64,000 nucleotides of DNA from Flavobacterium ovatum (GTDB lineage: Bacteria > Bacteroidota > Bacteroidia > Flavobacteriales > Flavobacteriaceae): the NCBI RefSeq assembly GCF_040703125.1, contig NZ_CP160035.1, positions 1,054,001-1,118,000 of the forward strand, in the 5' to 3' direction. Below are positions 1-64,000 of the stretch, in pieces. Under the pieces are notes generated by a model, which saw only the letters and a program-made list of their open reading frames with translations, was not told the DNA's origin and made no database searches. The translations under genes were made by a program, and so were the position numbers. The first letter of the stretch is position 1. Each line of letters begins with the position of its first letter.

Positions 1-2
1 AA

Positions 3-131
3 AGAGCTTTGAACTTTGCGGTTGCAGCTTGTTGTTTGAAACACACTATTTCTGGTGATTATAATTTAGTAACAAAAGGTGAAATCGAAAAATTGCTTAC
101 AGGTGATTTTTCTGGAAAAGTTTCAAGATAA
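3..131 (+). CDS. kdgK: 2-dehydro-3-deoxygluconokinase (KDG kinase), C-terminal end only
   Basis: Only the last 42 codons are present; the gene begins before the window. The tail reads [20 protein letters not shown] and ends GDFSGKVSR, which resembles the C-terminus of PfkB-family sugar kinases, where an A-x-x-C-x-x-H-T-type helix follows the catalytic loop. The stop is at 129-131, and the aldolase start follows 11 bases later, so the two are very likely one operon. KDG kinase makes KDPG, the substrate of the next gene, which supports the name more than the short sequence does. The catalytic GAGD motif lies outside the window and could not be checked. Confidence 0.72.
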
Positions 132-142
132 ATATAAAAAAT

Positions 143-811
143 ATGGCTCAATTTACAAGAATAGAAGTAGCACAAGTAATGAAAGAAACAGGACTTGTTC
201 CATTGTTTTATCATAAAGATATTGAAGTTAGTAAAACAGTTTTGAAAGCTTGTTATGATGGTGGTGCTCGATTACTAGAATTTACAAGCAGAGGTGATTT
301 TGCTCATGAAATTTTTTCAGCATTAGTTAAATATGCAGTTGCAGAATTGCCAGGAATGGTTTTGGGTGTTGGTTCTGTTACCGATGCTGCTGCAGCTTCA
401 TTGTATATGCAATTGGGAGCAAATTTTATTGTTACTCCAGTTCTTAGAGAGGATATAGCTATTGTGTGTAACCGTCGTAAAGTGATGTGGTCACCAGGTT
501 GTGGTTCGTTAACTGAAATTGCAAAAGCGGAAGAAATGGGATGCGAAGTAGTAAAATTATTCCCTGGAGAATTATATGGTCCAGCTTTTATCAACGGAAT
601 CAAAGGGCCTCAGCCTTGGACTACTATTATGCCAACTGGTGGAGTTTCGCCTACTAAAGAAAGCTTAACAGAGTGGATCACTGCAGGTGCTGTTTGCGTA
701 GGTATGGGTTCAAAATTAATCAAAGCAGATGCTCAAGGTAATTTTGATACCGCAAAGATTGAAGCATTGACTAGAGAATGTATTGATATCATTAAAGACT
801 TGAAAAAATAA
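143..811 (+). CDS. eda: KDPG aldolase (bifunctional KHG/KDPG aldolase)
   Basis: A 222-residue cytoplasmic class I aldolase, full family length. It cleaves 2-keto-3-deoxy-6-phosphogluconate to pyruvate and glyceraldehyde-3-phosphate, the last step of the Entner-Doudoroff-like branch used for uronic acids. The Schiff-base lysine is Lys138 in EVVKLFPGE, the general base region is Glu46 in RLLEFTSR, and the phosphate loop is MPTGGV. The gene lies 11 bases after the KDG kinase and is followed by a strong hairpin terminator at 857, so it is the last gene of an operon entering from the left. In this locus it processes KDG from unsaturated uronates released by the downstream PL6 lyase. The assignment is secure; the preferred substrate is inferred from context. 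Confidence 0.95.
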   Translation: MAQFTRIEVAQVMKETGLVPLFYHKDIEVSKTVLKACYDGGARLLEFTSRGDFAHEIFSALVKYAVAELPGMVLGVGSVTDAAAASLYMQLGANFIVTPVLREDIAIVCNRRKVMWSPGCGSLTEIAKAEEMGCEVVKLFPGELYGPAFINGIKGPQPWTTIMPTGGVSPTKESLTEWITAGAVCVGMGSKLIKADAQGNFDTAKIEALTRECIDIIKDLKK

Positions 812-856
812 AATTTTTTTTGAAATAGTATTGGTCGAAAGACTAATAATTATAAT

Positions 857-897
857 ATCCCAACTTACAGGTAATTTGTAGGTTGGGATTTTTTTTG
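857..897 (+). terminator. Rho-independent terminator after eda
   Basis: A 13-bp stem (ATCCCAACTTACA pairing with TGTAGGTTGGGAT, one G-U pair) is followed by eight T. It sits 45 bases after the eda stop. Nearly the same stem recurs after the cupin gene at 7394. Confidence 0.9.
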
Positions 898-1331
898 CAT
901 TTTAATAATGCTTTTTCCTGTTAATGAGTTGAGCTAAATTTTCATGACTATTACAGGTGGATTTAGTGTTTAATGAAATAATTATAATGATTTAATTGTG
1001 CAGTATGTTTATTTGTTTTAAATGATTTTAAGTTTTAAAGTATTAAAAATAAGGTTAATAGATTATATGTAGCGCTTTTTTTTCTTTTTCGAATATATAA
1101 ATGACCTAATAATTCACGTATTTAATGATATTTTTAGCTAAGCCAATGAAATGTTAATGTTTTTTGAGTTTCTATTTCGTCTGCAGGCCTTGGTTTTGCT
1201 GAATTGTTAGTTTTTTTACTAAGGCAATATTTTTATGAGGGATTTTTTCAATTTTCAATCTTTTTATGTGGAAATAAATATGAATTTTTAGATTATTGGT
1301 ATTAAAATTTTTTTAACATAAAAATAAGGCT
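898..1331. other. Intergenic stretch with no recognisable gene
   Basis: AT-rich sequence between the eda terminator and the SusC promoter. Both strands were read and no coding signal, RNA gene or clear repeat was found. The start of a small convergent or regulatory RNA cannot be excluded. Confidence 0.5.
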
Positions 1332-1382
1332 TATATTTGGAAAACCAGATTGGTTAATCAGTTTAACAAACCAATATGGTTT
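1332..1382 (+). promoter_or_regulatory. SusC promoter with 13-bp-phased operator units
   Basis: TATATTTG (1332-1339) matches the Bacteroidota -7 consensus TAnnTTTG. Overlapping and following it are units of the form TTGG-N4-CCA at 1337, 1350 (last part TCA) and 1363 (TTAA-N4-CCA), exactly 13 bp apart. A perfect palindrome AAACCA-ATA-TGGTTT lies at 1368-1382. The same layout precedes the PL6 gene and the gene at 10796. TTGGTnnACCAA-like sites are typical of FadR/UxuR-type GntR regulators; that identity is an inference. No -33 TTG was found at the expected spacing. Confidence 0.7.
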
Positions 1383-1485
1383 AATTAGTAACCAATAAAA
1401 CTTTGTCTATAAATGAAATGCAAAATTTAATTTAGAAGGTTTTTCTATCCTTTATTCAATCAATTTAATCACTAACAAATCAACT

Positions 1486-4400
1486 ATGAATTTTAAAATT
1501 AAACTTAGTTTAATGCTTATGATGATATTTAATATATCGTTATTTGCGCAAGGCGGATATACTTTATCCGGTACAGTACTAGATGCTGGAAAAATGCCAA
1601 TTCCGGGTGCAAATGTTGTTATCGCCAATTCAACCAAAAGTGCGGCAACAGACTTCGATGGAAAATTTCAATTGGAAGTTAAAAAAGGAGATGTACTTCA
1701 ATTTTCGTACATAGGATTTAAAATGCAATCAATAACTATTACAAACCAAAAGACACTCAACGTTGTTCTGGTTGATAGTTCAAATGAACTAGAAGAAATT
1801 GTTATTGTGGGGTATGGTTCCCGAAAAAAGAGCGATATCACAGGAGCTGTTTCTTCTATTAAATCGGAAGAAATTAACGCATTTCCTTTAGCAAGTGCAG
1901 AGCAAGCTCTTCAAGGTCGTGCAGCTGGTGTAGTTGTTCAATCAAATAATGGTGGTGAGCCGGGAGCTCCTATTAGTATTAAAGTTAGGGGGAATACTTC
2001 TATTAATGCAGCTAGTGACCCACTTATTGTTGTTGATGGTTTTGTAGGTGCTACTATGCCGCAAGCAAGCGATATTCAATCTATTGAGGTATTGAAAGAT
2101 GCATCAGCAACTGCCATCTATGGTTCTAGAGGTTCCAATGGTGTAGTTATGGTAACTACAAAAAAAGGTAGAAGTGGTAAATTAACAGTTGAGATGAATA
2201 CTAACTATTCTGTTCAAAATACTTCAAACAGACTAGATTTATTAAATGCAGCTGAGTTTATTACTTATAAAAAAATAACAAATCCTAGTTTTGTTGCAGG
2301 AACTGCAGATACAGATTGGCAAGATTTACTATATAAGACAGGAAGTACTCAAAATCATCAATTTTCGTTTTCAGGTGGAAGTGATAAAATCAACTTTTAT
2401 GCTTCGGCTAATTATTTTAAACAAGATGGAGTTATTATCAATTCTGACTTTGAAAAATTAACTTTCTTGTCGAACATTGATGCTCAAGTTACAGATAAAT
2501 TAAAATTAGGTTTTAACCTTTTTAGCAGTAGATCTACTAAAAATGGAGTTCCTACACAATCAAATGGTTTAACAGCCAATGGTGGTGGAGATGATGTGAT
2601 TTCGTTAATGTTTAGATTTAGACCTGATTATGGAGTAAAAGACCCTATAACTGGATTAAATACAACGGATAATATTGCTGATGAAGTTGATAATCCGTAT
2701 GCTATCGCTACTGAAGCTGTAAATAATACTAAAGCAGACATCAATAGATCAAACTTATATGCAAATTATGATGTTTTGAAAAATCTTACTTTTAAAACTA
2801 CTTTTGGTTTTAGTACAACAAATGAAACAGTTGGGTCTTTTAGACCTTCAACATTGCTAGTTACTGCAGGTAGAGGTACAGGTGGAAAAGCAGGAATTGC
2901 AAATCTTAAAAAATCAGACATATTGACAGAGAGTTACTTGACTTATAATAAAGAAGTAGGAAAAGGGACTTTAAGCTTATTGGCAGGATATTCTTATCAA
3001 AAAACAACTTCAGAAAGATTTTCTGCGGGTGCTCAAAAACTTACTGATGATAGTTTTTCTTACTATAATTTAGCTGGTAGTGCAGTTACCGTATTACCTA
3101 CTTCCTCTTTTACAGAACAGGAAATTGAATCTCAGTTTGGAAGATTAAATTATGATTACAATGACAAATATTTGTTGACTGCTACTGTTAGAAGAGATGG
3201 GGCATCAAATTTTGCTGCAAATGAAAAATATGCCATTTTTCCTTCTGGTGCTTTGGGTTGGAAAGTTTCAAATGAAGATTTTTTAAAAGATAGTCAAACT
3301 GTTTCAAACTTAAAGTTAAGAGCGAGTTATGGTGTAACAGGTAACCAAGCAATTTCAGCTTATCAGTCGTTACCAAGTTTAAGTACTCTATATGCCGGGA
3401 TTGCCAATGTACCTGTAGGTGCGGTTGTGCCAAATCAAGCTGCAAATCCAAATTTGAAATGGGAATCGTCTTATCAAACAAATATTGGTTTGGATTTAGG
3501 TTTGTTGAATAATAAAATTTCACTTTCATTAGATTATTATAACATTGACACAAAGGATCTTTTATTAGCAGATGCAAGTCAACCAGAATATCTTGGTTTT
3601 TTGACTTTAGCAAGTATTAGAAACGTTGGGGAGATTAATAATAAAGGTTTTGAAGTTTCGTTGAATACCAAAAATATAACTGGTCAAGATTTTAGATGGA
3701 CTACAGATTTTAACTGGTCTACAAATAAAAATAAGGTAGTTAAATTGATTGGTGGTATTGATGTAATTCAGAATGCTGCACCAGGTTTCTTTAGCAATCA
3801 AGCAGGTACACATATTTTAAGAGAAGGTGAAGCTGCAGGTGTATTTTATGGTTGGGATTATCAAGGTGTTTACCAAGGTGGTACTTTACCAGCAGGTACA
3901 GCTACTACAGCTAATGCCGCAACACGTCAAGCAGGAGATCCATTGTTTATAGATGTAGATGGAAGTGGTACTATTACTACGACTGATAGAAAAATTATAG
4001 GTGATCCTAATCCAGATTGGAATATGGGTATTACTAATAACTTTAGCTACAAAAACTTTGACTTGAATATCTTTTTTCAAGGATCTTACGGTGGGGATAT
4101 TTTTAACCTTACCAGAGCACAGTTGTTTAGAGGAAGTTCAAATGCACTTAAAGAAGTTCTAAATGCATGGACACCTACAAACACAAACACAGATATACCT
4201 CGTGTTATAGCTGATAGAAGAGAGATTTCTTCTCGATTTGTAGAAGACGGAAGTTATATTAGACTTAAAAATATCGCATTAGGATATAATTTACCAGATA
4301 ACATTATTGAAAAGTTAGGATTAGAGAACCTTAGGTTATCTATAAGTGCACAGAATTTGTTAACTTTTTCAAAATACTCAGGTTTAGATCCTGAAGTGAG

Positions 4401-4515
4401 TTATTTTGGTTCTGGTTCTGGATCTACAGGACAAGCTAATACAACGAAAGGGTTTGATTTTGGAAATTTTCCAACAGTTAAATCATGGAATTTTAGTCTT
4501 AGTTTAAAATTTTAA
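1486..4515 (+). CDS. SusC/RagA-family TonB-dependent outer-membrane transporter
   Basis: A 1009-residue protein, normal SusC length. Residues 1-22 are a signal peptide ending SLFAQ. Residues about 25-100 form a carboxypeptidase-D regulatory-like fold (YTLSGTVLDAGKMPIPGANV), then the SusC signature EIVIVGYGSRKKSDITGAVS. The plug domain follows at about 110-220 with GSRGSNGVVMVTTKKGR, and the rest is the 22-strand beta barrel ending in aromatic FSLSLKF. It imports oligosaccharides across the outer membrane using TonB energy, with the SusD lipoprotein as lid. The partner begins 22 bases downstream, so they are co-transcribed. The substrate is inferred as alginate oligomers because of the neighbouring PL6 lyase and KDG/KDPG genes; another uronan is possible. 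Confidence 0.95.
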   Translation: MNFKIKLSLMLMMIFNISLFAQGGYTLSGTVLDAGKMPIPGANVVIANSTKSAATDFDGKFQLEVKKGDVLQFSYIGFKMQSITITNQKTLNVVLVDSSNELEEIVIVGYGSRKKSDITGAVSSIKSEEINAFPLASAEQALQGRAAGVVVQSNNGGEPGAPISIKVRGNTSINAASDPLIVVDGFVGATMPQASDIQSIEVLKDASATAIYGSRGSNGVVMVTTKKGRSGKLTVEMNTNYSVQNTSNRLDLLNAAEFITYKKITNPSFVAGTADTDWQDLLYKTGSTQNHQFSFSGGSDKINFYASANYFKQDGVIINSDFEKLTFLSNIDAQVTDKLKLGFNLFSSRSTKNGVPTQSNGLTANGGGDDVISLMFRFRPDYGVKDPITGLNTTDNIADEVDNPYAIATEAVNNTKADINRSNLYANYDVLKNLTFKTTFGFSTTNETVGSFRPSTLLVTAGRGTGGKAGIANLKKSDILTESYLTYNKEVGKGTLSLLAGYSYQKTTSERFSAGAQKLTDDSFSYYNLAGSAVTVLPTSSFTEQEIESQFGRLNYDYNDKYLLTATVRRDGASNFAANEKYAIFPSGALGWKVSNEDFLKDSQTVSNLKLRASYGVTGNQAISAYQSLPSLSTLYAGIANVPVGAVVPNQAANPNLKWESSYQTNIGLDLGLLNNKISLSLDYYNIDTKDLLLADASQPEYLGFLTLASIRNVGEINNKGFEVSLNTKNITGQDFRWTTDFNWSTNKNKVVKLIGGIDVIQNAAPGFFSNQAGTHILREGEAAGVFYGWDYQGVYQGGTLPAGTATTANAATRQAGDPLFIDVDGSGTITTTDRKIIGDPNPDWNMGITNNFSYKNFDLNIFFQGSYGGDIFNLTRAQLFRGSSNALKEVLNAWTPTNTNTDIPRVIADRREISSRFVEDGSYIRLKNIALGYNLPDNIIEKLGLENLRLSISAQNLLTFSKYSGLDPEVSYFGSGSGSTGQANTTKGFDFGNFPTVKSWNFSLSLKF

Positions 4516-4537
4516 TATAAAATAAAAATATCGGAAA

Positions 4538-6079
4538 ATGAAAAAATATAAATATATATTCGTGTTGGTAGGACTATCAATAATGGGATGTTCGGATTTA
4601 GAAGAAAAACCTGTTGGCTTATTAACCCCTGAGACTTTTTTTACGTCTGTAGATAAAATACAATTAGCGGTAAATGGAGCTTATGGTCATATGCAACATA
4701 GGAACTTTATGTCTAGAGAGATGTCGATGTCACTTATGTTAGCTAGTGATATGGTCGATCTTAATGTAAATGTTACAAACCCTGAAAGAGTTCAGTTTAA
4801 TACTTTAGCTCTTCAAGCTGATAATGCAAATATTGCTGTATATTGGCCGAAATGCTATCAAATTATTGGTGCTTGTAATGACGCTATTGCAGGAGCTGAT
4901 TTAGTTACAGCAGATCAAACTGCGAAAAACCCAATTGTGGCTCAGGCTCGTTTTATAAGAGCATTTGTGTATTTCCATTTAGTGAGACAATTTGGAGCTA
5001 TTCCTTACCTTGAAGCGCCAGTAACAGATGTTATTGCGGCAGGTTCAATTAGTAAGACTCCAGTTGCAGATGTGTACGCAAAAATCATTGTAGATTTACA
5101 GTTTGCTAAAGAATGGTTGCCGAATTTTCAGACAGCTAGAGCGATGCCTGCTAAATCAGCAGCAAGTGCTTATTTGGCTTCAGTTTATTTAACAATGGGG
5201 CAATATGACAACGCTAATTATCAAAAAGCCTATGATGAGGCGAAAGATTGTATATCAAAAGAAGGGATTTATAAGTTAGGTTTAGAAGCAAATTTTCAAG
5301 ATGTATTTGATACTTCTAAAACAGATGCTTCTCTTGAACCAATATTTGTAATAGATTTTATTGGTACGTCTGACGGAGATCAAGGAAGAGATTATCAAGC
5401 AGCATTTACAGGTATTAGAGCTGATGAACAATATGGTTCTGGTGGAGGTTGGTCTGTAGAGGTTCCATCTTTAAGCGTGTATACTAGTTGGAATGACCTT
5501 GACTATAGAAAAGCAGTTAGTTTTGATGCTACAGGAGTTTTTAAAGGTGTAAGACAACCATATACTAATTTTAAAACTTACTATAGTGCTGGTGATAACC
5601 GTCCGCATATTGCAAAGTATACTCGTAAAGCAGGTACAGCTTTAGAAGGAAATGGTAGAAACACAAAAAGCAATTACTTAATGATGCGTTATGCGGAGCT
5701 GTTGTTGATTGGCGCTGAAGCGGCGAATGAAGTAGGGCAAACAGGTGACGCAAATACATGGATAAATAGAGTAAGAGCAAGAGCAAGATCAGGTGGAGGT
5801 TTGATTACAGCTAGTGCTTTCCCAGCAGATGTTTCAGGATTAACTAAAGATGCTTTTAGAACAACAGTTCTTGATGAGCGTAAGTGGGAACTTGCTTTTG
5901 AGTTTTCAAGATGGTATGACATCGCAAGAAGAAATTTAGGACCAACAGTATTTGCAGCTGGTGGATTTGAAGGAGCTAAGTCTGGCTTTAATCCAACTAG
6001 AAATTACTTGTTTCCATTACCAGCAAATGAGTTAACTAGAAACCCTAAGTTATTGCCTCAAAACCCTGGTTATAATTAA
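4538..6079 (+). CDS. SusD/RagB-family surface glycan-binding lipoprotein
   Basis: A 513-residue protein with a lipoprotein signal whose lipobox ends at Cys18 (SIMGCSDLEE); the SDLEE residues after the cysteine fit a Bacteroidota lipoprotein-export signal. The early LTPETFFTSVDKIQLAVNGAY segment and the C-terminal LFPLPANELTRNPKLLPQNPGY block are hallmarks of SusD proteins, and TPR-like helices lie between (for example QARFIRAFVYFHLVRQFG). It captures glycan at the cell surface and forms the lid of the upstream SusC barrel. It sits 22 bases after susC and is followed by a terminator at 6249, so susCD is a closed two-gene unit. Confidence 0.95.
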   Translation: MKKYKYIFVLVGLSIMGCSDLEEKPVGLLTPETFFTSVDKIQLAVNGAYGHMQHRNFMSREMSMSLMLASDMVDLNVNVTNPERVQFNTLALQADNANIAVYWPKCYQIIGACNDAIAGADLVTADQTAKNPIVAQARFIRAFVYFHLVRQFGAIPYLEAPVTDVIAAGSISKTPVADVYAKIIVDLQFAKEWLPNFQTARAMPAKSAASAYLASVYLTMGQYDNANYQKAYDEAKDCISKEGIYKLGLEANFQDVFDTSKTDASLEPIFVIDFIGTSDGDQGRDYQAAFTGIRADEQYGSGGGWSVEVPSLSVYTSWNDLDYRKAVSFDATGVFKGVRQPYTNFKTYYSAGDNRPHIAKYTRKAGTALEGNGRNTKSNYLMMRYAELLLIGAEAANEVGQTGDANTWINRVRARARSGGGLITASAFPADVSGLTKDAFRTTVLDERKWELAFEFSRWYDIARRNLGPTVFAAGGFEGAKSGFNPTRNYLFPLPANELTRNPKLLPQNPGYN

Positions 6080-6248
6080 TTAAGGTCTTAGAATAAGTTT
6101 GCTTTGGGTTTATGGTATTGAATGGTAAGCCTAAAGTCAAACTAATTAAGAAAGTTGTTATTTAGTGAATAATACTATAAAAGGATGATTATAAATTTAT
6201 GGACTATTCTATATGGTCCTTCGGAATAAAATTAATTTGCTTTTTATA

Positions 6249-6290
6249 AGATATACTGACATGAATTTCATGTTAGTATATCTTTTTTTT
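6249..6290 (+). terminator. Terminator after susCD
   Basis: A perfect 16-bp stem (AGATATACTGACATGA with its complement) with a 3-base loop, followed by eight T. It lies 170 bases after the susD stop. Confidence 0.92.
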
Positions 6291-6525
6291 GTAGAAATTT
6301 TCAGAACAGATCTGAAGATGATTACGTTATAGCTGTAGCGTTTAGTAGGAATTGTTGCGGTTTATTTTGAATAAGTAATCGTAATCGTGTACGTTATTAT
6401 TTCTTATTGAAAGAATAGCCCTAAAGCTGGAATAATCATAGTTGGCGTTAAAAAAAAAACTATTTTAAATCAAGAAAGTGAATTTTTAGTAAGACCTAAA
6501 ATGTATTTAATTAAAAAATATTAGA
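6291..6525. other. Leader region of the bicupin gene, nothing recognised
   Basis: The whole gap from 6080 to 6525 holds the susCD terminator and this stretch. I see neither a TAnnTTTG element nor the TTGG-N4-CCA units found at the other locus promoters, so the following gene appears to be controlled differently or from a promoter I cannot recognise. Confidence 0.4.
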
Positions 6526-7356
6526 ATGAAAAAAAATAGTGCCATTGTGCTTTTGTTATTATCGTTTACACTAATAATACAAGCTCAAGAAATCCCGATA
6601 GAAAAGCTAAACACACAATTAACAGAAAATACTAAGCGATATTCTAAATCAATTTTAGAAAATGAAATAAAAGGGATTCATGTTGAACAAATATCTTTTA
6701 CTGGTAAAAGTGGATTGGTGGATTATTCCAAGGAAGGTTACAGAACAATCTACTTGTTTTTTAAAGGAAAGGGAACTGTAAAGGCAGCTAATAAAAAGTA
6801 TGAGATTGTGCCAGAAACGATTTTGTTGCCCAATGTAGCCAAAAGCATTACAATCAAAACTGCAAAAAATGACACCTTACATTATTTGAAAATTGTAACC
6901 AAACTTTCTGCTCAAGACCTCATTGAGTTAAAAGAATTCTCTGCTGAAAGCACTCAGAATGTATATTATGCAAAATTTACAGATTGCAAGCCTTATACCG
7001 AACCAATCAAAAGTCCAAACACGATCAGTCGCACGATAATGCCCAACAAAATTATTCCTAGAATAGCGATGGGAACCGTGCAAACAAAAGGTCCGGATAA
7101 AGTAGGTGCTCATAAACACCCCATGTTAGAGCAATTATTTTTGAGTCTTTCCAAAAACAACTGTGTAGTGTACGCTGATGATGCTAAGATGGCTTTACCT
7201 GAATACGCGTTACTTCATATTCCATTAGGTTCGATGCATTCTGTTTCTGTAGAAAAAGATGATGTACTATATTATGTCTGGATGGATTTCTTTATGGACA
7301 GTAAAGGGGAAGAATGGTTAAAAACACATAATGTTACCGAAGACAAGAAAAAATAA
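6526..7356 (+). CDS. Secreted bicupin, candidate unsaturated-uronate processing protein
   Basis: A 276-residue protein with signal peptide MKKNSAIVLLLLSFTLIIQA. Two cupin-like halves are visible. The first (about 50-125) has lost metal ligands. The second (about 175-260) keeps the canonical set: His196 and His198 (GAHKHP), Glu202 (LEQLF) and His238 (GSMHSV). In flavobacterial alginate loci a cupin (KdgF) linearises 4,5-unsaturated monouronates, but KdgF is a single cupin of about 110 residues without a signal peptide. This larger exported form may act on the same chemistry in the periplasm, or may be a binding protein. The gene stands alone between two terminators. The fold is secure; the function is inferred from context. 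Confidence 0.75.
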   Translation: MKKNSAIVLLLLSFTLIIQAQEIPIEKLNTQLTENTKRYSKSILENEIKGIHVEQISFTGKSGLVDYSKEGYRTIYLFFKGKGTVKAANKKYEIVPETILLPNVAKSITIKTAKNDTLHYLKIVTKLSAQDLIELKEFSAESTQNVYYAKFTDCKPYTEPIKSPNTISRTIMPNKIIPRIAMGTVQTKGPDKVGAHKHPMLEQLFLSLSKNNCVVYADDAKMALPEYALLHIPLGSMHSVSVEKDDVLYYVWMDFFMDSKGEEWLKTHNVTEDKKK

Positions 7357-7393
7357 GTGCATAATTTATGATTGTGTCAAATCGCTATCATAC

Positions 7394-7437
7394 AAGAATC
7401 CCAACCTACATCAATTTTGTAAGTTGGGATTCTTTAT
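7394..7437 (+). terminator. Terminator after the bicupin gene
   Basis: A 17-bp stem starting AAGAATCCCAACCTACA with one G-U pair, ending in a T-rich tail. The core ATCCCAAC-TACA stem is the same as in the terminator after eda at 857. Confidence 0.85.
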
Positions 7438-7476
7438 ATTTCATGATAGTGTATGTTTAATTCAATAATTCCAATA

Positions 7477-7593
7477 TTTTGGGTGTGCCCCTCCGTAATC
7501 ACGACGCTTCGGGACGGGCCAAACATTGCAAGTCCTCAACAGGTTCTGCTATCGCTACAACTTGTTTGCAGGCTTTCCGTTTCTATCCCTCAC
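7477..7593 (+). repeat. Dispersed intergenic repeat, copy 1
   Basis: Starts TTTTGGGTGTGCCCCTCCG, contains GGGACGGGCC and GCTATCGCT, and ends TTTCTATCCCTCAC. It matches, in the opposite orientation, the element at 33230-33338 in these landmark blocks and their order. It is GC-rich compared with its surroundings. A 62-codon open frame across it has no protein-like features and is not called as a gene. The element resembles a non-coding repeat that I recall from Flavobacterium genomes; this was not checked. Confidence 0.75.
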
Positions 7594-7712
7594 AAATCTT
7601 TTTTAGAAACACATAAGTCGATAAAAAAGGAGTGTAAATAATGGATTTAAAGTATTGATTTAATGAATGTTATTTTTTTTAGTTAAAAAGTTTTTGATGT
7701 CGAATTTATAAT

Positions 7713-7754
7713 TATATTTGGTTTTTTAAATTGGTAAACCAGTATGGTTTTCCA
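7713..7754 (+). promoter_or_regulatory. PL6 gene promoter with phased operator units
   Basis: TATATTTG at 7713-7720 is a perfect -7 element. Units at 13-bp intervals follow: TTGG-TTTT-TTA at 7718 (degenerate), TTGG-TAAA-CCA at 7731 and ATGG-TTTT-CCA at 7744. The palindrome AAACCA-GTA-TGGTTT (7736-7750) matches the SusC palindrome in 14 of 15 positions. The units cover the expected transcription start, about 55-60 bases before the gene, which suits a repressor. Confidence 0.72.
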
Positions 7755-7786
7755 GTAAAGGATTAACTAACCAAAATGATATATTG

Positions 7787-10612
7787 ATGAAAAAAATTAC
7801 TTTTTTGAAGGGCAAAGTCTCCAAACACTTTTTTGTGTTAATGGGGTTTTTAATTTTTAATGAACTGCAAGCACAAACGACCTATACAAGTGCGAGTACG
7901 TTAATCACTGCTGTTAAAGCTGCTGGAACTAATGGAGGAACCTTTATCCTTAAGAATGGAAGTTATGCTGGTTTTCAAGGTGGATTTACTGATATGAATC
8001 AAACTACTGCCAACCCGATTATTATAAAAGCAGAAACTGTTGGAGGAGTAACTTTAACTGGAAATTCTTATTTTACTTTTAAAAGATGTGCCAATTTTAT
8101 CGTTGAGGGTTTTAATATTATAGCAACAGGAAGTAGTACATTGGTAAAACTTGAAGGATCAAATAACATAAGGATAACCAGAAACATATTTGATTTGACT
8201 ACAACAGTTGCAATCAAATGGGTATATATTGGTGGTGTTTATGATGATATTGTTTATCCTTATACAAACCCGAGTCACCACAACCGAATTGACCACAATG
8301 TTTTTCAAAACAAACACACTTCGGGTCATTATATTACTATTGATGGTAATAATTCAAAACACCAATCAACATACGATCAAATTGATCACAACTATTTTAA
8401 AGACAATAATCCAAGAGCAGTAAACGAGCAGGAATCGATTAGAGTAGGCTGGAGTGATATGTCAAAATCAAGTGGGTTTACAACGGTTGAATATAATTTA
8501 TTTGAAGGTTGTGATGGAGATCCTGAGGTATTATCGGTTAAATCATGTGATAACACCATTAGGCATAATACATTTCGTGGAAATTACGGAACGCTTTCTT
8601 TTAGACATGGAAATAGAAATAGAGCTGAAGGGAATTATTTCTTTGGAAACGGCAGAGATATTGGAAGTGTTACAGATCCAACTACTGGAGCAGTTACTAA
8701 TTTGTACACAGGAGGAATGAGAATTTATGGTACAGATCATGTAATTGTCAATAATTATTTTGAAGGATTGAATGGGACCAAATGGGATGCGCCTATTACA
8801 CTTACGCAAGGTGATGCAATTGAAGGATCAAGTACTGATTTGACTAAGCATTACCGTGCAGAGCGTGTATTTATTGGATATAATACTTTGGTAAATAACG
8901 ATCAAGGAATTGAAATAGGTTTTACTAACAATAATAATTATACTAAAACAGTAAGTGAGGTTACTATTGCTAATAATTTAATTACAAGTAATCGCAATAG
9001 TTTAGTTAAAATAGTAGACGGTAAAGATCAGGGAAGTGCTATTACGTGGTCTAATAATTTGATGTATCCTACAGGAGCTGCAACACTTATTTCTGGAGGA
9101 ACATCGACTACATTGTCTAATTCAAGTCAAGTAATTGTTGAAAATCCTAATTTATTATTTGATAATGCCACGAGCACTTGGAGAACTTCTGCAACAACTG
9201 CATTATATGTAAATACCTTAAACACCGTAAATACAACTACAACAACACTTAATGAAGAAATTGAAGGCAAATCTAGACCTTCAACAAGTAACCCTGGAGC
9301 GCATCATTATAGTATAGAGTCAGTTCGTTATATGCCAATGGTTGCTGCAACAGTTGGGCCAACAGCTTATGAGGATATCCCGCTTTCATTATCCCCAATA
9401 ACAAGTTTTACAATAGCTGGTGAAAATAAAGCAACAACAGTAACGACAAATTTGGCTTGGACAGCAACTGTTGATAGTCCGAGTTGGTTAAGCATTAATA
9501 ATACTTCAGGAACCGGAAATGGTTCTATCGCAATTACTGCTACTGCTAATACAACTGGTGCAGCAAGAACAGGTCTGTTGACCGTAACGGGTGCTGGTGC
9601 TACTCCAGTTACCTTGGCTATAACGCAAGTTGGACCAACACTTACTTTGTCTGCAGTTACTAATTTTATTGCTGGAGGTGAAGCTAAGTCAACAACTGTT
9701 ACATCAAATGTTGCTTGGACAGCTAATATTGATAATGCCTCTTGGTTAAGTATTAATACTGCTTCTGGAACAAACAATGGGTCAATAACGGTTACAGCTG
9801 CTGCAAATACACTTACAACTACTAGAACGGGAACTTTGACCGTAACAGGAAGTTCAATGGCACCAACAACTTTGACCATTACGCAAGCAGGAGTGCCATC
9901 GGGAGCTACGCTTATAAATACAGGTGCAGATGGAAATCCTGTTTCAGTAACTGCAACAAACACTCAATCTGGAGTTAATGTTGCAACAAATACTTTGGAT
10001 AAAAGTACTAGTACAAAATGGTCTGATGACGGTACTGGTGCTCCATTTGGAACATTGACCTATGACCTTGGAGCACAATATACACTAGAATCTATAAAGA
10101 TTTCAACTACTGGGACTTCTTCTAAATGGTATTATTATGGAATTCAATTCTCTACTGATGGATTGACTTATACAACTCCTGTAAATGTGCAAAGTGCAGC
10201 AGCATCTCAAACAACATATGCGATTTATCCTTTTACTAATGTAGCTCGATATGTAAAAATCATTGGAGGTGGTAATAATTCTACTGCATTTACATCTGTT
10301 TCAGAAATTGAATTTTGGGGTACAGCGAGTTCATTATCTGTTGATAAAAACCAGCTAAACAATGCTTTTGTGGTGTATCCAAACCCTGCTTCTAGTATTA
10401 TTAATTTGTACTCTTCAAGTATTAAGACTGCAAGTAAAGTACTAATTTATAGTATGGATGGAAAACAAGTGCTAGATAAAAAGCTTCAAGGTTCTGATTC
10501 CAATCATTTTGTTATAGAAATCAACACGTTAGAAAGCGGAACTTATTTGTTGAAGATTTTAGATGATACAAACATGATAGTAGGAACCAAAATGATAATT
10601 GTTAGAAATTAA
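7787..10612 (+). CDS. PL6-family alginate lyase, T9SS-exported, with BACON and discoidin domains
   Basis: The ATG at 7787 is preferred over a TTG one codon earlier, giving 941 residues. Domains: signal peptide 1-29; right-handed beta-helix lyase of the chondroitinase-B/PL6 type to about residue 430; BACON domains at about 530-615 and 619-700; an F5/8 type C (discoidin, CBM32-like) domain at about 705-845; a T9SS type A sorting domain from VVYPNPASS to the end. The catalytic pair is Lys252 (EVLSVKSCDN) and Arg273 (LSFRHGNRN), 21 residues apart as in chondroitinase B. It should cleave alginate by beta-elimination at the cell surface. Dermatan sulfate is the other known PL6 substrate, but KDG/KDPG genes nearby favour alginate. 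It is driven by a promoter shared in design with susC. Confidence 0.93.
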   Translation: MKKITFLKGKVSKHFFVLMGFLIFNELQAQTTYTSASTLITAVKAAGTNGGTFILKNGSYAGFQGGFTDMNQTTANPIIIKAETVGGVTLTGNSYFTFKRCANFIVEGFNIIATGSSTLVKLEGSNNIRITRNIFDLTTTVAIKWVYIGGVYDDIVYPYTNPSHHNRIDHNVFQNKHTSGHYITIDGNNSKHQSTYDQIDHNYFKDNNPRAVNEQESIRVGWSDMSKSSGFTTVEYNLFEGCDGDPEVLSVKSCDNTIRHNTFRGNYGTLSFRHGNRNRAEGNYFFGNGRDIGSVTDPTTGAVTNLYTGGMRIYGTDHVIVNNYFEGLNGTKWDAPITLTQGDAIEGSSTDLTKHYRAERVFIGYNTLVNNDQGIEIGFTNNNNYTKTVSEVTIANNLITSNRNSLVKIVDGKDQGSAITWSNNLMYPTGAATLISGGTSTTLSNSSQVIVENPNLLFDNATSTWRTSATTALYVNTLNTVNTTTTTLNEEIEGKSRPSTSNPGAHHYSIESVRYMPMVAATVGPTAYEDIPLSLSPITSFTIAGENKATTVTTNLAWTATVDSPSWLSINNTSGTGNGSIAITATANTTGAARTGLLTVTGAGATPVTLAITQVGPTLTLSAVTNFIAGGEAKSTTVTSNVAWTANIDNASWLSINTASGTNNGSITVTAAANTLTTTRTGTLTVTGSSMAPTTLTITQAGVPSGATLINTGADGNPVSVTATNTQSGVNVATNTLDKSTSTKWSDDGTGAPFGTLTYDLGAQYTLESIKISTTGTSSKWYYYGIQFSTDGLTYTTPVNVQSAAASQTTYAIYPFTNVARYVKIIGGGNNSTAFTSVSEIEFWGTASSLSVDKNQLNNAFVVYPNPASSIINLYSSSIKTASKVLIYSMDGKQVLDKKLQGSDSNHFVIEINTLESGTYLLKILDDTNMIVGTKMIIVRN

Positions 10613-10722
10613 AGTTTTGCGTTTAAAAAGTTTTTCTGTAAGTATTTAAAAACATACTTATGTGTTTGGTTACTAAATGAATATAAAAAACTAAAAATCT
10701 TTTTTTAATTAAATAAAATACT

Positions 10723-10764
10723 TATGTTTGGTATTCCAAATTGGTTATCCAATTTGGAATACCA
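10723..10764 (+). promoter_or_regulatory. Third phased operator/promoter, with a perfect 15-bp inverted repeat
   Basis: TATGTTTG (10723-10730) matches the -7 consensus. Units TTGG-TATT-CCA at 10728, TTGG-TTAT-CCA at 10741 and TTGG-AATA-CCA at 10754 are all intact and 13 bp apart. As a whole, 10730-10744 and 10749-10763 form a perfect inverted repeat around a 4-base centre. This is the best-preserved version of the motif found before SusC and the PL6 gene. Confidence 0.78.
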
Positions 10765-10795
10765 TATAATAATCTAACTTAAAATCTTTAACATT

Positions 10796-12094
10796 ATGAA
10801 AACAAAATTACTTAACAAAAATCGAATTGTTCAAGGTGTTGCTGTATTGGCAATGGCTTTGTTATGTTCTAATGCTCAGGCACAACAAGTTATCGGGCAG
10901 TTTCCAAATATGATTGGAGGGATTGAAGCAGAATCTACTACTGCTAATTTGCCAGTAGTATCTTCTACGGGTACAACACAATTTGCAAAATGGAGTATAG
11001 GATCTTCAAGTAATGCAGTTGTTCAAAAAGCATATTCTGATGGAACTGCTCGAACAGGAAATATTTATGTTTCCCAGTCTTTGGGAAGTGGTAAAACAAG
11101 TACTCGTTTACAAACACCTACAAATCCAGATACCAATTATCTTTTACCTAATACTGATTACATTATTCAATTTTATTACAGAGCTGCAGTTGACCCCACT
11201 AGTGTTCCTAATATTACAATGAGTGGTACTACGTATTTAAACGGTGTTGCTTCAGGATCTGTAAGTTCAAGTGCTGGAGCATCAACGGCTACATTTACAG
11301 CAAATACTTGGATTAAGTATGCACAAACCTTGAAAACTACTGCTACTGCTACTGCTACTTTTGCTCAAGGACCAGGTAATTTTGCCGCTGTACGTATTTC
11401 TGCTGTTAGCGCTGCTGATATTTTTACAACACAAGTTGACGTAGATGACTTTGTTGTTTACGCGGGTACTGTTCCTGATGTTATTAAGCCAGATGCAGCA
11501 ACCGCACCAACCTATTCTAAATCTGGAAATGATGCGACTATAGGTTGGACAGCGTCTGGAGCAATAGACGGTGGAGGTTATGTTGTTGTACGTTACCCTT
11601 CAACTTCAACTGTTTATAGCGATAATGATCCCAATCAAAACGGAATTTACCAAGTGGGCAATACCATTACAAATGGTACAGGGGCAGTAACAGGAACTGT
11701 GGTTTATATAGGAACTGGAGTATCTGCAACAATTACAGATCCAGACACTGCCAAGTATTATTATAAAATTTATGCTGTTGATAAAGCATTTAATTATTCA
11801 GATGAAATTACCGCAAAAGATGCAAGTTTAGCTGAGCCAACTTTAAGAGTTGCTAAAAACGACATCAAAGGATTAAACGTTTATCCAAATCCTGTGAAAG
11901 ATGGTAAATTGTTTATCAATACTGATAGTGGAGATGCTAAAAAAGTAGCTATTTATAATATTTTAGGAAAACAAGTATTGTCAAAAGAAGTTGCTTCTGG
12001 GCAAGTTGATGTTTCTAGCTTGAATAAAGGGGTTTACGTTTTGAAAATTACTGAAGCTGGTAAAACAAGCACAAGAAAGATTGTTATTGACTAA
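10796..12094 (+). CDS. T9SS-exported protein of unknown function, co-regulated with the alginate genes
   Basis: A 432-residue protein. Residues 1-29 are a signal peptide ending NAQAQ. Residues about 30-225 are rich in Thr, Ser and Ala and look like a beta-sandwich of the carbohydrate-binding kind (GGIEAESTT near the start, DVDDFVVYAG at the end, as in CBM4/9-like folds). Residues 230-345 resemble a fibronectin-III-like module (TIGWTASGAIDGGGYVVVRY, then KYYYKIYAVDKAFNYS). Residues 357-432 form a T9SS type A sorting domain (LNVYPNPVKDGKL). No catalytic motif was recognised. Its own operator, the most perfect of the three in the locus, suggests it serves the same substrate, perhaps as a surface glycan-binding protein. 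A terminator follows at 12123. Confidence 0.7.
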   Translation: MKTKLLNKNRIVQGVAVLAMALLCSNAQAQQVIGQFPNMIGGIEAESTTANLPVVSSTGTTQFAKWSIGSSSNAVVQKAYSDGTARTGNIYVSQSLGSGKTSTRLQTPTNPDTNYLLPNTDYIIQFYYRAAVDPTSVPNITMSGTTYLNGVASGSVSSSAGASTATFTANTWIKYAQTLKTTATATATFAQGPGNFAAVRISAVSAADIFTTQVDVDDFVVYAGTVPDVIKPDAATAPTYSKSGNDATIGWTASGAIDGGGYVVVRYPSTSTVYSDNDPNQNGIYQVGNTITNGTGAVTGTVVYIGTGVSATITDPDTAKYYYKIYAVDKAFNYSDEITAKDASLAEPTLRVAKNDIKGLNVYPNPVKDGKLFINTDSGDAKKVAIYNILGKQVLSKEVASGQVDVSSLNKGVYVLKITEAGKTSTRKIVID

Positions 12095-12122
12095 GTATTC
12101 AATACCATATTTTTAAAAATCA

Positions 12123-12156
12123 CAAAAAAGATTCTCTGATAAAGAGAGTCTTTTTT
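12123..12156 (+). terminator. Terminator closing the polyuronate locus
   Basis: Stem AAAAAAGATTCTCT pairing with AGAGAGTCTTTTTT (one G-U), ending in a T run, 29 bases after the stop at 12094. Confidence 0.9.
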
Positions 12157-12216
12157 GCTTTACACAACATTGTTTTAAGTTTTTCATAATGTCCACTTAT
12201 ATATGAAACATTTCCT

Positions 12217-12224
12217 TAAATTTG
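12217..12224 (+). promoter_or_regulatory. -7 element of the serS promoter
   Basis: TAAATTTG matches TAnnTTTG, about 45 bases before the serS start. No clear -33 TTG was found at 19-21 bases upstream. Confidence 0.55.
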
Positions 12225-12268
12225 CTTACTTTATTGAAAAGTACAACTAGAGTTATAAAAATCAAGCT

Positions 12269-13540
12269 ATGTTACAAATTGCATTTATTAGAGAGAATCA
12301 GGAGAAAGTAATCCAAGCTTTGGCAAAAAGAAATATGGATGCCAAAACCGTGGTGGAAGAAGTGGTACAACTAGACGAAAAACGTCGTGCTTCACAAGTT
12401 GAAATGGACAACATTTTATCTGAGTCTAATAAATTATCCAAAGACATCGGCGGATTAATGAAAAGTGGTGAAAAAGCAAAAGCCGCTATCCTTAAAGAAA
12501 AAACGGTTTCTCTTAAAGAAAAAAGTAAAGAATTAGCAGATGTTGTTGAAGCTTTAGCTAATGAGTTAACCGAAAAATTATACACATTACCAAACCTTCC
12601 TGCAGATATTGTTCCGGCAGGGAAAACTCCCGAAGAAAACCTAAACGTTTTTGAAGCTGGTGAAGTTCCTGTTTTGCATGAAGGCGCACAACCACATTGG
12701 GAATTGGTAAAGAAATACGATATCATCGATTTCGAACTAGGAAATAAAATTACGGGAGCAGGTTTTCCGGTTTACAAAGGTAAAGGAGCTCGTTTGCAAC
12801 GTGCCTTAATCAATTATTTTTTAGATAAAAACACTGCAGCAGGATATAATGAAGTACAAGTGCCTCATTTTGTAAACGAAGCTTCGGCTTATGGAACGGG
12901 ACAATTGCCAGACAAAGAAGGTCAAATGTACCATGACGCAACAGATAACTTATATTTAATCCCAACAGCAGAAGTTCCGGTAACCAACTTGTTTAGAGAT
13001 GTGATTTTGACCGAAAGTGAATTGCCTGTCCTGACGACTGCTTATACACCTTGTTTCCGTCGTGAAGCAGGTTCTTATGGAGCACACGTACGTGGATTAA
13101 ATCGTTTGCACCAATTTGACAAAGTCGAAATTGTACGTGTGGAGCATCCTGATAAATCATACGAAGCATTAGATGGAATGGTGGAACACGTCAAAGATAT
13201 TTTGAACGAATTAAAATTACCTTATAGAATCCTTCGCCTTTGTGGTGGAGACATGGGGTTCACTTCAGCATTGACTTATGATTTTGAAGTGTTTTCAACA
13301 GCACAAGATCGTTGGTTGGAAATTTCTTCTGTTTCTAATTTTGAAACTTTTCAAGCCAATCGCTTGAAATTACGTTTCAAAGACAAAGACGGTAAAAACC
13401 AATTGGCACATACGTTGAACGGAAGTTCATTGGCATTGCCTAGAGTTCTAGCCGGAATCCTTGAAAATTACCAAACTCCAGAAGGAATTGTAATCCCAGA
13501 GGTTTTACGACCATACTGTGGATTTGATATAATTAATTAG
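12269..13540 (+). CDS. serS: Seryl-tRNA synthetase
   Basis: A 423-residue cytoplasmic class II aminoacyl-tRNA synthetase that charges tRNA-Ser (and tRNA-Sec where present). The N-terminal arm (about 1-105) is a long, charged antiparallel coiled coil that contacts the tRNA long variable arm. The catalytic core has the serine-binding TxE loop in YLIPTAEVPVTNL, motif 2 in CFRREAGSYG, and motif 3 in SSLALPRVLAGILENYQ. Length and motifs are normal. It has its own -7 element and begins 174 bases after the preceding gene, beyond a terminator, so it is transcribed separately from the polyuronate genes. The AAC-TAG-like leader shows no clear Shine-Dalgarno, common in this phylum. Confidence 0.98.
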   Translation: MLQIAFIRENQEKVIQALAKRNMDAKTVVEEVVQLDEKRRASQVEMDNILSESNKLSKDIGGLMKSGEKAKAAILKEKTVSLKEKSKELADVVEALANELTEKLYTLPNLPADIVPAGKTPEENLNVFEAGEVPVLHEGAQPHWELVKKYDIIDFELGNKITGAGFPVYKGKGARLQRALINYFLDKNTAAGYNEVQVPHFVNEASAYGTGQLPDKEGQMYHDATDNLYLIPTAEVPVTNLFRDVILTESELPVLTTAYTPCFRREAGSYGAHVRGLNRLHQFDKVEIVRVEHPDKSYEALDGMVEHVKDILNELKLPYRILRLCGGDMGFTSALTYDFEVFSTAQDRWLEISSVSNFETFQANRLKLRFKDKDGKNQLAHTLNGSSLALPRVLAGILENYQTPEGIVIPEVLRPYCGFDIIN

Positions 13541-13712
13541 TGAACAGTATTCAGTTTTTTAGTTTTCAGTTTGTAAAATAATCGATTTGAAATATTTGTA
13601 GAAATTGAATATTTGTTTTTTTTGATTGCTGTTCTGATTACTAAAAAGCTGAATACGGAACACTTTTTGCTTACTGCTCTGAATACTAAAAAGCTGAATA
13701 CTGAACACTTTT
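13541..13712. repeat. Direct and inverted repeats between serS and the TPR gene
   Basis: Two 39-base copies lie at 13629-13667 and 13674-13712, 45 bases apart, with the shared core ACTAAAAAGCTGAATAC. The beginning of the gap (13541-13570, GAACAGTATTCAGTTTTTTA) is close to the reverse complement of the same unit, so the space can form a large stem. It appears non-coding. Confidence 0.8.
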
Positions 13713-13715
13713 AGA

Positions 13716-15494
13716 ATGAAAAACCTAATTTTATATATTGCTTTATTATTCTCGCTAGTTAGTTTCTCTCAGAACGAACAATTGGCGCAGTATTACTACG
13801 ATAAAGGCGATTTCGAAAAAGCAAAAATCAGTTACCAAGAGTTGTTAGAATCGGTGCCTCAAAACCTGCAGTATTTTCTAAGAACCGTAGATTGTCTTCA
13901 ACAATTGCAACAGTTTGAACAAGCTGAAAAAATTCTTATCACTCAGCTAAATAAATACAAGCAAGCCAGTATTTTGGTTGAGTTAGGTTACAATTATCAG
14001 TTACAAAAAAACGAACCTAAAGCCAAAGATTATTACCAACAAGCGATTGATAAAATCAACGCGAATGCTTACGAAGTGTATGGAGTTTCGGCTTCTTTTG
14101 AGAAAAAAGTATTATTGGATTATGCCTTAAAGTCCTATGAAACGGCAGAACTAAAAATGCCGAATCTTAGTTTTAATTATCAAAAAGGTTTATTGTACGG
14201 ACAATTAGGTAATATGGAAAAGATGGTGGATACTTTTCTAGAGGAAGCATATCTTAACCCTCAAAATTCTGTTTTAATTCAAAATCAAATGTCCCGCTAC
14301 ATGACGGGTGAGGGAGATTCGACCTTTAGTGATTTGTTGAAAAAAGCTTTGGTTATTCGAGTTCAGAAAAATCAAGATGTTTTTTGGAATCATTATTTGA
14401 GTTGGTTCTATATGCAACAAAAAGAATTTTCCAAAGCCTTTATTCAAGAAAAATCCATTTACAAACGCAATCCCGTTTCTCTTTCAAATATTGTGAATTT
14501 AGCACAAACTTGCATTGAGGAAGAGGATAGCGAGACAGCAATAACAGTCCTGGGTTTTGTTTTGGAAAACACAAAGGATTTAGAATTGTTGATTCAAGCC
14601 AATGCATATTTGGTACAAATGAAAATCGATAAAGCATTGCCTAAAGAGTATCCAGTAATCCAAACGGAACTAGAAGCCTTGCTCAAACAATATGAAATCA
14701 GTCCTTTTAGTTTATCTTTGCAGCTGATTCAGGCACATTTTGTGGCTTTTAATTTGAATAAACCGGAAGAAGCTAAAGCGATTATCAAAAAAGCACTGGA
14801 TTTACAGTTGAACGAATATCAAAAAGCACAAGTCAAAATGGAGCTAGCCGATGTTTTCCTTTTTGAAGAAAAATTCAACCAAGCGTTGTTGTATTATTCC
14901 CAAATTGAATTGGATTTAAAGAATGACGCAGTAGCACACGAAGCAAGTTTGAAAGCGGCCAAAACCAGTTATTTTAAAGGTGACTTTGATTGGGCTTTAA
15001 AACAGTTCAAAGAATTAAAATCGGCCAGTACACAGCTGATTGCCAATGATGCTTTGGAGTATTTTTTATTGATAAACGACAATACGGTTGCGGATTCGAC
15101 TCAAACGGCATTAAAGGAATTTGCCAAAGGAGATTATCTTTTGTATCAAAATAGAAATGAAGAAGCTATTGCGCAATTTCAAGTCATTTTGAAGAAACAC
15201 AAAGGAGACGAGATTGAAGGCGTGACTTTATTGCGATTGGGGAAAATATATGAAAAATTAGGTGATTTTCCTTTGGCATTAAGCCAATATCAAACAATAA
15301 TAGACAAGCACAGAGACGGAATATACATTGACGAAGCACTTTATTTTTCGGCAGAGATTTACAATAAAAAATTAAAAGAAACCGAAAAAGCAAAGGCCTT
15401 ATACGAGAAAATACTCTTTAACCATCAAGACAGTATTTATTTTGTTGAAGCCAGAAAGAATTTTAGAATATTAAGAGGAGATACAAATCTGTAA
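13716..15494 (+). CDS. TPR-repeat protein, exported
   Basis: A 592-residue protein with an N-terminal signal peptide (LYIALLFSLVSFSQ, cleavage near residue 18) and TPR helices over most of its length. Clear TPR units are YYDKGDFEKAKISYQELLES near residue 27, YNYQLQKNEPKAKDYYQQAI near 95, and LGKIYEKLGDFPLALSQYQT near 515, followed by a tol-pal YbgF-like end (DEALYFSAEIYNKKLKETEK). There is no T9SS sorting domain or membrane helix, so a periplasmic scaffold is likely. Its role is unknown. DUF4286 and rsmA follow on the same strand, with 57 and 209 bases between; the second gap contains repeats, so an operon with rsmA is uncertain. Confidence 0.85.
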   Translation: MKNLILYIALLFSLVSFSQNEQLAQYYYDKGDFEKAKISYQELLESVPQNLQYFLRTVDCLQQLQQFEQAEKILITQLNKYKQASILVELGYNYQLQKNEPKAKDYYQQAIDKINANAYEVYGVSASFEKKVLLDYALKSYETAELKMPNLSFNYQKGLLYGQLGNMEKMVDTFLEEAYLNPQNSVLIQNQMSRYMTGEGDSTFSDLLKKALVIRVQKNQDVFWNHYLSWFYMQQKEFSKAFIQEKSIYKRNPVSLSNIVNLAQTCIEEEDSETAITVLGFVLENTKDLELLIQANAYLVQMKIDKALPKEYPVIQTELEALLKQYEISPFSLSLQLIQAHFVAFNLNKPEEAKAIIKKALDLQLNEYQKAQVKMELADVFLFEEKFNQALLYYSQIELDLKNDAVAHEASLKAAKTSYFKGDFDWALKQFKELKSASTQLIANDALEYFLLINDNTVADSTQTALKEFAKGDYLLYQNRNEEAIAQFQVILKKHKGDEIEGVTLLRLGKIYEKLGDFPLALSQYQTIIDKHRDGIYIDEALYFSAEIYNKKLKETEKAKALYEKILFNHQDSIYFVEARKNFRILRGDTNL

Positions 15495-15551
15495 AAGTGG
15501 TTTAATGGTTATTTGTTTAGCCGATAAACCCTTTAATAAATAAATTAAGTT

Positions 15552-15863
15552 ATGATTATTTACAACGTTACTACAAACATACACGAAAGCGTACACGACC
15601 AATGGATGATCTGGATGCAGCACAAACACATTCCTGAAATGATCGCTACGGGCAAATTTATTTCGGCGCGATTGGTGCGTGTTTTGGTTGAAGAAGAGAT
15701 GGGCGGAGTTACCTATTCTGCACAATACACAACCGATAGTAAAGAAACTTTGGAAAAATATTATCAAGAAAACGCAGGGAATTTTCAGGTAGAAGGGCAA
15801 AAGTTGTTTGGAGAAAAAATGCTCATTTTCCGTACGGAATTACAAGTGATATCAGAGCATTAG
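15552..15863 (+). CDS. DUF4286 family protein
   Basis: A 103-residue protein with no signal peptide, starting MIIYNVTTNIHESVHDQWMI and containing WMQHKHIPEMIATGKF, which matches the Bacteroidota DUF4286 family as I recall it. The fold is likely a small ferredoxin-like (dimeric alpha-beta barrel type) domain. Function is unknown. It starts 57 bases after the TPR gene and is probably co-transcribed with it. Confidence 0.82.
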   Translation: MIIYNVTTNIHESVHDQWMIWMQHKHIPEMIATGKFISARLVRVLVEEEMGGVTYSAQYTTDSKETLEKYYQENAGNFQVEGQKLFGEKMLIFRTELQVISEH

Positions 15864-15927
15864 AATTAGAATTCAGTCGCAGTACTTTAGCCTCAGTTTT
15901 TTAGTCATTGCTGTAGATTATGGGTTG

Positions 15928-16047
15928 GTTCCTTAGCGGGAAAATGGATGCAGAATATAAAGTAATTTGCGTCTTTTAGCCTTAGCGGCTTAAAAGATTA
16001 TAGTATAAAAAAATTAGCGCCTTAGCGTCTTCGCGGTTAAAAAAATA
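15928..16047. repeat. TTAGCG-type intergenic repeats
   Basis: The short phrase CTTAGCG appears at 15930s, 15981 and 16021 within a stretch of related wording (TTTGCGTCTTTTAGCCTTAG; TTAGCGCCTTAGCGTCTTCG) ending in GGCTTAAAA or GCGGTTAAAA. No coding potential was seen. Such CTTAGCG-rich spacers look like a dispersed flavobacterial repeat. Confidence 0.6.
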
Positions 16048-16072
16048 GATACTGAAATAAATTCAGCATAAT

Positions 16073-16861
16073 ATGGAAAAAGTAAAAGCAAAAAAACACC
16101 TCGGACAACATTTCTTAAAAGACGAAAGCATTGCCAAGGCAATTGCCGACACCTTGAATTTAGAAGGGTACGATGATGTTTTGGAAATTGGACCAGGAAT
16201 GGGAGTGCTAACGAAATATTTGTTAGAAAAACCCGTGACGACTTATGTAGTCGAAATTGATACCGAATCGGTCGAATATTTGGATGCTAATTATCCAAAA
16301 TTAAAAGATAAAATTATCTCTAAAGATTTCTTAAAATACGATATCAACGAGATTTTTGCAGGGAAGCAATTCGCAATCATAGGGAATTTCCCGTATAACA
16401 TTTCGACTCAAATTGTGTTCCGAATGTTAGAATTCAAGGAGCAAGTTCCTGAGTTCTCTGGGATGTTCCAAAAAGAGGTGGCAGAACGTATTTGCGAGAA
16501 GAAAGGAACCAAGGCTTACGGTATATTATCGGTCTTGGCACAAGCTTTTTATGATGCTGAATATCTGTTTACGGTTGATGAACACGTGTTCAACCCACCG
16601 CCAAAAGTAAAATCAGGCGTGTTGCGTTTGCGTCGTAAAAAAGATTTCAGTTTACCATGTAGCCAGAAGTTATTTTTTACGGTAGTTAAAACCGCCTTTC
16701 AACAACGTAGAAAGACTTTGCGCAATAGTTTAAAAACCCTAAATTTGTCCGACGCTCTGAGAGAAGACGAAGTTTTTAACCTTAGACCTGAACAATTAAA
16801 CGTAGCCCAATTTATAGAATTGACCCAAAAAATAGAAGCCGATGGAATTCAAAATCAGTAA
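16073..16861 (+). CDS. rsmA: 16S rRNA (adenine(1518)-N(6)/adenine(1519)-N(6))-dimethyltransferase
   Basis: A 262-residue cytoplasmic S-adenosylmethionine-dependent enzyme (KsgA) that dimethylates two adjacent adenines in helix 45 of 16S rRNA late in small-subunit assembly. The start [20 protein letters not shown], motif [16 protein letters not shown] and the catalytic NFPYNIS (the NLPY-type motif) are present; the C-terminal helical domain has [14 protein letters not shown]. Length is normal. Its last 20 bases overlap the start of mgtE in another frame, so the two are translationally linked. Confidence 0.98.
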
Positions 16862-18194
16862 AGCATTAATACTCGAACTAGAGCAGCACATTGTAAATAA
16901 AAACGATAGGGAATTAGAATTCTTGTTGAATGATATGCACCATGCTGATATAGCCGAGATATTAGATGAACTGGATTTTGATGAAGCAACCTATATTTTT
17001 AAGGTATTAGATTCTGAGAAAACCGCGGAGATTCTTCTAGAACTAGAAGATGATTTGCGTGAAAATATATTAAGTCGCCTTTCGGCAAAAGAAATTGCGG
17101 AGGAATTAGACGAGTTGGATACCGATGATGCGGCGGATATTATTGCCGAATTATCACAAGCCAAAAAAGAAGAGGTTATCTCTGAATTGGAAGATTTAGA
17201 GCATGCCAAAGATATTATTGACTTGTTGCGCTACGATGAAGATACCGCTGGTGGACTCATGGGGAAAGAACTTGTCAAGGTCAATGAAAACTGGAATGTC
17301 TTGACTTGTGTCAAAGAAATGAGAGCACAAGCCGAAAACGTTTCTCGTGTGCATTCTATTTATGTGGTTGATGACGAAAACCGATTGAAAGGACGTTTGT
17401 CACTCAAAGATTTATTGACTACCTCAACCAAAGCACAAATTTCTGAAATTTATATCAACAACGTAACTTCGGTTAGTGTAGATGCTGAGGATGTTGAGGT
17501 AGCGCGTATCATGCAAAAATACGATTTAGAAGCCATTCCTGTAATTGATGCCATGGGCCGATTAGTAGGCCGAATCACCATTGATGATATTATCGATGTA
17601 ATTCGTGAAGAAGCGGACAAGGATTACCAGTTAGCAGCAGGTATCTCCAAAGATGTTGAAGCAGATGATAGTATTCTTGAATTGACCAAAGCCCGTTTGC
17701 CGTGGTTGGTCCTCGCTCTTTTGGGTGGTTTTATCACCGTTAGAGTGTTAGGATTGTTTGAAGGGGCTATGTTACAACACGGAAAATTATTTTTTTTCAC
17801 CCCGCTTATTGCTGCAATGGCAGGAAATGTAGGCGTACAATCTTCGGCAATTATTGTGCAAGGTTTGGCAAATGATACCTTGAGTGGTTCGTTGTTCAAC
17901 CGACTCATTAAAGAAATTTCCTTAAGTTTATTAAACGGAGCTATTCTGGCTGTAATTCTCTTTATAGGAAGTTATTTCCTTTTGGGAGAGCCTTTGATTA
18001 TTGGTTTTGTGGTGTGTTCTGCTTTGATTTCGGTAATTATAATTGCTTCATTAATTGGAACTTTCGTTCCCTTATTACTGGATAAATTTGGAATTGACCC
18101 CGCTTTAGCAACAGGCCCATTTATCACAACCAGTAACGATATTTGTGGAATATTAATTTATTTTTCCATAGCAAGATTGATTTTGGGATTTTAG
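16842..18194 (+). CDS. mgtE: Magnesium transporter MgtE
   Basis: A 450-residue inner-membrane Mg2+ channel/transporter. An acidic N-terminal superhelical domain (about 1-130, repeated [21 protein letters not shown] segments) precedes paired CBS domains (about 137-255; [20 protein letters not shown] and [20 protein letters not shown]). Five membrane helices follow from about residue 285, with the family signature [20 protein letters not shown] and the C-terminal [17 protein letters not shown]. The N-terminal and CBS domains sense cytoplasmic Mg2+. The ATG overlaps rsmA by 20 bases. Family length and motifs are complete. Confidence 0.97.
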
Positions 18195-18278
18195 AAAACA
18201 AAAAATAGTAAGGAACACTTTCCGTTATACTCCTTTTTCTTCGGATAGGGTTGGGGAGAGTAAATTAAATAAATAATC

Positions 18279-19058
18279 ATGAAAATACATATTATAGGTG
18301 GCGGAAATCTTGGAGTTTCAGTTGCGGTAGGAATTGCTAAATTCACCGAAGGAAATCAAGTAACTGTTACTCGTCGTAACGTAGCGAACATTAAACACCT
18401 AGAGTCCCTGGGTATTATTGTTTCTTCTGATAACAAACATAACATTCAAGAAGCCGATGTTGTTCTTTTGACAATCAAACCGTACCAAGTAGATTTAGTT
18501 TTGGCTGAAATACTTCCTGTACTGTCAGACAAAATCATCGCTTCGGCAGTGAGTGGTTTGTCAATTGAGTCCCTTCAAAATAAAATTGGGACAGAGCATC
18601 ACGCTATCCGTGTGATGCCAAATATTGCTGCTCAATTTGGTGAATCTGCAACTTGTATCACTTTTCAAGAAGACAAAGCAAGCTATGGACAACAATTAGT
18701 GACTTTGTTCGAAGGGCTAGGAACTGCTCCTGTTATTGACGAAAAATTAATGGATGCAGCCACCGTTTTAGCGGCTAGCGGAACCGCATTTGCTTTGCGC
18801 TATATGCGTGCGTCGATGCAAGCTGGAATCGAAATTGGTTTTGACTGGAAAACGGCTTTGCAGATTTCTGCACAAACTGTAAAAGGTGCCGCGGAAATGT
18901 TAATGCAAGAACAAATTCACCCAGAGCAATTAATTGACCGTGTTACAACGCCGCAAGGCTGTACCATTGCAGGATTAAGCGAAATGGAATCTCATGGTTT
19001 CAGTTCGTCCTTGATTCGTGGAATCAAAGCAGCTTTGAAACAAATTAAAGGGAAATAA
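18279..19058 (+). CDS. proC: Pyrroline-5-carboxylate reductase
   Basis: A 259-residue cytoplasmic enzyme that reduces 1-pyrroline-5-carboxylate to proline with NAD(P)H. The Rossmann motif is IIGGGNLGVSVAVGI at the N-terminus. The C-terminal dimerisation domain carries the family signature in VLAASGTAFALRYMRA, then KGAAEMLMQ and DRVTTPQGCTIAGLSEM. Length is slightly below the usual 265-275 but both domains are complete. It is followed by a perfect inverted repeat and then the 2-hydroxyacid dehydrogenase on the same strand. Confidence 0.95.
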   Translation: MKIHIIGGGNLGVSVAVGIAKFTEGNQVTVTRRNVANIKHLESLGIIVSSDNKHNIQEADVVLLTIKPYQVDLVLAEILPVLSDKIIASAVSGLSIESLQNKIGTEHHAIRVMPNIAAQFGESATCITFQEDKASYGQQLVTLFEGLGTAPVIDEKLMDAATVLAASGTAFALRYMRASMQAGIEIGFDWKTALQISAQTVKGAAEMLMQEQIHPEQLIDRVTTPQGCTIAGLSEMESHGFSSSLIRGIKAALKQIKGK

Positions 19059-19081
19059 AAAATTTGTGATTAACGAATGAA

Positions 19082-19127
19082 GATTAACTATTTTTGATTT
19101 TACATCTGAAATCAAAAATAGTTAATC
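19082..19127. repeat. Perfect 19-bp inverted repeat between proC and the dehydrogenase gene
   Basis: Arms 19082-19100 (GATTAACTATTTTTGATTT) and 19109-19127 are exact complements around an 8-base loop. No T run follows on the + strand, so it is not a standard terminator; it could be an mRNA-processing or attenuating hairpin, or a repeat element. Confidence 0.85.
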
Positions 19128-19164
19128 CTCAATCTGAAATAATTTAAGTTTAAAATAAAATATT

Positions 19165-20115
19165 TTGAGAGAAATTAAGATTCTTCATATCGATAGCAAC
19201 AATCCCGTTATGATGGAACAATTGCAAACTGCTGGTTTTGTGAATCACGAAGATTTCACGTCTTCCAAAGAAGCAATCGAATCTAAAATCCAAGACTATA
19301 ACGGAATTGTAATTCGCAGTCGTTTCAAGATTGATAAAGCCTTTTTGGACAAAGCGACCAATTTGCAATTCATCGCTAGAGTAGGAGCAGGACTAGAAAG
19401 TATTGATTGTGACTATGCTAAAACTAAAAACATTACGTTAATCGCCGCGCCCGAAGGAAACCGCAACGCGGTAGCCGAACACACACTTGGAATGATTTTG
19501 TCTTTATTCAACAACCTCAATCAAGCTGATAGAGAAATCCGTTCTGGACAATGGAACCGCGAAAGCAACCGTGGTCATGAACTAGATGGAAAAACAGTTG
19601 GAATTATTGGGTATGGTAATATGGGGAAATCGTTCGCCAAAAAACTAAGAGGTTTTAATGTCGATGTAATTTGTTACGATATTCAAGAAAATGTGGGCGA
19701 TGAAAACTGCAAACAAGTTTCATTGCAAGAACTCCAACAGAAAGTAGATGTTCTCAGCTTGCACATTCCGTGGACGCCAGAGACCAACGGGATGGTCAAT
19801 AAAGTATTTATAGATGGATTTGTCAAACCTTTTTGGATTATGAACACATCAAGAGGTAATAACATCGTTACGTCTGATCTGGTAGCTGCAATGCGGTCTG
19901 GAAAAGTCTTGGGCGCTGGCTTAGATGTGTTAGAATATGAAAAACTATCCTTTGAAACTCTTTTTCAAGAAAACGACACCCCCGAGGCTTTTCAATATTT
20001 GCTAGATGCTTCAAATGTAATTTTGTCTCCTCACGTTGCTGGTTGGACTTTTGAAAGTCACGAACGACTGGCACAAGTGATTGTAGATAAGATTATGATG
20101 AAGTATGCTTTATAA
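19165..20115 (+). CDS. D-2-hydroxyacid dehydrogenase (phosphoglycerate dehydrogenase-like)
   Basis: A 316-residue cytoplasmic NAD-dependent dehydrogenase. A TTG start is used because a stop lies three codons upstream and the next ATG (residue 15) would remove the first strand of the substrate domain (REIKILHIDSNNP). The NAD-binding motif is GIIGYGNMGKSFAKKL. The catalytic triad of the family is visible: Arg in MNTSRGNNIV, Glu in the DVLEYEK region and His in LSPHVAGWTFESHERL. It lacks the C-terminal ACT domain of long SerA forms. Its substrate cannot be read from sequence; 3-phosphoglycerate is possible. Confidence 0.88.
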   Translation: MREIKILHIDSNNPVMMEQLQTAGFVNHEDFTSSKEAIESKIQDYNGIVIRSRFKIDKAFLDKATNLQFIARVGAGLESIDCDYAKTKNITLIAAPEGNRNAVAEHTLGMILSLFNNLNQADREIRSGQWNRESNRGHELDGKTVGIIGYGNMGKSFAKKLRGFNVDVICYDIQENVGDENCKQVSLQELQQKVDVLSLHIPWTPETNGMVNKVFIDGFVKPFWIMNTSRGNNIVTSDLVAAMRSGKVLGAGLDVLEYEKLSFETLFQENDTPEAFQYLLDASNVILSPHVAGWTFESHERLAQVIVDKIMMKYAL

Positions 20116-20240
20116 GTATTTATTAGATGTAATTAGTTATAAAACAATATGTTGGAATGACTCTCTGGTGATTGTGTAATTAGTAATTCCGTTTTTTTTC
20201 GTATATTTAAAGGACAATTAACCCTCTAAATTACTTTATC

Positions 20241-20522
20241 ATGGAAAATTCAAGTCATACGCATTGGAGTGACCCGCATTCCTATGAGGAAGATAGTAAA
20301 CGATTAGCAGCGGGAATTTTAGCCATTATTTTAGGGCCTCTCGGAATTCATAAATTCCTATTAGGATATAATATACAAGGTGTTTTATGGATTATTCTGA
20401 GTATGGCTACCTTTGGTTCTTTGACCGCTTTACTGGGGCTAGTTGAAGGAATTATTTATTTGTCAAAATCAGATCAAGAGTTTTACGATACCTACCAACT
20501 CCATCATAAAAAATGGTTTTAA
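20241..20522 (+). CDS. TM2 domain-containing membrane protein
   Basis: A 93-residue protein. After a polar start (residues 1-20) come two membrane helices joined by a short turn: LAAGILAIILGPLGIHKFLLGYNIQG and LWIILSMATFGSLTALLGLVEGIIYL, with the TM2 features G-P-L-G-x-H-K-F near the first helix and a closing acidic DQEFYDTYQ tail. The function of the family is unknown. The gene stands alone, with a shared bidirectional terminator 3 bases after its stop. Confidence 0.9.
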   Translation: MENSSHTHWSDPHSYEEDSKRLAAGILAIILGPLGIHKFLLGYNIQGVLWIILSMATFGSLTALLGLVEGIIYLSKSDQEFYDTYQLHHKKWF

Positions 20523-20524
20523 AT

Positions 20525-20554
20525 AAAAAAGTCTCGATATATCGAGACTTTTTT
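20525..20554. terminator. Bidirectional terminator between convergent TM2 and olsF genes
   Basis: A perfect 14-bp stem AAAAAAGTCTCGAT with its complement gives a T run on both strands. It ends 1 base before the olsF stop on the minus strand. Confidence 0.92.
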
Positions 20555-20555
20555 G

Positions 20556-22373
20556 CTATAATTCAGATTCGTGTTCTCCTTTTTCATTGAGTTTTCGTTC
20601 GAGTTCTGCTTGAAATTCTTCCATAACGGGTTTCATTGTGCTTTCTGGAATATCTTCTACTCTTATGTACATTAGTCCATCAACGGCATTGTTAAATAGT
20701 GGGTCAACATTAAAAGCAACAACTCTAGCATTTTGTTTGATGTATTTTTTAATCAAAACAGGTAAACGTAAAACACCTGGTTCTAGTTCGTCAATGATTT
20801 TGTCAAACTTATTCAAATCGGCTTCCGTTTCATTAAAGATGAAATCTTTATCGGCATCCTTTAATTTTACTTTATAGGCTTTTTTTGGATGAATGTATTG
20901 CGCAATATAGGGATCATAATAATTAGACTTCATAAACTGAATCATCAATGATTTAGAAAAATCTGAAAATTGATTACTAATACTGACACCTCCCATTAAA
21001 TATTTGTGTTCAGGAAAACGCAAAGTAGTATGGATAATTCCTTTCCATAGCAAGAACAAAGGCATTGGTTTTTGTTGGTATTCTTTGATGATAAAAGCGC
21101 GTCCCATTTCGATGCTTTTGCTCATCATATCATGTAATTCCGGTTCAAAACGGAAAAGGTCATTCAAATAGAATCCTTCGATGCCGTGGTTTTTATAAAT
21201 TTCAGAACCCAATCCCATGCGGTAAGCTCCTGCAATTTTTTTACCTTCTTCATCCCAAAGGAAAAGATGGTGGTAATATTGGTCAAATTTATCCAAGTCA
21301 ATCGGTTCATTCGTTCCCTCGCCTACTTCTCTAAAAGTGATTTCACGAAGGCGACCTATTTCATGTAGGATATTTGGGATAGATTTTGCCTGCGCAAAAA
21401 ATACTTCGTAATTTTTACTTTGCAAAAGGCGGCAATCTGTATCTCTTAATGCTTTTACTTCGCTTATAATGTTGTCAACATTTGCTGGGGTTACAATTTC
21501 CTTTGGGCTTCTTGGTATTTTTAAGCTCGGAGTAGAAATCAATTTGCTTTCCTTTTCAAAAGGATTAGCAAGTATGTACGTTTTCTTTCTCAAAAATTCA
21601 GAGTAGGATTCAAGCGTTTTGTGCTCATTTTGTTCGTTTACGGAAATAGGTTTTCCAATACGTACTTTAATGATTCTGTTTTTTTGACTAAAAACTTCCG
21701 AGGGTAATTTGGCGGTACGAAGTGTTCCACTAATTTTGGAAAGTAAATAAAATAAACCGCTATTTTTAGCATGAAAATATATAGGAACTACAGGAACTTG
21801 TGCTTTTCTAATCACTTTGATCGCTCCTTCTTCCCAAGGTTTATCTACCATTAATTTCCCGTCTTTATAACTAGAAACTTCTCCTGCTGGAAACATGCCC
21901 AGAGGTTTCCCATCACTCAAATGGCGTAAAGTTTCCTTGATTCCTACCACACTTGATTTAGCATCCTTGTGATTTTCAAAAGGATTTACGGGCATGATGT
22001 ATTGTTTCAAAGGTTCAATACGATGCAAAAGAAAGTTGGCGATAATTTTAAAATTGGGTTCTCTTTCGAGCATTAATTTCAATAATAAAACGCCATCGAT
22101 TCCGCCTAGGGGATGATTGGAAATAGTGATATAAGCACCGCTTTTTGGTAGGCGTTTTAAGTCTTCTTCTGGTATTTCAAATTTAATTTGTAAGTCATCT
22201 ACAATACCATCTAAAAAAGCAAGCTCTTTTAGATGTTTATTTCTGTTGTAAACTTTGTTTAACGTTGAAATTCTCAGAATCTTCATTAATAGCCACCCTG
22301 AAAAAGTCCCTAAAATTCCGTATTTCTCAAGATTGATAGCTTTCGCAACTTCTTTGGCACTAACTAAACCCAT
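20556..22373 (-). CDS. olsF: Bifunctional ornithine-lipid-type acyltransferase, OlsF architecture
   Basis: About 605 residues from the ATG at 22373 (MGLVSAKEVAKAINLEKYG). An earlier in-frame ATG at 22421 is disfavoured because a promoter -7 element (22400-22407) lies between them. The N-terminal half is a lysophospholipid acyltransferase-like domain with TISNHPLGGIDGVLLL near residues 80-95 and FPAGEVSSY further on. The C-terminal half (about 325-510) is an OlsB-like GNAT acyltransferase (LREITFREVGEGTNEPIDLD, then KIAGAYRMGLG). This fusion is the OlsF arrangement known from Serratia and Flavobacterium johnsoniae: the C-terminal part N-acylates ornithine and the N-terminal part adds the second acyl chain. 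Glycine or another amino acid is possible as acceptor. It acts at the inner membrane. Confidence 0.83.
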   Translation of the reverse strand: MGLVSAKEVAKAINLEKYGILGTFSGWLLMKILRISTLNKVYNRNKHLKELAFLDGIVDDLQIKFEIPEEDLKRLPKSGAYITISNHPLGGIDGVLLLKLMLEREPNFKIIANFLLHRIEPLKQYIMPVNPFENHKDAKSSVVGIKETLRHLSDGKPLGMFPAGEVSSYKDGKLMVDKPWEEGAIKVIRKAQVPVVPIYFHAKNSGLFYLLSKISGTLRTAKLPSEVFSQKNRIIKVRIGKPISVNEQNEHKTLESYSEFLRKKTYILANPFEKESKLISTPSLKIPRSPKEIVTPANVDNIISEVKALRDTDCRLLQSKNYEVFFAQAKSIPNILHEIGRLREITFREVGEGTNEPIDLDKFDQYYHHLFLWDEEGKKIAGAYRMGLGSEIYKNHGIEGFYLNDLFRFEPELHDMMSKSIEMGRAFIIKEYQQKPMPLFLLWKGIIHTTLRFPEHKYLMGGVSISNQFSDFSKSLMIQFMKSNYYDPYIAQYIHPKKAYKVKLKDADKDFIFNETEADLNKFDKIIDELEPGVLRLPVLIKKYIKQNARVVAFNVDPLFNNAVDGLMYIRVEDIPESTMKPVMEEFQAELERKLNEKGEHESEL

Positions 22374-22399
22374 GTGTTTTTTTGTTTTTGAGCGAAAAA

Positions 22400-22428
22400 C
22401 AAAGATAGAAAAAAACTCCATTATTCAA
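22400..22428 (-). promoter_or_regulatory. olsF promoter
   Basis: On the minus strand TTG (22428-22426) is separated by 18 bases from TATCTTTG (22407-22400), a match to the Bacteroidota -33/-7 pattern. Transcription should begin near 22394, leaving a leader of about 20 bases before the ATG at 22373. Confidence 0.7.
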
Positions 22429-22514
22429 CTATGACCGAATTCTATTTTCGGGTTTTGTGCTACATCCTTTTTATTTTTTAGTACTTTTGAGACAATAAAA
22501 AAAATAGATTCAGT

Positions 22515-23279
22515 ATGAAAATTATATCCTATAATGTGAATGGAATACGTGCAGCCATTTCTAAAGGGTTCATTGATTGGTTAAAACAAGCAAATCCAGA
22601 TGTGATTTGTCTTCAAGAAATTAAAGCAACTCCAGAGCAAGTGCCGTTGGCAGATTTTGAAGCGGCGGGTTACCCCTATCATTATTGGTTTCCTGCCACA
22701 AAAAAAGGATATAGTGGTGTGGCTATATTGTCAAAAATAAAACCTAATAATGTGGTTTATGGCACGGGAATTGAGCATATGGATTTCGAAGGACGAAACA
22801 TTAGAGTCGATTTTGATTCAGTTTCAGTCATGAGTTTATATTTGCCATCTGGGACTAACAGTGAGCGATTGAGTCATAAGTTTATGTTTATGGACGATTT
22901 TCAAGAATATATTACACAACTGAAACAAGAAATTCCTAATCTAGTGATTTGTGGGGATTATAATATTTGCCATGAAGCGATAGATATTCATGACCCTGTG
23001 CGAAATAAAAAAACATCTGGATTTTTGCCAGAAGAAAGAGCTTGGTTAGATGTTTTTTTAAAAAATGGATTCATCGACAGTTTTCGTTTTTTGAACAAAG
23101 AACCGGATAATTATACCTGGTGGACGATGCGTTTTCCTTCTGCGAGATTAAATAATAAAGGATGGCGTATTGATTATTGTCTGGTGAGTGAGCCTTTGAA
23201 GGACAGAATTACAAGAGCCTTAATTTTGCCCGAAGCCAAACATTCTGACCATTGTCCGATTGTAGTTGAAATAGAATAG
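22515..23279 (+). CDS. xthA: Exodeoxyribonuclease III
   Basis: A 254-residue Mg2+-dependent exonuclease III/AP endonuclease of base-excision repair. The active-site residues expected for the family are visible: Asn7/Asn9 in ISYNVNGIRA, Glu35 in CLQEIKATP, the Asp/Asn pair in VICGDYNICHEAIDIHDP, and the Asp-His pair in HSDHCPIVVEIE at the C-terminus. Length is typical. A -7 element TACTTTTG lies at 22482-22489, 26 bases before the ATG. The gene is divergent from olsF, with an intergenic space of about 140 bases holding both promoters. Confidence 0.96.
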   Translation: MKIISYNVNGIRAAISKGFIDWLKQANPDVICLQEIKATPEQVPLADFEAAGYPYHYWFPATKKGYSGVAILSKIKPNNVVYGTGIEHMDFEGRNIRVDFDSVSVMSLYLPSGTNSERLSHKFMFMDDFQEYITQLKQEIPNLVICGDYNICHEAIDIHDPVRNKKTSGFLPEERAWLDVFLKNGFIDSFRFLNKEPDNYTWWTMRFPSARLNNKGWRIDYCLVSEPLKDRITRALILPEAKHSDHCPIVVEIE

Positions 23280-23308
23280 TTTATTAATAAATATTTAAAT
23301 TTAAATTG

Positions 23309-24250
23309 ATGATAAAAAAAGTTTCCATCGGATTGTTGCTAATTGCAATGACGAGTTCTTGTGTTTCAAAAAAAATATACACCGAACTAGAAAATAAATA
23401 CACCGACTTAAAAAAAGAAAACAGAAGCCTTTCTGATGAAAATGCAGATCTTTTGAAAAGTAAAAACCAATTAGAACTGGATCAGGATGCCTTGAAGTTA
23501 GACTTAGCCAAAGTAAAAGCAGAACGTGAAAAACTCAATGCAGATTATGCTGGACTGACTGATAAGATGAATAATCTTGATGCTTCATACAAAGCATTAG
23601 AAAAAAACAGTAACGAGGCATTGCAAGCCAATATGAGTAAAAATCGTGATTTGCTTTCACAATTAGATACAAAATCTAAAGCCTTAGCTATTGAACAAGA
23701 ACGTTTGAATAAAAATGCACAACGTTTACAGGAATTAGAATCCTTGATCGCAGCTAAAGAGGAAAACATGCGCAAGCTGAAAGAAACTTTGTCGAATGCC
23801 TTGAACGGATTTGAAGGTAAAGGTTTGACTGTAGAACAAAAGAATGGGAAAGTATATGTGTCTATGGAAAATAAATTATTGTTTGGTTCTGGAAGTTGGT
23901 CAGTAGGATCTGAAGGACGTAAAGCAGTGGTTGAAGTAGGGAAGGTTTTGGGAGATAACCCTGAAATTTCAGTATTAATTGAAGGACATACAGATGATGA
24001 TCCTTATTTAGCGTCAGGACCTATTGCTAATAACTGGGATTTATCTACTAAAAGAGCGACTGCTATTGTTTCAATCTTAAGTGAGAACAAAATGATTAAT
24101 AAACAAAATCTCACGGCAGCTGGAAGAGGTGAGTTTTCTCCTTTAGCAACTAATGCTACGGCGGAAGGAAAAGCTAAAAACCGTAGAATTGAAATTATCT
24201 TAACGCCAAGATTAGATGAAATATCTAAAATGTTGAATGAAATCAATTAA
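23309..24250 (+). CDS. OmpA-family lipoprotein with coiled coil
   Basis: 313 residues from the ATG at 23309 (a TTG one codon upstream is ignored). The lipobox ends at Cys18 (AMTSSC). Residues about 22-160 are a charged heptad-rich coiled coil (YTDLKKENRSLSDENADLLK and similar). The OmpA C-terminal domain (about 185-305) has LLFGSGSWSVGSEGRKAV, the peptidoglycan-binding signature ILIEGHTDDDPY with variation (VLIEGHTDDDP), NWDLSTKRATAIV and GRGEFSPLATNATAEGKAKNRRIEI. It should tether the outer membrane to peptidoglycan. It begins 29 bases after xthA and may be co-transcribed with it; a terminator follows. Confidence 0.93.
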   Translation: MIKKVSIGLLLIAMTSSCVSKKIYTELENKYTDLKKENRSLSDENADLLKSKNQLELDQDALKLDLAKVKAEREKLNADYAGLTDKMNNLDASYKALEKNSNEALQANMSKNRDLLSQLDTKSKALAIEQERLNKNAQRLQELESLIAAKEENMRKLKETLSNALNGFEGKGLTVEQKNGKVYVSMENKLLFGSGSWSVGSEGRKAVVEVGKVLGDNPEISVLIEGHTDDDPYLASGPIANNWDLSTKRATAIVSILSENKMINKQNLTAAGRGEFSPLATNATAEGKAKNRRIEIILTPRLDEISKMLNEIN

Positions 24251-24275
24251 TTTACAATATTCTTTAAATTTTAAG

Positions 24276-24308
24276 AAAAGGTTCAGAGTTATTCTTTGAA
24301 CCTTTTTT
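24276..24308 (+). terminator. Terminator after the OmpA-family lipoprotein gene
   Basis: Stem AAAAGGTTCA pairing with TGAACCTTTT, followed by a T run. The 3' arm overlaps the -33 element of the next promoter. Confidence 0.82.
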
Positions 24309-24326
24309 CTTTTTTAGATACTTTTG
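24295..24326 (+). promoter_or_regulatory. Promoter of the aldo/keto reductase gene
   Basis: TTTG (24295-24298), 20 bases, TACTTTTG (24319-24326): a full match to the Bacteroidota -33/-7 pattern. It overlaps the 3' arm of the upstream terminator. Confidence 0.8.
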
Positions 24327-24349
24327 TCATTCAATAAAGAAATAAGTAA

Positions 24350-25390
24350 ATGCAATATAATAAATTACCTCAGACTGACATTAAAGTGAGTGAAGTGTGT
24401 CTTGGTACCATGACTTTTGGACAACAAAATACGGAGGCTGAAGGTCACGCTCAAATGGATTATGCTTTTGAAAAAGGGGTTAATTTCTTTGATACTGCCG
24501 AGATGTATTCTATTCCTGGTCATAAAGAAACCTACGGAAGTACTGAAAAGATAATTGGTTCTTGGTTCAAAAATTCAGGAAAAAGAGATAAAATTGTTTT
24601 GGCGAGTAAAATTGCAGGCCCAAGTCCTATTTTTGGCTATATGCGCGAAAAATTAGATTTTTCGCCTGTAAGCTTACAATACGCTTTGGATAATAGCTTA
24701 AAGCGTTTGCAAACAGAGTACATTGATTTATACCAACTGCATTGGCCAGAACGCAAAACTAATTTTTTTGGACAACATGGCTTTAAAGTTCAAACGGATG
24801 AATGGCAAGATAATATTCATCAAGTTTTAGAGACTTTGGATGGTTTTGTCAAATCAGGAAAAATCAAAGCTGTAGGAGTCTCTAATGAGAATCCTTGGGG
24901 TTTAATGCGTTTTCTAGAAGAAAGTAAATATCATAATTTGCCAAGAATAGCAACTGTTCAAAATCCGTATTCCTTATTAAATCGTCAATTTGAAGTAGGT
25001 TCAGCTGAAATTTGTCATCGAGAAAATGTTGGTTTGTTGGCTTATTCTCCTTTGGGTTTTGGAGTTTTGACAGGGAAGTTCTTAGAAGGAATGGAGAAAC
25101 ACCCAAAAGCAAGATTGAATTTGTTTCCACAGTACAATCGCTATAGTAGCGAACAAAGCGTAGCGGCGACTAAAATGTATCATAAAATTGCAACCAAACA
25201 TGGGCTAAGTTTAACGCAATTATCTTTAGCTTTTATAAACCAGCAAAAATATGTCACTAGTACTATTATCGGCGCAACATCAATCCCGCAACTAAAAGAA
25301 AATATTGAAGCTTTTACTGTTAAACTAACAGAAGAAATTTTGAAAGAGATTGATACTGTTCAGGCAATTTACCCTAATCCAGCACCTTAA
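24350..25390 (+). CDS. Aldo/keto reductase, Tas-like
   Basis: A 346-residue cytoplasmic NADPH-dependent oxidoreductase of the (beta/alpha)8 AKR superfamily. The catalytic tetrad regions are visible: Asp and Tyr in GVNFFDTAEMYSIPG, Lys in KIVLASKIAG, and His in YIDLYQLHWPERKTNFFG. The last phrase and the sequence QKYVTSTIIGATSIPQLKEN are typical of the Tas/YajO-like group. The substrate cannot be predicted. It has its own strong promoter and a terminator 22 bases after the stop, so it is a single-gene unit. Confidence 0.92.
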   Translation: MQYNKLPQTDIKVSEVCLGTMTFGQQNTEAEGHAQMDYAFEKGVNFFDTAEMYSIPGHKETYGSTEKIIGSWFKNSGKRDKIVLASKIAGPSPIFGYMREKLDFSPVSLQYALDNSLKRLQTEYIDLYQLHWPERKTNFFGQHGFKVQTDEWQDNIHQVLETLDGFVKSGKIKAVGVSNENPWGLMRFLEESKYHNLPRIATVQNPYSLLNRQFEVGSAEICHRENVGLLAYSPLGFGVLTGKFLEGMEKHPKARLNLFPQYNRYSSEQSVAATKMYHKIATKHGLSLTQLSLAFINQQKYVTSTIIGATSIPQLKENIEAFTVKLTEEILKEIDTVQAIYPNPAP

Positions 25391-25412
25391 AGTTTAAAGT
25401 GTAAAACTATTG

Positions 25413-25457
25413 AAACCGACTTTTCAGATTTTTTATTCTGAAGAGTCGGTTTTTTTT
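25413..25457. terminator. Terminator after the aldo/keto reductase gene
   Basis: Stem AAACCGACTTTTCAG pairing with CTGAAGAGTCGGTTT (one G-U) followed by eight T on the + strand. It is also just beyond the stop of the convergent minus-strand gene and could serve both. Confidence 0.88.
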
Positions 25458-25472
25458 GTTCCAAAAACAATA

Positions 25473-26984
25473 TTATTGTTTAATCAATTTGAATGTTTGT
25501 TTAGATGTGCCTTTTTCAATTGTAAGTAGATACAAACCAGCAGGAAGTCCAGTAACTGTAATAGTTTTTCCAATTGCCATTCCTTCACGAACCAGACTTG
25601 ATTCTATATTATGTATCTTGAATCGGAAGTCTGAGGGTTCAAAGTTGTAAACTTCAAAATCGTCAATAGCTGGATTTGGGAAAATATAAGGTGCAGATGT
25701 TGGGTTTTTTATACTGTTGGTTGTTGACGTAAATTCGCTAGTTTCTACTTCACTGATCATTTCAATAACATTATTAGATACCTTTTTTTCTGTTGTTTTG
25801 TTCGTAGCTGGTAAAACTTCAACAATCGGGCTATTGTTTGAAGAGGAACAGGCTTTTTGAATAAATGTTTCTAGATTTTTGAGGTAATATTTTTTTTCAT
25901 AATTCAATTCTCTTGATTTTTGAAAATAATCACAAGCTTTCTTTTTTTGACCTAAATCATAGTAAATAACACCTAAATACTTATTGGCAACGGAATTCTT
26001 ATCATTGATATTTAAAGCCTCGTTCAAATCAGTAATTCCTAATTCTGTTTGTCCCGTCTTATGATAAGCGAGTCCTCTAATAGTTCTTAAATCATTTTCA
26101 GCGGTTCCTCTTCCAAATTTATAAATGTTGTCTTCTTTTAATATTGAAATATTTATAGGAGCAATAACTTTTTCATATTCTTCAAGTTCTAAATAAATAC
26201 TTGCTAATCCCCAATTGGCAAAAGCGTGTTGAGGTGCTTTTTTAAGAACTTCATTGTAATAATGAATCGCTAGTCGGGGTTGGCCTGTTTCAAGTAAATA
26301 AGCCCCAAGGTTATTATTATATCGAGAGTCTTCTGGATTGGTATCAATGGCTAGTAAGTGGTATTCAATGGATTTATTTGCCATACCAAAGGCTGAATAA
26401 ATGTAGGCCAAACTGTCATATAAACTTGCCAAGGATTTATTTATTCCCACTAATTTCTCTGGAGACATCTCTTTGGTAGTGCCCTTAATTTTTTCGATAA
26501 TTTTTTTTAATTTTAAATAATCAAATTCAGCTAAAATGTAATTGCCCAAAAAACTATTTAAAGAGGCTCTTTGATGTATTAGACTGATGTTATTTGGTTT
26601 TTCAGCTAATTGGATGTTGACTTCATCAAGTTTTGCTTCTCTTTCTTCTACAATTTGTTTTGTTTTGATGGTGTGTTCAGAGAAGTGATTGGTTTGTTTA
26701 ATTAGTGTGCCGTGATCAAATAGCCATGTGGTTTTAAGTTTTCCTTCACTGTTGATTAGGGTGATATTTCCATTATATTTTGACTGTTTGTCAAGATAAA
26801 CTACTTCTTTTATACCGCCTATATTATGGTAGGTTTTAATGCTGTCCACTTTTTTATTATCGTCAAACCACATTTCGAGTGCAATCAATCCGTTTTGATG
26901 ATAGCTTTTTTTAACAAATTTAGATTGTGCTGTAAGGAAAAGCGGGGTTAAAATTAAAAAGCGGATAAAGTATTTATTTTTCAT
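25473..26984 (-). CDS. TPR protein with T9SS sorting domain, copy A
   Basis: A 503-residue exported protein. Signal peptide 1-20 (ILTPLFLTAQ), then MORN/YwqK-like strands at about 25-95 (YHQNGLIALEMWFDDNKKVD), TPR units at about 190-370 (NNLGAYLLETGQPRLAIHYY; VANKYLGVIYYDLGQKKKAC), a variable linker, and a T9SS type A-like sorting domain at about 435-503 (PYIFPNPAIDDFEVYNF, ending FKLIKQ). It is 106 bases downstream of a close paralogue in the same orientation. The last 70 residues and the first 100 are almost identical in the pair while the middle has diverged more. Function is unknown; a surface or secreted scaffold is inferred. Confidence 0.85.
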   Translation of the reverse strand: MKNKYFIRFLILTPLFLTAQSKFVKKSYHQNGLIALEMWFDDNKKVDSIKTYHNIGGIKEVVYLDKQSKYNGNITLINSEGKLKTTWLFDHGTLIKQTNHFSEHTIKTKQIVEEREAKLDEVNIQLAEKPNNISLIHQRASLNSFLGNYILAEFDYLKLKKIIEKIKGTTKEMSPEKLVGINKSLASLYDSLAYIYSAFGMANKSIEYHLLAIDTNPEDSRYNNNLGAYLLETGQPRLAIHYYNEVLKKAPQHAFANWGLASIYLELEEYEKVIAPINISILKEDNIYKFGRGTAENDLRTIRGLAYHKTGQTELGITDLNEALNINDKNSVANKYLGVIYYDLGQKKKACDYFQKSRELNYEKKYYLKNLETFIQKACSSSNNSPIVEVLPATNKTTEKKVSNNVIEMISEVETSEFTSTTNSIKNPTSAPYIFPNPAIDDFEVYNFEPSDFRFKIHNIESSLVREGMAIGKTITVTGLPAGLYLLTIEKGTSKQTFKLIKQ

Positions 26985-27090
26985 TTGGTATAGTTATAGT
27001 GTTTATTTTGTTTTATTTACCTTAAATTCAATTGTTTGTGCCTTTTTTACCAAGGAAAAAGTATTTCAATTTGTGGTAGAAACCAAAATA

Positions 27091-28593
27091 TTATTGTTTG
27101 ATTAATTTGAAAGTTTGTTTAGACGTTCCTTTTTCAATTGTAAGAAGGTATAATCCAGTAGGAAGTCCAGTAACTGTAATAGTTTTTCCAATTGCCATTC
27201 CTTCACGAACCAAACGTGATTCAATATTGTGTATTTTGAAACGGAAATCTGATGAGTCAAAATTGTAAACTTCAAAATCGTCAATAGCTGGATTTGGGGA
27301 AATATAAGGTGCAGATGTTGGGTTTTTTATACTGTTGGTTGTTGACGTAAATTCGCTAGCTTCAACTTCGCTGATGATTTCAATTACCGTGTTTTTTTCT
27401 ATTTTATGGTTTGACACTAATAGGGTTTTGTCAGTATGTTGATCTGTAGTAGGTGTACAGGTTTTTTGGATTAATTGTTCTAGATTTTTGAGATAATATT
27501 TTTTTTCATAATTTAATTCTCTCGATTTTTGAAAGTAACCGCAAGCCTTCTCTTTTTGACCTAGATCATAATAAATAACACCTAGGTATTTATTCGCAAT
27601 AGAGTTTTTATCATTAATTTTTAAAGCTTCGTTCAAATCAGTAATTCCTAATTCTGTTTGTCCTGTCTTATGATAGGCGAGTCCTCTAATGGTTCTTGGG
27701 TCACTTTCTGTTATTCCTCTTTCGTACTTGTAGAGGTTTTCTTCTTTTAATAAGGCAGTATTAATATGTTCAATTACTTTGTCATATTCCTCTAACTCCA
27801 AAAGTGTGCCTCCTAAGCCCCAATTAGAAAAAGGATGTTTTGGACTTTTTTTAAGAACTTCATTATAATAATGTATTGCTAATCGATATTGCCCCGTTCG
27901 GTATAAATAGGTGCCCAAATTATTAGTATAACGAAGCTCTTGTGGATAGGTTTCAATGGCTAATAAGTGGTGTTTTATGGCTTTGTTTGCCATTCCAAAA
28001 TTAGCGTAGATGTGAGCCAGATGATCATAAGCGTTAGCTAAGGTCTTATTTATAAATATGTTTTTTTCCGGTGGCATTTCTGTTCTAGTACTTTTAAATT
28101 TCTCAAAAGCATTTTTAATCTTTAAAAAATCATATTCAGCTAATATGAAATTTTCTAGTTCAGTATTCAAATAAGCTCTGCTGAATATTAAACTTGTATT
28201 ATTAGGTGTCTTTGCTAGCTTGATATTTATACTATCAAGTCTGGCTTCTTTTCCTTTAACGTACTGTTTCGTTTTGGTGGTGTATTCTGAGAAGTGATTG
28301 GTTTGTTTGATGAGCGTTCCATGATCAAATACCCATGTAGTTTTAAGTTTTCCTTCACTGTTGGTCAGGGTTATATTTCCATGGTATTTAGTTTGTTTAT
28401 CAAGATAGACTGCTTCTTTGATGCCGCCTACATTGTGATAAGTCTTTATACTGTCCACTTGTTTGTTGCTGTCAAACCACATTTCGTGGGCAATCAGTCC
28501 ATTTTGATGATAGCTTTTTTTAACAAATTTAGATTGCGCTGTAAGGAAAAGCGGGGTTAAAATTAAAAAGCGGATAAAGTATGGTTTTCTCAT
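27091..28593 (-). CDS. TPR protein with T9SS sorting domain, copy B
   Basis: A 500-residue paralogue of the following gene, with the same order of parts: signal peptide (FLTAQ), MORN/YwqK-like strands, TPR units (NNLGTYLYRTGQYRLAIHYY; IANKYLGVIYYDLGQKEKAC) and a sorting domain from PYISPNPAIDDFEVYNF. The pair arose by tandem duplication. No terminator was seen in the 106 bases between them, so they may be one transcript. Cysteines around residue 375-385 (QKTCTPTTDQ) sit where copy A has QKACSSSNN, at the end of the TPR block. Function is unknown. Confidence 0.85.
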   Translation of the reverse strand: MRKPYFIRFLILTPLFLTAQSKFVKKSYHQNGLIAHEMWFDSNKQVDSIKTYHNVGGIKEAVYLDKQTKYHGNITLTNSEGKLKTTWVFDHGTLIKQTNHFSEYTTKTKQYVKGKEARLDSINIKLAKTPNNTSLIFSRAYLNTELENFILAEYDFLKIKNAFEKFKSTRTEMPPEKNIFINKTLANAYDHLAHIYANFGMANKAIKHHLLAIETYPQELRYTNNLGTYLYRTGQYRLAIHYYNEVLKKSPKHPFSNWGLGGTLLELEEYDKVIEHINTALLKEENLYKYERGITESDPRTIRGLAYHKTGQTELGITDLNEALKINDKNSIANKYLGVIYYDLGQKEKACGYFQKSRELNYEKKYYLKNLEQLIQKTCTPTTDQHTDKTLLVSNHKIEKNTVIEIISEVEASEFTSTTNSIKNPTSAPYISPNPAIDDFEVYNFDSSDFRFKIHNIESRLVREGMAIGKTITVTGLPTGLYLLTIEKGTSKQTFKLIKQ

Positions 28594-28737
28594 ATTGGTG
28601 AAGCAGTTTTTATAGTTTTTAAAAATACTATAAAAATCAATTCAAATACACATCAATGAGAATATTTTCTTACGGTCTTTAAATGGATTAAGGAAATATA
28701 TAAGCTTAGTCAAAAAAACTACCTATAAAACGTTAGT

Positions 28738-30723
28738 TTATTTTTTGATTTTAGACATAATTGGTTGTGGTGCTAATTTTGAAATAAACAATGAATCGAC
28801 TTTAATTGAATCCTTGACTTTTATCCTGATTAAAGATCTCGCAGAACCTGAGATAATCACGGGCTGTGATTTGTAAATGGTATCCTCAATAGTCAATACG
28901 CCTCTTTTAATCATGATGTTGGTTAGGAAGGATTCTACTTTTTTAGAGGAGTCTTTTAAGTTTCCATCGGTATTAAAATGGTACATAAACTTATTTGGAC
29001 TTGGGATAATTCTAGCCAAATACAAACATTCATTTAACGTTAAATCAATAGGCTTTTTTTGGAAATAATACTGACTCGCTTCACCAATACCATACACATT
29101 TGGTCCCCATTCGATAATATTAAAATAGACTTCCAACATGCGTTCTTTACTCGAAATTCTATTGTTTTCTAATAAATAGACCAATAGAATTTCTTCTAAT
29201 TTTCGTGACAATGTTTTTTCACGAGTAAGAAAAACGTTTTTGACTAACTGCATACTAATGGTGCTGGCGCCACGGGAAAATTTCTTGGTCTTAATGTTTT
29301 TTACAATAGATTGTTTAAAGGCTTCATTAATAAAACCAAGATGATTGAAAAAGGATGGGTCTTCAGATGTCAAAACACATTTTTGTAAATAAGGCGAAAT
29401 TTGATCTAAAGGCGTGAAGTTTGGGTTGCCAGTTCCCACCAAAATGGGACGTTGTAAAACATCCTTTATGATAGCGCGGTATGTAAACTCACCATTAATT
29501 TTGTTTAAGTTGGCTTCACCATATTTGGTGATTTGCAAGTTTTCTTTTTTAAGATTACTGTCAAATGCCAATTGATCAGGCTTGTTTTTATTGAATTTAA
29601 AATTCAATTTATAGTCAAAATCACCCGTAGCTTCCATTCCTTCAAAATGAGTAAATAATCCATCAGGAAGTGAAGTAATAAAGTCTTGGGTTTTCATTTT
29701 TGCAATAGTCACTTTGAGTCTGTAAATAGTGTCCTCTTCGGTATCGTAGGACAAATACGGATGCAGTTTTATTTTGTTTAATTGAACAGTAGAACTGCTG
29801 TCTATCGAAATAAAGTCAGATCCGAAAAGGAAACGGTAGTCAAAACGAGCGTTTTTTATAACCACATCTTTTCTAGCTATTTTAGGATGATTGATTTTTA
29901 AATTAACGATGGAGGCAAAACCATCTAAATGAAATTCACCACTACTTTTTTCTATATTTTGAATGTTTAAACGAATGGAATCAAAGCTGGAAATAAGGTT
30001 GTAACGTTCGTCAAAGTAAGGTAATTTAATAGCCCCAGAATCTAAATTGAAGAATCGGATGTCTGCTTGCTTATTTCGTGGATCTGCTAATCCTTTGATT
30101 TTCCAGCGTTGTGCAAAAGTATTGGTTTGAACATGAATAGCTGTTTCAAGATTTTTGTTGATAAGAACTAGTTTTTTGATGTCAATAGTTGCCTTTTTTC
30201 CGTTGTCATCGATTTTGAAAACTAGTTTTTCGATCTTCATGTCGGTTGGGACCAAGTTTAAAAGTTTAGAAATGGTTTTATAGCCAAATGAAGCATAATT
30301 TAATTTGTCTGTGATGGTAGTTTCTGTGCTGTCTTTTTTTATAAATGCAGCAAAATTTTTCCTTTTTCCTTTTTGGGTTAATTGTACGTAACCATTATTT
30401 ATTTTTAATGTTCCAAGTTGAACCTCACCCAGGAATAAATGCCAAAAGTTAATGGTAGTTTCAATCTTTTGAATGTTAAAAAGGGTATCTGCATTCTTTG
30501 GAGCAAGGACAATTTTGGTCAATTTTATGCCAGATAAACCTTCAAAAGAGCCTTCTTTTATCGTGAAATTACAATCGTATTTGATGCTCGCTTTTGCAGT
30601 TGTTTTGGATAAGAGTTGTTGTAATAGCGAATTTCTAAAACTAAAAAGACCAATGATTGCAATGATAGTTAAGGCGATAACTATTCTTAAAAATATAAAT
30701 GTCTTTTGTTTTAGCGTTTTCAT
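28738..30723 (-). CDS. Monofunctional GT51 peptidoglycan transglycosylase with long N-terminal extension
   Basis: A 661-residue protein. One N-terminal membrane helix (about 10-30, IVIALTIIAIIGLFSF). Residues about 40-400 are beta-rich and AsmA-like (IKLTKIVLAPKNADTLFNIQ; LKINNGYVQL). The GT51 domain is at about 430-600: the catalytic-glutamate motif EDPSFFNHLGF, the loop RGASTISMQLVKNVFL in place of the usual GGSTITQQ, RKLEEILLVYLLE, and EWGPNVYGIGEASQYYF. GT51 enzymes polymerise lipid II into glycan strands in the periplasm. No transpeptidase domain follows. The unusual N-terminal part and changed loop suggest a specialised role. It stands alone on this strand. Confidence 0.86.
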   Translation of the reverse strand: MKTLKQKTFIFLRIVIALTIIAIIGLFSFRNSLLQQLLSKTTAKASIKYDCNFTIKEGSFEGLSGIKLTKIVLAPKNADTLFNIQKIETTINFWHLFLGEVQLGTLKINNGYVQLTQKGKRKNFAAFIKKDSTETTITDKLNYASFGYKTISKLLNLVPTDMKIEKLVFKIDDNGKKATIDIKKLVLINKNLETAIHVQTNTFAQRWKIKGLADPRNKQADIRFFNLDSGAIKLPYFDERYNLISSFDSIRLNIQNIEKSSGEFHLDGFASIVNLKINHPKIARKDVVIKNARFDYRFLFGSDFISIDSSSTVQLNKIKLHPYLSYDTEEDTIYRLKVTIAKMKTQDFITSLPDGLFTHFEGMEATGDFDYKLNFKFNKNKPDQLAFDSNLKKENLQITKYGEANLNKINGEFTYRAIIKDVLQRPILVGTGNPNFTPLDQISPYLQKCVLTSEDPSFFNHLGFINEAFKQSIVKNIKTKKFSRGASTISMQLVKNVFLTREKTLSRKLEEILLVYLLENNRISSKERMLEVYFNIIEWGPNVYGIGEASQYYFQKKPIDLTLNECLYLARIIPSPNKFMYHFNTDGNLKDSSKKVESFLTNIMIKRGVLTIEDTIYKSQPVIISGSARSLIRIKVKDSIKVDSLFISKLAPQPIMSKIKK

Positions 30724-30819
30724 GAATTATAGAACATTTCTGTATGAAGCTAAAGTAATGACTTTTTTTAACTCATCGATTATCTATCTCTAAAGTTTAA
30801 TAAACTTTGCTTTAGGTAC

Positions 30820-30847
30820 AAAAAAAAACTACAATAGAAGTTGTAAT
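30820..30847 (-). terminator. Terminator after the eRF1-like gene
   Basis: Read on the minus strand: ATTACAAC, a short loop, TTGTAGT, then eight T. It lies about 35 bases after the stop at 30879. Confidence 0.72.
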
Positions 30848-30878
30848 TCTTTTGAACGAGTATTTAAAAACGAAGTAA

Positions 30879-31286
30879 TTAATTATAGAATTTTTTAACT
30901 TGTGCTACAATCTGATTAGGCGTCATGCTATCTGCAGTTTCAACTAATTTCAGTTTACTGGCAATATCAGTTTTTTCTTCATTTATTTTTTGTTGTAATT
31001 TATTTTTGGTTTCGGCTGGGCCAAAAATATACAGTTCATCTGATTCTTGAAGTGAAGTAATAACGTCCTTGAGGTAGGTATTGGTTTGGTTCTTTTTTCT
31101 TTCGTCAAATGTTTTTTCAGAATTCACATGTTGATTTCCGAAGAAAGAACCTTTGTTTCCTTCATTGTCATGATGTACAGGGTTTTCTATGTCTGATATA
31201 ATTTCAGTTATAGATTCATTTTCGCCTTCTAGTGTTACAATGATTGCTTTTTTTGAGTCTATCCAAATGCCAGTTTGCTTTTTCAT
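30879..31286 (-). CDS. Small protein resembling an eRF1 domain-2-like fold
   Basis: A 135-residue protein without signal peptide or membrane helix. It starts MKKQTGIWIDSKKAIIVTLE, has a variable acidic and Asn-rich middle (about 35-62), and ends with an alpha/beta pattern: YLKDVITSLQESDELYIFGP, AETKNKLQQKI, and LVETADSMTPNQIVAQVKKF. The strand-then-GP-A-helix order resembles domain 2 of archaeal and eukaryotic release factor eRF1/Pelota and related bacterial proteins. This is a fold-level guess; function is unknown. It is a single-gene unit with a 455-base upstream space. Confidence 0.55.
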   Translation of the reverse strand: MKKQTGIWIDSKKAIIVTLEGENESITEIISDIENPVHHDNEGNKGSFFGNQHVNSEKTFDERKKNQTNTYLKDVITSLQESDELYIFGPAETKNKLQQKINEEKTDIASKLKLVETADSMTPNQIVAQVKKFYN

Positions 31287-31323
31287 TATTATGGGTTTTA
31301 GTTAGTTAATAATTTTGATATGT

Positions 31324-31335
31324 GATACTTGTATC
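31324..31335. promoter_or_regulatory. 12-bp palindrome upstream of the eRF1-like gene
   Basis: GATACTTGTATC is a perfect palindrome 38 bases before the ATG at 31286. It could be an operator. The rest of the gap 31287-31741 shows no gene; an AT-only palindrome lies at 31670. Confidence 0.4.
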
Positions 31336-31669
31336 GTAGTTATTGAAAAACAACATTTAGCGGTTTAGTTCTCGCTTTTTGTGTTTCTTAATTCGTTTGA
31401 ACCCCAATCGCTAATAATAATCAATTTTAAATTTACAGGTAAATACATAAAAAGAATGTGTTTTTAGAAAGGATTCTTGGGTTTAGCGATTCTCTTTATT
31501 TTAATAAAAACATATTTTTTCAAATGAGGTGTCATGATTTAAATTTTCACCAATTTGTTAGTAAAAAGGATCTATTGTTTCGATTCTTGGTTTTACTTTT
31601 GAAATATTTTAAAGAAGAAAATGGCTTCTTATAAAGATACAAAATAATAACAATAATAAATCGTTATTT

Positions 31670-31691
31670 GATAATTAAATATTTAATTATC
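31670..31691. repeat. 22-bp AT-rich palindrome downstream of radA
   Basis: The 11-base half GATAATTAAAT is followed directly by its complement. It is 50 bases after the radA stop (minus strand). Being without G-C pairs except at its ends, it would be a weak terminator. Confidence 0.6.
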
Positions 31692-31741
31692 AGTGATTAA
31701 GGAGTCAAGTAAGGTGTTTTATATTGCGTAATATTCTGTTT

Positions 31742-33103
31742 TTATCCAAACAACATACTTGCCACATCTTCGATTTTGGCAACCAATTCAATTTTAATTC
31801 CTGTGTTTTTCGAGGCTATTTTATTGTATTTGGATACAAAAATAGTCGAAAAGCCTAATTTTTCGGCCTCTTGAATGCGCTGATCTACTCGGTTTACAGG
31901 TCGGATTTCGCCCGATAAGCCCACTTCGCCAGCAAAGCAAAAGCCTTTGTTAACCGGAATGTCTTCGTTAGAAGATAAAATGGCCGCAACAACAGCTAAA
32001 TCAATAGCAGGATCGTCAACAGAAATCCCTCCGGTTACGTTTAAGAAAACATCTTTGGCACCTAATCTGAAGCCCGCTCTTTTTTCGAGAACGGCTAGAA
32101 TCATATTTAATCTTTTGGCGTTATAGCCTGTAGTGCTGCGTTGCGGTGTTCCATAAACAGCTGTGCTGACTAAAGATTGAATTTCGATCATCAATGGTCG
32201 CATTCCTTCAAGTGTGGTGGCTATGGCGGTTCCTGATAATTCTTCGTCTTTGTGTGAAATTAAAATTTCAGACGGATTGGAAACTTCACGCAATCCGCTT
32301 CCTAGCATTTCGTAAATTCCGATTTCGGCTGTGGAGCCAAAACGATTTTTTAGGGAGCGTAAAATACGATAAACATGATTGCGGTCGCCTTCAAATTGAA
32401 GCACGGTGTCGACCATGTGTTCAAGAATTTTGGGACCAGCTATGTTTCCGTCTTTGGTGATGTGGCCAATCAAAATCACGGGAATATTAGATTCTTTTGC
32501 AAACTTAATCAACTCGGCGGTGGTTTCTCGAATCTGGGAGATGCTTCCTGCGGTAGATTCTATGTAATCGGTATGCAGTGTTTGTATGGAATCGATGATG
32601 ACGATTTCGGGTTTGATGGCTTCAATTTGTTTGAAAATATTTTGTGTTTTCGTTTCGGTTAGAATGTAGCAGTTGTCGCTGGAATCGGTGATGCGTTCTG
32701 CCCGCATTTTGATTTGTTTTTGACTTTCTTCACCAGAAACATACAAGGTTTTGTAAGGTAATTTTAGTGAAATTTGTAGCAACAAGGTACTTTTACCAAT
32801 TCCGGGTTCGCCTCCCAAAAGGGTTAAGGATCCAGGAACCAAACCACCGCCAAGAACACGATTCAATTCGGCATCGGTAGTGTTCATTCGAACTTCTTGA
32901 GTCGAATCAATTTCGGTAATCTTTAAAGGTTTTGAGGCTCTATTGGTTGGAGTTGATTCACTTTTCCAAGCTACTTTTTCTTGTTTTTGAATGATTTCTT
33001 CGGCTATGGTATTCCATTCTTTGCAGGAATTACATTGTCCTTGCCATTTGGCATATTGTGCTCCGCAATTTTGACAAAAAAAAGTAGTTTTCACTTTGGC
33101 CAT
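31742..33103 (-). CDS. radA: DNA repair protein RadA
   Basis: A 453-residue cytoplasmic RecA-like ATPase that promotes branch migration during recombinational repair. Order of parts: N-terminal zinc finger with CxxC-x11-CxxC (FCQNCGAQYAKWQGQCNSCK), Walker A GGEPGIGKSTLLLQ, Walker B in EIVIIDSIQTLHTDY, the RadA-specific KNRFGSTAEIG motif, and a C-terminal Lon-protease-like domain (DLAVVAAILSSNEDIPVNKG; GEVGLSGEIRPV). Length is standard. The gene appears monocistronic. Confidence 0.98.
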   Translation of the reverse strand: MAKVKTTFFCQNCGAQYAKWQGQCNSCKEWNTIAEEIIQKQEKVAWKSESTPTNRASKPLKITEIDSTQEVRMNTTDAELNRVLGGGLVPGSLTLLGGEPGIGKSTLLLQISLKLPYKTLYVSGEESQKQIKMRAERITDSSDNCYILTETKTQNIFKQIEAIKPEIVIIDSIQTLHTDYIESTAGSISQIRETTAELIKFAKESNIPVILIGHITKDGNIAGPKILEHMVDTVLQFEGDRNHVYRILRSLKNRFGSTAEIGIYEMLGSGLREVSNPSEILISHKDEELSGTAIATTLEGMRPLMIEIQSLVSTAVYGTPQRSTTGYNAKRLNMILAVLEKRAGFRLGAKDVFLNVTGGISVDDPAIDLAVVAAILSSNEDIPVNKGFCFAGEVGLSGEIRPVNRVDQRIQEAEKLGFSTIFVSKYNKIASKNTGIKIELVAKIEDVASMLFG

Positions 33104-33229
33104 AGCTTGAAATTAAATCGTTGTTTAAGGTTTCAAAAATAGCGTAAAAATAAACGATTTCATAGGGAGAGAAATGGTTTTGTTAATTATTAACCTTTTG
33201 TGAAATATATCGATTTGTGTGGGTATTGC

Positions 33230-33338
33230 GTGAGGGATAGTAGTGGAAATCCTTTTATAGTATGGAGCGATAGCGGGATACTATAAAAGATTGTAACGAA
33301 TAGCCCGACCCGCTTTTTTTGGCGGGGCACGCCCAAAA
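33230..33338 (-). repeat. Dispersed intergenic repeat, copy 2
   Basis: Read on the minus strand it begins TTTTGGGCGTGCCCCGCC, contains CGGGTCGGGC and GCTATCGCTCC, and ends CACTACTATCCCTCAC, following the same order as the copy at 7477-7593. It holds two hairpins: GGCGGG pairing with CCCGC, and a stem TCTTTTATAGTAT with its complement around the GCTATCGCT core. The 307-base gap 33104-33410 holds this element and the panD terminator. Confidence 0.8.
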
Positions 33339-33353
33339 TTATTATATATTATA

Positions 33354-33387
33354 CAAAAAGGAGTCTGCTTGGGTAAACAGACTCCTT
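33354..33387 (-). terminator. Terminator after panD
   Basis: Stem AAGGAGTCTG with its complement and a T run on the minus strand, 24 bases after the panD stop. Confidence 0.88.
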
Positions 33388-33410
33388 AGAATATAATTTT
33401 ATGAAGCTAA

Positions 33411-33761
33411 TTATGTTAGCGAATTGTCTTTTTCATTTGGGAAAATAATCCAAGGGTTGAAGGTTTTCGCCTCTTCAAAGTCCAAAGTAGCATAGGATAT
33501 GATGATGATGATATCGTCTTTTTGAACTTTACGAGCTGCTGGTCCATTCAAGGTGATTTCACCTGAATTTCTTTCACCTTTGATGGCGTAAGTGTCAAAA
33601 CGTTCTCCGTTATTAATGTTCACGATGGCTACTTTTTCTCCTTCAATGATGTTTGAAGCTTCTAGTAGTGTTTCATCAATTGTAATACTGCCAATGTAAT
33701 TTAAATCGGCACCAGTTACTTTTACGCGATGAATTTTTGATTTTAGTACTTGAATTTGCAT
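33411..33761 (-). CDS. panD: Aspartate 1-decarboxylase precursor
   Basis: A 116-residue pyruvoyl enzyme that decarboxylates aspartate to beta-alanine for pantothenate and coenzyme A. The proenzyme self-cleaves between Gly24 and Ser25 (NYIGSITID), the serine becoming the pyruvoyl cofactor. Family features include the early KSKIHRVKVTGADL, and NGPAARKVQKDDIIIIISYA. It follows panC by 14 bases on the minus strand, so the two genes that supply and use beta-alanine are one operon ending at the terminator at 33354. Confidence 0.98.
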   Translation of the reverse strand: MQIQVLKSKIHRVKVTGADLNYIGSITIDETLLEASNIIEGEKVAIVNINNGERFDTYAIKGERNSGEITLNGPAARKVQKDDIIIIISYATLDFEEAKTFNPWIIFPNEKDNSLT

Positions 33762-33775
33762 GGCGCAAAAGTAAA

Positions 33776-34624
33776 TTATTTTAGTGAAATTGTATCAATC
33801 AAACGTATATTATTAACAAAAACAGCTATAAATGCGCGATAATTTTTATCTTCTAATTTGTCAATACATGGCAAAAGCGTTTCTTCTTCAGCAATTTCAA
33901 AATATTCTAACTCAAATGTTGCGTTGTTGTTAAAGGCTGATTGAACCCACTGATTTACTTCATAAGCACTTTGGTTTTGAAATATTTCTTTAGCTTGAAT
34001 TATAGTTTGATAAATCATATTTGCTTCATCTCTTTGTTGCGATGTAAGGCGTTCGTTTCTTGAACTCATTGCAAGTCCATTGGTTTCTCTATGAATAGGG
34101 CATCCTACAATTGTGACTGGGAGCATGCTTTTTTGAGTCATTTTCTTGACTATTTGCAATTGTTGAAAATCTTTTTCGCCAAAATAAGCATTAGTCGGTT
34201 CAATAATTTCGAACAAGCGTTTTACAATTGTGCCCACTCCGTCAAAGTGTCCTGGTCTGAACTTGCCCTCCATTTGGTTTTCTAATCCGTCAAAATCAAA
34301 AGTTTCTGAGTTGGTATTGCCTTCGTATATGTCTTCAACGGAAGGAGCGTAGACGATAATTTCGGGATTTAATCCGTTGATTTTTTCAGTATCTTGTTCT
34401 AACGTTCTAGGGTATTTAGAAAGATCTTCAGGGTTGTTGAATTGTGTTGGATTTACAAAAATGCTTACAACCGTATGTTGATTTTCATTCAATGATTGTT
34501 GCATCAAAGAAAGGTGTCCTTGATGTAATGCTCCCATGGTAGGAACAAAGCCAATAGTTGTGTTTTTGTTTTTGAAAGACTTCAAATAAGTCATCAAAGC
34601 TGCTTTTCCGTAGAAAATTGGCAT
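33776..34624 (-). CDS. panC: Pantothenate synthetase
   Basis: 282 residues from the ATG at 34624 (MPIFYGKAALMTYL). An ATG ten codons earlier (34654) lies inside a TATGTTTG -7 element, so it is unlikely to be in the mRNA. The enzyme joins pantoate and beta-alanine with ATP in the cytoplasm. Signatures: GFVPTMGALHQGHLSLMQ (HIGH-type ATP loop), VVSIFVNPTQFN, FRPGHFDGVGTIV, YFGEKDFQQL, and GLAMSSRNERL (the KMSKS equivalent). It is followed by panD. The gene diverges from the GT5-like gene at 34733; both promoters lie within 34648-34694. Confidence 0.97.
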   Translation of the reverse strand: MPIFYGKAALMTYLKSFKNKNTTIGFVPTMGALHQGHLSLMQQSLNENQHTVVSIFVNPTQFNNPEDLSKYPRTLEQDTEKINGLNPEIIVYAPSVEDIYEGNTNSETFDFDGLENQMEGKFRPGHFDGVGTIVKRLFEIIEPTNAYFGEKDFQQLQIVKKMTQKSMLPVTIVGCPIHRETNGLAMSSRNERLTSQQRDEANMIYQTIIQAKEIFQNQSAYEVNQWVQSAFNNNATFELEYFEIAEEETLLPCIDKLEDKNYRAFIAVFVNNIRLIDTISLK

Positions 34625-34647
34625 GGCTGTTTTATTAAAATTAACTG

Positions 34648-34655
34648 CAAACATA
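34648..34655 (-). promoter_or_regulatory. panC -7 element
   Basis: TATGTTTG on the minus strand matches TAnnTTTG and covers an upstream ATG, supporting the panC start at 34624. No good -33 was found. Confidence 0.6.
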
Positions 34656-34686
34656 ATATTTTAGTTAATAACTGCATAAAATTTCG

Positions 34687-34694
34687 TAATTTTG
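34687..34694 (+). promoter_or_regulatory. -7 element of the GT5-like gene
   Basis: TAATTTTG matches TAnnTTTG. Transcription should begin near 34700, excluding the TTG at 34706 as a comfortable start and supporting the ATG at 34733. Confidence 0.6.
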
Positions 34695-34732
34695 CATGGT
34701 TTTTATTGCCAATAAATAAAGCAAATTACAAT

Positions 34733-35539
34733 ATGAAAGACAAGAGGATATTATATGTATCATCTGAAGTGGTGCCTTATCTTGCTGAAAATGAAGTTTC
34801 TTTGATGTCTTACGATGTTCCGAAGATGGTAAATGATCAAGGTGGACAAATCAGAATTTTTATGCCGAGATATGGAAATATTAATGAAAGAAGACATCAG
34901 TTACACGAAGTAATCAGACTATCTGGGATGAATTTAGTAGTGAATGACTTAGATATGCCATTGATTATCAAAGTAGCTTCTATTCCAAAAGAAAGAATTC
35001 AGGTGTATTTTATTGATAACGATGAATATTTCAAAAGAAAAGCAACTTTTGCTGATGAAGACGGTGTAATGTATCCGGATAATGACGAACGTGCTATCTT
35101 TTTTGCTAAAGGTGTGGTTGAAACTGTTAAGAAATTAAATTGGGTTCCAGACATTATACATGTTCACGGTTGGATGGCAGCGATGCTTCCGGTTTACATG
35201 AAGCATTATTACAAAAATGAGGCTTTGTTCTCTGAAACAAAAATTATAACATCAGTGTATGGACAGTCTTTTGAAGGTAGTCTTGATGCAGAGATGATTA
35301 ATAAAGTAAAACTTGATGGAGTTCCTGAAGAAGCTATTTCAGATTTAGTGACTCCTGATTATGAAGGTGTTATTAAGGCTGCGGTTAAGCATTCTGACGG
35401 TGTTATAATCGCTTCAGAAAGTCTATCAGCAAGTTTAACAAAATTTATAGAATCATCGGGTAAACCTTTTTTACCTTTCGTGCCTAAAGATGCATTTGCG
35501 GAAGCATATAGCAATTTTTACAATAGCGAAAATCTATAA
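34733..35539 (+). CDS. Glycogen/starch-synthase-like protein, catalytic N-domain only
   Basis: 268 residues from the ATG at 34733. The sequence is like the N-terminal GT5 domain of glycogen synthase: RILYVSSEVVPYLAENEVSL, QIRIFMPRYGNINERRHQLH, then DEDGVMYPDNDERAIFFAKG and PDIIHVHGWMAAMLPVYMKH. Canonical GlgA has KxGGLxDV near the start; here the corresponding place reads AENEVSLMSYDVPKM, so the ADP-glucose-binding KxGG motif is lost. The C-terminal nucleotide-sugar domain (about 200 residues) is absent. It is therefore unlikely to be a working glycogen synthase. It lies between panC (divergent) and a DUF4270 lipoprotein that starts 18 bases after its stop; this arrangement with glmS recurs in Flavobacteriaceae as I recall. 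Function is unknown. Confidence 0.82.
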   Translation: MKDKRILYVSSEVVPYLAENEVSLMSYDVPKMVNDQGGQIRIFMPRYGNINERRHQLHEVIRLSGMNLVVNDLDMPLIIKVASIPKERIQVYFIDNDEYFKRKATFADEDGVMYPDNDERAIFFAKGVVETVKKLNWVPDIIHVHGWMAAMLPVYMKHYYKNEALFSETKIITSVYGQSFEGSLDAEMINKVKLDGVPEEAISDLVTPDYEGVIKAAVKHSDGVIIASESLSASLTKFIESSGKPFLPFVPKDAFAEAYSNFYNSENL

Positions 35540-35557
35540 TTAATTTTAGTATCAGAT

Positions 35558-37114
35558 ATGTACAGTAAATCTTTTTTGAAAAAAGTCCTTATAATATGTA
35601 GTATTGTTTTTTTGTATTCTTGTGATAAAGATTATAATTCAATTGGCGGTGACTTAATTGGTGGTAATCACTTTGATTATGCAAAGTACCCTTCTGAAGT
35701 AGTGGCGTACAATCAAAAATTAACGGCGATACAATCTAATAATCAAACTATAAATCCATTAGGGATCTATGAAGATCCTGATTTTGGAACGACTACTGCA
35801 AATTTTGTTACGCAATTATCTTTAGTAACTGTTAGTCCAACTATTGGTGTTAGTCCTATAGTAGAAAGTGTAGTGTTATCCATCCCTTATTTTGTAGATA
35901 ATACTCAAACGGTTGCTAATAGTAATGGTGGTAATGATTACGTGTTGGATTCTATTTATGGAGATGTGAATGCGAAATTGAAGTTAAGCGTTTTTCGTTC
36001 AGGTTATTTTTTAAGAAATTTAGATCCAATAGGAGGTTTTGTAGATGCGCAGAAATATTATACAGATCAAAATTCGGTTTTCAATAATGTGAAAGTAGAT
36101 GCTAGATTAAATGATGATGTTGTAGATGTAGGTCAAAATGATGCCTTTTTCTTTGATAAAACACAGCATTCTGTAACGACTATCGTTGATGGTGTAAGTA
36201 CAGTTACTTATTCTGTTCCAGCTATGTCGTTGAAGCTTAATAAAACGTATTTTCAAAATAAAATTGTTGATGCTGTGGCTTCTGGGAAGTTAGCTTCGAA
36301 CGATGTTTTTAGAGATTATTTTAGAGGTTTGTATTTTCAAGTTGAAAAATCAGGTGCTAATACATCCAATTTGGCGATGTTGAATTTTGCTGGTGGTACC
36401 ATCACCATTAATTTCAAAGAAGGAGAGACAGGTGCCAGAGTTGATAATTCTATAGTACTTAACTTAACAGGTAATAGTGTAAGTTTATTGGAGCAATCAG
36501 ATACTAAAACAAAATACTCAACAACCACTAATGCAGCAAATGCTACTTTAGGAGATAGTAGATTGTATGTGAAAGGTGGTGAAGGTGCAATGTCCGTTGT
36601 TACTCTTTTTGATAGAGGTGATTTGGCTACAATCAAAGGTAATGGATGGTTAGTTAACGAGGCTAATTTAATTTTTTATGTTGATAATTCTTCTTTTACG
36701 GGAGTTTATAAACCGCAACGTTTGTATTTGTATGATTATACTAATCACAGGCCACTTGTTGACTATTACTATGATGTAACTTCAGGAACAACTTCTAAAA
36801 ATGGTAAAACTACTTATGGAGGAATGTTAACAAAAGACGCTTCGGGTAATAGTATTTATAAGTTTAGAATAACTAATCATGTTAGGAATTTGATACAAAA
36901 AGATTCAACAAATATAAAATTAGGTTTGGTAGTAACAGAGAATATTAATAATATTACTTCAGCGAAACTAAAAACAACAAATAGTACTCAGGCTCCTCAG
37001 GCTTCAGTGATGAATCCTTTAGGGATTGTTTTATTCGGGAATAACATTCCTATGGGAGATCCGAATTATGATAAGCGTGTGAAATTAGAAATTTATTATA
37101 CAAAACCAAATTAA
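35558..37114 (+). CDS. DUF4270 family outer-membrane lipoprotein
   Basis: A 518-residue lipoprotein with the lipobox ending at Cys22 (FLYSCDKDYNS). It matches the DUF4270 family of Bacteroidota: early GGDLIGGNHFDYAKYPSEVV, NPLGIYEDPDFGTTTANFVT and the closing SVMNPLGIVLFGNNIP with a final strand VKLEIYYTKPN. The body looks beta-rich. Function is unknown. It begins 18 bases after the GT5-like gene, and glmS starts 9 bases after its stop, so the three are probably co-transcribed. Confidence 0.88.
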   Translation: MYSKSFLKKVLIICSIVFLYSCDKDYNSIGGDLIGGNHFDYAKYPSEVVAYNQKLTAIQSNNQTINPLGIYEDPDFGTTTANFVTQLSLVTVSPTIGVSPIVESVVLSIPYFVDNTQTVANSNGGNDYVLDSIYGDVNAKLKLSVFRSGYFLRNLDPIGGFVDAQKYYTDQNSVFNNVKVDARLNDDVVDVGQNDAFFFDKTQHSVTTIVDGVSTVTYSVPAMSLKLNKTYFQNKIVDAVASGKLASNDVFRDYFRGLYFQVEKSGANTSNLAMLNFAGGTITINFKEGETGARVDNSIVLNLTGNSVSLLEQSDTKTKYSTTTNAANATLGDSRLYVKGGEGAMSVVTLFDRGDLATIKGNGWLVNEANLIFYVDNSSFTGVYKPQRLYLYDYTNHRPLVDYYYDVTSGTTSKNGKTTYGGMLTKDASGNSIYKFRITNHVRNLIQKDSTNIKLGLVVTENINNITSAKLKTTNSTQAPQASVMNPLGIVLFGNNIPMGDPNYDKRVKLEIYYTKPN

Positions 37115-37123
37115 TCTAAATAT

Positions 37124-38968
37124 ATGTGTGGAATTGTTGGATATATAGGTCATAGAGAAGCATACCCTATTATTATAAAAGGGTTAAAGCGTTTAGAGTA
37201 TAGGGGTTATGACAGTGCAGGTGTCATGACTTATGATGGTAATGATATAACGATTTGTAAGACTAAAGGTAAAGTTGCTGATCTTGAAGCTAAAGCTGAT
37301 AAAGAATGTAACAATGGTTCTATTGGAATTGGCCATACTCGATGGGCTACTCATGGTGTTCCAAATGATATCAATTCACATCCGCATCTTTCTAATTCGG
37401 GTGAATTAGTTATTATTCACAATGGAATTATTGAGAATTATGCACCATTAAAAGAAGAATTAATAAAAAGAGGATATTCGTTCAAATCTGATACTGATAC
37501 TGAGGTTTTAGTGAATTTAATTGAAGAAATTCAAAAGAACGAAAAATTAAAATTAGGAAAGGCAGTTCAGTTAGCTTTAAATCAAGTGGTGGGTGCTTAT
37601 GCAATTGCTGTTTTTGATAAAAAAAAGCCTGACGAAATTGTTGCTGCTCGATTAGGAAGTCCGCTTGCGATAGGTGTTGGTGAAGGAGAATATTTTATTG
37701 CTTCAGATGCTTCTCCTTTTATCGAATATACCTCTAACGCGGTTTATTTAGAAGATGGCGAGATTGCTATAATTAAGAAAGATCAGCCTTTAAAAGTTCG
37801 TAAAATATCTAGTGATGCTCCTGTGGACGCTTATATTCAAGAGTTGCAAATGAATTTGGAACAAATTGAAAAAGGCGGTTACGAGCATTTTATGTTAAAA
37901 GAGATTTATGAACAGCCTAATGTAATCAAAGATACTTATAGAGGAAGATTGCTTGCGGATAAAGGTATTGTCCAGATGGCTGGTGTTGAGGATAATATTG
38001 AAAAATTTTTAAACGCTAACCGTATTATTATTATTGCTTGTGGAACGTCATGGCATGCGGGGTTGGTTGCAGAATATATTTTTGAGGAATTTGCACGTAT
38101 TTCTGTAGAAGTAGAATACGCTTCTGAATTTAGATATCGTAATCCAATTATTAATAGCAATGATGTGGTGATTGCCATTTCTCAATCTGGTGAAACCGCT
38201 GATACTATGGCGGCTATTAAATTGGCAAAAGAAGCAGGTGCTTTTGTTTTTGGTGTATGTAATGTAGTCGGTTCTTCTATTTCAAGAGAGACTCATGCGG
38301 GTGCTTATACCCATGCAGGTCCTGAAATTGGTGTTGCTTCTACAAAAGCATTTACAACGCAGATTACAGTGTTGACAATGATTGCCCTTCGTTTAGCTAA
38401 AGCTAAAGGGACTTTGTCACAATCAGATTTTCACCGTTATTTATTGGAGTTAGAGTTGATTCCTGAAAAAGTAAAAGAAGCTTTAGAAACAAATAAAATT
38501 ACTGAAGAAATTGCTGCAACATTTAAAGATGTAGCTAATTGTCTATATTTAGGTAGAGGGTATAATTTTCCAGTAGCATTAGAAGGGGCGTTGAAATTAA
38601 AAGAGATATCATATATTCATGCCGAAGGTTACCCGGCAGCTGAAATGAAACACGGACCCATTGCTTTAATTGATGAACATATGCCAGTAATTGTTGTGGC
38701 TCCTATTCAAGGTCACTACGATAAAATTGTAAGTAATATTCAAGAAATAAAATCTAGAAGCGGAAGGATTATTGCAATTGTTACTAAAGGCGATACGGAA
38801 GTTAGAAAATTAGCAGATTATGTCATTGAAATTCCCGAAACGTCAGATGCATTATCACCATTAATAACTACTATTCCTTTGCAATTATTATCTTATCACA
38901 TTGCTGTTTTAAGAGGTTGTAATGTAGATCAACCGCGTAACTTGGCTAAGTCTGTCACGGTGGAGTAG
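37124..38968 (+). CDS. glmS: Glutamine--fructose-6-phosphate aminotransferase (isomerizing)
   Basis: A 614-residue cytoplasmic enzyme making glucosamine-6-phosphate, the first step to UDP-GlcNAc for peptidoglycan and LPS. Residues 1-230 are the glutaminase domain with catalytic Cys2 (MCGIVGYIG), GHTRWATHG and HNGIIENY. Two SIS sugar-isomerase domains follow (about 290-430 and 460-600): ACGTSWHAGLVAEYIFEE, SQSGETADTMAA, and the C-terminal LRGCNVDQPRNLAKSVTVE. Length is standard. It is last in a probable three-gene unit and is closed by the terminator at 39013. No glmS ribozyme-like element was seen, and the 9-base spacer leaves no room for one. Confidence 0.98.
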   Translation: MCGIVGYIGHREAYPIIIKGLKRLEYRGYDSAGVMTYDGNDITICKTKGKVADLEAKADKECNNGSIGIGHTRWATHGVPNDINSHPHLSNSGELVIIHNGIIENYAPLKEELIKRGYSFKSDTDTEVLVNLIEEIQKNEKLKLGKAVQLALNQVVGAYAIAVFDKKKPDEIVAARLGSPLAIGVGEGEYFIASDASPFIEYTSNAVYLEDGEIAIIKKDQPLKVRKISSDAPVDAYIQELQMNLEQIEKGGYEHFMLKEIYEQPNVIKDTYRGRLLADKGIVQMAGVEDNIEKFLNANRIIIIACGTSWHAGLVAEYIFEEFARISVEVEYASEFRYRNPIINSNDVVIAISQSGETADTMAAIKLAKEAGAFVFGVCNVVGSSISRETHAGAYTHAGPEIGVASTKAFTTQITVLTMIALRLAKAKGTLSQSDFHRYLLELELIPEKVKEALETNKITEEIAATFKDVANCLYLGRGYNFPVALEGALKLKEISYIHAEGYPAAEMKHGPIALIDEHMPVIVVAPIQGHYDKIVSNIQEIKSRSGRIIAIVTKGDTEVRKLADYVIEIPETSDALSPLITTIPLQLLSYHIAVLRGCNVDQPRNLAKSVTVE

Positions 38969-39012
38969 CATTTTAGATGTTAGAATATAGTATTTATTGC
39001 TTAAAAACATTA

Positions 39013-39048
39013 AGAGATTCCCTTATAAAAGGGGATCTCTTTTTTTTT
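39013..39048 (+). terminator. Terminator after glmS
   Basis: Stem AGAGATTCCC pairing with GGGGATCTCT followed by a run of T. The rest of the 304-base gap up to 39272 is very AT-rich; TAATTTAG at 39235-39242 is a near-match to the -7 consensus for the next gene. Confidence 0.9.
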
Positions 39049-39272
39049 GGTGATTTTTATGATAAATTAAATTTATTTGCCAATATTTTATATGCACGCA
39101 TACAAAATATTGCTTTTTAACGAAATATCACTATTAAATTCAAAAAACATATTGTGTGTTTGTTATTGTTCTTCTTTTTTTATTGTGATATTTTATTTTT
39201 TTTAACATTTTTTTTTGAAAATAGTAATAAATAAAGTAATTTAGAGTCAGTAAATTCTTAAAACCTTAACCT

Positions 39273-42047
39273 ATGAAAATTAAATTGCTTTTTACTGTGT
39301 TATTTTTTACTTCTGTCTGTATTGCTCAGAATTCAATTTCCGGATTGGTTACTAGTGCGGATAATGAGAATCTTTTTGGTGTTAATGTTAAAATCGTTGG
39401 AGATAATTCTGGTACGGTGACAGATAGCAATGGGAAGTTTGTGTTGAAATCTAATAAAAAATTCCCATGGAAGGTTGAGTTTTCTAGTGTTGGTTTTGAG
39501 TCAAAAAAAGTAAATGTTGATTCAAATAATCAAAATGTTAGTATTGTACTCAGCGACGAACATAATAAATTAGATGAAATTGTTATTTCGGCTTCTAGGA
39601 CACCAGAGAGAATTATCGAATCGCCAGTGACAATTGAAAGAATGGGGACGGCAGATATTAAAAAATCTGCATCTGCTACCTTTTATGATGGTCTTGAAAA
39701 TCTAAAAGAGGTTCAGATGAATACGAGTAGTTTGACCTTTAAGTCTATAAATACCCGTGGATTTGCAACTGTAGCCAATACTCGTTTTATGCAATTGGTG
39801 GATGGTATGGATAATTCCTCTCCTTTACTAAATTTTGTGTTAGGGAATATGATTGGTGTTTCTGAAATTGACGTTCAAAGTGTAGAGTTATTGCCTGGAG
39901 CTTCTTCTGCTTTATATGGTGCAAATGCTTTTAATGGGATTATGTTTATGAACAGTAAAAGTCCGTTTAATAGCCCGGGGATTTCTACTTATTTAAAGTA
40001 TGGTCAGACTAGTCAAAAAGCAGCAGGTAATAATAGTTATTATGATTTTGGAATTAGAATGGCTCATGCTTTTGATAAACATTTTGCAGCTAAATTTAAT
40101 TTCACGCACATGGAAGGTACTGATTGGTTTGCTACAAATTACGATGATAGAACTGTGCAGGGTAGAACAAGAAGTCATCAAAACTACGATGGTGTGAATG
40201 TGTATGGTGATGAGGTTAGTCAAGCTTTATCAGCTGTTGGACTTAGTAATGTTTCCAGAACAGGTTACAATGAAACAGATTTGACTAACAATAAAGCAAG
40301 TAATACTAAAGTAGATTTTGCGTTGCATTTTAGACCACTTGGTGATGAAAGATTAGAAATTATTTGGCTTAGTAAATTTGGTTTAGGAAATGCAGTTTAT
40401 CAAGGAGCAAATAGATATTACTTGAATAACTTTTTTATGCAACAACATAAACTAGAAGTGAAAGGGAAAAACTTTTTTGTGCGTGGTTATACAACGTCTG
40501 AAGATGGTGGAGAGTCCTATGATATGCAATTCACAGCTTGGAACGTAAATAGAGCTTGGAAATCAGACAAAGATTGGTTTACTCAGTACGCGACTACATA
40601 TGCACAGGCTATGGGAGGAGCATTTGGTGCTGCCAATGCAAATGTAACTAGTGCTAATTCATTGGCGCGTACAAATGCAGATACTGGAAGATTAATCCCT
40701 GGAACTCCTGCTTTTATTGCAGCATTCAATAAAGTAATTGCGGATCCAGATATATTAACAGGTTCTAAACTTGTAGATAATTCAAAAATTTACCATTCGG
40801 ATGTTAATTACAATTTAAAAGACCTAATAAAATTTGGAGAAATTCAAGTAGGTGGTTCTTATAGACTTTATTCCTTAAATTCCCATGGTAGAATTTACAC
40901 TGATGCAAATGGAAAAATTGATTATAGAGAGTATGGTGTGTACACACAATTACAAAAGAAATTTATGGAAGACAGAATGAAGTTTACTGGTTCTATCCGT
41001 TACGATAAAGCACAAAATTTTTCTGGTAATTATTCCCCTAGAGTATCTTTAGTTTATGCTGGTGGTAGTGAAAAACAACATAATTTTAGAGCATCGTTTC
41101 AAACTGGGTTTAGAAACCCAACAACTCAAGATCAGTACATAGGTTTTAATGTTGGTCCAGCAGTTTTAGTTGGGTCTGCACCAGATAATTTAACTAGATA
41201 TAATGAGGTTTTGCCGATAACAGGTGCTGTAAGTCAGCTTTTGGCTAATGGAGCAACTGTTGCAGTAGATGGTAATAATGCTTATTATAAATCTTATACA
41301 AAGTCTTCTATAGACACGGGGAATCCCGCACTGTGGAAAAAAACCAATGTAGGCTTGGTTAAGCCAGAAGAAGTGAAAGCATTTGAGTTAGGGTACCGTT
41401 CGCAAGTAAAAGGAGTTTACATAGACTTGAATGGTTACTATAACATTTATAATAATTTTATAGGTAATTCAACTGTGTTAGCGCCGCTATATGGCGTGGT
41501 GCAAGATGCTCCGGCTACCCCTAATGCTACCAATTTATTTACAGATACTGGAGCGCAATCAGTTCATGCGATTTCAACAGGAAATTATAGAGCTTATCAA
41601 ATATATACTAATACACCATTAACAATTAATTCGTTTGGTGTTGGGGTTGGTTTGTCTAAAAAAATGTTTGGGGATTATGATTTTGGAGTTAATTATAATT
41701 ACGCACAATTTGATTTTGACCAAGCACAGGATCCAGGTTTTGAGGCAGGTTTCAATACTCCAAAGCATAGAGTAAAAGCTACTGTTGGTAATACGAAACT
41801 TTTTAAAAATTTCGGATTCAATACAAGTGTAAGATGGAATGAAAGCTATTTATGGCAATCAACAATGGCTGATGGGATGATTTCTGCAGCAACTGTTGTA
41901 GACGCACAAATTAATTATGGGTTGCCAAGTTTAAAATCTGTTGTTAAATTTGGAGCGACAAACATTGGAGGTAAAGAATATACCCAGGTTTTAGGAGCTG
42001 GATCAATAGGGCATCAATATTTTGTTTCTTGGACACTTAATCCATAA
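39273..42047 (+). CDS. TonB-dependent outer-membrane receptor with carboxypeptidase-like N-domain
   Basis: A 924-residue outer-membrane protein. Signal peptide 1-19 (LFFTSVCIAQ); CarboxypepD_reg-like domain about 22-100 (ISGLVTSADNENLFGVNVKI); linker and TonB-box region EIVISASRTPERIIESPVTI; plug domain about 120-235 with VELLPGASSALYGANAFNGIM; beta barrel to the aromatic end HQYFVSWTLNP. It lacks the SusC signature, and no susD follows, so it belongs to the general receptor group. The ligand cannot be predicted. It is a single-gene unit with a terminator 25 bases after the stop. Confidence 0.93.
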   Translation: MKIKLLFTVLFFTSVCIAQNSISGLVTSADNENLFGVNVKIVGDNSGTVTDSNGKFVLKSNKKFPWKVEFSSVGFESKKVNVDSNNQNVSIVLSDEHNKLDEIVISASRTPERIIESPVTIERMGTADIKKSASATFYDGLENLKEVQMNTSSLTFKSINTRGFATVANTRFMQLVDGMDNSSPLLNFVLGNMIGVSEIDVQSVELLPGASSALYGANAFNGIMFMNSKSPFNSPGISTYLKYGQTSQKAAGNNSYYDFGIRMAHAFDKHFAAKFNFTHMEGTDWFATNYDDRTVQGRTRSHQNYDGVNVYGDEVSQALSAVGLSNVSRTGYNETDLTNNKASNTKVDFALHFRPLGDERLEIIWLSKFGLGNAVYQGANRYYLNNFFMQQHKLEVKGKNFFVRGYTTSEDGGESYDMQFTAWNVNRAWKSDKDWFTQYATTYAQAMGGAFGAANANVTSANSLARTNADTGRLIPGTPAFIAAFNKVIADPDILTGSKLVDNSKIYHSDVNYNLKDLIKFGEIQVGGSYRLYSLNSHGRIYTDANGKIDYREYGVYTQLQKKFMEDRMKFTGSIRYDKAQNFSGNYSPRVSLVYAGGSEKQHNFRASFQTGFRNPTTQDQYIGFNVGPAVLVGSAPDNLTRYNEVLPITGAVSQLLANGATVAVDGNNAYYKSYTKSSIDTGNPALWKKTNVGLVKPEEVKAFELGYRSQVKGVYIDLNGYYNIYNNFIGNSTVLAPLYGVVQDAPATPNATNLFTDTGAQSVHAISTGNYRAYQIYTNTPLTINSFGVGVGLSKKMFGDYDFGVNYNYAQFDFDQAQDPGFEAGFNTPKHRVKATVGNTKLFKNFGFNTSVRWNESYLWQSTMADGMISAATVVDAQINYGLPSLKSVVKFGATNIGGKEYTQVLGAGSIGHQYFVSWTLNP

Positions 42048-42071
42048 AAGTAATTTTGACATATGATAGTT

Positions 42072-42110
42072 AAAACCACCTCCTTTTAAAGCGAGGTGGT
42101 TTTCTTTTTT
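42072..42110 (+). terminator. Terminator after the TonB-dependent receptor gene
   Basis: Stem AAAACCACCTC with its complement GAGGTGGTTTT, then a T-rich tail. Confidence 0.92.
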
Positions 42111-42183
42111 GAGTAAATTCGTTGTATTTTATGGTGTGATAAATGATTCATTAAAAAAAGGAACTTTTTTATATAAAAAATTA

Positions 42184-42214
42184 TTGATTTTTTGTTTTAA
42201 AAAAATTATCTTTG
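42184..42214 (+). promoter_or_regulatory. atpD promoter
   Basis: TTG (42184-42186), 20 bases, TATCTTTG (42207-42214): a full match to the Bacteroidota pattern. The predicted leader before the atpD ATG is about 75 bases. Confidence 0.75.
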
Positions 42215-42292
42215 CAATCTGAAAAAACAGTCAATCAATATTTTTGGTTGTTTGTATTCATAAACCTAATTAGCTATTTATTAAATACATAA

Positions 42293-43807
<1,515 letters not shown>

Positions 43808-43812
43808 TAATA

Positions 43813-43881
43813 AGTTATGAGTTATGAGTTATGAGTTTTTCAGTAAACTTATAGCTCATAATTTATAATTCATAACTCAAT
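43813..43881. repeat. AGTTATG repeat forming an imperfect hairpin between atpD and atpC
   Basis: Three tandem copies of AGTTATG (43813-43834) face an imperfect inverted copy CTCATAATTTATAATTCATA (43855-43880). The 79-base intergenic space is almost all repeat. It could form a stem in the atpD-atpC mRNA and tune atpC translation relative to atpD. Confidence 0.75.
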
Positions 43882-43886
43882 AAATT

Positions 43887-44168
43887 ATGATTTTAGAAAT
43901 TGTATCACCAGAGAGGTCTTTATTTCAAGGAGAAATTACTTCAATATCTGTTCCAGGTGTTGATGGGAGTTTTCAAATTTTAAATAATCACGCACCTATA
44001 GTTTCTATACTTCAAAAAGGAATAGTAAGTATTAATGCTTCAAGCTTTATGTTTAGTAAAGAATCAAATGATTTATTTACTAAAGTAAGCGATCAAAATT
44101 ATACTTTAGCTATTTCTTCAGGAACTATTGAAATGAAAGATAATAAAGTAATTGTTTTAGCAGACTAA
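43887..44168 (+). CDS. atpC: F1 ATP synthase subunit epsilon, short form
   Basis: 93 residues carrying the beta-sandwich domain only: MILEIVSPERSLFQGEITSI, VPGVDGSFQILNNHAPIVS (the family signature) and the closing NYTLAISSGTIEMKDNKVIV. The C-terminal helical hairpin that inhibits ATP hydrolysis in other bacteria (total about 130-140 residues) is absent, as is usual in Flavobacteriaceae. It follows atpD by 79 bases and ends in a strong terminator, so atpDC is a two-gene operon. Confidence 0.96.
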   Translation: MILEIVSPERSLFQGEITSISVPGVDGSFQILNNHAPIVSILQKGIVSINASSFMFSKESNDLFTKVSDQNYTLAISSGTIEMKDNKVIVLAD

Positions 44169-44192
44169 AATAATTAACTGAATTTTGATATT

Positions 44193-44221
44193 AAAAGCCC
44201 TACTATTTGTAGGGCTTTTTG
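44193..44221 (+). terminator. Terminator after atpC
   Basis: Perfect stem AAAAGCCCTAC with its complement around a 5-base loop, then T residues. Confidence 0.93.
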
Positions 44222-44673
44222 TTGTTTAAGGTGTGTCTCCTTATGCCAAAGTATGGCTTAAGCTGGATTATGCCATTTGTGTTTTATGTCTAGAGAGTAA
44301 GAGTGATTCGCATTTGTTAGGTTGTGTGTATTAAAAGGTTTGTTGAAGAGTAATATGTTCTCGACTTTGTTTATTTTGATAATAGCCAAGTCAAGAAACA
44401 AACGCAAAGACTAAAAGGTGTTGTTATCCAAATGAGGTGATTAGTATGAGGAGTTGACAAGTAATACCAATAATGTTTGTAAAATTGTTCAATTGTCAGT
44501 TCGCACACAGTCGAGAATTGCTATTACTTCTCGACTGCGCTCGATGTGATAAAAATTAGATTGGACTATGCGGTTTTGGTGTAAAATAACTTTTTCATGG
44601 GGATCTTACTGCCAAAAAAAGCCGTGCTTAAGTATGAGCCGGCTATTCTTTTGATTGATTGTGTCTTTTGAAA
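44222..44673. other. Intergenic stretch of 450 bases without a recognised gene
   Basis: Both strands were read and no credible gene was found. It has a CTCGACTGCGCTCGA phrase at 44538-44552, partly self-complementary, with GTCGAGA about 30 bases before it; this looks like the dispersed flavobacterial short repeats seen elsewhere in the window. The adjacent genes both end here (convergent). Confidence 0.5.
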
Positions 44674-47349
44674 TTAATTCACAATGATTTTCTTTATTAT
44701 TTTTTTATCACCCACTATTAATTGTAAAAAGTAAATTCCTGATTGCGCATTAGGGATTTGTATGTCTTTCTCAAATAGTTCTGTTTGTGGGAATTCTTTT
44801 CCGAGTACTTTTCTACCAAGTGCATCGAGTATTTCTATTCTTATAATACTGGTAGAATCACTTTCAAATTTAACTTTGAATTTACCATTGTTTGGGTTTT
44901 GATAAAGAGTGAAATTTAGAATCCTAAATTCAGGTTGTTTTAGTGTAAAGGTCTTAGTGCAAATTGTAATTGATGCGGAGTTTAAAGTTCCAGTATCGTC
45001 TGGGTATGCGTCTCTAATTCGGAAGGTCCAGTTTCCTTCAGGATTCTCTCCATTAAAAGCGGATAATGCGCCAAAAGGAGCCACTGTTTGTAGTGTGCTT
45101 AGCCCGCAACTTAAATCGGAGCCCGAGTCATCATAAGCTAATGATAAAGTTCCATTGGTATCGCTGCAACTTCTATTAAATAATTTGACAGTTGTTCCTC
45201 TAGGGCTTACAACTTCCATTTGTATGTCGGATAAAAAAGCATGTGTTAGTCCAACTTTAAAATTAATGTCTGAAACCTCACCTTCTGTAGCCTGATGAGT
45301 TATTGTTCTAGTGGTGTAGGTTGTGCTTTGTGCAATCGTGAAAGGGGTAGAATAGGTGTAATTATTACAAGAATAATCTATTGTGTATCCAATTGAAAAT
45401 GCTTGGCTATTTAATGCATAATAGATGTTATTTGTTGGTTCAATTAGTAGTCTGCAGTTTTTCTCAGTTATATTAGGGACTGTAATGATTTGGGACCCAT
45501 CATTTGGAGTACTTGAAGCAAGTGTTATTGGGTAAGTTACACCTCCGTCAATAGAAAGTTTAATATTGACATTTGTAGAACCGGGCAAATTGTTAGAATT
45601 GTTTACTGTCCAATTGATTGTTTCGTTTGTGCCCTGTGTCCAAGTTAAGTTTTCAGTATTTTGTGAACTTATAGAAAATGGTCCTTCTGTTCCGCTAACT
45701 GTTACAATCATCTCGTCAGAGTTTGTTTGCGCTGTTCCTAATGTGGCATTATCTCTACCAGTTAACACAAAATGAAGTGTTCTGGCCACATTTGAAACAG
45801 ATTCCCAGCTGCTAGTTAGTTTATTAGCTAAAACATTGTTAAAAGGAGGCATGTATCTAGTTGGGTTGGTTGTAGGGTATAGGGATCGGAATAAAGGACC
45901 GCTATTTTTAGTAGTAAGAGCAAAGCTATTGGCTTGACTAGCACCATTGGATGCGGAATCATTTTGTTCCCAACAGTAAGTAATAGCATCTCCTTCGGAG
46001 TCAGAACCTGTTCCTTTTAAAATAAATGCGGTTCCTTTTGGAATGGTATAATCAGTTCCAGCATTTATTGTTGGCGGATTATTGGTGATTGTAGCGCTTA
46101 CTGGACAGGATTTTGTACTTAAGTTATTTTGTATTTGTGAAATACTTGCAAATGAAAAGTAATCATCAGAGTTTGCTTGAATATCATAATCATCTGTTAC
46201 ACCAGCATATCCCATAATAGTAGATCCGCTTCCTGGCTCAACATTTACTCCCGTATCTTCAATTTCATGTGAAAAAGTATGATTTGCACCTAGTTGATGT
46301 CCCATTTCGTGGGCTACAAAATCAATGTCAAAAGTGTCTCCTTGGGGTTTTCCGTTGCTAGGAGAGGTATAGGCGCTCCCTTTTCCGTAAGGATTACTTG
46401 GGCTAGGATTATCGCAAACACAACCAATACAACTTGCATTTCCACCTCCTCCAGATCCTCCAAATAGATGTCCTATATCATATTCGCTATTTGTAATAAC
46501 AGTTGTTAGAGTGTTTTGTAGTTCTAATGCCCAGTTTTCAAGTGAATTGGAGTTTGAATAGGGGTCGCTTGCTGCGTTAGTATATATTATTAAATCATTA
46601 TTGGCTATAATGTTTAGTTTTACTGCTAAATCCCGATTAAATATTGCATTTACTCTTGTCATCGTTGCATTCATGGCGGCTAATGCACCTTCTTTTGTGC
46701 CACCATGATAAGTGGTATATTCTCCAGTACACGACAAGGCTAGTCGTAATGTTTTGAAAATCGTAGTATTCGATGAAAGCTTAGCTGTTTGACCTAATAG
46801 TTTTTTGTTTAATGCAATGTCTTCGGTTTTACAACTAAATGGAAGGCTTCCTTTGCTTCTGCTTTTTGAAGAAAATAAAATATATTTCGATTGTTCTTCA
46901 GGGTCAGATTCTATGAATTCAGTAGTAGTATCTGTTCTCAAAACCATAGTCTGGATTCCTTTTGGAGATATGCTAAAGTGCAATTTTGCTTTTTTATCTG
47001 TAATTCCTTTTCCTTCGTATGCTCTTATTTCGGGATATTTTGATTGTAGTTCAGGTTCAAAATTTGAGTATTCTTGTATTAAATACGTTTCTAAAACCCC
47101 CTCAATATTGGGTATAGTGATTTCAACGGCTGATTTTTTGGCTGTTTTGTTGTCTAGCTTTGTTAAGTATTGTTTTAATAATGGTAAATCAAGTTCAAAA
47201 AATAATTTTTTGTCGATTATTGATTCTACGGTATTTTTATTTGAAATAGTTGAAGGAGTAGGATTTACTCTTTTCCAAGGTGATTGATTTTGGGCATAAA
47301 ATTGTAAATAGCTTGTAAAGACTAGTAATATTAAAGCATATTTTTTCAT
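44674..47349 (-). CDS. Secreted reprolysin-type zinc metalloprotease with P-domain, T9SS substrate
   Basis: An 891-residue exported protease. Signal peptide 1-20 (FYAQ); propeptide about 25-190; metzincin catalytic domain about 195-415 with the zinc site His347-Glu348-His351-His357 (VAHEMGHQLGANHTF) and Met-turn Met379 (TIMGYAG). Beta-rich modules follow (about 420-650). A proprotein-convertase P-domain is at about 655-800 (DINFKVGLTHAFLSDIQMEV; NPEGNWTFRIRDAYPDDTG). The T9SS type A sorting domain closes the protein (LYQNPNNGKFKVKF to KKIIVN). It should be released or surface-bound and digest protein. A TATTTTTG -7 element lies at 47372-47379 on the minus strand, about 25 bases before the ATG. 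Confidence 0.93.
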   Translation of the reverse strand: MKKYALILLVFTSYLQFYAQNQSPWKRVNPTPSTISNKNTVESIIDKKLFFELDLPLLKQYLTKLDNKTAKKSAVEITIPNIEGVLETYLIQEYSNFEPELQSKYPEIRAYEGKGITDKKAKLHFSISPKGIQTMVLRTDTTTEFIESDPEEQSKYILFSSKSRSKGSLPFSCKTEDIALNKKLLGQTAKLSSNTTIFKTLRLALSCTGEYTTYHGGTKEGALAAMNATMTRVNAIFNRDLAVKLNIIANNDLIIYTNAASDPYSNSNSLENWALELQNTLTTVITNSEYDIGHLFGGSGGGGNASCIGCVCDNPSPSNPYGKGSAYTSPSNGKPQGDTFDIDFVAHEMGHQLGANHTFSHEIEDTGVNVEPGSGSTIMGYAGVTDDYDIQANSDDYFSFASISQIQNNLSTKSCPVSATITNNPPTINAGTDYTIPKGTAFILKGTGSDSEGDAITYCWEQNDSASNGASQANSFALTTKNSGPLFRSLYPTTNPTRYMPPFNNVLANKLTSSWESVSNVARTLHFVLTGRDNATLGTAQTNSDEMIVTVSGTEGPFSISSQNTENLTWTQGTNETINWTVNNSNNLPGSTNVNIKLSIDGGVTYPITLASSTPNDGSQIITVPNITEKNCRLLIEPTNNIYYALNSQAFSIGYTIDYSCNNYTYSTPFTIAQSTTYTTRTITHQATEGEVSDINFKVGLTHAFLSDIQMEVVSPRGTTVKLFNRSCSDTNGTLSLAYDDSGSDLSCGLSTLQTVAPFGALSAFNGENPEGNWTFRIRDAYPDDTGTLNSASITICTKTFTLKQPEFRILNFTLYQNPNNGKFKVKFESDSTSIIRIEILDALGRKVLGKEFPQTELFEKDIQIPNAQSGIYFLQLIVGDKKIIKKIIVN

Positions 47350-47566
47350 AATAAATACAAATATAGTAAATCAAAAATAAGGGATTTTAATTTAAAATAT
47401 TAAACTTGAGCTCTTTTTAAATGGTATTTTCAATTGTTTTAGTAAAACAATCTTTTTCTTTAACTAAAAAGTAGAAAACCTTTATAAAAATAAGCCAAAA
47501 TCAATTCTTGAAACGACTACAATTAAAATAGATATTATAAATTTGCAATACCATAAAACAATTACA

Positions 47567-48499
47567 TTGAAGATTTTTCATTCTATAAAAGATTTTAATT
47601 CCTCTAAGAAAACAATTTTGACTTTGGGTACCTTTGATGGGGTACATATAGGTCATAAGAAAATATTGGAGAAATTAATTCAGAGTACCCAAAATAAGGA
47701 ATATGAAAGTCTAGTGTTGACTTTTTTTCCACACCCAAGAATGGTACTTCAAGAAAAATCTGAAATTAAATTACTGAACACTATTCCGGAAAAAGTAAAG
47801 TTGTTAGAGGCAATAGGTATTGAGAATTTAGTTATACATCCCTTTGATGAAAGTTTTTCACGATTAACAGCCGAGGAATTTGTTACGACTATTCTAGTGG
47901 ATCAATTTCGAATTCATAAAATCATCATCGGTTATGATCATCGTTTTGGAAGAAACAGAACGGCGGATATTGATGATTTAATAGGTTTTGGTGAAAAATA
48001 TGGTTTTGAAGTCGAGCAAATTTTAGTTCAAGAATTAAATGATATTTCTGTTAGTTCTACAAAAGTTAGGAAAGCTATTGGTGAAGGGGATATTAGTCTT
48101 GCTAATAGTTATTTGGGGTATGATTATTTTTTGACAGGTTTGGTTTCTGAAGGAAAACGTTTAGGACGAACTATTGGCTTCCCTACCGCCAATTTAAAAA
48201 TTAAAGAAGACTACAAGCTGATCCCTTTGAATGGGGTATATGTAGTAAAAAGCATTCTTAATAATGTAACTGTTTTTGGATTGATGAATATTGGTTTTAA
48301 TCCTACCATTGGGGAGAATAAATTGTCAATCGAGGTTCATTTTTTAGATTTTGATGCTGATTTATATGATCAAGAAATTGAGGTCGCATTTTTGCATTAT
48401 ATTCGAGCCGAACAAAAATTTGATTCTTTTGAGTTGTTAAAAAGGCAAATTGAAAAAGACAAAAATGCGGCGCAGGCTTATATTAAAAAATTGCAGTAA
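47567..48499 (+). CDS. ribF: Bifunctional riboflavin kinase/FAD synthetase
   Basis: About 310 residues from a TTG at 47567 (MKIFHSIKDFNSSKKTILTL). An earlier TTG at 47543 lies inside a TAAATTTG -7 element (47538-47545) and is rejected. The cytoplasmic enzyme makes FMN then FAD. The N-terminal nucleotidyltransferase domain has LTLGTFDGVHIGHKKILEKL (HxGH) and the late ISVSSTKVRKAIGEGD; the C-terminal flavokinase has GRTIGFPTANLKIKEDYKLI and a closing helix with EQKFDSFELLKRQIEKD. Length is standard. It is followed by a membrane-protein gene with its own -7 element. Confidence 0.95.
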   Translation: MKIFHSIKDFNSSKKTILTLGTFDGVHIGHKKILEKLIQSTQNKEYESLVLTFFPHPRMVLQEKSEIKLLNTIPEKVKLLEAIGIENLVIHPFDESFSRLTAEEFVTTILVDQFRIHKIIIGYDHRFGRNRTADIDDLIGFGEKYGFEVEQILVQELNDISVSSTKVRKAIGEGDISLANSYLGYDYFLTGLVSEGKRLGRTIGFPTANLKIKEDYKLIPLNGVYVVKSILNNVTVFGLMNIGFNPTIGENKLSIEVHFLDFDADLYDQEIEVAFLHYIRAEQKFDSFELLKRQIEKDKNAAQAYIKKLQ

Positions 48500-48547
48500 A
48501 TAGCAAAAGAATTCTTCATTCGTTCTGTATTTATTCAAAATTTTCCG

Positions 48548-48555
48548 TAAATTTG
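48548..48555 (+). promoter_or_regulatory. -7 element before the first of two paralogous membrane-protein genes
   Basis: TAAATTTG matches TAnnTTTG, 56 bases before the ATG at 48611. Confidence 0.55.
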
Positions 48556-48610
48556 ACATGTATTCCGTTGTTTATCAAAGAAGTATTTGTTAATTTTTAA
48601 TATTATACAG

Positions 48611-49060
48611 ATGAAAATATCAAAAGAATTTTTAAACGGTTTTCTGATTTTTATAGGTATTGGACTCTATTTTTTATTGATGGAGTTTGCGGGCTTATCT
48701 AATTTGTTCTATTTGCGTTTCTTTAATATCTTGTTCGTTTTTTACGGTGCCGACCGAACCCTGAAATCTAATTTTGCTGAAGGAAAGCTTCTTATTTCTG
48801 AAAATGCAATTTCGGCACTTTTCACGGCACTTATTGGTGTGTTCTTAAGTATTGTGGGGCTTATTGCTTATAGTTACTTACAAGGTGGGGATGAATTTGT
48901 ACAAAGACTATCTAAGACTCTATTGTTTGGAGGAAACCCTTCAATTATGACCTATTCTATCTCATTGCTTTTTGAAGGAATTGTTTCCGCTGTAATTGTT
49001 ACTTTTATTTTAATGTTAAGTTGGGATAATCGGTATGTTTCGAACAAGAATCACAATTAA
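48611..49060 (+). CDS. Four-helix membrane protein of unknown function, paralogue 1
   Basis: 149 residues from the ATG at 48611. A short polar start (MKISKEFLNG), then four membrane helices: FLIFIGIGLYFLLMEFAGL, LFYLRFFNILFVFYGADRTL (with an Arg inside), ISALFTALIGVFLSIVGLIA, and a C-terminal IVSAVIVTFILMLSWDNRY after the loop FGGNPSIMTYSISLLFEG. The loop and helix pattern are shared with the next gene (about half of residues identical by eye). No family was recognised and no function can be assigned. An inner-membrane location is inferred. Confidence 0.75.
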   Translation: MKISKEFLNGFLIFIGIGLYFLLMEFAGLSNLFYLRFFNILFVFYGADRTLKSNFAEGKLLISENAISALFTALIGVFLSIVGLIAYSYLQGGDEFVQRLSKTLLFGGNPSIMTYSISLLFEGIVSAVIVTFILMLSWDNRYVSNKNHN

Positions 49061-49138
49061 TGTTTTATAACTTCTAGCTCGGTTTTTTGTAGGTTTAAGA
49101 TTATTTTTGTTTTATTTTTATTTAAAAAAAAAGGAAAT

Positions 49139-49576
49139 ATGAGAGTTTCAAAGGAAATAATAAATGGAAGTATCATTTTTAGTGGAATTGCTCTTTATTT
49201 TATGCTAATGAACGTGTTAGGGTATGCGGATTTGTTTTATTTGCGACTTTTTAATGTTCTTTTTGTTTTTTATGGAGTGAATAGATCTATTGAGATGAAT
49301 CTTTCAGAAGGTAAAAAAAAATTTATTGAAAATGCTACATCAGCTATGATTACCTCGGTCATAGGGGTGGTTATGAGTGTTGTTGGACTAGTGGTATATA
49401 GTTACATAAAGGGAGGAGATGCTTATGTTCACTCTTTGTCTAAAACTTTTTTATTTGGCGGAAACCCGTCAATTGAGGCATATTCTATTTGTCTTCTTTT
49501 TGAAGGAATAGCTTCTTCTGTTATTGTTACCATGTTGTTAATGTTGTACTGGAATAACCGTCTCTCTACGGATTAA
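49139..49576 (+). CDS. Four-helix membrane protein of unknown function, paralogue 2
   Basis: 145 residues. It repeats the plan of the upstream gene: MRVSKEIINGSIIFSGIALY, LFYLRLFNVLFVFYGVNRSI, SAMITSVIGVVMSVVGLVVY and a loop FGGNPSIEAYSICLLFEG before the last helix. The invariant pieces (FNxLFVFYG, SYxxGGDxxV, FGGNPSI, LLFEGI) may be functional. It begins 78 bases after its paralogue behind an AAGGA purine run six bases before the ATG. Both are placed between ribF and bioB. Function is unknown. Confidence 0.75.
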   Translation: MRVSKEIINGSIIFSGIALYFMLMNVLGYADLFYLRLFNVLFVFYGVNRSIEMNLSEGKKKFIENATSAMITSVIGVVMSVVGLVVYSYIKGGDAYVHSLSKTFLFGGNPSIEAYSICLLFEGIASSVIVTMLLMLYWNNRLSTD

Positions 49577-49639
49577 TGCTGTTGTTGTATACTATTTAGC
49601 TTTTCGGTATTTTAGATTGCTTCATTAGAACTATTTGAC

Positions 49640-49647
49640 TACTTTTG
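49640..49647 (+). promoter_or_regulatory. bioB -7 element
   Basis: TACTTTTG matches TAnnTTTG. It overlaps the region of an upstream in-frame TTG (49635), supporting the ATG at 49668 as the bioB start. Confidence 0.65.
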
Positions 49648-49667
49648 GAGCTTTAAAAAACGTATCG

Positions 49668-50753
49668 ATGAGTATCACAAAACACAATTGGACAAAAGAG
49701 GAAATTATAGCTATATACAATAAACCTATGATGGATTTGCTTTACGAAGCAGCATCTATACATAGAGAACATCATGATCCTAATGTTGTTCAAGTTTCAA
49801 CATTATTGTCTATAAAGACAGGTGGATGTCCAGAAGACTGTGGGTATTGTCCTCAGGCAGCTCGCTATCATACGGATATAGAAGGAAACGACTTAATGAG
49901 TGTTAATCAAGTAAAAGCGCAAGCATTACGTGCAAAGTCCGGTGGATCTTCACGTGTGTGTATGGGTGCTGCTTGGCGTAACGTTAAAGACGGTCCTGAA
50001 TTTGACCAAGTGTTAGAAATGGTCCGTACGATCAATAAATTGGATATGGAAGTATGTTGTACCTTGGGAATGATTACTGAAAACCAAGCACAACGTTTAG
50101 CTGAGGCAGGATTATATGCTTACAACCATAATTTAGATACTTCTGAAGATTATTATAAAGAAGTTATTTCTACAAGAGGTTTTGAAGACCGTCTTCAAAC
50201 TATAGAGAATGTACGTAAAACCAATGTTACTGTTTGTAGTGGTGGAATTATTGGTATGGGTGAAAGTGTTGAAGACAGAGCGGGAATGTTAGTAGCGCTG
50301 TCTACACTAAATCCTCAGCCAGAATCAGTGCCTATCAATGCATTAGTTGCTGTTGAAGGGACCCCTATGGAAGAAGAAAAACCAGTTGAAATCTGGGAAA
50401 TGATTCGTATGGTAGCTACCTCCCGTATTATTATGCCAGAAACGCAAGTTAGATTGTCAGCAGGAAGAATGAATATGAGTAGAGAAGGTCAAGCTATGTG
50501 TTTCTTTGCTGGAGCAAATTCTATTTTTGCAGGTGATAAGTTGTTGACGACTCCAAACCCAGATGTTGATGAAGACATGAAAATGTTTGAGTTATTAGGA
50601 TTAAATCCTCAAAAAGCATTTACTAAAGTAACACAACCACAAACTGTAGAAGCAGTTGATTCTCAATATTCATCATTAGGTGAAAAACCAAAATGGTCTC
50701 GGCCAGGTCATGAAATTGAGAGAAATTTAGAAGCCTCTCAAAAAGGAAAATAA
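49668..50753 (+). CDS. bioB: Biotin synthase
   Basis: 361 residues from the ATG at 49668 (MSITKHNWTKEEIIAIYN). A radical-SAM enzyme that inserts sulfur into dethiobiotin in the cytoplasm. The [4Fe-4S] cluster cysteines are Cys54, Cys58 and Cys61 (GGCPEDCGYCPQ). Other signatures include VCMGAAWRNVKDGPEFDQ, MEVCCTLGMITENQA, YNHNLDTSEDYY and VRLSAGRMNMSREGQAMCFF (with the arginine ligand of the [2Fe-2S] cluster). Length is slightly above E. coli BioB. No other biotin gene was recognised nearby; it is monocistronic with its own promoter and terminator. Confidence 0.98.
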   Translation: MSITKHNWTKEEIIAIYNKPMMDLLYEAASIHREHHDPNVVQVSTLLSIKTGGCPEDCGYCPQAARYHTDIEGNDLMSVNQVKAQALRAKSGGSSRVCMGAAWRNVKDGPEFDQVLEMVRTINKLDMEVCCTLGMITENQAQRLAEAGLYAYNHNLDTSEDYYKEVISTRGFEDRLQTIENVRKTNVTVCSGGIIGMGESVEDRAGMLVALSTLNPQPESVPINALVAVEGTPMEEEKPVEIWEMIRMVATSRIIMPETQVRLSAGRMNMSREGQAMCFFAGANSIFAGDKLLTTPNPDVDEDMKMFELLGLNPQKAFTKVTQPQTVEAVDSQYSSLGEKPKWSRPGHEIERNLEASQKGK

Positions 50754-50764
50754 TAAAAGATTAG

Positions 50765-50794
50765 AAACCGTCTCAAATTTGAGGCGGTTTTTTT
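50765..50794 (+). terminator. Terminator after bioB
   Basis: Stem AAACCGTCTCAAA directly joined to TTTGAGGCGGTTT (one G-U), then seven T, starting 12 bases after the stop. It also lies close to the stop of the convergent gene at 50806. Confidence 0.92.
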
Positions 50795-50805
50795 ATGAAT
50801 AGATT

Positions 50806-53277
50806 TTAATAAACAATCTTTTTTACTATTAATTGTTTGTTCTTTAAGACTATTTTGACCACTAAAATTTGATTTTCTGAAGGTAAATCAAGAGCAGTAT
50901 ATTGGTTGGAATTTATGTTTTTCCTTTTCAGCAATTGATTTCCTATTAAGTCTATAATTATAATTTCTTCGATATTTTCATTCAAAGATTTAATTTTTAT
51001 ACAGTGGTTTTTTTTGTAGATGAGGATGTCTTTTGAGCTTTTTTCTATCGAGTTTCTGGTGAGCTTGTCGTTAGTATATCGCAATATAAATCGATTGTCA
51101 AAGATACCCTTTTCTGATGTGAAAGTATAAGGTCCGTCTTTGATGTTTCTGATAGAGTTCGTTATTTTATCCTCAATATAAATGGGTTTATTGATGAAGT
51201 TGCCATCTACTTGTGATAAATTAATACTGAATTCACCTGAGATATCAGAACGATACCCTAACGGAACAATGTCCAATTCATCAAAGGGGAGGCCTTTTCC
51301 TTGTATGACAAGTTTTTTATTTCCAATAGTGCTATAAAAATCGATATAAGGATTGCTGTCAAAAGTTTGACCGTCAAAATTGTTTTCAAAATCATTTGAC
51401 GCATTCGTTATGTAGCCTACTAAAATTTGTTTGTAGGCACCTTGATTATTAGTTAGATTTAACCAAATTCTATTTTTATTAATAACATTATTTCTTACGG
51501 TAGTGTAAGTTTTGAAAAATTGAGAGTTGTTTAATAAGGTATCTTCATTCCCTATCCGCATACTATTGCTGAATTTTATGTTTCCTGTGGTGCTTCCAGT
51601 TACAAAAAATCCTTGACCAGCGGCAATATTTCCAGTTGGGATGTCGGTATTTGTTCTTCCAGAAATTGTTGGGGTTTGAAAGGCTGCTACTCCTCCAGTT
51701 AAATTATAGGACGCATAATCGTCAGATGTATAGGCATATTTTCCACTACCTGCTGTTCCATTAGTGATATTAGTAGCCAATTGGATGGAAGTATTATGTG
51801 TCCAAAAAAAGAGTGTACCATCGATCAGAGTAGAATTTTGGGTAATAAAGGAATCTGCATCAATAGCTGAGGGGTAGGGGTTTCCAATAAGATTCGAGTG
51901 GTCATTTCCTGTTATTGGAGTACTAATTATTCCATTATTTGGTATTCCAATGAAGGAGGCTAGTTGAATATTTGGTGGATTGGGTGATTTGTTGCTTTCA
52001 GGGCCTCTAATGATATATCCTATCCCTTTATTCATAATTGTACTTGCGCTTTCTTGTCTCCAATTATTGATTGTTGCATTATAGGAATACCATTTTCCTG
52101 ACAGTGTATTAGGGGAAACAGCGCCAATGGTAAATCCTGTTACAGGTGAAGACCAATAGGTATAGTCTAAATTACTAACGGGAGTTGTTTGCCTTTGATA
52201 GGTAATGGATCCAAAGTTTGTAGCGAAGTCATTAAGTTGAATTAGGCTGGCATTATTGTCAAATGTTAGTTTGCCTCCAACGATATTTAATCCATTTGTG
52301 ATTTTAAGAGTATGTCCTCCATGAATTACAACATTTCCGGAATTAACCTGACAACTACAACATTCTATAGGGTTTGTTGAGGAGTAATAGTTGTTGAATA
52401 CGATGTGATTGACGTTGCTGGGGTTTCCATTAGACCATGAAATTCCATCCCATGTGGTGGTATTAGAATTAATAGAGACTTCAGTAGAAAATGCTGATGA
52501 ACAATAATTATTTGCTATTTTAAATTTGTGATTACCGGCATTGATATTTACTACGGTGGCGGTGTTTCCAATTCCTCCAGATTGAATTAAAGAGTTATCT
52601 TGATATAAGTCCCAGGTTCCAGGTGTAGGTAAGTTAATTAATGTTACTGTCCCTGTTTTGCTATTACAGTCGGGTTGTTTAATTGTATCTATAGTTGGAG
52701 TAGGTGAATTACAACTAACAATTCCATTAAATGAGAATTCATTAATACTAAAAGTTCCTGTAGTGTTACTCCCGCCCCAAGCATAGAATCGGAAAGTTAT
52801 GTTTAGATTAATATTTTGAAATTCTGAACTTGATAGATCAATCGGCTGTGGAGTAGTTTCAGATCCTGAATTAAGAATTGTAGGGGTACTTATATTGTTA
52901 GTAAAACCATCTACACTAGATCTAAAAGCAAAGTTTATTGGCCCTGCCGTGGCTGAAATTTGTGCCTTATATTCTAAAGTAGTAAGGTTTAATTTGTAGC
53001 CTGATTGAGGGGTTATGCTGAATTCAAAATAATCATTGGTGTCAAGGTTTGACGTGTTCCAATCTCGTGCGTTATACCTGTTGCCTCCTGTGTTTCCGTT
53101 AATGCCAGTTCCTCTTCCTATTCCGGAGACATTGAGATTTTGGTCGAATGTTTGTCCATTAATGTAAGGATTCGTCAGGCTAGGGTTTGTATCATTAATA
53201 CTATTTTTAAAAATACTTTGTCCATACGAGTTAAGTGGAATCCAGATAATTATTATATGAAGTAGTATTGTTCTCAT
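50806..53277 (-). CDS. Large T9SS-exported surface protein with a module shared with the giant adhesin
   Basis: An 823-residue secreted protein. Signal peptide 1-20 (IIIIWIPLNSYGQ). Residues about 25-190 form a beta-rich domain (FRFYAWGGSNTTGTFSINEF). From about residue 275 it carries a module (WDGISWSNGNPSNVNHIVFN; YWSSPVTGFTIGAVSPNTLS; GIGYIIRGPES; NLIGNPYPSAIDADSFI; GSGKYAYTSDDYASYN) also found at the C-terminus of the next gene's product. The last 80 residues look like the T9SS type C (ChiA-type) sorting domain (IKIKSLNENIEEIIIIDLIG to KKIVY). The ATG is inside an 18-bp inverted repeat arm. Function is unknown; a cell-surface or matrix role is inferred. Confidence 0.85.
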   Translation of the reverse strand: MRTILLHIIIIWIPLNSYGQSIFKNSINDTNPSLTNPYINGQTFDQNLNVSGIGRGTGINGNTGGNRYNARDWNTSNLDTNDYFEFSITPQSGYKLNLTTLEYKAQISATAGPINFAFRSSVDGFTNNISTPTILNSGSETTPQPIDLSSSEFQNINLNITFRFYAWGGSNTTGTFSINEFSFNGIVSCNSPTPTIDTIKQPDCNSKTGTVTLINLPTPGTWDLYQDNSLIQSGGIGNTATVVNINAGNHKFKIANNYCSSAFSTEVSINSNTTTWDGISWSNGNPSNVNHIVFNNYYSSTNPIECCSCQVNSGNVVIHGGHTLKITNGLNIVGGKLTFDNNASLIQLNDFATNFGSITYQRQTTPVSNLDYTYWSSPVTGFTIGAVSPNTLSGKWYSYNATINNWRQESASTIMNKGIGYIIRGPESNKSPNPPNIQLASFIGIPNNGIISTPITGNDHSNLIGNPYPSAIDADSFITQNSTLIDGTLFFWTHNTSIQLATNITNGTAGSGKYAYTSDDYASYNLTGGVAAFQTPTISGRTNTDIPTGNIAAGQGFFVTGSTTGNIKFSNSMRIGNEDTLLNNSQFFKTYTTVRNNVINKNRIWLNLTNNQGAYKQILVGYITNASNDFENNFDGQTFDSNPYIDFYSTIGNKKLVIQGKGLPFDELDIVPLGYRSDISGEFSINLSQVDGNFINKPIYIEDKITNSIRNIKDGPYTFTSEKGIFDNRFILRYTNDKLTRNSIEKSSKDILIYKKNHCIKIKSLNENIEEIIIIDLIGNQLLKRKNINSNQYTALDLPSENQILVVKIVLKNKQLIVKKIVY

Positions 53278-53325
53278 TTGTCTATACTTTTACGATTCTA
53301 TTAATCTTAAAAGTATAGACAAATG
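53275..53325. promoter_or_regulatory. 18-bp perfect inverted repeat covering the start codon at 53277
   Basis: Arm 53275-53292 (CATTTGTCTATACTTTTA) is the exact complement of arm 53308-53325, with 15 bases between. In minus-strand mRNA the second arm ends with the ATG of the 823-residue protein gene, so a leader hairpin would bury the start codon. It could alternatively be a DNA-binding site. Confidence 0.75.
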
Positions 53326-53360
53326 ATTATTCTTACAATACCCACTTTTAGTGATTTTTC

Positions 53361-53395
53361 AAAAAAAAATCCCATCCGTTACTGGATGGGATTTT
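53361..53395 (-). terminator. Terminator after the giant adhesin gene
   Basis: Stem ATCCCATCC with its complement around a 6-base loop, followed on the minus strand by nine T. It lies 20 bases after the stop at 53414, so the next gene downstream needs its own promoter. Confidence 0.92.
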
Positions 53396-53413
53396 GAAAT
53401 AGTATTTTACAGA

Positions 53414-56400
53414 TTAAAAAACGATTTTTTTATTTATGGTTTTACCGTTATTCAGCTTCACTTTGATAAGTATCATTTGTTCTGTTGTAGGAATGTTTGT
53501 AAGTAATAGCTCTGGATTATTAATTTTTAATTTGTGCAAAAGTAATTTACCTGTAAAGTCAAATAATAATACTTCACTGATTAATTCAGAAGAAGCAATT
53601 TTAATTTCATTCTCATTTTGAGAAATGATTAGGCCATTATTTAGTGTTTCAATTTCTTCAACACCAAGAGTGTTTTGTATTTTATAAGTTAATACAAAAC
53701 GGTTGTTGAAAATGCCTTTAGCGGTAGTAAAGGTATATCCGTTCTCTTTTAAGTTTTGTGTTGTATTGTTTAGTTTATCTTCTAAATAAATATTTTGATT
53801 ACTTAATGTACCATCTGTTTTGTCAATTGAAATGGTGAACTCACCAGCAATTGTCGAACTGTATCCAAGTGGAACCAAATCTGTATCTTGAAAAGGTAAA
53901 GCTCTTCCTTGAATTGTTAAAGGGGTATTTTTATTAATACTATAAAAGTCAATAAAGCTATTTCCGTCATAACTTACTCCATCATACCCTCTGTCATAAT
54001 CATTCGTAGCTCCAGTAATATAACCAATCAACATTTGTTTTAAAGCCCCTTGGGTATTAGTCAGTTTTAGCCAAACTCTATTTTTTTCGATTTTGTTCGT
54101 AGCTGTATTCTTTGCCGTTTTAGAGCTAGCAGCGGGTTTGAAAAATTTGGAATTATTCAATACTTCTCCAGAAGTGCCTAAGCGCATACTATTCGTGAAA
54201 GTTGCTGTTCCACCAGATAATCCTGTGGCTATAAAACCTTGTCCAGCACCAATTATTCCGTTTGTTACTTCAGGACTAGCACTTCCTGTGAAGTTGTAAG
54301 TTATATAATCATCTGATGTATAGGCGTATTTTCCGCTTCCAGCAGTCCCAATAGTTATATCCGTAGCTAATTGAATAGCCGTTCTGTGTGCCCAGAAGTA
54401 CAAAGTTCCTTCTAATGCACTATTGTTAGCAAATAAAAAGGCATCTGCATCAACTCCAGAAGGATATGGGTTTCCGATAAGGTTAGACGCATCTCCTCCA
54501 ACGATAGAAACCCCTATGTTACCATTGTTTGGTTTTCCAGAAAAAGGAGCTGTTACCACAGTAGAGCCTGTGTTAAAACCAGTTCCTTCCCCTCTAACAA
54601 TGTAGCCGACCCCTGGATTCATGGAAGTTGAAGCACTTGCTTTTGCCCAATAATTACCAGAGGCATTAAAAGAATAATATAAAGTTCCTGCTTTAATTCC
54701 TCCTAAAGTGAAGCCGGCTACGGGGGATGACCAATAGGTGTAGTCTGTTTTTAATACAGTTCCTGTTGTTCTATTATAGGTAATGTTTCCAGAATTAATC
54801 GCATCATTATTAATTTGTACTAAGCTGGCGGTGTTTTCAAAAGTTAAAGAGCCAGATCCTAAAATTTCCACTTCATTAACTATTGTCATTGTTCGACCAG
54901 TTCCAATTGTTACGTTTGCTCCTCCAGTTACTTTGCAAGAGCAACCTAAAATATCAATGTTAGCGTCTGTAGCTGAAGAATAATTACCAGAAAAAACGAG
55001 TTTGTCATTTAATGAAACTGGAGAACCTTGACTCCAAGAACTTCCATTCCACGTATTTGTTTTTGATTTATTCAGAACAATAGTTTCGCTTGGAGGTGAT
55101 GTGCAGCCTAAGCTTGTTGTTGTGAAATTATATAAACCATCATTTAAGCCTGTGATTGTCATTGTAGTTCCAGTAATAATATAAGTAGTTGTTGCTGTTC
55201 CAGTTTGATTAATGGTTCCTGAAGGTGGTAGACTACTTAGAACCACACTTCCAGTTTCGCTTATACAGTTTGGTTGGGTTATTGTTCCTATAGTTGGTTG
55301 TGATGGAATTGGGTTTACTGTTATTGTCGCATTTGTACTTGCATTTGTACAAGTATTTCCTGTTGTGGTAACAGAATATGGGAAAGAGCCGCTTCCAGTA
55401 GGAGTTCCGCTAATAGTTACTGTTGCTCCAGAAACAGTACTTGTAACACCTGCAGGCAATCCTATTACAGTTGCTCCAGTAGCACCACCTCCTAAAGTCA
55501 TTGTAATAGCGGTCATAGCAGTGTTTTGACAAACCGTTTGATTAGAAGCCGCAGTGATTGTATGTGTTGGATTTACCGTTATAGTTTTAGTTGCAGTAGT
55601 AGTATCACAAGCTCCACCGGAAGTTGTTAGAGTTAAAGTAATGCTTCCTGATTCGCTTGCACTAGCTGTATAAGTTGCAGTTGATGGATTATTAGCGTTA
55701 GTCCAAGTTCCTGCGCCTCCAGTCCAAGTACCACCAGTTGCACCACCACCTACAGAACCGCCCATAGCAGCTGAAGTGGCTCCTTGGCATATGGCACTTA
55801 CTGCCGTTCCAGCAGTTGCCGTAGGATTAGGATTTACCGTTATGGTTTTAGTTGCAGTAGTAGTACCACAGGCCCCACCAGAAGTTGTTAAAGTCAAAGT
55901 AATATTTCCTGATTCGCTTGCACTAGCTGTATAAGTTGCAGTTGATGGATTATTAGCGTTAGTCCAAGTTCCTGTGCCTCCAGTCCAAGTACCACCAGTT
56001 GCACCACCACCTACAGAACCGCCCATAGCAGCTGAAGTGGCTCCTTGACAGATGGCACTTACTGCCGTTCCAGCAGTTGCCGTAGGATTAGGATTTACCG
56101 TTATGGTTTTAGTTGCAGTAGTAGTACCACAGGCCCCACCAGAAGTTGTTAAAGTCAAAGTAATATTTCCTGATTCGCTTGCACTAGCTGTATAAGTTGC
56201 TGTTGATGGATTATTTGCATTAGTCCAAGTTCCTGTACCTCCAGTCCAAGTACCACCAGTTGCACCACCACCTACAGAACCGCCCATAGCAGCTGAAGTT
56301 GCTCCTTGACAGATGGCACTTACTGCCGTTCCAGCAGTTGCCGTAGGATTAGGATTTACCGTTATGGTTTTAGTTGCAGTAGTAGTACCACAGGCCCCAC

Positions 56401-59400
56401 CGGAAGTTGTTAAAGTCAAAGTAATACTTCCTGATTCGCTTGCACTAGCTGTATAAGTTGCAGTTGATGGATTATTAGCGTTAGTCCAAGTTCCTGCACC
56501 TCCAGTCCAAGTACCACCAGTTGCACCACCACCTACAGAACCGCCCATAGCAGCTGAAGTGGCTCCTTGACAGATGGCACTTACTGCCGTTCCAGCAGTT
56601 GCCGTAGGATTAGGATTTACCGTTATGGTTTTAGTTGCAGTAGTAGTACCACAGGCCCCACCAGAAGTTGTTAAAGTCAAAGTAATATTTCCTGATTCGC
56701 TTGCACTAGCTGTATAAGTTGCAGTTGATGGATTATTAGCGTTAGTCCAAGTTCCTGCGCCTCCAGTCCAAGTACCACCAGTTGCACCACCACCTACAGA
56801 ACCGCCCATAGCAGCTGAAGTGGCTCCTTGACAGATGGCACTTACTGCCGTTCCAGCAGTTGCCGTAGGATTAGGATTTACCGTTATGGTTTTAGTTGCA
56901 GTAGTAGTACCACAGGCCCCACCAGAAGTTGTTAAAGTCAAAGTGATGCTTCCTGATTCGCTTGCGCTAGCTTTATAAGTTGCTGTTGATGGATTATTTG
57001 CATTAGTCCAAGTTCCTGCGCCTCCAGTCCAAGTACCACCAGTTGCACCACCACCTACAGAACCGCCCATAGCAGCTGAAGTGGCTCCTTGGCATATGGC
57101 ACTTACTGCCGTTCCAGCAGTTGCCGTAGGATTAGGATTTACCGTTATGGTTTTAGTTGCAGTAGTAGTACCACAGGCCCCACCAGAAGTTGTTAAAGTC
57201 AAAGTAATATTTCCTGAATCGCTTGCACTAGCTGTATAAGTTGCAGTTGATGGATTATTAGCGTTAGTCCAAGTTCCTGCGCCTCCAGTCCAAGTACCAC
57301 CAGTTGCACCACCACCTACAGAACCGCCCATAGCAGCTGAAGTGGCTCCTTGGCATATGGCACTTACTGCCGTTCCAGCAGTTGCCGTAGGATTAGGATT
57401 TACCGTTATGGTTTTAGTTGCAGTAGTAGTACCACAGGCCCCACCAGAAGTTGTTAAAGTCAAAGTAATATTTCCTGAATCGCTTGCACTAGCTGTATAA
57501 GTTGCAGTTGATGGATTATTTGCATTAGTCCAAGTTCCTGTACCTCCAGTCCAAGTACCACCAGTTGCACCACCACCTACAGAACCGCCCATAGCAGCTG
57601 AAGTTGCTCCTTGACAGATGGCACTTACTGCCGTTCCAGCAGTTGCCGTAGGATTAGGATTTACCGTTATGGTTTTAGTTGCAGTAGTAGTACCACAGGC
57701 CCCACCGGAAGTTGTTAAAGTCAAAGTAATACTTCCTGATTCGCTTGCATTAGCTGTATAAGTTGCAGTTGATGGATTATTAGCGTTAGTCCAAGTTCCT
57801 GTACCTCCAGTCCAAGTACCACCAGTTACACCACCACCTACAGAACCGCCCATAGCAGCTGAAGTGGCTCCTTGACAGATGGCACTTACTGCCGTTCCAG
57901 CAGTTGCCGTAGGATTAGGATTTACCGTTATGGTTTTAGTTGCAGTAGTAGTACCACAGGCCCCACCAGAAGTTGTTAAAGTCAAAGTAATATTTCCTGA
58001 TTCGCTTGCACTAGCTGTATAAGTTGCAGTTGATGGATTATTAGCGTTAGTCCAAGTTCCTGCACCTCCAGTCCAAGTACCACCAGTTGCGCCACCACCT
58101 ACAGAACCGCCCATAGCAGCTGAAGTGGCTCCTTGACAGATGGCACTTACTGCCGTTCCAGCAGTTGCCGTAGGATTAGGATTTACCGTTATGGTTTTAG
58201 TTGCAGTAGTAGTACCACAGGCCCCACCAGAAGTTGTTAAAGTCAAAGTAATATTTCCTGATTCGCTTGCACTAGCTGTATAAGTTGCAGTTGATGGATT
58301 ATTAGCGTTAGTCCAAGTTCCTGCACCTCCAGACCAAGTACCACCAGTTGCATCACCGCCAACTGAACCACCCATAGCTGCAGAAGTACTCCCTTGACAA
58401 ATAGCTGCCAAAGCACCACCTGCATTAGCAGTAGGATTTTGGTTTACGGTTATAGTTTTGGTAGCTGTCGTTGTCCCACATGATCCACCTGAAGTTGTTA
58501 GAGTTAAAGTAATACTTCCTGATTCGCTTGCACTAGCTTTATAAGTTGCAGTTGATGGATTATTAGTGTTAGTCCAAGTTCCTGCACCTCCAGACCAAGT
58601 ACCACCAGTTGCATCACCGCCAACTGAACCACCCATAGCTGCAGAAGTACTCCCTTGACAAATAGCTGCCAAAGCACCACCTGCATTAGCAGTAGGATTT
58701 TGGTTTACGGTTATAGTTTTGGTAGCTGTCGTTGTCCCACATGATCCACCTGAAGTTGTTAGAGTTAAAGTAATACTTCCTGATTCGCTTGCACTAGCTT
58801 TATAAGTTGCAGTTGATGGATTATTAGTGTTAGTCCAAGTTCCTGCACCTCCAGACCAAGTACCACCAGTTGCACCACCACCAACTGAACCACCCATAGC
58901 TGCAGAAGTACTCCCTTGACAAATAGCTGCCAAAGCACCACCTGCATTAGCAGTAGGGTTAGCGCTAACGGTAACGCTTATTGGATAAGTTGTACTAGTG
59001 CAAGAAGGAGTATAAGTAAGCACAGTTAAATTTCCGTTGTATGTACCGCTAGCAGTGCTATATGGTACATTAATTGTAATTGATCCAGACGTGCCACTCA
59101 AGCTATTAGTTTGATCGCTAAAACCAGCAGTGTTTGCGGCAGCATTAAAATCGATATTCCATTGTGCTGGGCTTCCAGTTGTTGCAGAATAAGAAAGTGA
59201 GGCTGTTGTTGATGTTTGACAAACTATAGGGTTAACTCCTAAAGTAATAGTTAATGTAGGATTTACTGTTACTGAAAAAGCAGAAGAATAAACAGATGTA
59301 CAATTTCCGTTGCCTACTAAAGCTCTATACTCCCATGTACCAGCTGTTGAAGGTGATTCTGAATAAGTTGTTGTTGTGTTTGTGATATTAGTCCAAGAAC

Positions 59401-60784
59401 CTCCATTTAATCTTTTTTCCCAACGTATAATTGTTCCCACGTATCCTGAACCTAATGTCATATTCCCTGTAGAACCATTAAGGCAAATAGGCGTATTTCC
59501 ACCATTAACGGCTCCACCTACGGGAGTTTGGTCAACTGCGATTGTTCTTGTAGACGAATAAGTTTCAGGGCAAGAACCACTTTTTATTAATGCTCTGTAT
59601 TGCCAATTACCGTCTGAAAAAGGTGTTTCAGAATAGGTTGTAGACCCTCCGTTTCCAACATTCGTCCAACCTCCATTGTTTACTTGCCTTTCCCATTGAA
59701 TAATTGACCCTGTATGGCCACTTAAAGTCATGGTTCCAGTACTTCCTCCTTGACAAAAAGGTGTTGTTCCCCCAGAAATTGAGCCTCCGACTGTCGTTGG
59801 ATTTATAGTTACAGTTACTGTGTTTGAATTTGTAGAAGCACAACTACCGCTCGTTACAACCGCTCTGTAATATCGAGTTGCGGTTAATGTTCCCATTTGT
59901 GCACTAGTTAATGTAGAAGATGTCGCTCCTGAAATATTTGAAAAAGTACTATTGTTTGTTGATGATTGCCACTGAATTGTCCCCGTTTGACCTGAAAGAG
60001 TAATATTTGAAGGTGAGCTACCATTACATATGGTTTGGTTTGAGGATGCTGTTCCTCCAGCACTTGTAGGACTTACTGTTATAGATACTGCTTTTCTTAC
60101 AGTGGTGTAAGATGAATATATAGCTTCAACATAATAAGTTGTTGTAGAAGTGATTGTAGGAGTTGTATATGATGCACCTGTTTTTAAAAGTGTTCCTCCA
60201 CTTGCGGCATCGTACCATTTGTACGTAGCTCCATTGGATGGGTTAGCTGTAGCGGTCATTGTTGAAGTACCTGAATTACAAATAGAACTTGTTGACGCAG
60301 ATGCGTTAACTGAACTATATCCTCCATTGCTTATAAAAGTTGCAAAGTTTGATAATGCTGACCCTCCATTGCAAGAAGCGACTTTAATGTTTCCAATCGT
60401 TATTAAATCTGATGCTCCACAATTATTGTCAGATTTTAAACTCCCACCTGGCTCAATAGTTATGGAGGACCCTTCTGCTAAAGCTAAATTTTTATTATTA
60501 CCTCCGTCAAAATCAAGAATAGCTTTATCTCTAATGATAAATTGTATTGGACCTAAACAAGTAAGGTTGAAATCAACATTCATGGCTACAATGGTTGGGG
60601 TAGTGCCATCTCCAATGTATACGATTTTATTTACACCTATGCATGAATTTAAAGGACTAGAACTCGCACTGTTATTTCCGCAATCGTATGAGCTGGCATT
60701 GATATTCCCTGTTAATGTACATTGTGAATTAACATTGTGAACAAAAAAGAATAACATTATTAAAACCCTAAATATTTGTCTCAT
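53414..60784 (-). CDS. Giant repetitive T9SS surface protein (PKD-like repeats), adhesin-like
   Basis: About 2456 residues from the ATG at 60784; a TTG twelve codons earlier is rejected because a -7 element lies at 60825-60832. Signal peptide 1-21 (LIMLFFFVHNVNSQ). N-terminal beta domain about 22-170, then Ig-like modules with ATYKWYDAASGG and TIQWQSSTNN-type wording (about 180-605). Residues about 609-1739 are 13 tandem 87-residue PKD-like repeats (ICQGATSAAMGGSVGGGATG, NANNPSTATYTASASESG, CGTTTATKTITV). Then further Ig-like segments, and from about 1905 a module shared with the 823-residue protein. The end is a T9SS type C-like sorting domain (LISEVLLFDFTGKLLLHKLK to KKIVF). It is probably a long fibrous surface protein for adhesion or gliding; no enzyme motif was seen. 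Confidence 0.9.
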   Translation of the reverse strand: MRQIFRVLIMLFFFVHNVNSQCTLTGNINASSYDCGNNSASSSPLNSCIGVNKIVYIGDGTTPTIVAMNVDFNLTCLGPIQFIIRDKAILDFDGGNNKNLALAEGSSITIEPGGSLKSDNNCGASDLITIGNIKVASCNGGSALSNFATFISNGGYSSVNASASTSSICNSGTSTMTATANPSNGATYKWYDAASGGTLLKTGASYTTPTITSTTTYYVEAIYSSYTTVRKAVSITVSPTSAGGTASSNQTICNGSSPSNITLSGQTGTIQWQSSTNNSTFSNISGATSSTLTSAQMGTLTATRYYRAVVTSGSCASTNSNTVTVTINPTTVGGSISGGTTPFCQGGSTGTMTLSGHTGSIIQWERQVNNGGWTNVGNGGSTTYSETPFSDGNWQYRALIKSGSCPETYSSTRTIAVDQTPVGGAVNGGNTPICLNGSTGNMTLGSGYVGTIIRWEKRLNGGSWTNITNTTTTYSESPSTAGTWEYRALVGNGNCTSVYSSAFSVTVNPTLTITLGVNPIVCQTSTTASLSYSATTGSPAQWNIDFNAAANTAGFSDQTNSLSGTSGSITINVPYSTASGTYNGNLTVLTYTPSCTSTTYPISVTVSANPTANAGGALAAICQGSTSAAMGGSVGGGATGGTWSGGAGTWTNTNNPSTATYKASASESGSITLTLTTSGGSCGTTTATKTITVNQNPTANAGGALAAICQGSTSAAMGGSVGGDATGGTWSGGAGTWTNTNNPSTATYKASASESGSITLTLTTSGGSCGTTTATKTITVNQNPTANAGGALAAICQGSTSAAMGGSVGGDATGGTWSGGAGTWTNANNPSTATYTASASESGNITLTLTTSGGACGTTTATKTITVNPNPTATAGTAVSAICQGATSAAMGGSVGGGATGGTWTGGAGTWTNANNPSTATYTASASESGNITLTLTTSGGACGTTTATKTITVNPNPTATAGTAVSAICQGATSAAMGGSVGGGVTGGTWTGGTGTWTNANNPSTATYTANASESGSITLTLTTSGGACGTTTATKTITVNPNPTATAGTAVSAICQGATSAAMGGSVGGGATGGTWTGGTGTWTNANNPSTATYTASASDSGNITLTLTTSGGACGTTTATKTITVNPNPTATAGTAVSAICQGATSAAMGGSVGGGATGGTWTGGAGTWTNANNPSTATYTASASDSGNITLTLTTSGGACGTTTATKTITVNPNPTATAGTAVSAICQGATSAAMGGSVGGGATGGTWTGGAGTWTNANNPSTATYKASASESGSITLTLTTSGGACGTTTATKTITVNPNPTATAGTAVSAICQGATSAAMGGSVGGGATGGTWTGGAGTWTNANNPSTATYTASASESGNITLTLTTSGGACGTTTATKTITVNPNPTATAGTAVSAICQGATSAAMGGSVGGGATGGTWTGGAGTWTNANNPSTATYTASASESGSITLTLTTSGGACGTTTATKTITVNPNPTATAGTAVSAICQGATSAAMGGSVGGGATGGTWTGGTGTWTNANNPSTATYTASASESGNITLTLTTSGGACGTTTATKTITVNPNPTATAGTAVSAICQGATSAAMGGSVGGGATGGTWTGGTGTWTNANNPSTATYTASASESGNITLTLTTSGGACGTTTATKTITVNPNPTATAGTAVSAICQGATSAAMGGSVGGGATGGTWTGGAGTWTNANNPSTATYTASASESGSITLTLTTSGGACDTTTATKTITVNPTHTITAASNQTVCQNTAMTAITMTLGGGATGATVIGLPAGVTSTVSGATVTISGTPTGSGSFPYSVTTTGNTCTNASTNATITVNPIPSQPTIGTITQPNCISETGSVVLSSLPPSGTINQTGTATTTYIITGTTMTITGLNDGLYNFTTTSLGCTSPPSETIVLNKSKTNTWNGSSWSQGSPVSLNDKLVFSGNYSSATDANIDILGCSCKVTGGANVTIGTGRTMTIVNEVEILGSGSLTFENTASLVQINNDAINSGNITYNRTTGTVLKTDYTYWSSPVAGFTLGGIKAGTLYYSFNASGNYWAKASASTSMNPGVGYIVRGEGTGFNTGSTVVTAPFSGKPNNGNIGVSIVGGDASNLIGNPYPSGVDADAFLFANNSALEGTLYFWAHRTAIQLATDITIGTAGSGKYAYTSDDYITYNFTGSASPEVTNGIIGAGQGFIATGLSGGTATFTNSMRLGTSGEVLNNSKFFKPAASSKTAKNTATNKIEKNRVWLKLTNTQGALKQMLIGYITGATNDYDRGYDGVSYDGNSFIDFYSINKNTPLTIQGRALPFQDTDLVPLGYSSTIAGEFTISIDKTDGTLSNQNIYLEDKLNNTTQNLKENGYTFTTAKGIFNNRFVLTYKIQNTLGVEEIETLNNGLIISQNENEIKIASSELISEVLLFDFTGKLLLHKLKINNPELLLTNIPTTEQMILIKVKLNNGKTINKKIVF
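55568..58960. repeat. Thirteen tandem 261-bp coding repeats
   Basis: The block spans 3393 bases, exactly 13 units of 261 bp (87 codons). In protein order the first three units are one subtype (NPTANAGGALAAICQGSTSA, GTWSGG), the third being a hybrid ending as the second subtype, and ten of the other subtype follow (NPTATAGTAVSAICQGATSA, GTWTGG). Copies are almost identical in DNA, and differences such as AGTW/TGTW, SESGN/SESGS/SDSGN and YTAS/YKAS are shuffled between units. GC content is clearly above the surroundings. Confidence 0.95.
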
Positions 60785-60824
60785 AAAAGTAATATGATCT
60801 CGTGATGAACGAATTTTCAACTCG

Positions 60825-60832
60825 CAAATTTA
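60825..60832 (-). promoter_or_regulatory. -7 element of the giant adhesin gene
   Basis: TAAATTTG on the minus strand matches TAnnTTTG. The predicted leader to the ATG at 60784 is about 35 bases. Confidence 0.6.
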
Positions 60833-60972
60833 TTATTCCCTAACTTAATTACGAATTAAAGACGATAATAGGTTTTTTTTATCGATTAAGTGTATGATTT
60901 AACAGTTGTTAAGTGTATTTATGATTGATAGAGAGGGTATTGTGAATTATTATTGAAAATTATTTAGTTACT

Positions 60973-61476
60973 ATGTTAGATGAATTTTGTAATTTTCCCT
61001 TTTTAAAACACTATAAAAAATCAATGCATATTCTCCAAGAAGTAAAACGAAAAATAGAATTTTATTGTATTTACCAAGATCGTTGCCATGAAGAAGTAAT
61101 TTCTAAATTACGCGAAATGCAAATGGATAGAGATGAGGTTGATGTCATCATAAGCCAGCTCATTACTGATAATTTTCTAAATGAAGAGCGTTTTGCCTGC
61201 AGTTATGCTCGGGGGAAACACCGTATCAAGCATTGGGGTAAAATTAGAATTACCAACGAACTGAAATTTCGAAAAATCAATCAAACCTTAATTAAAATCG
61301 CTTTAAAGGAAATAAAGGAGGAGTATGATTCTAATTTTGAAATTTGGTCTCAAAAACATTGGGAAACGATAACCGAAAAGAATGTCTTGAAAAAGAGAAA
61401 AAAATTCTGTGATTATTTTTTAAGGAGAGGGTTTGAGTCTTTTTTGGTTTATGATCGCGTCAAGGAATTGGAGTAA
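60973..61476 (+). CDS. recX: Regulatory protein RecX
   Basis: 167 residues from the ATG at 60973; a second ATG at 61024 (MHILQEVKRKIEFYC) would give 150 residues and is also plausible. RecX binds RecA filaments and inhibits recombination in the cytoplasm. The repeated three-helix units are visible: YCIYQDRCHEEVISKLREMQ, then VDVIISQLITDNFLNEERFACSYARGK, IKHWGKIRITNELKFRKIN, and a C-terminal unit with KKRKKFCDYFLRRGFESFLV. It diverges from the adhesin gene. No recA lies in the window. Confidence 0.92.
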   Translation: MLDEFCNFPFLKHYKKSMHILQEVKRKIEFYCIYQDRCHEEVISKLREMQMDRDEVDVIISQLITDNFLNEERFACSYARGKHRIKHWGKIRITNELKFRKINQTLIKIALKEIKEEYDSNFEIWSQKHWETITEKNVLKKRKKFCDYFLRRGFESFLVYDRVKELE

Positions 61477-61493
61477 AATAATCCGTACGATTT

Positions 61494-61552
61494 TGGGACG
61501 CTGATAAAACGGATTTTCTAATGCAAAGACACGGATAAAAACAGATTTTTTT
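61494..61552. repeat. ACGGAT-type short repeats after recX
   Basis: GACGCTGATAAAACGGATTT and GACACGGATAAAAACAGATT are two related 20-base phrases in the 205-base gap between convergent genes. They look like a dispersed non-coding repeat. No terminator hairpin was identified for recX. Confidence 0.55.
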
Positions 61553-61681
61553 AATTGAGGTTATGAGGTGTTTTTTTTGGGAACACAGATTTTAGAAATT
61601 TAAGAAATCATAATAATCTTTGTAATAAATGATAAAAAAGTATTGTAATCTATGTTTTTTTAAAATCAAAAATTGTTAATC

Positions 61682-62845
61682 TTAAATACTCAGCAATATA
61701 CTCACAGCATTTCCGCCAAAACCAACCGAATTCACTAATACTTTTCGAATCGGTTTTGTTTGTTGTTGTGCTTTCGCAAAAGGAACAGGGATGAATTGAT
61801 TGTATTGTAACATCATGACTGCTAATTCAATACTTAACATGCCCGAAGTACCAAAAGTATGTCCTGTCTTCCATTTATTGGTAGTTAACAAAGGCAAATT
61901 TTCACTGAATATTTTCTGAATTGCTTTGTATTCTGTCAAATCACCTTTTACAGTTCCGGGTGCATGCATAACAATAGCATCAATATCTGACATGTCAATA
62001 TTTGCTAAAGCCATTTTCATCGATTTTTGGAAACAAATTGCTTCTGCTGAAATCGAAATATTATGTTCCAAAATTTCAGTAGCATAACCAAAACCTTCCA
62101 CATAGGCCAGAGCATTTTCTTTTTCACCCAATTCCAAACAGCATACTGAGGCACCTTCGCCCAAAATCATAGTGTTTTGCTTTTTATCTAAATCCAAAGC
62201 TCTGTTAGGATATTCGTCTTGATTTTTAGAATAGATTTTTAATGCTCGCATTTGCCCAATGGTAAAATCGGTCAATGGTGCTTCACTACCACCAACCAAA
62301 AATTTTGTTGCCATCCCAGCTTTCAACCAAGCAATTCCGTTCAATAGAGAATGTAAGGCAGTAGAGCAAGTAATAGAATGGGATATTTCTGGACCAGTAG
62401 TTTGTAAATCATGTGCAACCCAAGAAGAAATATTTCCCAACGTAGTAGTAGGGGAGGCGAGCGTCTGTGCTTTTCCAGATTCCAAATATTCTTTATAGTG
62501 TTTTTCAAATAAGTCCGTCGCACCTCGAGAAGAACCAATATTGATTCCAAAATCATCCCCTTTTGTCCAGCCAGCTTGAGCAATGGCTTGGCGCGAAGCA
62601 CTGATAGCTAGTAAAACTGTTTTGTCCAGCGATTTATACTTGGAGTCCGATGCGCTTAATTTTTTTAAGCTAATAGCATCTTCATTGCTAATAGCGCCCA
62701 CTAAAGTTTCTTGATGGTCCAAAAACTGTTTAGAAAAACAAGTTTTAGAATTCAAGTAATTGTTCCAGATTTCAAGTGGTTTCGAACCCAAAGGAGAGAT
62801 AGAGGCTAAGGCAGTAATGGCAATTTTTTGTGACAAGGATATCAA
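61682..62845 (-). CDS. Stand-alone beta-ketoacyl-ACP synthase (KAS I/II-like)
   Basis: 387 residues of thiolase-fold condensing enzyme, shorter than FabF (about 415). The Cys-His-His triad is present: Cys in HSITCSTALHSL, His in IVMHAPGTVKGDLTEYKAI, and His in WKTGHTFGTSGMLSIELAVM; the closing VNSVGFGGNAVSILL is the glycine-rich end. It condenses acyl groups with malonyl-ACP in the cytoplasm. No acyl carrier protein or other fatty-acid gene is adjacent, so it is not the usual fab cluster; biotin, pigment (flexirubin) or other specialised acyl synthesis is possible. The start is a TTG, at 62845 or 62836; a strong promoter at 62856-62886 leaves a very short leader. Confidence 0.88.
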   Translation of the reverse strand: MISLSQKIAITALASISPLGSKPLEIWNNYLNSKTCFSKQFLDHQETLVGAISNEDAISLKKLSASDSKYKSLDKTVLLAISASRQAIAQAGWTKGDDFGINIGSSRGATDLFEKHYKEYLESGKAQTLASPTTTLGNISSWVAHDLQTTGPEISHSITCSTALHSLLNGIAWLKAGMATKFLVGGSEAPLTDFTIGQMRALKIYSKNQDEYPNRALDLDKKQNTMILGEGASVCCLELGEKENALAYVEGFGYATEILEHNISISAEAICFQKSMKMALANIDMSDIDAIVMHAPGTVKGDLTEYKAIQKIFSENLPLLTTNKWKTGHTFGTSGMLSIELAVMMLQYNQFIPVPFAKAQQQTKPIRKVLVNSVGFGGNAVSILLSI

Positions 62846-62855
62846 ATTTAGGTTG

Positions 62856-62886
62856 CAAAGATAATCAAAGGTTTTAGTACCCCAAA
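62856..62886 (-). promoter_or_regulatory. Promoter of the beta-ketoacyl synthase gene
   Basis: On the minus strand TTTG (62886-62883), 19 bases, TATCTTTG (62863-62856). A second -7-like TAAATTTG follows at 62850-62843 and covers the first TTG start candidate. Transcription from the first would begin near 62850. Confidence 0.75.
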
Positions 62887-62903
62887 GATTCTATACTGTA
62901 ATG

Positions 62904-62940
62904 CAAAAAGGGTTTGACTTTATTTAGTCAAACCCTTTTG
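62904..62940 (-). terminator. Terminator after the PD40/OmpA gene
   Basis: Stem AAAAGGGTTTGACT with its complement (62906-62919 and 62926-62939) and a T run on the minus strand, 15 bases after the stop at 62955. Confidence 0.88.
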
Positions 62941-62954
62941 TAAGTTTAATTTTT

Positions 62955-64000
62955 TTAATCTACTGCAACAACAATAAATTCACTTCGTCTATTCAATTGA
63001 TGTTGTTCTTCAGAACAATTAGAATTGTTTGTTGGCTCGCAAGAACAATCATTCAATAATTGTGACTCACCATAGCCTTTAGCGGTTAGTCTACTGGTTT
63101 CAATTCCATTTTTAATTAACCAATCCCTTGTTGATTTTGCTCTTCTGTCTGACAATGCCTCATTGTAAGTAGCGGTTTGTCTGCAGTCAGTATGGGAACG
63201 AATATCGATTTTTATTTTTGGATATTCTTTCATTACAGCTAAGACTTTTTCTAGCTCAAAAGCAGCGTCTTTTCTAATAAATGATTTATCTAAATCAAAA
63301 TAAATTATAGGTATGTTTAATGTTTTAGCTAAATCAGAACCGATCCCAAACATTTTTATACGTTTGTCTAGGCCAATTGAAAGTTCACTATCACCCATTT
63401 TTTTGTCAATACTAATTTTACCTTCATTAGTTTCAAAATCCCTTTTCTCGGCTCTGACATAATATTTTTTACCACAATCTATGTCTTTGTAACGATATTT
63501 ACCTGTTGCATTAGTGTACGTTTCTTTTATAAAAGTGAAATTTTCATCAAGTAAACTTACTCTTGCATTGTCGATTGGTTTCCCTGTTTCATTTTCTGAA
63601 ATAGTACCAAATAGGTTTTGTTCACATTTTAGTTTTCTCGTTTCCGAGAATTTATAAATATCGTCATAACCATGTCCACCATCTCTATTGGAAGTAAAAA
63701 ATCCTATTCTACTTTTACTGTCAATGAAAAAACCAAAGTCATCTTTATTTCCGTTAATAGGTTCTCCTATGTTTTTAACTTCACTAAAGGTATTTCCTTT
63801 TATATCCGTTACAAAGACATCTAGACCTCCCAATCCTGGACGTCCATCAGAGGCAAAGTACAATTCGTTGTCATCAGAAATGAATGGGAATGTTTCTCTT
63901 CCTTCAGTATTAATGCTTTTTCCTAGATTTTCTGGTTTAGAAAATGTTCCATCAAAATTAATAGTCACTTTAAATAAATCAGATTGACCTAGTGTTCCTG
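62955..64000 (-). CDS. OmpA-family outer-membrane protein with PD40 and carboxypeptidase-like domains, 5' end missing
   Basis: The reading frame stays open to the window edge (upstream residues GTLGQSDLFKVTINFDG), so the gene continues beyond. About 348 residues are visible. First come PD40/WD40-like propeller blades (TFPFISDDNELYFASDGRPG, LGGLDVFVTDI, IGFFTSNRDGGHGYDDIY). A CarboxypepD_reg-like domain follows (NLFGTISENETGKPIDNARV). The OmpA C-terminal peptidoglycan-binding domain has IIYFDLDKSFIRKDAAFELE, KIKIDIRSHTDCRQTATYNE, LSDRRAKSTRDWLI and RLTAKGYGES. Its C-terminal part has several Cys (NDCSCEPTNNSNCSEEQH). Such proteins often accompany PorP/SprF partners in T9SS and gliding; none is visible here. 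Confidence 0.92.
   Translation of the reverse strand, partial: GTLGQSDLFKVTINFDGTFSKPENLGKSINTEGRETFPFISDDNELYFASDGRPGLGGLDVFVTDIKGNTFSEVKNIGEPINGNKDDFGFFIDSKSRIGFFTSNRDGGHGYDDIYKFSETRKLKCEQNLFGTISENETGKPIDNARVSLLDENFTFIKETYTNATGKYRYKDIDCGKKYYVRAEKRDFETNEGKISIDKKMGDSELSIGLDKRIKMFGIGSDLAKTLNIPIIYFDLDKSFIRKDAAFELEKVLAVMKEYPKIKIDIRSHTDCRQTATYNEALSDRRAKSTRDWLIKNGIETSRLTAKGYGESQLLNDCSCEPTNNSNCSEEQHQLNRRSEFIVVAVD

Follow-up and report, generated by a model that had tools for sequence, protein, structure and literature searches.

Tandem TGG-N4-CCA arrays on the -7 element at alginate promoters of Flavobacterium ovatum and their putative AusR-type regulator

The window, i.e. the whole stretch of 64,000 nucleotides analysed here, starts within an alginate utilisation locus of Flavobacterium ovatum, and three of its promoters carry palindromic units repeated directly on the -7 element. 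The question raised by this locus is which regulator reads these units, and why they are arrayed in this way. We consider it highly probable from the sequence that the arrays serve as operators for a GntR-FCD repressor of AusR type, which would control the alginate utilisation system.

Arrays at three promoters of the alginate locus

The upstream side of the locus (L014, genome 1042001-1056500) encodes a PL17-type lyase followed by a KdgF-type cupin and a PL7-type lyase, then a GntR-FCD regulator, an MFS transporter, an SDR, a pfkB kinase (kdgK) and eda. SusC and SusD come next, in the window, followed by a 276-aa protein, a lyase of PL6 type and a 432-aa T9SS protein. The PL family names are our interpretation of Pfam matches. 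This gene order is very similar to that of the alginolytic cluster of Flavobacterium sp. UMI-01 (PMC4306948; L016 here), from whose likeness the SDR is probably of the DEH-reductase type. Promoters P1 and P2 were predicted for the UMI-01 cluster with -33 TTG and -7 TAnnTTTG elements, and a GntR-like gene was noted; operators are not described in the parts of PMC4306948 compared. A DUF1800 protein encoded on the opposite strand (L014:1610-3403) borders the locus. The features in the first part of the window are as follows.

143-811, plus strand: eda (KDPG/KHG aldolase), terminus of the kdgK-eda cluster
1332-1339, plus strand: -7 element of the SusC promoter, TATATTTG
1337-1373, plus strand: putative SusC operator array; core 1338-1347 exact, core 1351-1360 with one mismatch, 1364-1373 decayed (two mismatches, CCA side kept)
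1486-4515, plus strand: SusC (TonB-dependent receptor), first gene downstream of the SusC array
4538-6079: SusD, directly after SusC
6526-7356, plus strand: 276-aa protein, no Pfam match at 0.001
7713-7720, plus strand: -7 element of the PL6 promoter, TATATTTG
7718-7754, plus strand: putative PL6 operator array; core 7719-7728 decayed (two mismatches, TGG side kept), 7732-7741 and 7745-7754 exact
7787-10612, plus strand: PL6-type lyase (Chondroitinas_B Pfam, BACON, F5/8C, T9SS tail)
10723-10730, plus strand: -7 element of the 432-aa gene, TATGTTTG
10728-10764, plus strand: putative operator array of the 432-aa gene; exact cores 10729-10738, 10742-10751 and 10755-10764
10796-12094, plus strand: 432-aa protein with T9SS sorting tail, downstream of the three-unit array

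An earlier note on this DNA had described a TAnnTTTG element followed by TTGG-N4-CCA units at offsets +5, +18 and +31 at positions 1332, 7713 and 10723, and both the positions and the offsets were reproduced. In all three arrays the TGG-N4-CCA cores begin at +6, +19 and +32, and TTGG at +5, +18 and +31, from the first base of TAnnTTTG. The last three bases of the -7 element, TTG, also belong to the TTGG of the first unit. The ATTGG that starts the middle unit is present at all three promoters, and the outer units decay differently as claimed, with cores of at most one mismatch in units 1 and 2 for SusC, in units 2 and 3 for PL6, and in all three units for the 432-aa gene. A total of 15 two-unit matches with up to three mismatches were found on both strands of the window, versus 4.1 +/- 2.4 in shuffled sequences, and none of 100 shuffles reached 15.

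The array was said to be missing before the 276-aa gene and eda, which was borne out, and the MFS, SDR and kdgK genes likewise go without it. No unit with at most one mismatch was found in the 11-bp gap upstream of eda or in the gaps upstream of the MFS, SDR and kdgK genes, and the 446 bp ahead of the 276-aa gene contain no exact unit and a single one-mismatch core at 6123. The AusR model therefore leaves the control of MFS, SDR, kdgK, eda and the 276-aa gene unexplained, which counts against it. Two gaps, between SusD and the 276-aa gene (6080-6525) and between the regulator and MFS genes (L014:8482-8659), contain a hairpin plus T-run that is terminator-like by eye, and the exact operator unit is absent from both.

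Register, fusion and copy number in relatives

A relative of the regulator is encoded at 277 loci, and the arrangement was followed in the best 80 of them, flanked by up to 10 kb on either side; Zobellia is absent from these 80 loci. The best match has 93% identity, and the relatives with names put the organism within Flavobacterium or very close to it. Regions outside six-frame ORFs of at least 100 aa were taken as intergenic (165 kb in the 80 loci), a masking that can hide arrays. Exact intergenic TGG-N4-CCA cores numbered 272, versus 9 with N3 and 16 with N5. All 151 pairs of exact intergenic cores no more than 60 bp apart are in register, at 13 bp (116), 26 bp (33) or 39 bp (2). Each three-unit array contributes three such pairs, and species that are related do not make independent samples. 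With a one-mismatch partner admitted, 345 pairs lie within 45 bp, of which 340 are in register and five are out. The 278 cores within ORFs of at least 100 aa gave five pairs, all at 13 bp.

The cores were grouped into 152 arrays, comprising 49 of one unit, 65 of two, 35 of three and three of four units, and no array was found in three of the 80 loci. TAnnTTTG stands exactly 6 bp before the first TGG in 94 of the 152 arrays, distributed over 68 of the 80 loci. The consensus of 92 such fused arrays with one orientation is TATATTTGGtaAACCAAttTGGT.AACCAaTTT. None of the 49 single units is fused, and 41 of the 58 arrays that are not fused lie at the regulator gene. The N4 letters vary, while the register and the -7 offset stay fixed. 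The layout of the array is real and strictly kept across relatives, but the AusR-type switch itself is already known.

The palindromic copies could also work in RNA, as a 5'-leader hairpin instead of an operator, and 34 of the 36 positions of the three units of the 432-aa gene taken together (10729-10764) are indeed self-complementary. We consider this extremely unlikely, since 114 of the 152 arrays hold only one or two units and the fused first unit, overlapping the -7 element, would lie at least partly outside the transcript.

Each array was assigned to a downstream gene by the nearest BLAST match to the proteins of the own genome, with the following result.

SusC: 69 arrays; one unit 5, two units 27, three units 35, four units 2; 62 fused
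Regulator: 48 arrays; one unit 39, two units 9; 7 fused
PL17: 12 arrays; one unit 1, two units 11; 9 fused
PL7: 7 arrays; one unit 1, two units 6; 5 fused
Distal-type PL6: 4 arrays, all of two units; 2 fused
432-aa type: 3 arrays, all of two units; 3 fused
Other downstream genes: 9 arrays

The copy number thus differs by gene in the relatives: susC mostly has two or three units, most lyase-gene arrays have two, and the regulator gene mostly has one. This difference may provide tight repression of the uptake and lyase genes and milder autoregulation, and it makes the induction logic of a marine polysaccharide locus testable. Among the regulator promoters (n=49, own locus included), seven have the array at 97-165 bp from the called start. 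In 41 others a unit lies at most 40 bp from the start codon, and TAnnTTTN was found 19 bp before the intact core in 26 of them. Of these 41 promoters, 26 retain the CCA half of unit 1 and three its TGG half. At regulator promoters the register is often preserved, and the half of unit 1 that overlaps the -7 element is usually lost.

These data suggest how the AusR-type operator may work. One 14-bp unit WTTGGNNNNCCAAW, with the consensus core TGGTtAACCA, would be the site for one repressor dimer. Since the 14-bp unit is repeated every 13 bp, neighbouring units share one outer base, and with a helical repeat of 10.5 bp each successive dimer would be rotated by about 86 degrees. With the first unit on the -7 element and later units over the expected start, bound repressor would exclude RNA polymerase, and an alginate breakdown product would release the repressor, as reported for the Zobellia AusR. 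Exact units are never out of register in the 80 loci although later ones need not track the promoter, an observation that speaks for contacts between adjacent dimers. The shared ancestry of the module must also contribute to the fixed register. Cooperativity of the dimers, suggested in the earlier note, is plausible, though overstated there. A broader and tentative proposal, which we regard as possible without favouring it, is a promoter-operator module throughout the Flavobacteriaceae. It would consist of 13-bp tiles sharing one base, with dimers rotated by about 90 degrees round the helix, and would be welded to the -7 element; the number of tiles would be set per gene class, the adding or eroding of tiles would tune the induction order, and the dimers would cooperate via a contact other than the N-terminal arm of NanR.

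The regulator and its co-occurrence with the array

The array had been read in the earlier note as a GntR/FadR-type operator fused to the -7 element, and a regulator gene was expected near kdgK. As a kind of operator this reading stands. Operators of UxuR/ExuR, PdhR and FadR are palindromes of the TTGGT...ACCAA type, for UxuR also with a 4-bp gap, and the units here share this type. The sole PF07729 (GntR-FCD) match of the genome was found inside the locus, 3.5 kb upstream of the window, between PL7 and MFS-SDR-kdgK-eda, with the MFS and SDR genes separating it from kdgK. Its own promoter contains one exact unit (L014:7745-7754). The residues R41, R51, R55, D151, H155, H202 and H224 are invariant across 29 regulators; the first three are presumably the DNA-contact residues known from FadR, and the other four presumably those of the FCD metal site. 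The regulator nevertheless lies far under the NCBIfam cut-offs of UxuR (59.6 versus 442 bits), FadR (32.9 versus 189 bits), ExuR, PdhR and LldR, the best NCBIfam match (111.4 versus 311 bits), and also under that of NanR (99.7 versus 260 bits). Membership in FadR, UxuR or NanR was rejected on these scores.

The closest described system is the AusR regulon. AusR of Zobellia galactanivorans is a GntR-family repressor in an alginate PUL, according to excerpts of PMC7874173, PMC8286568 and PMC8073546. Its operators reportedly come in one, two or three copies (PMC7874173, in part), and it is reported to repress most alginate genes until oligosaccharide effectors stop its binding and trigger expression (PMC8286568, in part). 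The same portions of PMC7874173 word the metabolite effect as 'enhancing transcriptional inhibition'; we follow the version of PMC8286568, in which metabolites would release AusR. By these partial descriptions both systems would have a GntR repressor inside an alginate PUL, one to three operator copies, and control over the locus plus scattered genes, whereas the genus is Flavobacterium here and Zobellia for AusR. The coding of a GntR-FCD regulator within the alginate locus is an AusR trait observed here, and the putative operators, with one to three copies at promoters of alginate genes, appear to be another. The operator at the regulator's own promoter is counted as an AusR-type trait by assumption.

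This kind of array had been thought undescribed, a claim that does not hold, since multi-copy AusR operators (PMC7874173) and a NanR triple repeat occupied by three dimers (PMC8012715) are in print, as far as the excerpts compared go. In E. coli, three GntR-type NanR dimers cooperate on (GGTATA)3, longer spacers weaken the binding, and the cooperativity requires a 32-residue N-terminal extension (PMC8012715, in part). NanR is similarly a GntR-type repressor of a sugar-acid pathway acting on adjacent repeats packed with dimers, a packing that here would follow from the spacing, but its repeats are GGTATA whereas the units here are TGG-N4-CCA palindromes. Residue 21 of the AusR-type protein aligns with NanR residue 39, which makes the arm about 18 residues shorter, and a long NanR-like N-terminal extension is absent from the regulator in the alignment with NanR and across the 29 regulators. 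No description of the 13-bp register was found in a literature search whose comparison leaves out Dudek et al. 2020 (NAR, doi 10.1093/nar/gkaa533), which reportedly covers the AusR regulon of Zobellia galactanivorans.

We further analyzed the distribution of array and regulator across genomes. In a genus sample of 199 genomes, the regulator was counted at no less than 70% identity and found in seven. Exact two-unit matches are present in 11 genomes, versus one genome for the reversed control. At least two matches occur in six genomes, all among the seven with the regulator, and one of the six has a single place; counted by distinct places, at least two were found in 5/7 regulator genomes versus 0/192 others. 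The five genomes without a regulator at that identity have one match each. No array was found in one regulator genome, which is 76% complete, or in a genome with a 59% relative of the regulator. In an order sample of 296 genomes, with the own and other genus genomes included, the fused array is present in ten genomes, i.e. nine of 13 with the regulator and one of 283 without, and in none for the reversed control. In the lone regulator-less genome it precedes a PL6-type lyase on a short contig. The exact fused pattern is absent from the other four regulator genomes (66, 66, 71 and 48% identity). Fisher p values, with kinship ignored, are 9e-11 (genus, by matches), 8e-9 (genus, by places) and 2e-13 (order). 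The regulator was found in 13 of 395 genomes of a phylum sample.

This pattern bears on whether another regulator reads the arrays and the AusR-type gene is merely nearby. The own genome encodes three other GntR-domain proteins (330-357 aa), and a LacI-family gene adjoins a distal PL6 gene at 673 kb, either of which kinds could supply such a regulator. The 80 loci alone are no test of this, because they were chosen by the AusR-type gene. The co-occurrence across genomes speaks against it, as does the unit that precedes the AusR-type gene in many relatives (48 of the 152 arrays), and we judge it very unlikely. An AusR-type repressor can thus be named as the likely regulator of the array.

The candidate regulon and the 432-aa protein

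The three promoters had been taken to define a sub-regulon of their own, which proved too narrow: the set also holds PL17-kdgF, PL7, the regulator gene and distal lyases. Fused arrays were found in the own genome at SusC, PL6, the 432-aa gene, PL17-kdgF, PL7, a distal PL6 and an operon at 2.90 Mb. The genome search proposed earlier (TAnnTTTGG-N11-TTGG) has the wrong gap and was rejected as mistyped for N9; it gave 14 matches, compared with 10 for its reversed control, and missed all three sites. The corrected N9 pattern gave 15 matches versus six in the reversed control. Six of the 15 are array promoters (SusC, PL6, 432-aa gene, PL17, PL7 and the 2.90-Mb operon), and among the other nine the one examined sits within a gene. 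The pattern misses the array of the distal PL6 gene at 673 kb, whose unit 2 has CTGG instead of TTGG. Candidate members outside the locus are listed below.

673 kb (380 kb away), minus strand: distal PL6, fused array
2.90 Mb: TIM-barrel plus heparinase-II/III operon, fused array
404 kb: PL7, single unit
625 kb: PL6, single unit
2.07 Mb: PF05426 alginate lyase, single unit

A tight single-unit pattern, TTGGTWNACCAR, occurs at 20 distinct places of the genome, nine within genes and 11 outside. The latter precede PL7 (404 kb), PL6 (625 kb), PL6 (673 kb), an aldehyde dehydrogenase (676 kb), the PL7 and PL6 genes of the locus, a TIM-barrel gene (1.98 Mb), the PF05426 lyase (2.07 Mb), a SusC/SusD pair (2.23 Mb, two sites) and ruvX, where the site looks like chance. 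TAnnTTTG lies 19 bp from the single unit at 2.07 Mb, 18 bp at 404 kb and 2.23 Mb, and 6 bp at 1.98 Mb, which is the fused offset; none was found within 60 bp of the unit before PL6 at 625 kb. The ORF called at 1.98 Mb starts with TTG, and the site there overlaps its first codons.

Single units lend some weight to the idea that the arrays arose by chance, or by mutational 13-bp tandem duplication without a regulatory role. The palindrome TTGG-N4-CCAA is frequent in the genome (99 per strand versus 21 in the reversed control), and eight of ten palindromes chosen among the matches listed, including the 1.98-Mb site, are inside called ORFs, the remaining two (404 and 625 kb) preceding lyase genes. 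The tight pattern is not enriched genome-wide, with 26 strand matches versus 38 in its reversed control. However, all but one of the 11 tight sites outside genes lie before alginate-type, uptake or aldehyde dehydrogenase genes, and the 80 loci keep a strict register and a fixed -7 offset despite varying N4 letters. Chance or simple duplication was rejected on the relatives' register, the -7 fusion and the order-sample pattern, and its probability is practically negligible. Read as AusR-type operators, the arrays and units add scattered lyase genes to this organism's candidate alginate regulon, and the strictness of the motif makes it helpful in searching Flavobacteriaceae for alginate genes.

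The perfect three-unit array ties the secreted 432-aa protein to alginate use. Searches of Pfam and NCBIfam at 0.001 matched this protein only to the T9SS tail or to tail-bearing families, besides weak Pfam matches with E up to 1, and a profile search of solved structures returned tail matches and one chance-level match (E 0.63). A total of 206 homologues were found at E <= 0.001, and the named ones are mostly from Flavobacteriaceae genera. The 432-aa protein is a candidate for a new alginate-binding or alginate-cutting protein.

Two similar TIM-barrel genes (L104:1565-4781 and L110:1465-2448) have units at or just before their starts, and one of them is followed by a heparinase II/III-type lyase; they are possible further members of the alginate regulon. 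The two single units of the second SusC/SusD pair (L105, genome 2222000-2240000) are separated by 273 bp, or some 26 helical turns, which is possibly a looping arrangement.
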